The notes under the pieces: model-generated
Seen by the model: the letters and a program-made list of their open reading frames with translations, nothing else
The model's database searches: none
What the model was told of the DNA's origin: nothing
Shown: positions 1 to 29,141 of the stretch, piece after piece
Position numbering within the stretch: the stretch's first letter is position 1
How the letters are laid out: the number at the start of each line of letters is the position of its first letter
Source: a virus
Strand: one strand, 5' to 3'
Virus record (IMG/VR): IMGVR_UViG_3300021963_000499
Coordinates: 1 to 29,141 of that record
DNA length: 29,141 nucleotides
Translations under genes and position numbers: made by a program

Positions 1-72
1 CTCGCTTTTTTGTCTCTACGAGTCTGGTGATTTCAGGCTTGAAGCCACACGCGCCTCGGTGGGGCCGTAGGG

Positions 73-531
73 ATGGGCGGCCGCGGTCCCGCTCCGAAGC
101 CGGCGCACCTGCGCCAGCGCGCCAACAAGAAGGCCGGGAGCGCGACGATTTCAATGGTCTCGCCGACGTCGACCAGTCCGAAGGCGCCGACCATCCCGAA
201 TCCAGACGGCCGGGTGTGGCACCCGCTGACGCTGAAGGCGTGGCTGCACGCCTGGCGGTCGCCGATGGCCGGGCAGTGGCTCGAGACGGACGCCGACGCG
301 CTCGGTCGCCTCGCGCTCTTGTGGGACGACTTCTATCGCGTCCCATCTGCGGATGCGTTGAAGGAAATACGACTGCAGTCGGCCCTGTTTGGACTGTCGC
401 CGCTCGACCGGAGTCGCCTCCAGTGGGAAGTGGCGAAGGGGAACGAGGCAGAAGAAAAAACCGCACGGCAGGATAGCCGCCGGCGCACCGGCACGAACGA
501 TCCGCGCCATTTACTTCGGGTGATCAAGTGA
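73..531 (+). CDS. Phage terminase small subunit, P27 family
   Basis: 152 residues. The N-terminus GGRGPAPKPAHL is the basic Gly-Arg-Pro lead-in typical of P27-type small terminases. The C-terminal part (about residues 70-130) is helical and ends in LFGLSPLDRSRLQWEV, which matches the family's closing motif of a Gly-Leu-(T/S)-Pro turn followed by an Arg-rich helix. In this family the small subunit binds the packaging site and loads DNA onto the large subunit. ATG 73 is preceded by a weak GTAGGG. The stop overlaps the next gene by GTGA (528-531), so translation is probably coupled. The family call rests on pattern only, and a second P27-like gene lies at 1775, so which of the two serves the motor is unclear. 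Confidence 0.82.
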   Translation: MGGRGPAPKPAHLRQRANKKAGSATISMVSPTSTSPKAPTIPNPDGRVWHPLTLKAWLHAWRSPMAGQWLETDADALGRLALLWDDFYRVPSADALKEIRLQSALFGLSPLDRSRLQWEVAKGNEAEEKTARQDSRRRTGTNDPRHLLRVIK

Positions 532-1778
532 GCAATCCGACGCACATCAAAGACCTCGTCGCCGATCCTGAGAATCGGCGCAGTCACAATGAACGAAACA
601 CGGGCATGGTGGTCGACGCGCTCAAGCACGTCGGCGCCGCTCGGTCGATTGTCATCGACGAGGACAACATCATCCTGGCGGGTAACGGCGTAACCGCTGC
701 CGCGGCGAAGGCCGGGATCACGAAGCTGCGCGTGATCGACGCCGGCGGCGACGAGTTGATCGCGGTTCGTCGAACCGGGCTGACCGCCGAGCAGAAACGC
801 GCGCTGGCCATCTACGACAACCGGACGGCAGAACTCGCGACGTGGAACATGGATCAGCTCGCCGCCGATCATGCGGCCGGCTTAGACTTTAAGTCGTTTT
901 TCTCTGACGAAGAAACGGCCGACCTGTTGTCCCTTATGAAAGGCGGGACGGTTGGCAAAACTGGCGAGGATGATATCCCCTCGGCAAGGCCGACAGATGT
1001 TCTGCCTGGGCATCTGTTTGAGCTTGGCCCCCACCGCATCGTTTGCGGTGACAGCACTGACCCGGCGGTCGTCGGGTTTCTTCTCGCTGGTGCGGCGCCG
1101 CCCTTGATGGTGACTGATCCGCCGTACGGCGTCGACTACGACCCAACATGGCGAGTGAAGGCCGGCGTCAGTAATGGCTCAAACAAGATGGGGAAAGTTT
1201 CAAATGACGACCGCGCCGACTGGACTGAGGTGTGGCGACTATTTCCAGGTGGCGTCGCCTATGTTTGGCACGCGGGCCTTAAGGCAGACATCGTGAAGGC
1301 GTCGCTCGAGATGGCCGGCTTCGAGATGCGGTCGCAGATTATCTGGGCGAAAGACCGGCTGGTCTTATCGCGTGGCGACTACCACTGGCAGCACGAGCCG
1401 TGCTGGTATTCGGTGCGCGAAGGCGCCACGGGCAAGCGGACGCCGGATCGGTCACAGGCGACGCTGTGGCGGATTCCAGTTCCAGGTGAGCCGCCGGCGT
1501 CGACGGTGTGGGATATCAACTCGCGCGACGATGGCGGGCACGGCCACGGCACGCAGAAGCCCGTGGAGTGCATGGCGCGTCCGATGCGCAATCACCGCGC
1601 GGCGGAGGTGTTCGAGCCTTTCAGTGGAAGCGGCTCGACCATTATCGCGGCTGAGACGACTGGTCGTCGCTGCTATGCGATTGAGCTTGAGCCCCGCTAT
1701 GTCCAGATCGCGATTGACCGTTGGGAGGCGTTCACTGGGAAGAAGGCAGTCAAGGCCGGCGAGGTAGCCAGTTCGTGA
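528..1778 (+). CDS. ParB-like N-terminal domain fused to DNA N4/N6 methyltransferase
   Basis: 416 residues from GTG 528, overlapping the upstream stop by GTGA. Residues 5-100 look like a ParB/Srx-type nuclease-like domain (DPENRRSHNERN, then an ILAGNG segment and RALAIYDNRTAELATW). Residues 155-405 are a beta-class adenine-N6/cytosine-N4 methyltransferase: catalytic DPPY at 197-200, HGTQKPVECMARPM (motif X-like) at 340-353 and the SAM-binding FEPFSGSGST at 362-371, in the order IV-X-I. Such fusions are common in phages and usually methylate phage DNA against host restriction. No restriction enzyme lies nearby, so this looks like an orphan methylase. Its position between two small-terminase-like genes suggests methylation is linked to packaging, but that is inference. 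Target sequence unknown. Confidence 0.9.
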   Translation: MSNPTHIKDLVADPENRRSHNERNTGMVVDALKHVGAARSIVIDEDNIILAGNGVTAAAAKAGITKLRVIDAGGDELIAVRRTGLTAEQKRALAIYDNRTAELATWNMDQLAADHAAGLDFKSFFSDEETADLLSLMKGGTVGKTGEDDIPSARPTDVLPGHLFELGPHRIVCGDSTDPAVVGFLLAGAAPPLMVTDPPYGVDYDPTWRVKAGVSNGSNKMGKVSNDDRADWTEVWRLFPGGVAYVWHAGLKADIVKASLEMAGFEMRSQIIWAKDRLVLSRGDYHWQHEPCWYSVREGATGKRTPDRSQATLWRIPVPGEPPASTVWDINSRDDGGHGHGTQKPVECMARPMRNHRAAEVFEPFSGSGSTIIAAETTGRRCYAIELEPRYVQIAIDRWEAFTGKKAVKAGEVASS

Positions 1779-2029
1779 AAACGCGAGCTGAGATCGTCAC
1801 GGGACTGCTCGAGCGCGGGGCGAAGAGAGACGCCGCCAACCAGTACGCCGATGCCTATCTGGAATACCACCAAGCAGCCGACCGTGTCGCCGCGGCCGGG
1901 CTCGTTGTCGCGCACCCTGTACATGGTGGCCCGATCGAGAACCCGTACTTAGCCATTCGCGACAAGGCGCTCGCGCGGCTGCAGGCCATGCGCAAGGCGG
2001 CGTTCATCGACGTGGACTGGCTCTGGTGA
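1775..2029 (+). CDS. Second P27-like small terminase protein
   Basis: About 84 residues from GTG 1775, which overlaps the methyltransferase stop by GTGA. An in-frame upstream start at 1721 would run deep into the methyltransferase gene and is less likely. The sequence has the middle of the P27/Terminase_4 pattern: a helix with YADAYLEYHQAADRV, then AAGLVV, a short Gly-containing linker, then NPYLAIRDKALARLQAM. It stops before the LGLTP-type end that the protein at 73 does have. The stop overlaps the large terminase start by GTGA (2026-2029), placing it directly before the motor gene as for a normal small subunit. It may be the true small subunit, or one half of a split pair with the gene at 73. 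Assignment is from pattern only. Confidence 0.65.
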   Translation: MKTRAEIVTGLLERGAKRDAANQYADAYLEYHQAADRVAAAGLVVAHPVHGGPIENPYLAIRDKALARLQAMRKAAFIDVDWLW

Positions 2030-3651
2030 TACTGACCGTCCCAAACGACGATGAATTATTCCCGACGCTCGGGAATGGCGTGTGCGATTGGATTGAGGCG
2101 AACCTCTGCTTTGGCCCTGGCGACTTGCGCGGTCAGCCAGCGGTGATCGACGATGAGAAGCGTGCGCTGATCTGGCGCATGTATGAAATCTTCCCCAAGG
2201 GACACCCGCAAGAGGGGCGTCGGCGGTTTCGTCGCGTGGGGATCTCGCTTCCGAAGGGCACCGCGAAGACGGAGCTCTCGGCGTGGTTGGCCGCGGCTGA
2301 ACTGTCGGACGACGCGCCGGTTCGGTTCGATGGATGGGTGAAGAAGCGCGGCAAGTATGAGCCGATCGGCGCGCCGGTCACTGACCCCTTCGTTGTGCTC
2401 GTCGCCTACACGGAAGAGCAGAGCGATGAGCTGGCGTACGCCGCGTTGCGGGTCATGCTCGAACTGAGCGAGATCGGGAATAAGTTCGACATCGGGCTTG
2501 AGCGCATCCTGCGGAAGAGTGGCGGCGGCAAGGCGGTCTCGGTGGCCGGTAGTCCCGACGCGCGAGACGGTGCGCGTACCACGTTTCAGGTGTTCGACGA
2601 GACGCATCGATTCACGTTGCCGCGGTTGAAGCAGGCGCATCAGACGATGATGGCGAACCTGCCGAAACGGAAAGCCGCGGACCCGTGGGCGCTCGAAATC
2701 ACAACGGCGCCGGAACCGGGCGCCGGGTCGATCGCGGAAGCCACGATGGAGTACGCGCAGCAGGTACACGAGGGGCGGCTCGCCGATGCGTCGCTGTTCT
2801 ACTTCCACCGGCAAGCCTCCGACGACCATGATCTGGCCACCGAAGAGGGCGCGCGGGCGGCGGTGATCGAAGCCTCGGGACCGTCGGCCGCGTGGCGTGA
2901 CATTGACGGCATCGTGCAGCTCTGGCGCGACCCCACGACCGACCGCGCGTACTTCGAGCGGGTGTACTGCAATCGGCTCGTGAAGGGCTCGTCGCAAGCG
3001 TTCGACGTGGACAAGTGGCGGTCACTCGCGAAACCTGAGAACCCGGCGAAGTTCGGCGACCTCATCACGATCGGCTTCGACGGTTCGCAGTTCCACGACT
3101 CCACCGGCATCATCTGCACGCACGTCGAGACCGGATATCAGTGGTCTGCCGGCTTGTGGGAGTGCCCGCCGGGGATGGGAACGCCTGAGCGGCCGTGGAA
3201 GGTGCCGGCGTCCGACGTCGATCGCGTGATGCGCGAGCTCTTTGTGCAGTTCACCGTATGGCGACTCTACGCGGACCCGCCGTACTGGCAGGAGTGGATC
3301 GCGGCCTGGCGCGGCGAGTTCGGCGAAGAGCGCGTCATTGACTGGTGGACGAACCGCCGGCGGCAGATGGCGACGGCCCTCGAGGGATTTGTCACATCGA
3401 TCACGGCCGGCACGCAGTCGCACGATGGTTCTCAGGACTTGGCGCGGCACCTCGGCAACTCTCGCCGCGAGGATCTGTCTCAGCGTGACGAACAGGGCAA
3501 GGCCATTTGGTTGATCCGCAAAGAGCGGCCCGGCTCGCCGCTCAAGATCGACCTGGGGATGGCCGCCGTACTGAGTTGGGAAGCGCGCACCGATGCGATC
3601 GCCTCGGGCGTCTCGCACAATACACAGGGAGTGCACGTATGGGCGATTTAG
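2026..3651 (+). CDS. Phage terminase large subunit (packaging ATPase-nuclease)
   Basis: 541 residues from GTG 2026, coupled to the preceding gene by GTGA. The N-terminal ATPase has a Walker A-like loop LPKGTAKTE (75-83) after RRVGIS, and a Walker B strand FQVFDETHRF (187-196) with the acidic pair DE. The C-terminal RNase H-like nuclease starts at LITIGFDGSQFHDS (346-359), where Asp351 is the likely first metal ligand, and continues through RLYADPPYWQEWI (413-425). Length and domain order fit HK97-type large terminases, which drive DNA into the prohead and cut the concatemer. The 3' end overlaps the small HTH gene at 3639 by 13 bp. Confidence 0.93.
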   Translation: MILTVPNDDELFPTLGNGVCDWIEANLCFGPGDLRGQPAVIDDEKRALIWRMYEIFPKGHPQEGRRRFRRVGISLPKGTAKTELSAWLAAAELSDDAPVRFDGWVKKRGKYEPIGAPVTDPFVVLVAYTEEQSDELAYAALRVMLELSEIGNKFDIGLERILRKSGGGKAVSVAGSPDARDGARTTFQVFDETHRFTLPRLKQAHQTMMANLPKRKAADPWALEITTAPEPGAGSIAEATMEYAQQVHEGRLADASLFYFHRQASDDHDLATEEGARAAVIEASGPSAAWRDIDGIVQLWRDPTTDRAYFERVYCNRLVKGSSQAFDVDKWRSLAKPENPAKFGDLITIGFDGSQFHDSTGIICTHVETGYQWSAGLWECPPGMGTPERPWKVPASDVDRVMRELFVQFTVWRLYADPPYWQEWIAAWRGEFGEERVIDWWTNRRRQMATALEGFVTSITAGTQSHDGSQDLARHLGNSRREDLSQRDEQGKAIWLIRKERPGSPLKIDLGMAAVLSWEARTDAIASGVSHNTQGVHVWAI

Positions 3652-3836
3652 ACAAACTGCTGACGTTCGCCAAGGTGGCCCTTTTCTACGACGTGTCGCC
3701 GCGGACGGTGCGGCATTGGGTCGCGAAGGGCGCGATTGATGTCGTACGGACGCCCGGCGGCGAGCCGCGCATCCGCGCCTCGTCGTGCATCGCGACTGAA
3801 AAAAAGATGGCAATACGCGGCAACCGCGCCGAGTAG
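3639..3836 (+). CDS. Small MerR/excisionase-like HTH protein
   Basis: 65 residues from ATG 3639. An upstream in-frame start at 3507 lies inside the terminase gene and is less likely; ATG 3639 has GGGAG about 7 bases ahead. The sequence reads KVALFYDVSPRTVRHWVAKG followed by RTPGGEPRI, the classic winged-helix layout of excisionase/MerR-type DNA-binding domains: helix-turn-helix, then a basic wing that ends in a GG/R hairpin. A short basic tail (KKMAIRGNR) follows. It could be a regulator, an excisionase-like accessory factor or a packaging-site binding protein. The position between terminase and portal does not decide. Confidence 0.7.
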   Translation: MGDLDKLLTFAKVALFYDVSPRTVRHWVAKGAIDVVRTPGGEPRIRASSCIATEKKMAIRGNRAE

Positions 3837-3870
3837 CCTCTAGCACAGCGGGTGTACTCAAGCGCACACT

Positions 3871-5184
3871 TTGTGCAGCTTGGATCATTTCTATCAAGAT
3901 ATTCCCGGCTGGTGTGACTTCGCGGATCTCTACGCGGACGTCGTAGCGTCGTTGCCCGACGGCGCGCACATCGTCGAAGTCGGCGTCTGGCAGGGCCAGT
4001 CCACTGCGGCCCTCGGCGTCGAAATCCTCAACAGCGGCAAGGTTATTCGCCTCGACGTGGTCGACCATTTCAAGGGCTCGTCGGAATGCGTCACGCTCGT
4101 CGACCAGCGGTCGATCTTCGAGGCCAACGTCGCCCCGATTCGCCACGCGGTACGCGACATTCACGAAGAGAAGTCATGGGACGCCGCCCGACGGTACGCC
4201 GACGGCTCGCTCGATTTCGTGTTCCTTGATGCGGCCCATGACACCGCCTCAGTTCTGAAAGACCTCGCGGCCTGGTGGCCCAAGATCAAGCCAGGCGGCA
4301 GCATCGCCGGCCACGACGCCGACTGGCCGAGTGTGACTGCCGCGCTCAAGCCGTGGTCGGAGCTCTCCGGCGTGCGCGTGGATCAAGTGTCTCGCCGCAG
4401 TTGGCGCGTAAAGAAGGCTGCGCAGTTGCCGGCCTCAACGTGGACCGTTCCGCCGGCGCAGCGAAAGTGTCTAGTGGCCGTGTGCTCCAACGAGCGCAGC
4501 GTGTACCGGCAGACTGCTCAAAGCTTGCTCACTCTTGGCTGGGGTCAGCGCGTCCTTGACGCCATCCGAAGCCACGGCTTCACAGACGTCCAAGTCACCT
4601 GGGTGAGCAAGTTTGTTCTCGTGTCGGACCTGCGCAATGAAGCCGCGCGTCTCGCCATCGCGATGGAGTGCTCGCACGTTCTCTTCCTAGACGCCGACAT
4701 GGTCTGGCCGTCCGATGTGCTGTCGCGGATGCTGGCGCATCACGACAAGGGCATCGTGTCGGGCTTGTATTTTCTGAAGTCGTGGCCGCACTACCCTGTC
4801 GCGCTCACGCGCGCGCGTGTGAATGCTGAGACGCTGCAAGTCGACTACGACTACGACAAGTCGTGTCACCTTGCCGAAGGGGTGCGACCCGTTGACCTCG
4901 TCGGCATGGGCTGCACGATGGTCCCGGTCGCGCTATTTCACTCGATGGCGCAGCCGTGGTTTGAGTACCAGCAGGACGGCTCGGGCAACTGGAGCGTGAC
5001 GGAGGACGTCGCGTTCTGTCAGAAAGCGAAAGCCCTCGGCTGCCCGATCTTGCTCGACCCTGATGTGAAATGCGGACACGTCGCGCAACACGCGATCGCT
5101 GAGCCGTGGTACGAGCGGTCGCTGTCTGAGATCGCGATGCTCGATCGGATGGCGCGTACCGAGCCCGAAGGGGTTGCGGTATGA
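3871..5184 (+). CDS. Fused SAM methyltransferase-glycosyltransferase
   Basis: 437 residues. Residues 1-185 form a class I SAM methyltransferase of the Methyltransf_24/macrocin-O-methyltransferase type: IVEVGVWQGQSTAAL (34-48, SAM loop), LDVVDHF (61-67), LDFVFLDAAHD (114-124) and GGSIAGHDA (142-150). Residues 199-410 form a GT-A glycosyltransferase-like domain with LFLDADMVWP (271-280), where DAD is the likely metal-binding DxD, and TEDVAF (377-382) as a probable catalytic acid. The likely start is TTG 3871 or TTG 3880; neither has a strong ribosome site. The 3' end overlaps the portal start by ATGA. It probably modifies a sugar on a virion or host surface glycan by transfer and O-methylation. 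Acceptor and sugar donor are unknown, and a metabolic gene in the packaging-head operon is unusual. Confidence 0.82.
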   Translation: MCSLDHFYQDIPGWCDFADLYADVVASLPDGAHIVEVGVWQGQSTAALGVEILNSGKVIRLDVVDHFKGSSECVTLVDQRSIFEANVAPIRHAVRDIHEEKSWDAARRYADGSLDFVFLDAAHDTASVLKDLAAWWPKIKPGGSIAGHDADWPSVTAALKPWSELSGVRVDQVSRRSWRVKKAAQLPASTWTVPPAQRKCLVAVCSNERSVYRQTAQSLLTLGWGQRVLDAIRSHGFTDVQVTWVSKFVLVSDLRNEAARLAIAMECSHVLFLDADMVWPSDVLSRMLAHHDKGIVSGLYFLKSWPHYPVALTRARVNAETLQVDYDYDKSCHLAEGVRPVDLVGMGCTMVPVALFHSMAQPWFEYQQDGSGNWSVTEDVAFCQKAKALGCPILLDPDVKCGHVAQHAIAEPWYERSLSEIAMLDRMARTEPEGVAV

Positions 5185-6452
5185 GCTTGTGGACGCGCAT
5201 CTTCGGCGGCGACGAGAAGCCAGAGGCCCGCGGCACGCTGGCCGAGATTGACTTCTGGCGCAAAGACGGTTGGTTGCAGAGCACCGCGTCCGGCATGACT
5301 GTGACGCCATCGACGGCGATGTCCGTGCCTGACGTGTACGCCTGCGCGATGGTATTGGCGCAGGACGTGGCGCGCTGCCCGCTGAAGCTCCGCGTCCGTC
5401 AGGCCGATGGCGAATGGGCCGACGCTGACCAGCATCCACTGTGGGAAATCCTGCACGATCTGCCGAATCCTGAGATGACGGCCGGCGAGTTCCGCGAGCA
5501 GATGCAGTACTCGCTCGTGGGGCACGAAGTCGCGTACGCCGAGATCGTGCGCCGTCCGAATGGTCAAGTGAAGGCGCTCTGGCCGCTCGATTCAGAGCGC
5601 ATGACCGTGACGCGCGACGCGCTCAACGTGAAGCGGTACTCGTATCGGATGAACGACCGGACGCTGGACTGGACGTTTGACCCTGACCGCCCGCCGCTGC
5701 TCGAATTGCGCCGGCAGTCACCGATTCACCAGTGCCGTGACCTGATCGGATTGGCGATGGCGCTCGACGTCTACGCGGCGAAGTTCTTTGCCAACGGTGC
5801 GCGGCTGAGTGGTCTCCTGACGGTCGACGGCAGCTTGAAGCCAGACCAGCGTCAGGCGATTCGCGAGTCGTTCGAGGGGATGCACCGCGGCGCCGACAAG
5901 GCGCACAAGATCGGCGTGATGGAAGGCGGCGCGAAGTTTCAGCCTCTCACCGTGCCGAACAACGAGGCGCAGTTCACTGAAACGCGCAAGCACATCCGCA
6001 CGATGATTGCCGGCGCGTTCCGTGTGCCGCCGCACAAGATCGGCGACCTCGATCGCGCGACGTTCTCGAATATCGAAGCGCAGGATCGCGACTACGTCAA
6101 TTCGTCGCTGAATCCGTACCTGGTGCTCTGGGAACAGGCTGTTCGCCGTGACCTCTTGACCACGCGGCAGTATCCGAACTATGTCGCGATCTTCGACCGC
6201 GAAGCCCTGATCGAAGCGGACTCGCAGAGCCGCGCGAACGCGCTGGCGGTCGGCCGCCAGAATGGCTGGTGGTCAGTGAACGACGTCCGCCGAAAGCTCA
6301 ATGAGAACCCCGTCCCGGCGTCTGAGGGCGGCAATACGTACCACATGAACGGCAACATGATTCCGCTGACGGGTGCGCCTGAGACGGCCAGCACGACGGA
6401 CATCGTGGCGCCGGTCGAGCCGGCGGATGCCGGAATGGGACAGGTGATGTGA
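5181..6452 (+). CDS. Portal protein, HK97 family
   Basis: 423 residues from ATG 5181 with an ATGA overlap upstream. It shows the HK97-type portal signature: N-terminal segment with VPDVYACAMVLAQDVARCPL (49-68), a DLIGLAMALDVY helix (187-198) followed by FFANGARLSGLL, and AFRVPPHKIGDLDRATFSN (279-297), a hallmark of the family. Twelve copies form the ring at the capsid vertex through which DNA enters and to which the tail attaches. Length is normal for the family. It is followed immediately by the prohead protease, the usual order portal-protease-capsid. Confidence 0.95.
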   Translation: MSLWTRIFGGDEKPEARGTLAEIDFWRKDGWLQSTASGMTVTPSTAMSVPDVYACAMVLAQDVARCPLKLRVRQADGEWADADQHPLWEILHDLPNPEMTAGEFREQMQYSLVGHEVAYAEIVRRPNGQVKALWPLDSERMTVTRDALNVKRYSYRMNDRTLDWTFDPDRPPLLELRRQSPIHQCRDLIGLAMALDVYAAKFFANGARLSGLLTVDGSLKPDQRQAIRESFEGMHRGADKAHKIGVMEGGAKFQPLTVPNNEAQFTETRKHIRTMIAGAFRVPPHKIGDLDRATFSNIEAQDRDYVNSSLNPYLVLWEQAVRRDLLTTRQYPNYVAIFDREALIEADSQSRANALAVGRQNGWWSVNDVRRKLNENPVPASEGGNTYHMNGNMIPLTGAPETASTTDIVAPVEPADAGMGQVM

Positions 6453-7054
6453 TGGCAGAACGCGAACGACGCACGATGACGCTCCCAGTGGAAGCGCGGA
6501 CGACCGAGGCCGAGAAGCCGGGGCTGTCTGGCTACGCGGCGATGTTTGGCGAGACGGCGAATATCGCCGGCCTCTTCAACGAACGCATTGCGCCGGGGGC
6601 ATTTGCTGACGCGATTGGCCGCGACGATGTGCGCGCCCTGTTCAATCACGACTCGAACTTTGTCCTCGGTCGGTCCACGGCCGGGACGCTGCGCCTGTCG
6701 GAAGACCCCAATGGTCTGCGGTACGAGATTGATGTGCCGGATACGACGTGGGCGCGCGACCTGATGGTGAGCGTGGCCCGCGGCGACGTGTCGCAATCGT
6801 CGTTTGCGTTTGAGGTCGTCGAGGAAGCCTGGGCGTTTGGCGCATCGGGGGAATTGCCGACGCGCACGATCAAGTCGGCCAAGTTGTACGACGTGTCGCC
6901 GGTGACGTATCCGGCCTACGAAGGCACGACGGTCTCGGCGCGCAGTCGTGACGAGGCGGCGAAGGTCGGCGCGCCGCCGGCAGCGCCAGAGTGGATCGTG
7001 GAAGTGTCGCAGTCGAGGGAACGGTGCCGCCTGTCGGACGCCGCGACGCGGTAG
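6449..7054 (+). CDS. Prohead maturation protease, HK97 type (U35)
   Basis: About 200 residues. The start is either GTG 6449 (GTGA overlap with the portal stop) or ATG 6452 (1-bp overlap). The fold is recognised from LSGYAAMFGE near the N-terminus, the catalytic His in ALFNHDSNFVLGRS (His67), the Ser in DVSQSSFAFEV (113-123) and the closing strand KLYDVSPVTYPAY (145-157). These proteases cleave the capsid delta domain and themselves during head maturation. The tail from residue 165 is Ala/Pro rich and poorly conserved. No separate scaffold gene follows, in agreement with a capsid protein carrying its own N-terminal delta domain. Confidence 0.93.
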   Translation: MMAERERRTMTLPVEARTTEAEKPGLSGYAAMFGETANIAGLFNERIAPGAFADAIGRDDVRALFNHDSNFVLGRSTAGTLRLSEDPNGLRYEIDVPDTTWARDLMVSVARGDVSQSSFAFEVVEEAWAFGASGELPTRTIKSAKLYDVSPVTYPAYEGTTVSARSRDEAAKVGAPPAAPEWIVEVSQSRERCRLSDAATR

Positions 7055-7218
7055 TGAAGCGCTTGGACGACGTGCGGTGCCAGAAGTGCAACCGCCTGTT
7101 GTGCAAACGCTCCTCGCCGGCGCCATTGCGCGATGGGGAAGTGATCGAGATTAAGTGTTGGAAATGTGACGACATGAACTACCTCGTGGGCGGCCCCGAA
7201 GTCGCCCGCGAGCGGTAA
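7054..7218 (+). CDS. Com-like zinc-finger protein
   Basis: 54 residues from GTG 7054, which overlaps the protease stop by one base. An upstream in-frame start at 6991 would lie inside the protease and is not needed. Four well-placed cysteines form a zinc ribbon: RCQKCNRLLCK (Cys9, Cys12, with Cys17) and IEIKCWKCDDMNYL (Cys35, Cys38). This layout is that of the Mu Com family, small RNA-binding proteins; Mu Com activates translation of the mom DNA-modification gene. No mom gene is seen here. The position between protease and capsid suggests a post-transcriptional role in head gene expression, but that is inference. Confidence 0.75.
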   Translation: MKRLDDVRCQKCNRLLCKRSSPAPLRDGEVIEIKCWKCDDMNYLVGGPEVARER

Positions 7219-7309
7219 GACACGATCTTCAGACGCTCTGACGTCCCTCCGAGAGGCCCGCTGGAACAGGCCCATTTGTTATTGCCAGCGCAGAAATACG
7301 GAGTACGTG

Positions 7310-8470
7310 ATGAGCAACAACCTGCGAGACCAGCGCGCAAAGCTGGTCTCTGATTGGCGGGGGATTCTCGACAAGGCTGAGGCCGAGTCGCGAGCCCTCT
7401 CAACGGACGAACGCGGCCAGGTCGAGAAGATCGAAGCCGACATCGATGCCCTCAAGGTGACCATCGACGCGCGTGAGCGCGCGGACGCCGCGGATCGGGC
7501 CATCGTGCCGGAGTCGCAGCGCACGGTCGAAACGAAGAAGGTCGAGATCGCTGGCGACTACGCCGGCGCGTTCTGGCGCTCAATGCGCTCGGGCGTCGTG
7601 GCGTCGGAACTGCGCGACCACAAGGTCGGCACCGACTCGCTCGGCGGCTACACTGTGCCGGATGCGTTCAAGAACGAGCTGATCGCGGCCCTCATCGAAG
7701 AGGACGTGATGCGTAAGTACGCGACGCAGTTCACGACCACGTCTGGCATCATGTCGATCCCGGTCAACTCGGCGCACGGTTCGGCGTCGTGGAAAACGGA
7801 AGAGCAGGCGTACGCGACGAGCGACGAGACGTTTGCCGAAGTGACGCTGAACGCCTACAAGGCGACGGCGCTCATCAAGGTCAGCGAAGAGCTGCTCAAC
7901 GACAGCGCGTTCCCGATCGAGTCGTTCCTGGCGAAGGAGTTCGGTCGCCGGCTCGGCAAGCTCGAAGAGGAAGCCTTCATCAACGGCACGGGATCCAACC
8001 AGCCGACCGGCGTCTTCGGCGGCTCCACGCTCGGCACGACCGCGACGGCGACCAACGCCATCACGGCTGACGAACTGACCGACCTCTACCACTCCCTCGG
8101 CCGCGCGTACCGCAGCCGCGCGACGTGGGTGATGAAGGACAGCACGGTCAAGATCATCCGCAAGCTGAAGACGGGCGTGTCGTCCGACAACACGTACCTC
8201 TGGCAGGCCGGTCTCAAGGACGGCGAACCGGACACGCTCTTCGGGCGTCCGGTCGTGGTCTCGGAGTTCGCGCCGGCGGCGACGACGGGTCTCAAGGCCG
8301 TCGTCTTCGGTGATCTCAGCTACTACTACATCGGCGATCGCAATGCGATGTCGATGCAGCGGCTGGTCGAGCTCTACGCGGCCAACGGTCAGGTCGGCTT
8401 CCGCCAGTTCCGTCGCACCGATGGCAAGCTCGCGCTCGCCACGGCCGTCAATCACCTGCTGATGGCGTAA
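7310..8470 (+). CDS. Major capsid protein, HK97 fold
   Basis: 386 residues from ATG 7310 (GGAG at 7300-7303; an in-frame GTG lies at 7307). Residues 1-70 are a charged coiled-coil delta domain serving as internal scaffold (RALSTDERGQVEKIEADIDA). The mature protein probably begins near residues 75-110. Hallmarks of the fold follow: DSLGGYTVPDAFKNELIAAL, then SIPVNSAHGSASWKTEEQ, the P-domain strand with KATALIKVSEELLND and the FINGTGSNQPTGVFG loop. Cleavage of the delta domain by the upstream U35 protease is expected. Length is standard. An 88-base leader before the gene may carry its own expression signals, though none is obvious. Confidence 0.96.
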   Translation: MSNNLRDQRAKLVSDWRGILDKAEAESRALSTDERGQVEKIEADIDALKVTIDARERADAADRAIVPESQRTVETKKVEIAGDYAGAFWRSMRSGVVASELRDHKVGTDSLGGYTVPDAFKNELIAALIEEDVMRKYATQFTTTSGIMSIPVNSAHGSASWKTEEQAYATSDETFAEVTLNAYKATALIKVSEELLNDSAFPIESFLAKEFGRRLGKLEEEAFINGTGSNQPTGVFGGSTLGTTATATNAITADELTDLYHSLGRAYRSRATWVMKDSTVKIIRKLKTGVSSDNTYLWQAGLKDGEPDTLFGRPVVVSEFAPAATTGLKAVVFGDLSYYYIGDRNAMSMQRLVELYAANGQVGFRQFRRTDGKLALATAVNHLLMA

Positions 8471-8482
8471 GGGGAGGATTTC

Positions 8483-8917
8483 ATGGCGAAAAACTTCCTT
8501 TCTCGTTGCAAGCTCGTGAAGGTCTCGGATCACACCGCGGCCGGCACGTCGGACGTCGTGTCGTCGATCGTGGATACGGCCGGGTATCAGGGCGTGGTGT
8601 TTTTCACGTCCGTAAGCACGGCCAACGCCACGAACTCGATGGCTGTGCAGCAGCACACCGCGAACCAGACGACCGGCATGGCCGATCTCGTCGGGTCCAA
8701 GGTGGCGAGCGGCACGACGGACGAAGACCTCATCGCGGAGGTCTACCAGCCGCAGGAGCGCTATCTCCAGGTGACCGTGAGCCGTGGCGCGTCCACGACG
8801 TGCGAGTCGATCTGGGCGGCCCTCTACGGCGGCCAGGCCATTGGCGCGGCGGGCAATTCCGTGGCGGGCACGCAGATCGCGGAGCTCAACGTGTCGCCAG
8901 CGGAAGGCACGGCCTAA
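8483..8917 (+). CDS. Probable head decoration or stabilisation protein
   Basis: 144 residues from ATG 8483 with a very strong ribosome site (GGGGAGGA, ending 6 bases before the start), implying high expression like the capsid gene. The sequence is small-residue and beta-strand rich (GYQGVVFFTSVSTANATNSM, RYLQVTVSRG, ESIWAALYGG), with no membrane segment. No exact family is recognised. Proteins of this size and make-up directly after the HK97-type capsid gene are often capsid surface or trimer-binding proteins. The role is inferred from position and expression. Confidence 0.6.
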   Translation: MAKNFLSRCKLVKVSDHTAAGTSDVVSSIVDTAGYQGVVFFTSVSTANATNSMAVQQHTANQTTGMADLVGSKVASGTTDEDLIAEVYQPQERYLQVTVSRGASTTCESIWAALYGGQAIGAAGNSVAGTQIAELNVSPAEGTA

Positions 8918-8918
8918 C

Positions 8919-9128
8919 ATGCACGTCCGCCTCTTGACTGGTCTCGTCAGCCCCGCCGGTTCTTGGTGTGAGGGTGACGTGTATGAATGCGATGACGCCA
9001 CGGCGCGTCGCATGATCGCGGCTGGTGCAGCCGTGCCGATGTCGATTGGCGGCGTGGAACTGGCAGTCGGACCGGGTGCGCCCGAGACGGCTGTGAAAGA
9101 AAAGGGCCGGGGGCGTCGTCGTGTTTGA
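8919..9128 (+). CDS. Small connector-region protein
   Basis: 69 residues from ATG 8919, one base after the previous stop. The core pattern is a short beta-hairpin (VRLLTGLVSPAGSWCEGDVYEC) followed by DDATARRMIAAGAAVPM and a basic tail ending KGRGRRRV. Short proteins with a Gly-Asp turn then a helix ending in LIAAG-A are frequently found between capsid and head-tail connector genes; their role is generally unknown. It overlaps the connector gene by 8 bp. A GGAAGG lies about 10 bases upstream of the start. Confidence 0.65.
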   Translation: MHVRLLTGLVSPAGSWCEGDVYECDDATARRMIAAGAAVPMSIGGVELAVGPGAPETAVKEKGRGRRRV

Positions 9129-9726
9129 CGCCCTCGGTTCTCCTATTCATTTTTCCATCTCGCGCGCAGCGGCGGCTGCGGAGATTATGACCACCGCGGT
9201 CGCCAAGACCTTCTTGCGCGTGGACGTCAGCGATGACGACACGCTCATCGACACGCTGGTGACCTCGGCGCGGAAGCAGTTTGAAGCGGATACGTCTCTC
9301 GCGCTGGTCAATCAAACCTGCACGATGACGATGGACGCGGCGCCGAGTGGCGGTGCGGCGATCACGTTGCCCGTCGGGCCAGTGTCCTCGGTGACTAGCA
9401 TCACGTCGTATGCGGCCGACGACACTAGCAGCACCGTGTCGACGAGCGTCTATCGCGTGGATACGGCGAGCGTGCCGGCGCGTATTGTGCTGAAAGACGG
9501 CCAGTCGTGGCCCTCTGGATTGCGTTCAGAGAACGCGCTGACGGTTGTGTTTGTCGCGGGCTACGGCGCCACGTCGGCGAGCGCACCCGAGAGCGCCATT
9601 CTCGCAATCAAATTGCTCGTCTCGCACTGGTACGCGAATCGTGAGTCTGTCGCGGTAGGCGTGGTCTCGAAAGAAATCGAGCTTGGCTATCGCGCGCTGA
9701 TCGCCGCGCACAAGGTGTATCTGTGA
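9121..9726 (+). CDS. Head-tail connector protein (gp6-like/Phage_connect_1)
   Basis: 201 residues from GTG 9121; an alternative ATG at 9187 would remove the first 22 residues. The family pattern is clear: an N-terminal strand then AVAKTFLRVDVSDDDTLIDTLVTSARKQFEADTSLALV, beta strands with LPVGPVSSVTSI, and C-terminal helices with PESAILAIKLLVSHWYANRES. HK97 gp6-type proteins form a ring under the portal. The stop overlaps the next gene as GTGA (9723-9726). Confidence 0.85.
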   Translation: MFDALGSPIHFSISRAAAAAEIMTTAVAKTFLRVDVSDDDTLIDTLVTSARKQFEADTSLALVNQTCTMTMDAAPSGGAAITLPVGPVSSVTSITSYAADDTSSTVSTSVYRVDTASVPARIVLKDGQSWPSGLRSENALTVVFVAGYGATSASAPESAILAIKLLVSHWYANRESVAVGVVSKEIELGYRALIAAHKVYL

Positions 9727-10067
9727 AGGCTATCCGGCGCGCGGGCGAGCGCGATCAGCGTGTCGTAATTCAGAGCGTGACGCAGACGGCCGACTCGCAC
9801 GGCAGCCCGACCGCGACCGCCGCGACGCTGGGCACGTTCTGGGCGTCGGTGCTGATTGACGGCGCGGGGAATGAAGGCCAGCAGGGCGGCCAGATCACCG
9901 GCAGCACTGGCTACACGATCGAGATCGACTACAACGCGACCACGTCGGCCATCACGACGAAGCATCAGGCGACGTGGCGCGGCAAGACCTTCAACATTGG
10001 CGCGGTGAATATCGCGGGAATCCGTGATGGGCTCATGCGGCTGTCGTGCGCTGAGGTGGCAGCGTAA
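9723..10067 (+). CDS. Head-tail joining protein (SPP1 gp16/HK97 gp9-like)
   Basis: 114 residues from GTG 9723, coupled by GTGA. The sequence is beta-rich: RDQRVVIQSVTQTADSHGSP at the N-terminus, GTFWASVLIDG, then YTIEIDYNATTSAITTKHQATWRGKTFNIGAV. The closing part (W-G-T-F-N-I-G-A-V-N then a short loop and strand) is characteristic of the Phage_H_T_join barrel family. These proteins stop or gate the connector. Start and size are normal; the 3' end overlaps the next ATG by one base. Confidence 0.8.
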   Translation: MKAIRRAGERDQRVVIQSVTQTADSHGSPTATAATLGTFWASVLIDGAGNEGQQGGQITGSTGYTIEIDYNATTSAITTKHQATWRGKTFNIGAVNIAGIRDGLMRLSCAEVAA

Positions 10068-10528
10068 TGGCGTACCTCGCGCTCGATCCGGTCTCGCAGG
10101 CGATCTATACGGTGCTGAATGTGTCGGCGTTGACGGCGCTCGCGACCGGCGGGATCGCCGACGACCTCGGCCAGAAGCGCGGGTACCCGTTCGTGATGTA
10201 CACGGTCTCGGGCGATGCGAGTGCGACCGGGCTGGGCACGAAGCCGGGGCAGAGTTTGTTATCGGCTCTGGATATTCGCGTGCACGTCTTCTCGAAGCCG
10301 AGCACGTCTCAGGGCGCGTCGCTGGTGGCGCAGACCGTGATGAAAAAAGTGATTGAACTGCTGTCGGCGACCGATGGACTGCGGTCCTCGCTCACGGCAA
10401 ACAGTTACCGTTTGTGTGGCGCGGAGCCGTTCTATCTCGACACCGTACCGGCGGGTGCATCCGTGGTGGCCGGGGACGTCGTCAATGAATTGGTCGCCAA
10501 TTTTCGCGTGTACGTGGAGGAAATCTGA
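10067..10528 (+). CDS. Tail completion/terminator protein (DUF3168-like)
   Basis: 153 residues from ATG 10067, overlapping the upstream TAA by one base. Features match DUF3168/gp17-like tail terminators: an N-terminal helix DPVSQAIYTVLN, a KRGYPFVMYTVSGD strand, SALDIRVHVFSKPSTSQGAS and a helix ending in a beta strand FRVYVEEI. These proteins cap the tail tube and join it to the connector. Placed between joining protein and major tail protein, as expected for siphophages. Confidence 0.75.
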   Translation: MAYLALDPVSQAIYTVLNVSALTALATGGIADDLGQKRGYPFVMYTVSGDASATGLGTKPGQSLLSALDIRVHVFSKPSTSQGASLVAQTVMKKVIELLSATDGLRSSLTANSYRLCGAEPFYLDTVPAGASVVAGDVVNELVANFRVYVEEI

Positions 10529-10641
10529 TGAAGCGATTACTGCTGGTGCTCTTGGTGGTGTTTCTGTCGGTGATGCCGACGTCGGCGGCAGGCACCGTCA
10601 CTGTAACGACGCTGGACGTGGGCGGCGGCGTCCGGCAGTGA
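10528..10641 (+). CDS. 37-residue signal-peptide-like protein
   Basis: A short ORF with start ATG 10528 (overlapping the previous TGA by one base) and an ideal GGAGG 7 bases upstream. The product begins MKRLLLVLLVVFLSVMPTSA, a textbook signal peptide or single membrane segment with a possible AXA cleavage around residue 21, leaving only about 16 residues. The stop overlaps the next gene by GTGA (10638-10641). The clean coupling at both ends and good ribosome site support a real gene. Role unknown. A secreted or membrane mini-protein inside a tail operon is odd. Confidence 0.55.
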   Translation: MKRLLLVLLVVFLSVMPTSAAGTVTVTTLDVGGGVRQ

Positions 10642-10826
10642 TTCTCAACGCCAAAGGCCAGCCCGCACAGGAGGCCACGTCGAAAGACTGCCCGAAGTGT
10701 GGCGCCGGGCCAGAGAAGCGCGTCGCCTCAAGCGGCTTTGGGGCACCGCATCCCGTCTGTAACGGGGGATGCAGCCCAGCCCATGAATGGATCGGAGAGG
10801 TGTGGCGTGGCGACACTGAGCGGTAA
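10638..10826 (+). CDS. Small zinc-ribbon-like protein
   Basis: 62 residues from GTG 10638 (GTGA overlap with the preceding stop). In-frame starts upstream would lie inside the tail completion gene. Two cysteine pairs suggest a zinc site: DCPKCGAGPEKRV and PVCNGGCSPAHEW. The rest is short and polar. It overlaps the next gene by 20 bp. No family is recognised with certainty; it may bind nucleic acid or be a structural bit of the neck. One of three Cys-rich mini-proteins in this window (others at 7054 and 26420). Confidence 0.6.
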   Translation: MILNAKGQPAQEATSKDCPKCGAGPEKRVASSGFGAPHPVCNGGCSPAHEWIGEVWRGDTER

Positions 10827-10983
10827 GGAGTTCGTGGCGCTGACGCGCCTCAGCACGAAGGACGACGAGACGCTGGCGCTCGCGGGCGAGACGTGTGAGC
10901 GCGTGCCGGCGGCCAGCCTGGCGCTCTTGGCGCATACCGGGAAGATCGCGCCGGCGGCGGCGAAGAAAGCGAAGGCGAAATAA
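10807..10983 (+). CDS. Small protein before the major tail gene
   Basis: 58 residues from GTG 10807, chosen because GGAGAGG lies 6 bases upstream. The sequence GKEFVALTRLSTKDDETLAL, then GETCERVPAASLALLAHTGKI and a basic Ala/Lys tail (AAAKKAKAK), resembles the small connector-region protein at 8919: a hairpin with a Gly-Glu turn, then a helix ending in L-A-x-G. It may be a paralogue or a similar mini-fold. It overlaps the major tail gene by one base. Function unknown. Confidence 0.55.
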   Translation: MATLSGKEFVALTRLSTKDDETLALAGETCERVPAASLALLAHTGKIAPAAAKKAKAK

Positions 10984-11969
10984 TGGCCGGGAAAATCAGT
11001 AGTTCCTCGTTCGGCGTCTTGCTCGTGGGCGGCTATGACTTCCTCGCCGCCAAGGTCAAGGCGTTCACGTACAAGCTCACAGCCCTCACCGAGAAGTCGG
11101 ACGGGCTGGGCGACACCTTTGACGCCGTGACGCCGACCGGACTCGGGAAGCTCGACATCACACAGGGCGGCGCGTTCTTTGACGACGCCACGAACGGGGC
11201 GCACGCGCTCTTGTCGCCAGCGTCAGCCACGCAGACGAGTCGGCTACTTGTGGCCGCGTTCGCGGGCAACGCCATTGGTAAGCCGTACATTTGCGGCTCG
11301 GGCACCTACGCGATGGCGTACGACGCCGCGCCGTCTGTCGGCGGCCTGACAAAGGCGAACGTCACGTACTCCGTGACTGGCACCATTGACCGGGGCACGA
11401 TCCTTAATCAGCTCGTCGCCAAGACCGTGGACTGGAACACCAAGACCGACGGCTCGCCGGTGGACTACACCACGGACTCGTCACAGGTGGCCGTCGTGAT
11501 CTCCACGGCCACCAAGGCCTCACCGTGCGTCGTGACCACGGCCACGCCGCACGGTCTCACCACGGGCCAGTTGATCCTGACGAGCAACAACACGCTCGCA
11601 GGGCCGAGCATCAATTCCGAGCAGGCGGTGACCGTGACCAGCACGACGACCTTCACGGTCGCCGTGAACACGTCGGCCAGCACGGGCGCCGGGACGGGCG
11701 GCACGTTTGTGCGCGCGAACACGGTCAGCGGTGTCGCTGCGGTACAGGCGGTCAGCGCCTTCTCTGGCTTCACCGGCTTCATCGGCAAGGTGCGCGACTC
11801 GGCGGACGATTCTACCTATGCCGACCTCGTGACGTTCACGGACGTGACATCAGGACCGATTGACGAGCGGAAGACGACCTCTTCAACAGTGAATCGGTAC
11901 CTGAGCTTCAACGGCGACGTGACGGGCTCGGGCAGCATCAGCGTGTTTGTTGGCGCGGCGCGCCTGTGA
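10983..11969 (+). CDS. Major tail tube protein with inserted FCCH-like cassette
   Basis: 328 residues from ATG 10983. The N-terminal half (1-165) has the tail-tube beta-sandwich feel, with TPTGLGKLDITQGGAFFDDA (50-69) as the key segment that recurs in the gene at 12269. Residues 170-244 form a separate cassette, VVTTATPHGLTTGQLILTSN followed by SEQAVTVTSTTTFTV and a GTGG turn; it matches the 'HGL-TGD...TFTV' modules annotated in phages as ubiquitin-activating E1 FCCH-like. The tube fold appears to resume after it (255-328). The cassette probably decorates the tail surface. Stop overlaps the next gene by GTGA (11966-11969). Confidence 0.75.
   Translation: MAGKISSSSFGVLLVGGYDFLAAKVKAFTYKLTALTEKSDGLGDTFDAVTPTGLGKLDITQGGAFFDDATNGAHALLSPASATQTSRLLVAAFAGNAIGKPYICGSGTYAMAYDAAPSVGGLTKANVTYSVTGTIDRGTILNQLVAKTVDWNTKTDGSPVDYTTDSSQVAVVISTATKASPCVVTTATPHGLTTGQLILTSNNTLAGPSINSEQAVTVTSTTTFTVAVNTSASTGAGTGGTFVRANTVSGVAAVQAVSAFSGFTGFIGKVRDSADDSTYADLVTFTDVTSGPIDERKTTSSTVNRYLSFNGDVTGSGSISVFVGAARL
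11490..11714 (+). other. FCCH-like 'HGL-TGD' domain cassette in major tail protein
   Basis: Domain-level feature: residues 170-244 of the protein encoded at 10983-11969. The hallmark is a strand, then PHGLTTGQ, a loop with an N-x-E turn, TFTV and a Gly-Thr-Gly-Gly end. The same cassette type is present in the 980-residue tail protein (17948-18163). Confidence 0.6.
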
Positions 11970-12166
11970 TGACTGACAGCGCGCTGGCGCAGGCGTACGC
12001 GATGGCGCATGCGCTGTCGTCGGACGTGCGCCGGCATTGGGATGACACGACGGACCCGGCCGACCGGGCCGAGGCCGCGAACGCGATGCGACAGGCGAAC
12101 TCGCTGGCGGTCGTGATTGAGAAATGGATTGCCGCGCGCTCAATGCGCGCCGCGACGGGGAAGTAA
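11966..12166 (+). CDS. Small helical protein of unknown function
   Basis: 66 residues from GTG 11966 (GTGA overlap) or ATG 11969. It is almost all helix with Ala-rich stretches (ALAQAYAMAHALSSDVRRHW, RAEAANAMRQANSL). No motif is recognised. It is translationally coupled to the major tail protein, so it may be a small tail factor. A 102-base gap follows it, one of the few in this operon. Confidence 0.5.
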   Translation: MMTDSALAQAYAMAHALSSDVRRHWDDTTDPADRAEAANAMRQANSLAVVIEKWIAARSMRAATGK

Positions 12167-12238
12167 GAGTTTTTAGTTCGTTTGATAGTCCACCAGCTAA
12201 CCCGCAATGACGCGGCTGCGCCGGTTGCCTTCTAAAGT

Positions 12239-12255
12239 GTCCCGCTGGTCGGGAC
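12239..12255 (+). repeat. 6-bp hairpin ahead of second tail gene
   Basis: GTCCCG-(5 bases)-CGGGAC is a perfect inverted repeat, directly before the GGAGAAG ribosome site of the gene at 12269. No T-run follows, so it is not an intrinsic terminator. It could be an RNA processing or stability element. Confidence 0.5.
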
Positions 12256-12268
12256 GGAGAAGACGATT

Positions 12269-12697
12269 ATGGCTGCAGGCAAACACTCAAGTTCTGAAGT
12301 CACCATTTCATACGACGACTCGCAGGGTGGCACCCCGCGCACGATCACCTCATCGGTGATGACGCTCGGCGCGCTGAAGCTCACCGCGGGCATGCAGGCG
12401 TCGACGGCCTTCGGCGACACGATCGAGAAGCAACTACCGACGGGACTGACCAAGGTCGAGAAGGTCACGTTTCACGGCTTCTTCGATGACACGGCAACCA
12501 CCGGCCCGCACGTCGTCTTCGGCTCAGGCCCGGATACCAGCGTACAGGGCGGCACGCGCACGCTGTCGGTCGTCATCGGCAACTCGAAGACGTGGACCTC
12601 GGAAGGCTACGTCGAGAGCTACAGCGTGATCGGCAAGGCCGGGAACCTCACGGAATACGAAGCGGTCTGCGTGCAGAACACCGGCGCCTGGTCGTAA
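12269..12697 (+). CDS. Second tail-tube-like protein (paralogue of the major tail protein)
   Basis: 142 residues from ATG 12269 with GGAGAAG about 8 bases ahead. The segment FGDTIEKQLPTGLTKVEKVT followed by HGFFDDTATTGPH matches LGDTFDAVTPTGLGKLDI and GGAFFDDATNGAH of the tail protein at 10983, so the two genes are homologous in their core. It lacks the FCCH-like cassette and is about half the length. The rest is beta-rich (TRTLSVVIGNSKTWTSEGYV). It could be a minor tube subunit, a tube adaptor at one end or the main tube with the longer gene as decorated minor form. It stands apart with gaps and a hairpin on both sides, unlike its neighbours. Confidence 0.65.
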   Translation: MAAGKHSSSEVTISYDDSQGGTPRTITSSVMTLGALKLTAGMQASTAFGDTIEKQLPTGLTKVEKVTFHGFFDDTATTGPHVVFGSGPDTSVQGGTRTLSVVIGNSKTWTSEGYVESYSVIGKAGNLTEYEAVCVQNTGAWS

Positions 12698-12717
12698 ACA
12701 GCAACCGCCCGCGCGCC

Positions 12718-12740
12718 GACGTGCGAATAGGTCGCACGTC
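12718..12740 (+). repeat. Perfect 9-bp hairpin before tail assembly chaperone
   Basis: GACGTGCGA-(ATAGG)-TCGCACGTC is a perfect 9-bp stem with a 5-base loop. It lies between the second tail gene and the chaperone gene, ending 25 bases before ATG 12766 (AAGGAG at 12754-12759). No T-run follows, so a role as an RNA stabiliser, processing site or translation control is more likely than termination. Confidence 0.65.
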
Positions 12741-12765
12741 CGCGTCGCCAGCTAAGGAGTAAGTC

Positions 12766-13221
12766 ATGGCGAGTCCGTTTGCACGCGATACCCAAAGCGC
12801 CCCGATCACGGTGCCGTTTGATTCTGAGCACTCGATCGTGGTGCGCAGGCTCACCGGTGGAGAAGTAGAAGAGGCCGAGCGTGTGGCGTTGCGCGGCTTC
12901 GTCAACGGCAAGCCGACGCGGGGGTTTTCGGCGCACATCGCGCGGATCTTCGCGGGAGCAGGGACGGACGCCGACGCGGTGAAGGCGGCGAACGATCCGC
13001 TCAAGGGGTACGACCGGATCACGTTGATTCGCGGCGGGCTGGTGTCGTGGACCTACAAAGAGCCGATCGCGCCCGGCGTGGTCGACGGCGTGTTGGTGGA
13101 TGCGATCGACGGACTGACCGACGAGGCGCAGGAGTTCATGGCGACCGAAGTCGCGCGGCTCACCTGGCCGTGGAAGTTTCAGACGGTCGAGCAGTACGAG
13201 GCCGACCGAAAAAACGGCTAA
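12766..13221 (+). CDS. Tail assembly chaperone, short form (gpG-like)
   Basis: 151 residues from ATG 12766 with TAAGGAGTAA upstream. The sequence is mixed helix and strand (IVVRRLTGGEVEEAERVALR, then a helical second half with GLTDEAQEFMATEVARLTWP) and ends shortly after DRKNG. It lies between tail tube genes and the tape measure, the fixed position of the lambda gpG/gpGT chaperones that coat the tape measure during tail assembly. A -1 slippery site near its 3' end makes the longer form, as in lambda. The assignment rests on position and on the frameshift more than on sequence. Confidence 0.8.
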   Translation: MASPFARDTQSAPITVPFDSEHSIVVRRLTGGEVEEAERVALRGFVNGKPTRGFSAHIARIFAGAGTDADAVKAANDPLKGYDRITLIRGGLVSWTYKEPIAPGVVDGVLVDAIDGLTDEAQEFMATEVARLTWPWKFQTVEQYEADRKNG

Positions 13222-13520
13222 CGGCTCTCCACCGTTATCTGGACGGTGCAGGGCCACAGCCGATCGCGTATCGGTTCAGCCGATTGTGTGAAGAGTTTCA
13301 GAAGTTACCCACGGAGATCGTCGCGGAACAAGCGCAGCTCCCGGCGGGATTTCTGGAAGAGATCATCGAAGCCCGCGCGTATGCCGCGACGAAATTGGCG
13401 TACGACCGACAGCAAGACCCCAAGGCCGAGCATCCGTTAGTGGCGCTCGTGAAGTTGATCGAAGTCGAACTCGTGCAGGAGGAGCTGGCCCGTGTCGCAG
13501 ATGTTCACCGCAACGATTGA
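12766..13520 (+). CDS. Tail assembly chaperone, frameshifted long form (gpGT-like)
   Basis: Joined product of 12766-13215 and 13215-13520, 251 residues. At 13209-13215 the heptamer A AAA AAC sits in the right phase (codons CGA AAA AAC). A -1 slip there bypasses the TAA at 13219-13221 and continues as KKRLTALHRYLDGAG into the -1 frame. The extension is helical (FSRLCEEFQKLPTEIVAEQA, then KAEHPLVALVKLIEVELVQE). The -1 ORF has no good start of its own near the site. This is the gpGT arrangement of siphophages, in which the extension contacts the tail tube protein. Confidence 0.85.
13209..13215 (+). promoter_or_regulatory. -1 ribosomal frameshift slippery site A AAA AAC
   Basis: Canonical X XXY YYZ heptamer in the zero frame of the chaperone gene, 2 codons before its stop. 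Six adenines in a row (13209-13214) followed by C. A hairpin begins 14 bases downstream (13230-13248). Confidence 0.88.
13230..13248 (+). repeat. Hairpin downstream of frameshift site
   Basis: CACCGT-(7 bases)-ACGGTG is a perfect 6-bp stem that starts 14 bases after the slippery heptamer. It is a candidate stimulator of frameshifting, though a spacer of 5-9 bases is more usual, so its effect is uncertain. Confidence 0.45.
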
Positions 13521-13896
13521 CACCGCTGGCGTGTTCGCCCTCTTTGACCGGATGGCTGAGTCGGCGGAGTTCGTGTGCAGGGAAGTGGCGCGCGACACGG
13601 CCAAGCGGATCGTCGCGGAAGCGCAGGCGCGTGAGCGTCGCGCGGTGAGCGGGACCGCGACGGGTGTCACCGAGTCGGGCATCCATTGGGAACTGACGCG
13701 AGACGGCAAGGGCTACATCGTGTTGGGGTACGAGGCCGGGCTGCAAGACGCGCCGGTGGACAAGTACCTCGAATACGGCACGATGTTTATGCGCGCGAAG
13801 CCCTTCTTTTTCCAAAGCGCCATGCTCGAAGAAACGCCGCACCGTGAGCGGCTGGTTGAACGGCTGACCGACTGGCTCGAAGAGGTGGGACGATGA
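13492..13896 (+). CDS. HK97-gp10-like neck/tail protein
   Basis: 134 residues from GTG 13492 with an AGGAGG 8 bases ahead; it overlaps the frameshift product by 29 bp. The pattern is that of HK97 gp10/minor tail proteins: an N-terminal helix with REVARDTAKRIVAEAQARER, a beta strand HWELTRDGKGYIVLGY, then YLEYGTMFMRAKPFFFQSA, where the E-x-G-T...A-(R/K)-PF motif is diagnostic. In most siphophages this gene lies between connector and tail completion genes; here it comes after the chaperone. ATGA overlap with the HNH gene follows. Confidence 0.8.
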   Translation: MSQMFTATIDTAGVFALFDRMAESAEFVCREVARDTAKRIVAEAQARERRAVSGTATGVTESGIHWELTRDGKGYIVLGYEAGLQDAPVDKYLEYGTMFMRAKPFFFQSAMLEETPHRERLVERLTDWLEEVGR

Positions 13897-14609
13897 GCAG
13901 GCATTGCGCCTGGTGCTCTTGCCTATTGCCAGATCGTCGCCCCGGTCAAGCGGGAGCGCTTCACGCCAGTTGCTCTGAGCGCTGCCGAGAAATGGTTGCA
14001 ACCGAGCATAAGCGCTCTTATCACGTCGCCAACGCAGACAGGGATAATGATCGCTCTAGACGGGCCCGCGCTGACAACCGGGAGGCAAGGTCTCAGCGCG
14101 ACAGCGCCTACTATCAATCCAACCGATCTGTTATTCGAGAGAAGCAGAGAATTTGGCGGCTTAGCCGTAGCCCCCAGCAAGTTGAAGCCGAAAGGCTCGC
14201 CAAGAAGATCAAGTATGCCTTAACGGTAGATCGGGCGAAGGAAGCCGCATACCGCGCAGCGAACAGGAAGACGCTCCAAGAGCGCCAGCGACTAAGCAGG
14301 CTGCGAAATCCGACGCCATTTAGGCATCGCGAGCGCGCCAAAGGCATGATCCGCAGGGCCATCAAGCGCGGAGTCTTTGCTGAGGCCGTTAGCCCTGCGA
14401 CGGTCTTCGAGTTAGCCGGTGGCATCTGTGGTATTTGCGGCAGCGCCATTGATCCATCAGAAAAATGGCACGTCGATCACATCGAACCCTTATCCAAAGG
14501 CGGTGCCCACACATACGACAACGTGCAGCCGTCGCACGCTCAGTGCAACTTGGCTAAAGGGTCGAAGGTTCCATCCGGCCAGGGCCAATTATTCAGGAGA
14601 GCAGGATAA
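13893..14609 (+). CDS. HNH endonuclease with N-terminal zinc finger
   Basis: 238 residues from ATG 13893. A C-terminal HNH domain is clear: GICGICGSAI (177-186), KWHVDHIEPLSKGG (191-204, with the catalytic His-x-Asp-His) and NVQPSHAQCNLAKGSK (210-225). A short N-terminal Cys cluster (CAWCSCLL and CSERCREM) may bind zinc or DNA, and the middle is very basic and helical. Such free-standing HNH genes in tail operons are typically mobile homing-type endonucleases. The base composition looks somewhat less GC-rich than its neighbours, and it separates two genes that belong together. It could also take part in packaging, but packaging HNH genes usually lie next to terminase. Confidence 0.85.
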   Translation: MSRHCAWCSCLLPDRRPGQAGALHASCSERCREMVATEHKRSYHVANADRDNDRSRRARADNREARSQRDSAYYQSNRSVIREKQRIWRLSRSPQQVEAERLAKKIKYALTVDRAKEAAYRAANRKTLQERQRLSRLRNPTPFRHRERAKGMIRRAIKRGVFAEAVSPATVFELAGGICGICGSAIDPSEKWHVDHIEPLSKGGAHTYDNVQPSHAQCNLAKGSKVPSGQGQLFRRAG

Positions 14610-17002
14610 TGGCCAGCCCGAATCTTGCCATAAGAATTGCCGCCGACGTCTCGGAACTCAAGAAGAACCTCGAGGAAGGTCGCGGGGCCATCGAAGCCCT
14701 TGGCCCATCCGTGGAGAAGTTGCAATCGACCTGGAAGGGGTCGAGCGACAAGCTCATCCAAAGCGCGAACAACATCACGGCGGCCGTGACGGAAGTCGGC
14801 ACGTCCACCATGACGGCTGGGCAGGCGGCGTCGAGCCTCAAGACGCTTGAGCAGGCGATGGCGCAGTTGGAGCGCACCGGCCAAGCGGTTCCTCCGCAGA
14901 TGCGCGAGATTGCGGCGGAACTCAAGAACATCAATGCCCCAGCAGAGACGCTGACGAGCGGACTGAAAGATCACGTCGCCGGGTACGTCGCTGGCATGGT
15001 CACGTTCGAAGCGTTCAAGGCGGCAGGCTCCAAGGTCATCAACTTCTTCAAAGAGTCTGTCGCCGGGGCACAGGAGGCAGAGAACGCTCATCGGCGTCTG
15101 ACGGTCGCGATGGAGAACCAAGGCTCAGCGTCGCCAGCCCTCATCAAGCAATACGACGAACTCGCGAAGGGCACGCAGAAGATCACGACCTTCAGCGACA
15201 CGGCCGTGAAAGAACTACAGGTCATGCTCGTGCAGGTCGGCAACGTCCTACCGTCGCAGATGGGCGTGGCCGTGAAGGCCACCACCGATCTGGCGTCGGC
15301 AATGGGCATTGATCTCGCACAGGCCGGCACGGTCATGGCGAAGGCCGCCGAGGGCAACACCGCCGCGCTCGGTAAGATGGGCGTGCAGTTGGACGAGACC
15401 CGCGTGAAGAGCGAAGGACTGGAGTACGTCGCCGCGCAAATAGAAAAGCGGTTCGGCGGCCAGGCGCAGGCCGAGCTGGATACCTACTCGGGCAAGATGA
15501 AGCAAATCGAGCATCAGTACGAAAGCACGAAAGAGGCCGTGGGCAGACTGATTCTTGAGACCGGATTACTACAGAACGCCATGTCACAATTGTCGACGGG
15601 CAGTAACCTGCTCAGCTCGATTCTTGAGGGCGACAAGCAGGCATTCGGCCGGCTCATCCTAGAGATGAGCAAGGGCGTCATTCCGGCAGAGCAGTACAAC
15701 AAGATCATCGAACTCCTCAATAAATCGCTCGAAGAACAAGAGCAGAAGATCAAGGCCGCTGGCAGCCAGTACGCCACGGCCGCGCAACACGCGGAGAACG
15801 CCGTGCTCGCGCGCAAGGCTGAGCAGGCGGCACTCGACACGAAGGCCGAAACCGACAAGAAGGCCGCAGAAGCCGCGCTCAAGCACGCCGACGCGGTAAA
15901 GGAACTCGCATCGTTCAGCGTGAACTATCGCGACACGCTGGCGACGTTGAACTCAGCCACGGTCGAAGAGGTCCAGGGCTACCTCGCGGCCGGCGCCTCG
16001 GCCAACCTGCTGCAGGAAGTCTACAAGCTCACCGAGGGCCAGATTAAGGCCATCACGATGGCGCGGCAGGCCGACATCGACGTGTCGAAGCGTCAGTCGC
16101 AGGCCAATGAAGAACTTGTCCGCGCCGACCAACAGGCGCTTCAGGCGGCCACGAAGCTGTGGGCAGAATACCACTCGATCAAGGCCGGCACGAGCGCGAC
16201 CGCGATTGACCGCCAGATTGAGGACATCCACCGCTGGGAGAAAGAACAGGCCGCAGCCTTCGAGGCATCAAAGAGCCGCCAGCAGATGAACGCGTCGTCC
16301 GTTGCCGATTTCTACGCGGCGCTCTCGACCGACGTGACGGTCAAACTGCAGCGCGTCGGCATTGATCAGGCCGCGCTGACAGATGCGGCTACGAATCATT
16401 CAAAGGCCGGACTCCAGCAGATCGCAGACGCCGCGCGGCGCACCTACGACGAAGCTCTCGCCCAAGTTGGTGTGTGGTCTGACGGCACGATTGAGAAGTT
16501 TCGCGAAACGTGGGAGGCAGCGCAACAGGCCGCGAATGAGTTCGGCGTTGGCGCTGCCCCAGCCATCGACACCGTGCGGGACAAAGTAAACGAACTCACC
16601 GGTTCGATCATGCGTTCGACGGCAGCAATGGATCCGTTGCGCGCGACCTTCCTGAGTATGGCGGCGTCGGGTCAACTCGCCAGTGGTTACAGCATCGACT
16701 ACGCGAGCGGGCTGTGGGGCTCATTCAGTTTGGGTGCGCCGTTCTCGTTGGGTGGGCGTGCGAGCGGCGGTCCCGTCACGGCGGGAGAGCCATACATGGT
16801 CGGCGAACGTGGGCCGGAGATTATTGTGCCCCAGTCATCCGGCACCGTGCTGCCCAATGGAGTCGGGAGCGTCGGACAGACCTTCAATATCTCTGTCCCG
16901 ATTCATGTGCAAGGCAGCGTCGTCGGCAACTCGGCCGAGATGGCGCGCTTGGTTGAAAATGCCGTGCGTGACGCAGTGAAAAACACCGGGGGGCGGTTCT
17001 AG
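14609..17002 (+). CDS. Tail tape measure protein
   Basis: 797 residues from ATG 14609 (one-base overlap with the HNH stop). Long helical and coiled-coil stretches run through the protein (SELKKNLEEGRGAIEALGPS near the start; a KAEQAALDTKAETDKKAAEA region near 400). A hydrophobic, membrane-like patch lies near residues 126-147 (HVAGYVAGMVTFEAFKAAG). The core LPSQMGVAVKATTDLASAMG and TVMAKAAEGNTAALGKMG is typical of siphophage tape measures. The C-terminus has the Gly-rich segment with ASGGPVTAGEPYMVGERGPE, a near-universal end motif. It sets tail length and is probably ejected with DNA. Length implies a tail near 120 nm if the usual 0.15 nm per residue applies; this is an estimate. Confidence 0.93.
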   Translation: MASPNLAIRIAADVSELKKNLEEGRGAIEALGPSVEKLQSTWKGSSDKLIQSANNITAAVTEVGTSTMTAGQAASSLKTLEQAMAQLERTGQAVPPQMREIAAELKNINAPAETLTSGLKDHVAGYVAGMVTFEAFKAAGSKVINFFKESVAGAQEAENAHRRLTVAMENQGSASPALIKQYDELAKGTQKITTFSDTAVKELQVMLVQVGNVLPSQMGVAVKATTDLASAMGIDLAQAGTVMAKAAEGNTAALGKMGVQLDETRVKSEGLEYVAAQIEKRFGGQAQAELDTYSGKMKQIEHQYESTKEAVGRLILETGLLQNAMSQLSTGSNLLSSILEGDKQAFGRLILEMSKGVIPAEQYNKIIELLNKSLEEQEQKIKAAGSQYATAAQHAENAVLARKAEQAALDTKAETDKKAAEAALKHADAVKELASFSVNYRDTLATLNSATVEEVQGYLAAGASANLLQEVYKLTEGQIKAITMARQADIDVSKRQSQANEELVRADQQALQAATKLWAEYHSIKAGTSATAIDRQIEDIHRWEKEQAAAFEASKSRQQMNASSVADFYAALSTDVTVKLQRVGIDQAALTDAATNHSKAGLQQIADAARRTYDEALAQVGVWSDGTIEKFRETWEAAQQAANEFGVGAAPAIDTVRDKVNELTGSIMRSTAAMDPLRATFLSMAASGQLASGYSIDYASGLWGSFSLGAPFSLGGRASGGPVTAGEPYMVGERGPEIIVPQSSGTVLPNGVGSVGQTFNISVPIHVQGSVVGNSAEMARLVENAVRDAVKNTGGRF

Positions 17003-17008
17003 CCCGTC

Positions 17009-19951
17009 ATGCCGTCCCTCTCTGGTTCGACGGTCGCCCCGCTGTACTCGCTGCTGAATGTGGCGCGGCTCGGCGCGGCCCGGCTCGGCTACACGTCGCC
17101 CAAAGTGTTTGTCAGCGTGGACAGCGTCGAACGGGCGTGGGGCCGGGCGGGCACCGCGACGATGGTGCGCGACCTCACCATCACCGACATTCTGAACGAC
17201 ACGCCCAACACGGCGAGCTTTACCGCCGAAGGCTGGACGCCGACGGTCGGCATGGTGGTCCTGATCCGTCTCGGCTCGAGTAACAACCTGCGGCGGCTCT
17301 TCGCGGGGACGATCCTGAACGTCTCGCAGACCTACATCGGCTCACCCGCGCGGCCGGCGTTCCAGGTCAACTGCATCGACTACACCTGGGGACTGAATAA
17401 GCGCAAGGTGTTCGGACACTACACCGGCACCGCGTCGGCCGTGGTGGCGGCGATTATCAGCGGCTACACGATCGGGTACACGACGGCCAACGTGGTCTCA
17501 AGTCTCGCCACGCTCGACGGTGGGATCACGTTCAACGGCGACGACGTGACGACCGCCTTGACGAAGATCAAGGACCGGGCACCGGCCGCGACGCCGTGGT
17601 ACTGGTACTGCGACGACAACAAAGACATTCATTTTTTCGCCACCGATCCCGACGTGACGCGGGCCAATCCGGCCGAGCTCAACACATCGAACTCGCAATT
17701 GCTGAGTTTCACGTACAAGCGGGATCTGAGCCAGTGGATCACGCGCGCGATTATCGTGGGCGCGGGCAGTCAGACCAACGTGGAGGCGGCGGTGGGCAGC
17801 ACGACGCTCTCGCTCGCGGATACGTCGGTGTTTGATCCAGCGGGCGGCACGATCACGACGCCCGACGCGCAGATCATCACCTACACAGCGACGGCCGCAC
17901 TGGCGGCACCAAGCACACCGGCGGGGGCGGTTCGGACGGGCGGGCTGCGCACGATCACGATCACGCGGGTCGGGGCGCTCGCGACCGCGACCAGCTCGAC
18001 CGATCACGGCTACAGCACCGGGGACATTGCGGCCCACGCGGGCTCGGAGCAAACCGAGTACAACGGCAACTTCACGATCACGGTGACGGGCGTCACCACG
18101 TACACCTTCGCGGTGACGGGTACGCCGACAACCCCGGCCACCGGCACGATCTCGGCGTACGTGGAAATCGGCGGCGCGGTCGATGTCGGCGATCACTTCT
18201 ATAAATCGACGTTTGTCAGCGCTGGCGGCGAGACGGTCGGCTCGGTGGGGACGACGGCGGTCAGCGTGGCGGCGGTGACCGTACCGGGCGCGCCCACGGC
18301 GGCGGTCACGAGTGGCGCCACGGGCAACCTCACGGTCGGCACGTACGCCTACAAGGTCGCGTACCAGACGCGCAAGGGCGAAACGCTCGTCGGTTCCGCC
18401 GGCTCGGCGTCGGTCGCCGCGGTAACGACGCCCAGTGGGGGCTCGGCAGCCGAGAAGAGCCCGAAGGTGACGGGTAATCTCTCCGTCGGCGCGTTTAATT
18501 ACAAAGTCGCGTACGTGACAGCGGCGGGAGAAACGCTCGCCGGTTCCAGCTTCGGCGTGTCGACGACGGCTGTGAGTGCACCTGGAGGCTGCTCGACGGC
18601 CGCGACGACGGGCGGGTCCATGACCAGCAACACGCCGTATGCCTACGTCATCTCGTTCGTGACCGGGAGCGGCGAAGTGCCGAGCGGCGGCTATACCGTT
18701 GTGGTGATGGGCGCGAGCGACACCAAGGTGAATCTCAGTAGTATCCCGACGTCGGCAGACGTGCGCGTCACGGCGCGCAAGGTGTACCGGACGGGTGCCG
18801 CCTACCAGGGCCCGTATCGTTTGGTGGCGACGATTAGCGACAACACGACCACCACGTACGCCGATACCACGGCCGACGCGAGCCTCGGTGCCGCGCTGCC
18901 GACGACGGACACAGGCAGCACTAGCCAGATCAGCCTGACGAGCATCCCGACATCGGGGGATGCGCGCGTGACGCGCCGCAAAATCTATCGCACGGCCGTC
19001 GGCAGCAGCGTCTACCAACTCCTGACGACGATCAGCAACAACACGGCGACCACCTACAGCGACAACACGCCCGACAGCAGTCTGGGCGAGACGGAGCCGT
19101 TAGCGGATACGGCCAGCACCGGCACGATGACGGTCTCGTCGATTCCCACGTCAAGCGACAAGCGGGTCGTCGGGCGCGTGTTGTATCGCACCGTGGTCGG
19201 CGGGTCTGTCTATAAGCAACTCGGCACGATCAGCGACAACACGACGACCTCCTATGTCGACAACGTCGCTGATGCGAGCCTCGGCATCGATGCGCCGACG
19301 CTCTCGACGGCCGGCGGCGCGATCATGCGCGTCACCAGTGTGGCGACGTCCGCTGATCCGCGCGTCGTCGCTCGGAAGGTCTACCGCTCACCGAACGGCG
19401 CGATCTACCGCCTCGTGGGGACGATTGCCGACAACACGACGACGTACCTGCTCGACAACACCTCGAACGAAGACCTTCTGGTAGCCGAGCCCGCCCCGAC
19501 CACCAACAGCATCGTCGGTCTGACAGGCATCCCCGCGTCCGGCACAGGGGCGATTGTCACGACGATCCCGGACGGCACGACGGTCAATCTGCGCGTGGTC
19601 CGCAATGACACTGCCGGGCAGACCGCCCTCGCGCTCGTCATCGGCGGGGATGGGATTCAAGAGACGTACCTCACCGACGGCGCACTGGAATACGCCGAGG
19701 CGGCGGCGAAGGGTGACGGCCTCTTCACGGCCCGCGATGGCGTGGACACCGCCGTGCAGTACCGCACGTACGACGTGCGCCACGAATCGGGTTTGAATAT
19801 CGTGGTCAATCTGGCGGCGCCGACCAGCGTGACCGGCACCTTCAAGATTCAGCGCGTCACCACTTCCAACTTTTTTCCGTCGCTCTTCCCTGAGCGCACG
19901 GTCGATGCCTCGGTGGCGCATGTCACTCTGGCGCAAGTACTCGGGCGGTAA
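17009..19951 (+). CDS. Large tail-tip protein with repeat domains
   Basis: 980 residues from ATG 17009. Residues 30-250 resemble a baseplate hub or distal tail protein (RDLTITDILNDTPNTASF, RRLFAGTILNVSQTYIG, then WYWYCDDNKDIHFF). Residues 314-385 are an FCCH-like cassette with DHGYSTGDIAAHAG and TTYTFAV. Residues 385-565 hold four short repeats of a Y-K-V-A-Y...G-E-T-L-x-G-S type. Residues 576-830 hold four copies of a ~66-residue repeat with IPTS-D-RV...RK-YRT and TISDNTTT-Y-D...SLG. The end (840-980) returns to a beta-rich fold with TFKIQRV and FPSLFPERTVDAS. The repeats likely extend from the tail as an adsorption or accessory arm. Hub function is inferred from order. Confidence 0.75.
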   Translation: MPSLSGSTVAPLYSLLNVARLGAARLGYTSPKVFVSVDSVERAWGRAGTATMVRDLTITDILNDTPNTASFTAEGWTPTVGMVVLIRLGSSNNLRRLFAGTILNVSQTYIGSPARPAFQVNCIDYTWGLNKRKVFGHYTGTASAVVAAIISGYTIGYTTANVVSSLATLDGGITFNGDDVTTALTKIKDRAPAATPWYWYCDDNKDIHFFATDPDVTRANPAELNTSNSQLLSFTYKRDLSQWITRAIIVGAGSQTNVEAAVGSTTLSLADTSVFDPAGGTITTPDAQIITYTATAALAAPSTPAGAVRTGGLRTITITRVGALATATSSTDHGYSTGDIAAHAGSEQTEYNGNFTITVTGVTTYTFAVTGTPTTPATGTISAYVEIGGAVDVGDHFYKSTFVSAGGETVGSVGTTAVSVAAVTVPGAPTAAVTSGATGNLTVGTYAYKVAYQTRKGETLVGSAGSASVAAVTTPSGGSAAEKSPKVTGNLSVGAFNYKVAYVTAAGETLAGSSFGVSTTAVSAPGGCSTAATTGGSMTSNTPYAYVISFVTGSGEVPSGGYTVVVMGASDTKVNLSSIPTSADVRVTARKVYRTGAAYQGPYRLVATISDNTTTTYADTTADASLGAALPTTDTGSTSQISLTSIPTSGDARVTRRKIYRTAVGSSVYQLLTTISNNTATTYSDNTPDSSLGETEPLADTASTGTMTVSSIPTSSDKRVVGRVLYRTVVGGSVYKQLGTISDNTTTSYVDNVADASLGIDAPTLSTAGGAIMRVTSVATSADPRVVARKVYRSPNGAIYRLVGTIADNTTTYLLDNTSNEDLLVAEPAPTTNSIVGLTGIPASGTGAIVTTIPDGTTVNLRVVRNDTAGQTALALVIGGDGIQETYLTDGALEYAEAAAKGDGLFTARDGVDTAVQYRTYDVRHESGLNIVVNLAAPTSVTGTFKIQRVTTSNFFPSLFPERTVDASVAHVTLAQVLGR
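18161..18703 (+). repeat. Tandem type-A repeats (4 units) in tail protein
   Basis: Four divergent units at residues ~394, ~443, ~493 and ~540 of the protein at 17009, each with a hydrophobic strand, then a G-E turn (YKSTFVSAGGETVGS, YKVAYQTRKGETLVGS, YKVAYVTAAGETLAGS, YVISFVTGSGEVPSGG). They look like fibronectin-type or Ig-like beta hairpins. Confidence 0.7.
18734..19498 (+). repeat. Tandem type-B repeats (4 units, ~66 residues each)
   Basis: Four units at residues ~579, ~646, ~712 and ~778, seen as IPTSADVRVTARKVYRT, IPTSGDARVTRRKIYRT, IPTSSDKRVVGRVLYRT and VATSADPRVVARKVYRS, each followed about 30 residues later by TISDNTTTTYADTTADASLG or a variant. The underlying DNA also repeats imperfectly (ACAACACGAC-containing blocks), so recombination could vary the copy number. 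Confidence 0.75.
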
Positions 19952-19957
19952 AACATT

Positions 19958-21124
19958 ATGGCGACATCAACGATCAATCGCGCGGACATCGGCACCAACG
20001 ACACCGGGACCGGCACCAACGGCACGGTGGTCGACACGTCGTATGTCGCTTTGGCGATCTACGACAAGATCGACGCGCTCATTGCCGCTCAACTCAATTT
20101 TGGCAGCCACGTCTCAGTACCAGCCACAAAGAAAATATTTGTCGATGGCGGCGGTGACACCTACTGGATTGAGACGACCGGGAATCAAGTGGACCAGTTC
20201 GTCGGGGCTACGAACATCGGCCGGTTCACGGCGACGGCGAACGCCTCGCTGGTGGACTTCTCCGTGACGGGCGCCACGACCCTCTCCTCGACGCTCGGCG
20301 TGACGGGCCTGATCACTTCTACCGGCGGCATTACGGGCGGGGCGGCGAGCCATACGACGGGCGCGTTTAGTGGCATCATCACCGTCTCCGGCTTTGGAGC
20401 GCACTCGTTCAGCGCAAGCGGCACCGGGCCAAATTATCTCACCGTCAGGAACCCCACAGCTGGAGTGAGCAACTACGGACTGTTAGAAACAGCGTCTGAC
20501 ATCGTCACGGGTGCGTTTCTCAGTACGTCCTCAACCTATACAGCGGCGAACCAAATCCCACAGGCAGGTTCTTCTCTACAGACGAATGGCTCAGGTGGCC
20601 TCTCTATTGCCGCAACTAACGCCTCCGGCGCGATCCGCTTCTATTCGGGCGGGACGACGCTGCGGATGAGTATTTCCTCTGCTGGCGCTGTGACCATGCC
20701 AACGCAACCGGCGTTTCTGGCAACGGCTACAGCGAGTCAAAACAACGTCACTGGTGATGGCACGAGCTACACCGTCCTGTGGGGGACGGAGGTATTCGAT
20801 CAGGCCAGCAACTTTGCCAGTCCGACATTCACGGCCCCGGTAACGGGCCGGTATCAATTGAACGTGACAGTCGGACTGAGTGGCCTGTTAACAACACACA
20901 CGAACGCCTACATCCAGCTTACAACAAGCAATCGCTCTTATATTAATCAGATACAACGTGCAACAAACTTTATCGCTGACGACACAGTTTTTCTGACCTT
21001 AAGTGTGCTGGCTGACATGGATGCAGGAGATACAGCGAGCGTAACAACTTATGTCAGCAACGCCACTAAGGTCGTGGACATTTTGGCAACCTACAGCACC
21101 TTTTCGGGGTATCTCGCATGTTGA
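19958..21124 (+). CDS. Tail fibre with C-terminal C1q-like domain
   Basis: 388 residues from ATG 19958. The N-terminus (1-60) is a plausible attachment region; 70-240 is a low-complexity Thr/Ser/Gly beta region with repeated TG and GG turns (TGLITSTGGITGGAASHTTG). Residues ~250-388 match a C1q/TNF-type jelly roll: FDQASNFASPTFTAPVTGRY, then QLNVTVGL, FLTLSVLADMDAGDTASV and the closing STFSGYLAC, which is the characteristic family end. C1q-like ends on phage fibres form trimers that bind host surface ligands. The second half is visibly lower in GC than the rest of the window, suggesting a swapped receptor-binding tip. Confidence 0.78.
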   Translation: MATSTINRADIGTNDTGTGTNGTVVDTSYVALAIYDKIDALIAAQLNFGSHVSVPATKKIFVDGGGDTYWIETTGNQVDQFVGATNIGRFTATANASLVDFSVTGATTLSSTLGVTGLITSTGGITGGAASHTTGAFSGIITVSGFGAHSFSASGTGPNYLTVRNPTAGVSNYGLLETASDIVTGAFLSTSSTYTAANQIPQAGSSLQTNGSGGLSIAATNASGAIRFYSGGTTLRMSISSAGAVTMPTQPAFLATATASQNNVTGDGTSYTVLWGTEVFDQASNFASPTFTAPVTGRYQLNVTVGLSGLLTTHTNAYIQLTTSNRSYINQIQRATNFIADDTVFLTLSVLADMDAGDTASVTTYVSNATKVVDILATYSTFSGYLAC

Positions 21125-21375
21125 CACTAACTGACGAACAACGCGCCGTACTTGCTCATGTCGTTGTTGATCCTGATGCGTGGGTGGCTCACGCGCTGGA
21201 AGTCATAGGCGAGAACGCTGTGACAGAAAAAAGTGCGAGGTATAGCGCGGCGTATGACGCTGCCGCTGCGCTGCCGGGATATCAGAATCGTGTTGAGCGT
21301 GACGCGGCTGAGGCAGCGGAAGCGGCAGCACGGGCAGCAGCGCGTCGGGCAGCACAGGATGTGGTGACGCCGTGA
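21118..21375 (+). CDS. Small fibre-associated protein
   Basis: 85 residues from ATG 21118, overlapping the fibre gene by 7 bp. Pattern: LTDEQRAVLAHVVVDPDAWV followed by ARYSAAYDAAAALPGYQNRV, then an Ala/Glu/Arg-rich helix. Short proteins with this 'DPDAWV..H' and 'Y..A......GY..R' pattern follow fibre genes in many phages and may be fibre chaperones or tip parts; the function is not established. It shares the lower GC content of the fibre's 3' half. Confidence 0.6.
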   Translation: MLTLTDEQRAVLAHVVVDPDAWVAHALEVIGENAVTEKSARYSAAYDAAAALPGYQNRVERDAAEAAEAAARAAARRAAQDVVTP

Positions 21376-21417
21376 CGAATTACGGGATGTCGGCCTTCGG
21401 AAGTCAGGACAACTAAC

Positions 21418-21603
21418 ATGGCTATTACAGGTATTTTTCTTTCAGGCACGGCAGCCGTTGACGCCGCCAGCCGCACGAAAGCGATTGCAAAAGAACAGGC
21501 CGCAAAAGCTGTGCGTGATGCGAAGCGTCTCGCAGAGTGCAAGGCGAACAACGTCGAACTCAAGAAGCAAGGCAAACCGGAGGTTGTGTGCAAGGCCACA
21601 TAA
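21418..21603 (+). CDS. Small lysine-rich protein of unknown function
   Basis: 61 residues from ATG 21418, 42 bases after the previous gene. The N-terminus MAITGIFLSGTAAVDAASRT could be a weak hydrophobic start but not a clear signal peptide; the rest is basic and helical, with two Cys (AECKANN, EVVCKAT). No family is recognised. Confidence 0.45.
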   Translation: MAITGIFLSGTAAVDAASRTKAIAKEQAAKAVRDAKRLAECKANNVELKKQGKPEVVCKAT

Positions 21604-21662
21604 GTGCGGTTGTCCTGGCTTGTCAATCGCGCCGGCTACTGTTCGGGCATAAGCGAGGGTTT

Positions 21663-22016
21663 ATGAGAATGAGAGTGTTCGGGTTTATGGTCATTGGTTC
21701 CATGTTCGCGCTCGTCGCCGGAGGCGCCGTCGCGGCGCAGACGGAGGCGCCGCCGAAAGTCGAAGCGCCGCAGGCGCCGGCGGCCTTGCCGGCGGCCGCG
21801 GTCGAACCGATCGCGGTCGCGCGCGAAGACGTCCAAGCGGTCGCGCAAGCGATGAGCACGGCGCAAGCGTACGCGCTCGCGATCGCGACGCTGCAGGAAA
21901 AGCTCGACGCGGCAAACGCCGAGGCGCAGCGGTCGTTCGCTCGCAAAGAATCCAAGGAAGCAGCGCGGGTCTCTACGGCGAAGCCACCACGGTCGGAGGC
22001 CAGCGATGGTAAATGA
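21663..22016 (+). CDS. Secreted or membrane-anchored coiled-coil protein
   Basis: 117 residues from ATG 21663, with GCGAGGG just upstream. A signal peptide or anchor is clear: MRMRVFGFMVIGSMFALVAG followed by AVAAQ. Pro/Ala-rich linker follows (PPKVEAPQAPAALPAAAVEP), then a helical segment with coiled-coil look (TAQAYALAIATLQEKLDAAN). The arrangement (exported, Pro-rich, coiled coil) could suit a spanin-like or envelope factor before the lysis genes, but there is no diagnostic motif. It overlaps the next gene by 11 bp. Confidence 0.6.
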   Translation: MRMRVFGFMVIGSMFALVAGGAVAAQTEAPPKVEAPQAPAALPAAAVEPIAVAREDVQAVAQAMSTAQAYALAIATLQEKLDAANAEAQRSFARKESKEAARVSTAKPPRSEASDGK

Positions 22017-22218
22017 CGGCGCAGTGGTCCTCGACGCGGAATCGTACTTGCGTCTGCACGTCGCGCGTCAGCGGTTGGAGTTGACGCAGTTACGGGCACA
22101 GCGCGACGAACTGATGGCACTCCAAGCCCTGCGCGCCGAGTGTGAACGCCACGGCATCCCGGTCGGCGGCCGGTTGCACTTCGACGATGACGCCTGCACG
22201 GTGCGCGTGGAGAGCTGA
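22006..22218 (+). CDS. Small coiled-coil protein of unknown function
   Basis: 70 residues from ATG 22006, overlapping the previous gene by 11 bp. The middle is a heptad-like helix (RLHVARQRLELTQLRAQRDE) followed by a short beta end (GGRLHFDDDACTVRV). No family is recognised. Lies between an exported protein and a holin-associated-like protein, so it may belong to the lysis module. Confidence 0.5.
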   Translation: MVNDGAVVLDAESYLRLHVARQRLELTQLRAQRDELMALQALRAECERHGIPVGGRLHFDDDACTVRVES

Positions 22219-22222
22219 TCCG

Positions 22223-22513
22223 ATGGACCTCGAAGGACTACAGCACCTTATGGAGCAGCACTTCGCCGGGGTGAATCAGCGTCTCGACGCGCTCACCACT
22301 GAGGTCAAGATGACCAACGGCACCGTGCGCAAGCATGACTTGTGGCTCACGAAGACGCAGGGGTACATCGACGCGCTGAGGGTCGAGATCAGGCGACTCT
22401 CAGCGTCCGGCTCGGGCGAGAACCGACGCTTGACGGTGCGCGACGCGGTGCTGGTACTTGGCACGGTGGGCGCGACGTATCTGGCCTGTCAGCGGTTGGG
22501 GTTGCTGAAATGA
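22223..22513 (+). CDS. XhlA-like membrane protein (holin-associated)
   Basis: 96 residues from ATG 22223. An in-frame start at 22142 would overlap the upstream gene. The first 60 residues form a helix with coiled-coil character (HLMEQHFAGVNQRLDALTTE, then KHDLWLTKTQGYIDALRVEI), followed by a single C-terminal membrane segment (VRDAVLVLGTVGATYLACQR). This layout, a cytoplasmic coiled coil plus one C-terminal membrane helix, is that of XhlA/hemolysin-type proteins found beside phage holins. The stop overlaps the DUF5675 gene by ATGA. Confidence 0.6.
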   Translation: MDLEGLQHLMEQHFAGVNQRLDALTTEVKMTNGTVRKHDLWLTKTQGYIDALRVEIRRLSASGSGENRRLTVRDAVLVLGTVGATYLACQRLGLLK

Positions 22514-22902
22514 CGCTTCGCCTATTGCGTGAGCCTTCGCGCGATGGCGCCACGCTGGGGGCGCTCTACGTGGACTCGGTCTGGTTCTGCTGGACGCTGG
22601 AAGATGTTGTGCGTGACGTAAAAATCCCGCACGAGACGGCGATCCCGTTCGGCGTGTATCCGGTCACGCTCTCTCTCTCGGCGCGCTTCAAGATTGAACT
22701 GCCGGAAGTGCTCAACGTGCCCGGCTTCACGGGTATTCGCATCCACGCCGGGAACACCAATAAAGACACGGACGGGTGTGTGCTGGTCGGACTTGGTCGT
22801 GGCCATGCTGAGATTTACCGATCACGCATGGCACTTGAGGGTCTGCTCGCGCAACTGCGATCCACCTCGGCGCCGCATCGTCTCGTCATAGAGGCCGCCT
22901 AA
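22510..22902 (+). CDS. DUF5675 family protein, possible wall-active enzyme
   Basis: 130 residues from ATG 22510 (ATGA overlap). It matches the DUF5675 pattern: LYVDSVWFCWTLEDVVRDVK with the typical W-T-L-E-D, TAIPFGVYPVTLSLSARF, GIRIHAGNTNKDTDGCVLVG (75-94) and a C-terminal strand. The His...Asp-x-x-Gly-Cys arrangement (His79, Cys90) looks like the active-site layout of YkuD L,D-transpeptidases, which also use a H-G...S-x-G-C motif, and the gene lies where an endolysin would normally be. A wall-processing role is therefore possible but is inference; the family has no settled function. Confidence 0.75.
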   Translation: MTLRLLREPSRDGATLGALYVDSVWFCWTLEDVVRDVKIPHETAIPFGVYPVTLSLSARFKIELPEVLNVPGFTGIRIHAGNTNKDTDGCVLVGLGRGHAEIYRSRMALEGLLAQLRSTSAPHRLVIEAA

Positions 22903-23105
22903 TGCCTGACAACGGCAAACTCCGCGCAGGGGAACACTTGGCCGACTGGCAGAACAAGCCCGGCGAGATCACGGTCGTCGTCTCGGTCGTCTCAGGCAAG
23001 TTACACACGCCGATTGATCTGCGCGCGCCACGGACGGGATCGATGGCTGAGCGGTGTGCGATGTACGGCGGCCCGACGCAGTGGGCGCGGAAGGACACGA
23101 AATGA
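22902..23105 (+). CDS. Small protein of unknown function
   Basis: 67 residues from ATG 22902, overlapping the previous TAA by one base. The sequence has a beta-rich middle (EITVVVSVVSGKLHTPIDLR) and no motif that I recognise. It is coupled to the next gene by ATGA (23102-23105), so it probably belongs to the same unit. Confidence 0.5.
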   Translation: MPDNGKLRAGEHLADWQNKPGEITVVVSVVSGKLHTPIDLRAPRTGSMAERCAMYGGPTQWARKDTK

Positions 23106-24529
23106 AACACATCATGAAACGCATCATTGTCTGGTCGGTCCTCGTCTCGGGCGCTTGCGTGACGCGCGAGAAGCCCGACGTGAATACGGCGCCGCCGGTG
23201 GTCGTGCCGCCTGTCGTTGTGGACGATCCGACCTTCCCGCAGCAGTGCGCGGATATCTGGCAGCAGGAACTTGGCCGCGCGATAGACAGTGCGGGACTCG
23301 CGGGCTGTCTCGATCAGTTCCGGCGCGGGGATTCAGGTGAAACGATTCGCGCCGGCGTGCGGTTGAGCGCGGAGTACCGCCAACGCCAGTCAGACATCGC
23401 CAACGCGATCGAGAACGCGAAACGATTCAGGCCGTTCACGCTGGATGGCCGAACATGGCAGCGGGACGGGCGCGAGCAGTACCCACTGCTGGCGTCTGAC
23501 TTGTCGCCGTTGGTGCTGTCGGCGGCTGAGCGCGGCGCCGTTCTTGATGAGATCAAGGCGCACGGCTATGACAGCGTGCGCGTGTTCGCGGGGCATCTGA
23601 CGTGGACGACGCCGGTGCAGACGGTCGAGATCGCTCGGGCGGTCCTGCCGGTATTCATGGACGAAGCGGCGCAGCGCGGTTTGAGCGTGCTGGTGGTCGC
23701 GGTGACGGACTCGCGCGCCGGTGGCTACGATGTGACCGGGCACTTGCAGGCCATCGCGGAGATCGTGCGCGGCCGGTCCAATCTGCTCGGCGTGACCTGT
23801 GCAAATGAACTCTGGCACCCGAGCCAGTCTGATCTCGTGAATGACGCCGCCGCGCTCGACGCCGTCTGCCGGCCGATCATGGAACGCGCCGGGATTCGAT
23901 GGGATCTCGGGGCGCCCGAATATGACGAACCGCAGGGCGATGTCTGGCCGATTCCCTCGGGCTCGTTTATCACGCTGCACCTTGATCGCGGCCGGGACAA
24001 GTGGAACCAGATACGCCGGGTCCGCGAACTGTTCGAGGTGATGAACATCACGCGCAAGTCGGTTATCAACGCCGAAATGCTCGGCGCCGACGAGGTCGAC
24101 GGGCCGGTGAGCGGTAAGCAGCGATCGAACGACCCCAGCCTCTTTTTTGCGGCAGGCGTTCTCGGTGCTGGTTTCAAAATCCCCAGCCTGTTTCATTCTG
24201 AATCCGGTCGATGGTCGCGCACATTTGGGCCAGTGCAGGCGGAGTGCTCGCGGGCGTTTGTCGCTGGCTTCCACGCGATCCCGCACGACTTTCAGGGCCG
24301 CTATGTGAACACCGGGCAAGTCGGCTCGCCGGTGCGTGGGGCCCATTTCACCGACGTCGGCGGGCCGGTGGTACGGGCCTATTCCTTCGTCTCGGGCGAT
24401 CAGGCGTACACGGTCGTGCTGCACACGAGCGAGACGCTACCGGCCGATGCGGTCACCTGGGCCGATGGCTGGCACGCTGAGGCGCGGCCCGGCCGTCCGC
24501 ATGTCTCGATCTTTTGGAGTCACCGATGA
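23102..24529 (+). CDS. Lipoprotein with glycoside-hydrolase-like TIM barrel
   Basis: 475 residues from ATG 23102 (ATGA overlap). The N-terminus MKHIMKRIIVWSVLVSGAC is a short lipoprotein-type signal with a candidate acylated Cys19, followed by a Pro/Val linker. Residues ~50-100 may be a small helical domain. Residues 110-460 look like a clan GH-A glycosidase: SVRVFAGHLTW (158-168), SVLVVAVTDSRAGG (195-208), VTCANELWHP (231-240) with Glu236 as candidate acid/base after Asn, and VINAEMLGADEVDG (321-334) with Glu325 as candidate nucleophile. A Trp-containing SLFHSESGRWSR (362-373) may line the substrate groove. It could degrade host wall or capsular glycans, or be a surface lipoprotein of the lysogen. 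The catalytic call is inferred from motif spacing. Confidence 0.65.
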   Translation: MKHIMKRIIVWSVLVSGACVTREKPDVNTAPPVVVPPVVVDDPTFPQQCADIWQQELGRAIDSAGLAGCLDQFRRGDSGETIRAGVRLSAEYRQRQSDIANAIENAKRFRPFTLDGRTWQRDGREQYPLLASDLSPLVLSAAERGAVLDEIKAHGYDSVRVFAGHLTWTTPVQTVEIARAVLPVFMDEAAQRGLSVLVVAVTDSRAGGYDVTGHLQAIAEIVRGRSNLLGVTCANELWHPSQSDLVNDAAALDAVCRPIMERAGIRWDLGAPEYDEPQGDVWPIPSGSFITLHLDRGRDKWNQIRRVRELFEVMNITRKSVINAEMLGADEVDGPVSGKQRSNDPSLFFAAGVLGAGFKIPSLFHSESGRWSRTFGPVQAECSRAFVAGFHAIPHDFQGRYVNTGQVGSPVRGAHFTDVGGPVVRAYSFVSGDQAYTVVLHTSETLPADAVTWADGWHAEARPGRPHVSIFWSHR

Positions 24530-24795
24530 GCCCGATCCTGTACTTCCGCAAGCAGACCAAGTCGTGGTTTCGCGGGATCATTGCGACGACCATCAACGGC
24601 TTCGCCTCTGGTGTCGTGCTGCTCGTTGCCGACCCCGTCGCGTTCAACTTCAACGAGGGATTCCGCAAGCTGCTGGCCACGTCCTGCATCTTCGCGCTGA
24701 TCGGCCTCGCCAACTTTCTGAAACAGCACCCGCTGCCCGACGACGCGGACGTGGTCGTGCTGACGGATCGCATCACGAATCAGGAGAAGCCATGA
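24526..24795 (+). CDS. Candidate holin (two membrane segments)
   Basis: 89 residues from ATG 24526 with GGAG 6 bases ahead and an ATGA overlap. An N-terminal basic stretch (YFRKQTKSWFRG) precedes a membrane segment (GIIATTINGFASGVVLLVAD), a short loop and a second segment (LLATSCIFALIGLANFLKQH), then a charged tail. Size, two segments and position fit a class II/III holin. Holins share little sequence, so the call is from topology. Confidence 0.65.
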   Translation: MSPILYFRKQTKSWFRGIIATTINGFASGVVLLVADPVAFNFNEGFRKLLATSCIFALIGLANFLKQHPLPDDADVVVLTDRITNQEKP

Positions 24796-25118
24796 GCCAG
24801 ATCAACGCAGGGAAAGTCTTGGAGTTTGCCGTCAAGCACGTCGGCGACGCGGTCAACGCGGTCGAGTTGTTCAAACACCTCTTCGGCAAAGGCTCAGATA
24901 AGAAGAAGGCCGCCAAGGAAATCATTGAGCTGGCAATCGCCAACGCTCCGCAGTTCACGCACAACGAGAAGGCGCTGCGGGCCATCCCTGAGATTCAGCA
25001 AGCCATTGACGCGGCGATCGAGTGCCAGGTGGCCGTCATGAACGCCAAGAAGTCGCTCGACAAGGCGAAGCAGGAACTGGCCGACGTGATCGCTATCTTC
25101 GCCAAGAAGGCCGCCTAG
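24792..25118 (+). CDS. Helical protein following the holin
   Basis: 108 residues from ATG 24792 (ATGA overlap; AGGAG 5 bases ahead). It is wholly helical and lysine-rich (FKHLFGKGSDKKKAAKEIIE, then AAIECQVAVMNAKKSLDKAK), with no membrane segment. No family is recognised. Coupling to the holin candidate suggests a lysis or late role. Confidence 0.5.
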   Translation: MSQINAGKVLEFAVKHVGDAVNAVELFKHLFGKGSDKKKAAKEIIELAIANAPQFTHNEKALRAIPEIQQAIDAAIECQVAVMNAKKSLDKAKQELADVIAIFAKKAA

Positions 25119-25124
25119 TTCCAC

Positions 25125-26423
25125 GTGCCGACTCCACCGCTGCCCGCGGCGGTCCTGCAAGCCACGCTCGATGCGCGTCGCCGCCACGCCACCGTCAAAG
25201 AGGCGGCGGCGTCATTGGGGGTCAACGCGAAGACATTCGAGTCTCGGTTGTCCCGCGCGCAGGCATGGGCCGCTGACAGCGGCTATCGACCGACAGGACC
25301 GCAGGCCAAAGCGCCACAAAAACTCAGCGACTCATTCGAGGCGACGGGCGACCGGGCCGAAGTCGTTAAGAGTACCAACCAGCGGGTGAAGTCGCTGGCC
25401 GATCTGATTCGTGTCTGTCAGATCGACGTGGACGAGTGGGAAGTCGTGACGTGGAAGTGCGGCGCCTACGAAGGCCAGTCGAAAGACAATGTCACATCGG
25501 ACATAACCGTCACGCAGATGTTTACGGTGCGGGCGACGCTGCGTCGAAACCGGCCGCTCATCGACGCCAAGGCAGAGATTGCTGCGCTGTTTACGGATGC
25601 TGCAAAGAAATTGCCGCCGCGGCCATTCGTGAAGCGGGTGCAGGGAAAAAGCGAGTACCTGCTCGAGCTCGCCATTCCCGACCTCCACCTCGGGAAGCTC
25701 GCATGGAGCGCCGAGACGGGCCACGCCAACTACGACAGCAAGATCGCCGAGAAGTGCTTCACGGATGCCCTCGAAAGCCTGATCGCCCGCACGTCGTCGT
25801 TTTCTTTTGAGCGCGTGATCTTAGTCATGGGGAATGACTTCCTGCACAGCAACAGCCCGAAAGGGCAGACGTACGCCGGGACGCAGTTAGACTCCGACAG
25901 CCGGTGGCACAAGACGTACATGACCGGGCGACGGCTGCTCTGCGCGGCGATTGATCGTCTGCGCACCATCGCGCCCGTGACGGCGATCTCGTGCCCTGGG
26001 AATCACGACACGACGGCCTCGTGGTGTTTGGCCGATGCGGTCGAGTGCTACTTCCGCAACACGAAGGACGTCGAGGTGCGCAACGAGCCGACGCCGCGCA
26101 AATATTTCGAGTACGGCAGCGTGCTCTTAGGTTGGGCGCACGGCAACACTGGCAAACTCAAAAGCCTACCGATGGTCATGGCGAGCGAACAGCCGGCGGC
26201 GTTTGGGCGAACGATTCACCGCGAGTTTCATACCGGCGACAAGCACCAGACGAAGGTCGAAGAGTTCAACGGCGTGCGCGTGCGCATATCCCCGGCTCTT
26301 TGTCCTCCTGACGCCTGGCACAGCGAGAACCTGTTCATCGGGAATGCGCGCGCGGCCGAGGCGTACGTGTGGTCAAAGACTGAAGGGCTGGTCAATCTCG
26401 CGGTCTACACGGTGCCGTCATGA
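25125..26423 (+). CDS. HTH domain-metallophosphoesterase fusion
   Basis: 432 residues from GTG 25125. Residues 20-50 form a helix-turn-helix (ATVKEAAASLGVNAKTFESR) of the kind that starts phage DNA-binding proteins. Residues 175-430 are a calcineurin-like phosphoesterase with all expected metal ligands: PDLHLGK (185-191), MGNDFLH (235-241), PGNHD (291-295), HGN (339-341) and TGDKH (370-374). The likely reaction is metal-dependent phosphodiester hydrolysis; combined with the HTH it may act on DNA. Similar HTH-phosphoesterase proteins occur in many phages, without known function. The stop overlaps the next gene by ATGA. Confidence 0.85.
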   Translation: MPTPPLPAAVLQATLDARRRHATVKEAAASLGVNAKTFESRLSRAQAWAADSGYRPTGPQAKAPQKLSDSFEATGDRAEVVKSTNQRVKSLADLIRVCQIDVDEWEVVTWKCGAYEGQSKDNVTSDITVTQMFTVRATLRRNRPLIDAKAEIAALFTDAAKKLPPRPFVKRVQGKSEYLLELAIPDLHLGKLAWSAETGHANYDSKIAEKCFTDALESLIARTSSFSFERVILVMGNDFLHSNSPKGQTYAGTQLDSDSRWHKTYMTGRRLLCAAIDRLRTIAPVTAISCPGNHDTTASWCLADAVECYFRNTKDVEVRNEPTPRKYFEYGSVLLGWAHGNTGKLKSLPMVMASEQPAAFGRTIHREFHTGDKHQTKVEEFNGVRVRISPALCPPDAWHSENLFIGNARAAEAYVWSKTEGLVNLAVYTVPS

Positions 26424-26593
26424 CGCCAAACCCCGTACCGACTACGCCGGTTGACGTAACGACGTGCCGCGGCTGCCTGTTCTGGAAGCGACGGACACCG
26501 ACGAGCGGGGATTGCTGGTACGACAAGGTGAAGCACGTCTCGCAGGATTCACGGTGCGAGCATCACGAACGCAAAGTCTTACGGGGCGCGTAA
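26420..26593 (+). CDS. Cys-rich mini-protein (probable zinc ribbon)
   Basis: 57 residues from ATG 26420, which overlaps the phosphoesterase stop by ATGA. The product has a regular cysteine layout: VTTCRGCLFWKRR (Cys16, Cys19), GDCWYD (Cys32) and DSRCEHHERK (Cys46, with two His). This fits a small zinc-binding fold. Coupling and cysteine pattern support a real gene. Function unknown. Confidence 0.6.
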   Translation: MTPNPVPTTPVDVTTCRGCLFWKRRTPTSGDCWYDKVKHVSQDSRCEHHERKVLRGA

Positions 26594-26680
26594 TTCGGCC
26601 GGGCGCATATGTCGCCGCCGAGCGCGAGGGTATCTACTCTCGCCGCGCTCCACCTCAATTTATCAAGGAGTCAGTCGCCC

Positions 26681-26992
26681 GTGAGAAACCCCGCGTTTCA
26701 CAAGCTCATCGAAGAGATCGTCGAACTGCACAACGGCAAGAATCACGACTACGCGCAGGACGCCGACCCGCTCTCGAATCTCCGCAGGGCGCAAGCGTTC
26801 GGCGTTGATCCGGTCAAGGGCGTACTCGTGCGCCTCTCGGACAAGTGGTCGCGCATCGAACAGCTCAGCAGCGGGAAAACGCCGAAGCACGAAAGCCTGC
26901 GTGATTCGCTCATCGACAACGCGGTGTACTCGCTACTGGCGATCATCCTGCTCGATGAACAGACCGCCATCCAGAACGACCACCGAATCTGA
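26681..26992 (+). CDS. DUF1599-type (nucleotide-modification-associated) protein
   Basis: 103 residues from GTG 26681; AAGGAG lies 10 bases ahead. Upstream in-frame starts run through the preceding region and lack the family pattern. The signature is clear: EIVELHNGKNHDYAQDADPL, then SNLRRAQAFGVD, GVLVRLSDKWSRIEQLSSG and SLRDSLIDNAVYSLLAIIL. This is an all-helical, MazG/dUTPase-like fold placed in DUF1599 (Nmad1), associated with phage nucleotide modification. It may bind or hydrolyse a nucleotide. Whether the phage has modified bases is not shown by this window; the methyltransferase at 528 is the only other candidate. Confidence 0.75.
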   Translation: MRNPAFHKLIEEIVELHNGKNHDYAQDADPLSNLRRAQAFGVDPVKGVLVRLSDKWSRIEQLSSGKTPKHESLRDSLIDNAVYSLLAIILLDEQTAIQNDHRI

Positions 26993-26997
26993 CTATA

Positions 26998-27016
26998 TGA
27001 CCAGCTTTATTGGTCA
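26998..27016 (+). repeat. 6-bp inverted repeat upstream of SPFH gene
   Basis: TGACCA-(7 bases)-TGGTCA is a perfect inverted repeat that fills the short gap between the DUF1599 gene and the SPFH gene (ATG 27034). No T-run follows. It could be an operator or an RNA hairpin before the ribosome site. Confidence 0.45.
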
Positions 27017-27033
27017 GAAAGAGACTGCCTAGC

Positions 27034-27582
27034 ATGGAAAATGCGCTCGCGTGGATCGGTCAAATCGCCGCATGGGTCGGCCAGTTCTTTCCGCGTTGGG
27101 TGATCTTGGACACGACCGAGGGCGCGATCAAGTACGTGCGCGGGCACCGCGTGGTGGTCTGCGGGCCTGGGATTCACTGGTACTGGCCGGCGGTGACGAC
27201 GTTCTTCACGTATCCAACGGTGCGGCAGGCTGACCAGCTTGAGACGCAGACAATGGAAACGCTCGACGGGCGCACGATTATCGTGGGCGGCATCCTCGTC
27301 TACAGCGTGACCGACCTCGCGGCGCTGATTACGACGACACATTCGCCGACGAGCACGGTCAAAGACATCGCCCTGACGGCCGTGCACGACGTCTGCTGCC
27401 AGTTGGAATGGGACGCGCTGAAAGCGGCGCAGCGGAGCGGGTCGCTCGATAAGGATTTGCGCCGGGCGGCGCAGGATCAACTGAAAGACTACGGCGTGAA
27501 GGTGGTCAAGTTGATGCTGACCAATCTCGCGCGCGCTCGGGTGCTCAAAGTTAGCCAGTCCGTCAGCAACGAAGAGCAATAG
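27034..27582 (+). CDS. SPFH/band-7 (stomatin-like) protein
   Basis: 182 residues from ATG 27034; an in-frame GTG-type start at 27010 would add eight residues across the hairpin. The first 25 residues are hydrophobic and aromatic (WIGQIAAWVGQFFPRWVILD), suggesting a membrane-dipping anchor. The SPFH core follows: TTEGAIKYVRGHRVVVCGPG then IHWYWPAVTTFFTYP, matching the GPG-x-H-x-x-WP element of stomatins, then TMETLDGRTIIVGGILVYSV and a helical end DYGVKVVKLMLTNLARARVL. Stomatin relatives such as HflK/HflC form membrane rings that control proteases. A phage copy could alter the host membrane, affect lysogeny or exclude other phages; all of this is inference. The gene ends back-to-back with the minus-strand gene at 27583 (TAG/CTA). 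Confidence 0.85.
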   Translation: MENALAWIGQIAAWVGQFFPRWVILDTTEGAIKYVRGHRVVVCGPGIHWYWPAVTTFFTYPTVRQADQLETQTMETLDGRTIIVGGILVYSVTDLAALITTTHSPTSTVKDIALTAVHDVCCQLEWDALKAAQRSGSLDKDLRRAAQDQLKDYGVKVVKLMLTNLARARVLKVSQSVSNEEQ

Positions 27583-27903
27583 CTACCGGCCCGCTGTCTC
27601 GCGTAACTCGTCCAGGTAGTCGGCCCATCGCTGCATGAGTTCCGTGCGCTCTTTCAACTTCTGCGCCCGGTTGTAGGCCGCTCTCGGGGCGTTTGGGTCT
27701 TTATGCGCGAGCTGCAGTTCCACGAGTTCGGACGGCTCGCCGCGCTCGTTCATCAGCGTGGAGGCAATCGTGCGAAAGCCGTGCGGCGTCTGCTGGTCCC
27801 GCTTATAGCCTATGCCCGCCGCGCGCGCGACCTCGCTCTGATTGCGCCCATTCATGAGCGTGCGCACACGGTTTCGTAAGAGCGCTTCCGAATCTAGGGG
27901 CAT
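27583..27903 (-). CDS. HTH-like N-terminus fused to truncated P4-type integrase C-terminus
   Basis: 106 residues on the minus strand from ATG 27903, with GAGGTG 5 bases ahead of it, so it has its own start. Residues ~9-35 (NRVRTLMNGRNQSEVARAAG) look like the start of an XRE helix-turn-helix. Residues 39-106 are the end of a P4/tyrosine-type integrase: TPHGFRTIASTLMNERG (His-x-x-Arg box), ELQLAHKDPNAPRAAYNRA with the second His and the Tyr nucleophile (AAYNR), then MQRWADYLDEL. A full P4-type integrase has about 400 residues; the first catalytic Arg and the core-binding domain are absent, so recombination by this protein alone is not expected. It may be a deletion remnant or a small regulator. 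Stops of this gene and the SPFH gene abut exactly. Confidence 0.7.
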   Translation of the reverse strand: MPLDSEALLRNRVRTLMNGRNQSEVARAAGIGYKRDQQTPHGFRTIASTLMNERGEPSELVELQLAHKDPNAPRAAYNRAQKLKERTELMQRWADYLDELRETAGR

Positions 27904-27935
27904 AGCGGCACCTCGAAATTGAACCACCGTCCCGG

Positions 27936-27984
27936 TTAAGCAGAGCGGAAGAAAGGCCTTGACAGGCGATTCAGTTCTGCTTAA
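27936..27984. promoter_or_regulatory. 9-bp inverted repeat, candidate operator pair
   Basis: TTAAGCAGA at 27936-27944 and TCTGCTTAA at 27976-27984 are exact inverted copies, 40 bp centre to centre (about four helical turns). They lie in the gap between the two divergent genes at 27583-27903 and 27994-28203. The right copy overlaps the -10 region of the rightward promoter. This is what a repressor-controlled switch region would look like. Confidence 0.6.
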
Positions 27985-27987
27985 TCT
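27959..27987 (+). promoter_or_regulatory. Candidate promoter for the Cro-like gene
   Basis: A perfect -35 TTGACA (27959-27964) is followed by CTTAAT at 27980-27985 (15-base spacer) or TAATCT at 27982-27987 (17-base spacer). The start of transcription would fall near 27992-27995, on or next to the GTG 27994 start codon. No Shine-Dalgarno is seen, so the message may be leaderless. Confidence 0.5.
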
Positions 27988-27993
27988 ATCGCC

Positions 27994-28203
27994 GTGCCTA
28001 AGAAACTGAGTGCTACTGAACGGGTGCGGCGGTACCTCGCCGCGCAGGACATGACCCAGGCGGCGCTGGCGGCCAAGGTCGGGATTTCGGGGCCGTGCCT
28101 CTCCCAAATCCTGTCGGCCAAGCAGCGCCCGTCGCTCATGGTTGCCGCCAAGTTGCAGGACATCACGGGTATCTCGGCTCGTGATTTCGCGGGGGTCGCG
28201 TAG
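27994..28203 (+). CDS. Cro/XRE-type HTH regulator
   Basis: 69 residues from GTG 27994. A full five-helix XRE DNA-binding domain: RVRRYLAAQDMTQAALAAKV (helices 1-2), GISGPCLSQILSAKQRPSLM (recognition helix) and a C-terminal helix. Size is that of Cro-like repressors without an oligomerisation or cleavage domain. It faces away from the minus-strand integrase chimera across a gap with a perfect inverted repeat, so it probably controls its own promoter and perhaps both genes. Confidence 0.8.
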   Translation: MPKKLSATERVRRYLAAQDMTQAALAAKVGISGPCLSQILSAKQRPSLMVAAKLQDITGISARDFAGVA

Positions 28204-28305
28204 GTGGCTCGTCTGCATGTCGTCATCCTCGCGCACCTCGAAACCCGAGCGCCACTCTATTCAATGGAGCTTTCCCGGCGGTTGTTGGAGCGGCAGGCGT
28301 CATGA
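28204..28305 (+). CDS. 33-residue ORF with PadR-like start
   Basis: Short ORF from GTG 28204, which follows the Cro-like stop with no gap, and ends with an ATGA overlap (28302-28305) with the next gene. The product, RLHVVILAHLETRAPLYSME then LSRRLLERQAS, resembles the first two helices of PadR regulators (ILaLLe...plyGyel...L). Its seamless coupling on both sides supports translation; it may be a remnant or a mini-regulator. Confidence 0.4.
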   Translation: MARLHVVILAHLETRAPLYSMELSRRLLERQAS

Positions 28306-28526
28306 GGTTCACGCTGGCACAGGTCGTCGTTGTCGCGTTCTTTGCGTTCTTGGCTGGCGCTGAGGCGATGTTCTTGGCGCACGTCTGGCTGTCTGACCGA
28401 CAGCGCGATTCATCCCCGGCGCTCAGTGGCGAACCCTTCCAGGGCCACTCGGCTGCGCGAGTCCAGCAGCGCAACGCACCTTCCGGTGTGGCCGGGGGCC
28501 ATTTCAACCAGCACGTTCGCAAATAG
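28302..28526 (+). CDS. Small single-span membrane protein
   Basis: 74 residues from ATG 28302, coupled by ATGA. The first 30 residues form one membrane segment (TLAQVVVVAFFAFLAGAEAM), followed by a polar tail rich in Arg, Gln and His. No family is recognised. A hairpin begins 5 bases after its stop. Confidence 0.55.
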   Translation: MRFTLAQVVVVAFFAFLAGAEAMFLAHVWLSDRQRDSSPALSGEPFQGHSAARVQQRNAPSGVAGGHFNQHVRK

Positions 28527-28530
28527 AAAA

Positions 28531-28555
28531 GGGGCCGCGCTGTGAACGCGACCCC
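28531..28555 (-). terminator. Hairpin with T-rich tail on the minus strand
   Basis: GGGGCCGCG-(7 bases)-CGCGACCCC is a 9-bp stem with one mismatch. Read on the minus strand it is followed by TTTTCTATTT, the form of an intrinsic terminator for leftward transcription. On the + strand there is no T-run, and the hairpin lies just before the GGAGG of the gene at 28572, so it could instead affect that gene's translation. Confidence 0.5.
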
Positions 28556-28571
28556 ATTGGAGGCAGAAGAG

Positions 28572-29123
28572 ATGAACACGGCAACTGTAGCACGCGACGC
28601 AATCCCGACCATATTCAGGCCGGAAGTTGATTACCGCCTTTTCGCCATCGCGTCTGGGGAAGCGCACCAGGCCATCGAGCGCCTCGTATTGTCCGACTTA
28701 TGGAGCGCCTACGAGCGCATGCACGCCGCCGCCGCGATGGGGCCGATGAACTGGACGGGCCCGGTCAGTCCGTTGGCCTTCGCCGTCTCGCGCAACTCGG
28801 CCACCTTGGCCGCCGGTGATCTAAAAGTCGACATGCTCAGCCGCGTCATCAGCGGCATCACGCGCAACGTCTGCGCGGACGATCGCTTTCGCGTGTGGAC
28901 CGAGACGGATCACATCATGCGCGGGGCACGGCGTATTCACCTGTTCGGGCTGCGCCGCAACGTCGCGGACATCTCGACTGAGATCGCGAAGCGCGGCCAC
29001 GACCTGTCGAGCGCCGGGCTGCAGAACGTCGCGGATCTGCGATCAGACCTCGAACGTACGACGCGCCAGTTGGCCGGCGAGATGATCGTGTGCGGCCTCG
29101 TCCACGACGCGGTGGTCGCGTAA
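28572..29123 (+). CDS. Protein of unknown function
   Basis: 183 residues from ATG 28572, preferred over GTG 28542 because GGAGG lies 8 bases ahead of it while the GTG falls in the hairpin loop. The sequence is mostly helical (EAHQAIERLVLSDLWSAYER; RRIHLFGLRRNVADISTEIA; NVADLRSDLERTTRQLAGEM) with two Cys. I do not recognise a family. It overlaps the next ORF by one base. Confidence 0.6.
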   Translation: MNTATVARDAIPTIFRPEVDYRLFAIASGEAHQAIERLVLSDLWSAYERMHAAAAMGPMNWTGPVSPLAFAVSRNSATLAAGDLKVDMLSRVISGITRNVCADDRFRVWTETDHIMRGARRIHLFGLRRNVADISTEIAKRGHDLSSAGLQNVADLRSDLERTTRQLAGEMIVCGLVHDAVVA

Positions 29124-29141
29124 TGGGCGCCGTCCAGAACG
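29123..29141 (+). CDS. Start of a further ORF, cut by the window end
   Basis: ATG 29123 overlaps the previous TAA by one base, the same junction type as elsewhere in this operon. Only MGAVQN is visible, so nothing can be said about the product. Confidence 0.35.

Follow-up and report, generated by a model that had tools for sequence, protein, structure and literature searches.

A methyltransferase-glycosyltransferase fusion encoded beside the portal gene of a tailed phage and its likely role in virion glycan modification

The stretch of DNA analyzed here (the window; 29,141 nucleotides, IMG/VR virus record IMGVR_UViG_3300021963_000499) encodes, between its terminase and portal genes, a single protein that joins an N-terminal methyltransferase (MT) to a C-terminal glycosyltransferase (GT). 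The protein is specified by a single open reading frame, it has two predicted folds with conserved active sites, both halves are under purifying selection, and the linkage to head genes recurs in other phages. The likeliest role, which we consider reasonably probable, would be the glycosylation of a virion protein, presumably one of the head, followed by O-methylation of the attached sugar.

The reading frame is uninterrupted on the plus strand from 3871 to 5184 and encodes 437 amino acids as mechanically called from TTG 3871, which is the numbering used below. Homologues begin with MDHFY, MKHFY or MQHFF and align with a second in-frame TTG at 3880. This codon is therefore the likelier start, so that the gene best supported by its homologues spans 3880..5184 (+) and the protein probably has 434 amino acids. 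The stop codon overlaps the start of the portal gene in an ATGA (5181..5184, +), preceded by a Shine-Dalgarno-like GAAGGGG upstream of the portal start. The coupling of both genes had been proposed in an earlier note made from the sequence alone, and the same junction was found in 9 of 14 fusion genes. The portal gene itself (5181..6452, +; Pfam Phage_portal, E 9e-89) is HK97-type, as are the protease and the capsid of the window by Pfam. Upstream of the fusion gene lie the gene of the terminase large subunit (TerL; 2026..3651, +; phrog_9, E 4e-63) and a small HTH/excisionase-like gene (3639..3836, +; weak matches to phrog_57 and phrog_66), homologues of which also sit upstream of the fusion in loci L003 and L005.

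Several other genes of the window were recorded in passing. A fusion of a ParB-like domain with an N6/N4 DNA methylase (528-1778; phrog_498) lies upstream of TerL, and a relative of it occupies the same position in several T7-like phages that carry GT and MT, e.g., L029 and L037. Two neighboring tail genes (10983-11969 and 12269-12697) both match L003 12779-13315 and look like tandem paralogues, perhaps of the tail-tube type; the first exceeds the second in length, perhaps through an inserted domain. An HNH/endonuclease VII-like gene (13893-14609) is situated among the tail genes just 5' of the tape measure gene, and a 980-amino-acid protein of the tail region (17009-19951) has, by eye, several internal repeats (KVYRT...ATISDNTTTTYADTTADASLG). 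The 491-amino-acid protein encoded at 23054-24526 gave no sequence match in Pfam, PHROG or the PDB, and by eye resembles a TIM-barrel glycoside hydrolase.

The MT domain comprises residues ~4-187 (3880..4431, +). Residues 35-149 matched Pfam PF13578 (Methyltransf_24) with 62.6 bits against a curated cut-off of 26.3 (E 7e-17), as the earlier note had expected. In 22 MT relatives, V35, G38, G42 and S44 of SAM motif I (VEVGVWQGQS; 3973..4002, +) are invariant and E36 is nearly so. The stretch from D120 (FLDAAHD) to H148-D149 (GHD; 4228..4317, +) contains candidate metal or active-site residues, as indicated by conservation in the same relatives, among which D120 and D149 are invariant and H123 is nearly invariant. 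Both aspartates align with an aspartate in MeT1, and by analogy with the related sugar O-methyltransferases the D120/H123/D149 region may have a role in metal binding. Structural comparison of the modeled residues 1-185 (VIA-align) yielded the sugar O-methyltransferases MeT1 (Z 19.6), MycF (19.1), SpnH (18.5) and NovP (18.1), with matches spanning 171-185 residues, and a profile search of this half independently picked MeT1 (E 8.5e-12). Generic O-methyltransferases scored close to these enzymes in the same comparison (Z 16-19, one at 19.5), and the fold therefore does not prove the exact substrate class of the MT.

The GT-A domain comprises residues ~198-412 (4462..5106, +). By sequence, this half matches phrog_1574 (E 1.4e-18), which has no assigned function in PHROG, as well as the glycosyltransferase families phrog_34859 and phrog_12406 of the same collection. 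No Pfam GT family reached its curated cut-off on the C-terminal half (Anp1, 16.3 bits vs. 28.8; Glyco_trans_2_3, 16.4 vs. 27), and the membership in GT2 (PF00535, PF13632) that the earlier note had considered was not supported at these cut-offs. The predicted structure has the GT-A fold that had been proposed. The closest match of residues 198-417 (VIA-align) was A197 of STIV (2c0n; Z 18.4, 172 of 191 residues, 22% identity), and the GT domain of the collagen-glycosylating LH3 matched with Z 16.9. Foldseek agreed on the structural relatives of both halves and added COLGALT1, which is also collagen-glycosylating, for the GT half; a profile search of this half identified Mnn9, A197 and COLGALT1 (E 2e-6 to 1e-3). 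Conservation was determined in a diverse set of 17 GT relatives, some fused and others stand-alone, which share 25-71% identity with the window. Four sequence motifs are invariant in this set: both aspartates of the DxD motif D274-A275-D276 (4690..4698, +), G345 and G347 of the G-loop VGMGC (residues 344-348; 4900..4914, +; 151 and 153 in the numbering of the aligned piece), the glutamate and aspartate of the xED motif T377-E378-D379 (4999..5007, +), and the C-terminal H403 (5077..5079, +). Thus, the Pfam match in the N-terminal half and the predicted fold in the C-terminal half bear out the two-domain reading of the earlier note, and the motifs quoted for it (VEVGVWQGQS, VFLDAAHD, LDADM) are present and conserved.

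The two-domain AlphaFold model, which was built from 14 natural fusion proteins, is confident, with a mean pLDDT of 88.7 and a pTM of 0.83; NCBIfam holds no model for the protein. Where not saturated, pairwise dN/dS values range from 0.08 to 0.29 for the GT half and from 0.18 to 0.23 for the MT half. Active-site conservation together with low dN/dS indicates that both halves are kept as working domains and, presumably, as catalysts. The fusion protein lacks a long hydrophobic stretch and is therefore probably cytoplasmic.

The fusion is carried by 19 IMG/VR contigs besides the window, a count that includes L100, L101, L108, L110 and the near-identical fragment L002; in the named-phage collection no full-length fusion was found. 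Full-length fusions elsewhere in IMG/VR share 39-64% identity (aligned set). The earlier note had allowed for a frameshift error joining two normally separate genes; as the same fusion occurs in all these contigs, such an artefact is excluded. In 19 of the 19 other contigs the next recognized head gene after the fusion is an HK97-type portal gene, and all six close relatives found by portal (62-71% identity, and the near-identical L002) carry the fusion. The contigs were not dereplicated, so locus counts here and below overstate independence and show consistency rather than separate events.

The same families are also arranged differently elsewhere. GT and MT are encoded by separate neighboring genes between TerL and portal in a T7-like podovirus group. 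The order GT-MT-portal was found in 28 loci, some of them cut by contig ends, with head genes comprising the long podovirus-type portal phrog_1216, a scaffold and the capsid phrog_1328; that both domains are adjacent yet separate in this group provides Rosetta-stone evidence for joint action. A lambda-like group has portal phrog_21, a ClpP-like protease and a major head protein. Here the MT lies C-terminal to two other GT domains in a GT-GT-MT protein, which is encoded directly 3' of the major capsid gene (L024); such relatives include L024-L028 and L046. L039 and L041 have the MT joined to a GT of a further family, phrog_13126. In L106 (1-2164) the GT occurs alone in an ATGA overlap with the portal gene, and an MT gene of a different class is located upstream (Methyltransf_11, 23.0 bits vs. 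a cut-off of 21.2), which suggests that one methyltransferase partner has been swapped for another. In the MT tree, fused and split MTs occupy different parts while the deep branches are unresolved, so that the pairing may have arisen once or several times. The region from TerL to portal in L023 (793-5989) was noted as a larger glyco-island with two phrog_1962-type glycosyltransferases, an MT of the same family as that of the window, a second candidate MT and a GT2.

The recurrence of this MT subfamily together with several GT families argues for methylation of a sugar. It likewise speaks against a reading in which each half has its own substrate, or both work one after the other on a nucleotide-sugar, so that the MT would modify a protein side chain or the donor sugar while the GT works separately. 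Fused enzymes need not share one substrate, and the generic O-methyltransferase folds score close to the sugar-specific ones; on the other side, the partners of the MT are GTs whether fused or adjacent, and its best fold and profile matches are sugar O-methyltransferases. We consider separate substrates distinctly unlikely.

The earlier note had regarded both the domain pair and its location as unusual. Neither holds: the pair is found repeatedly, in fused, split and trimodular form, and a position by head genes is the rule in the sampled loci. In a GT-anchored survey that was blind to the MT, a recognized head gene was present within 4 kb flanks in 66 of 78 loci; GT-only relatives also adjoin capsid genes, and the linkage recurs beside portal or capsid in three or more head types that are unrelated to each other. 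The location near the portal is hence a recurrent pattern and not an oddity. The note had further proposed expression late in infection and a virion protein or a host glycan as target. Late expression and a virion target receive indirect support from the finding that, in unrelated phages, both families are linked to head genes time and again; such linkage is no proof of a head protein as substrate.

Phage glycosyltransferases often act on host glycans, as in the gtr seroconversion cassettes. By the same token, the fusion protein could modify a surface glycan of the host (LPS, capsule, teichoic acid or an S-layer precursor), e.g., to block superinfection or rebinding of the progeny to debris. 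Both folds are generic for sugars, and the PHROG category of related GTs is 'moron, auxiliary metabolic gene and host takeover'. However, the protein, unlike the membrane-bound seroconversion GTs, is devoid of a long hydrophobic stretch, and its gene resides inside the head cluster with the recurrent neighborhood described above, whereas conversion cassettes usually lie elsewhere. A host glycan is thus less favored than a virion target and appears unlikely.

A third possible substrate is phage DNA. The GT would then glycosylate a modified base and the MT would methylate the base or the sugar as a protection against restriction. T-even phages are the classical example of DNA glycosylation, the MT family bears the name 'DNA methyltransferase' in PHROG, and a GT of the split group weakly matches the T4-like HMC glucosyltransferase family phrog_842 (E 8e-4). 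In contrast, the best fold matches of the MT are sugar O-methyltransferases that act on small molecules, and no thymidylate-synthase-like base hydroxymethylase (PF00303) was found in 16 records, i.e., the window and 15 relatives, which may be fragments; positive controls worked. DNA hypermodification is accordingly disfavored, and we regard it as highly improbable. The PHROG label of the MT family may mislead annotation pipelines.

A virion acceptor is favored because of the linkage to head genes, the absence of a long hydrophobic stretch and the precedents discussed below. The fusion protein would be a bifunctional soluble enzyme that is made together with the head proteins and co-translated with the portal. 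Its GT-A half would transfer a sugar from a host nucleotide-sugar, with the metal held by the DxD motif, to a virion protein of the phage, most likely a head protein. The MT half may then use SAM to O-methylate a hydroxyl group of the attached sugar, giving a virion protein with a short, perhaps single-residue, O-methylated glycan. Possible benefits to the phage are masking of the particle, adhesion or stability.

To our knowledge, there are only a few tailed-phage isolates with demonstrated virion glycosylation. Phages with sugar-decorated, methylated particles can be predicted from the linkage, which spans HK97-like, T7-like and lambda-like head clusters, and the mass to look for would be, e.g., +176.07 Da, which by arithmetic corresponds to an O-methyl-hexose. 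With this prediction, phrog_1574 gains a testable function. More broadly, one GT-A family and a sugar O-methyltransferase may form a portable capsid-decoration module, fused, split or trimodular, in the head clusters of several unrelated tailed-phage lineages, and O-methylated virion glycans may be common, if unrecorded, in environmental phages; we give this wider view an even chance.

The fusion family is a variant of known virus-encoded glycan-building and glycan-methylating enzymes. Among tailed phages, the capsid and the tail tube of cluster O mycobacteriophages such as Corndog are reportedly modified by an O-methyltransferase and GTs (PMC11600133), and virion glycosylation genes of mycobacteriophages include Che8 gp108-110 (PMC11600133, PMC12363180), of which gp110 is an essential capsid GT (PMC12363180). 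These tailed phages likewise possess GTs and, in cluster O, an adjacent O-methyltransferase; however, the genes are separate rather than fused, and in Che8 they lie far from the head genes. By hhalign, the GT of the window showed no relation to Che8 gp109 or gp110 (probability <1%), and homology to these proteins was rejected.

The closest solved fold to the GT half, STIV A197 (PDB 2c0n), is also viral; it is an essential GT for which the STIV capsid protein is the suggested target (PMC10551542), but it is a single-domain protein of an archaeal virus and lacks an MT. For the MT half, the closest solved folds are MeT1 of Mycobacterium hassiacum, which 1-O-methylates mannosides (PMC9883506), SpnH and MycF (Z 18-19.6), all of which carry out SAM-dependent O-methylation of sugar hydroxyls. 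These are stand-alone bacterial enzymes, whereas the MT of the window is fused and shares 14-19% identity with them; at this identity, their substrates are not transferable to it. A GT and a class I SAM methyltransferase within one viral polypeptide, as in the window protein, are found in A064R of the chlorovirus PBCV-1. This protein of 638 amino acids consists of a beta-L-rhamnose transferase, an alpha-L-rhamnose transferase and a 2-O-methyltransferase, and it adds two rhamnoses to the glycan of the major capsid protein and 2-O-methylates the last one (PMC9614988). A064R did not appear among the BFVD matches listed for the model, which is no evidence of a difference. With two GTs and a C-terminal MT its layout differs from that of the window protein, which has an N-terminal MT and one GT; the GT-GT-MT proteins of L024-L028 come closer to A064R in layout.
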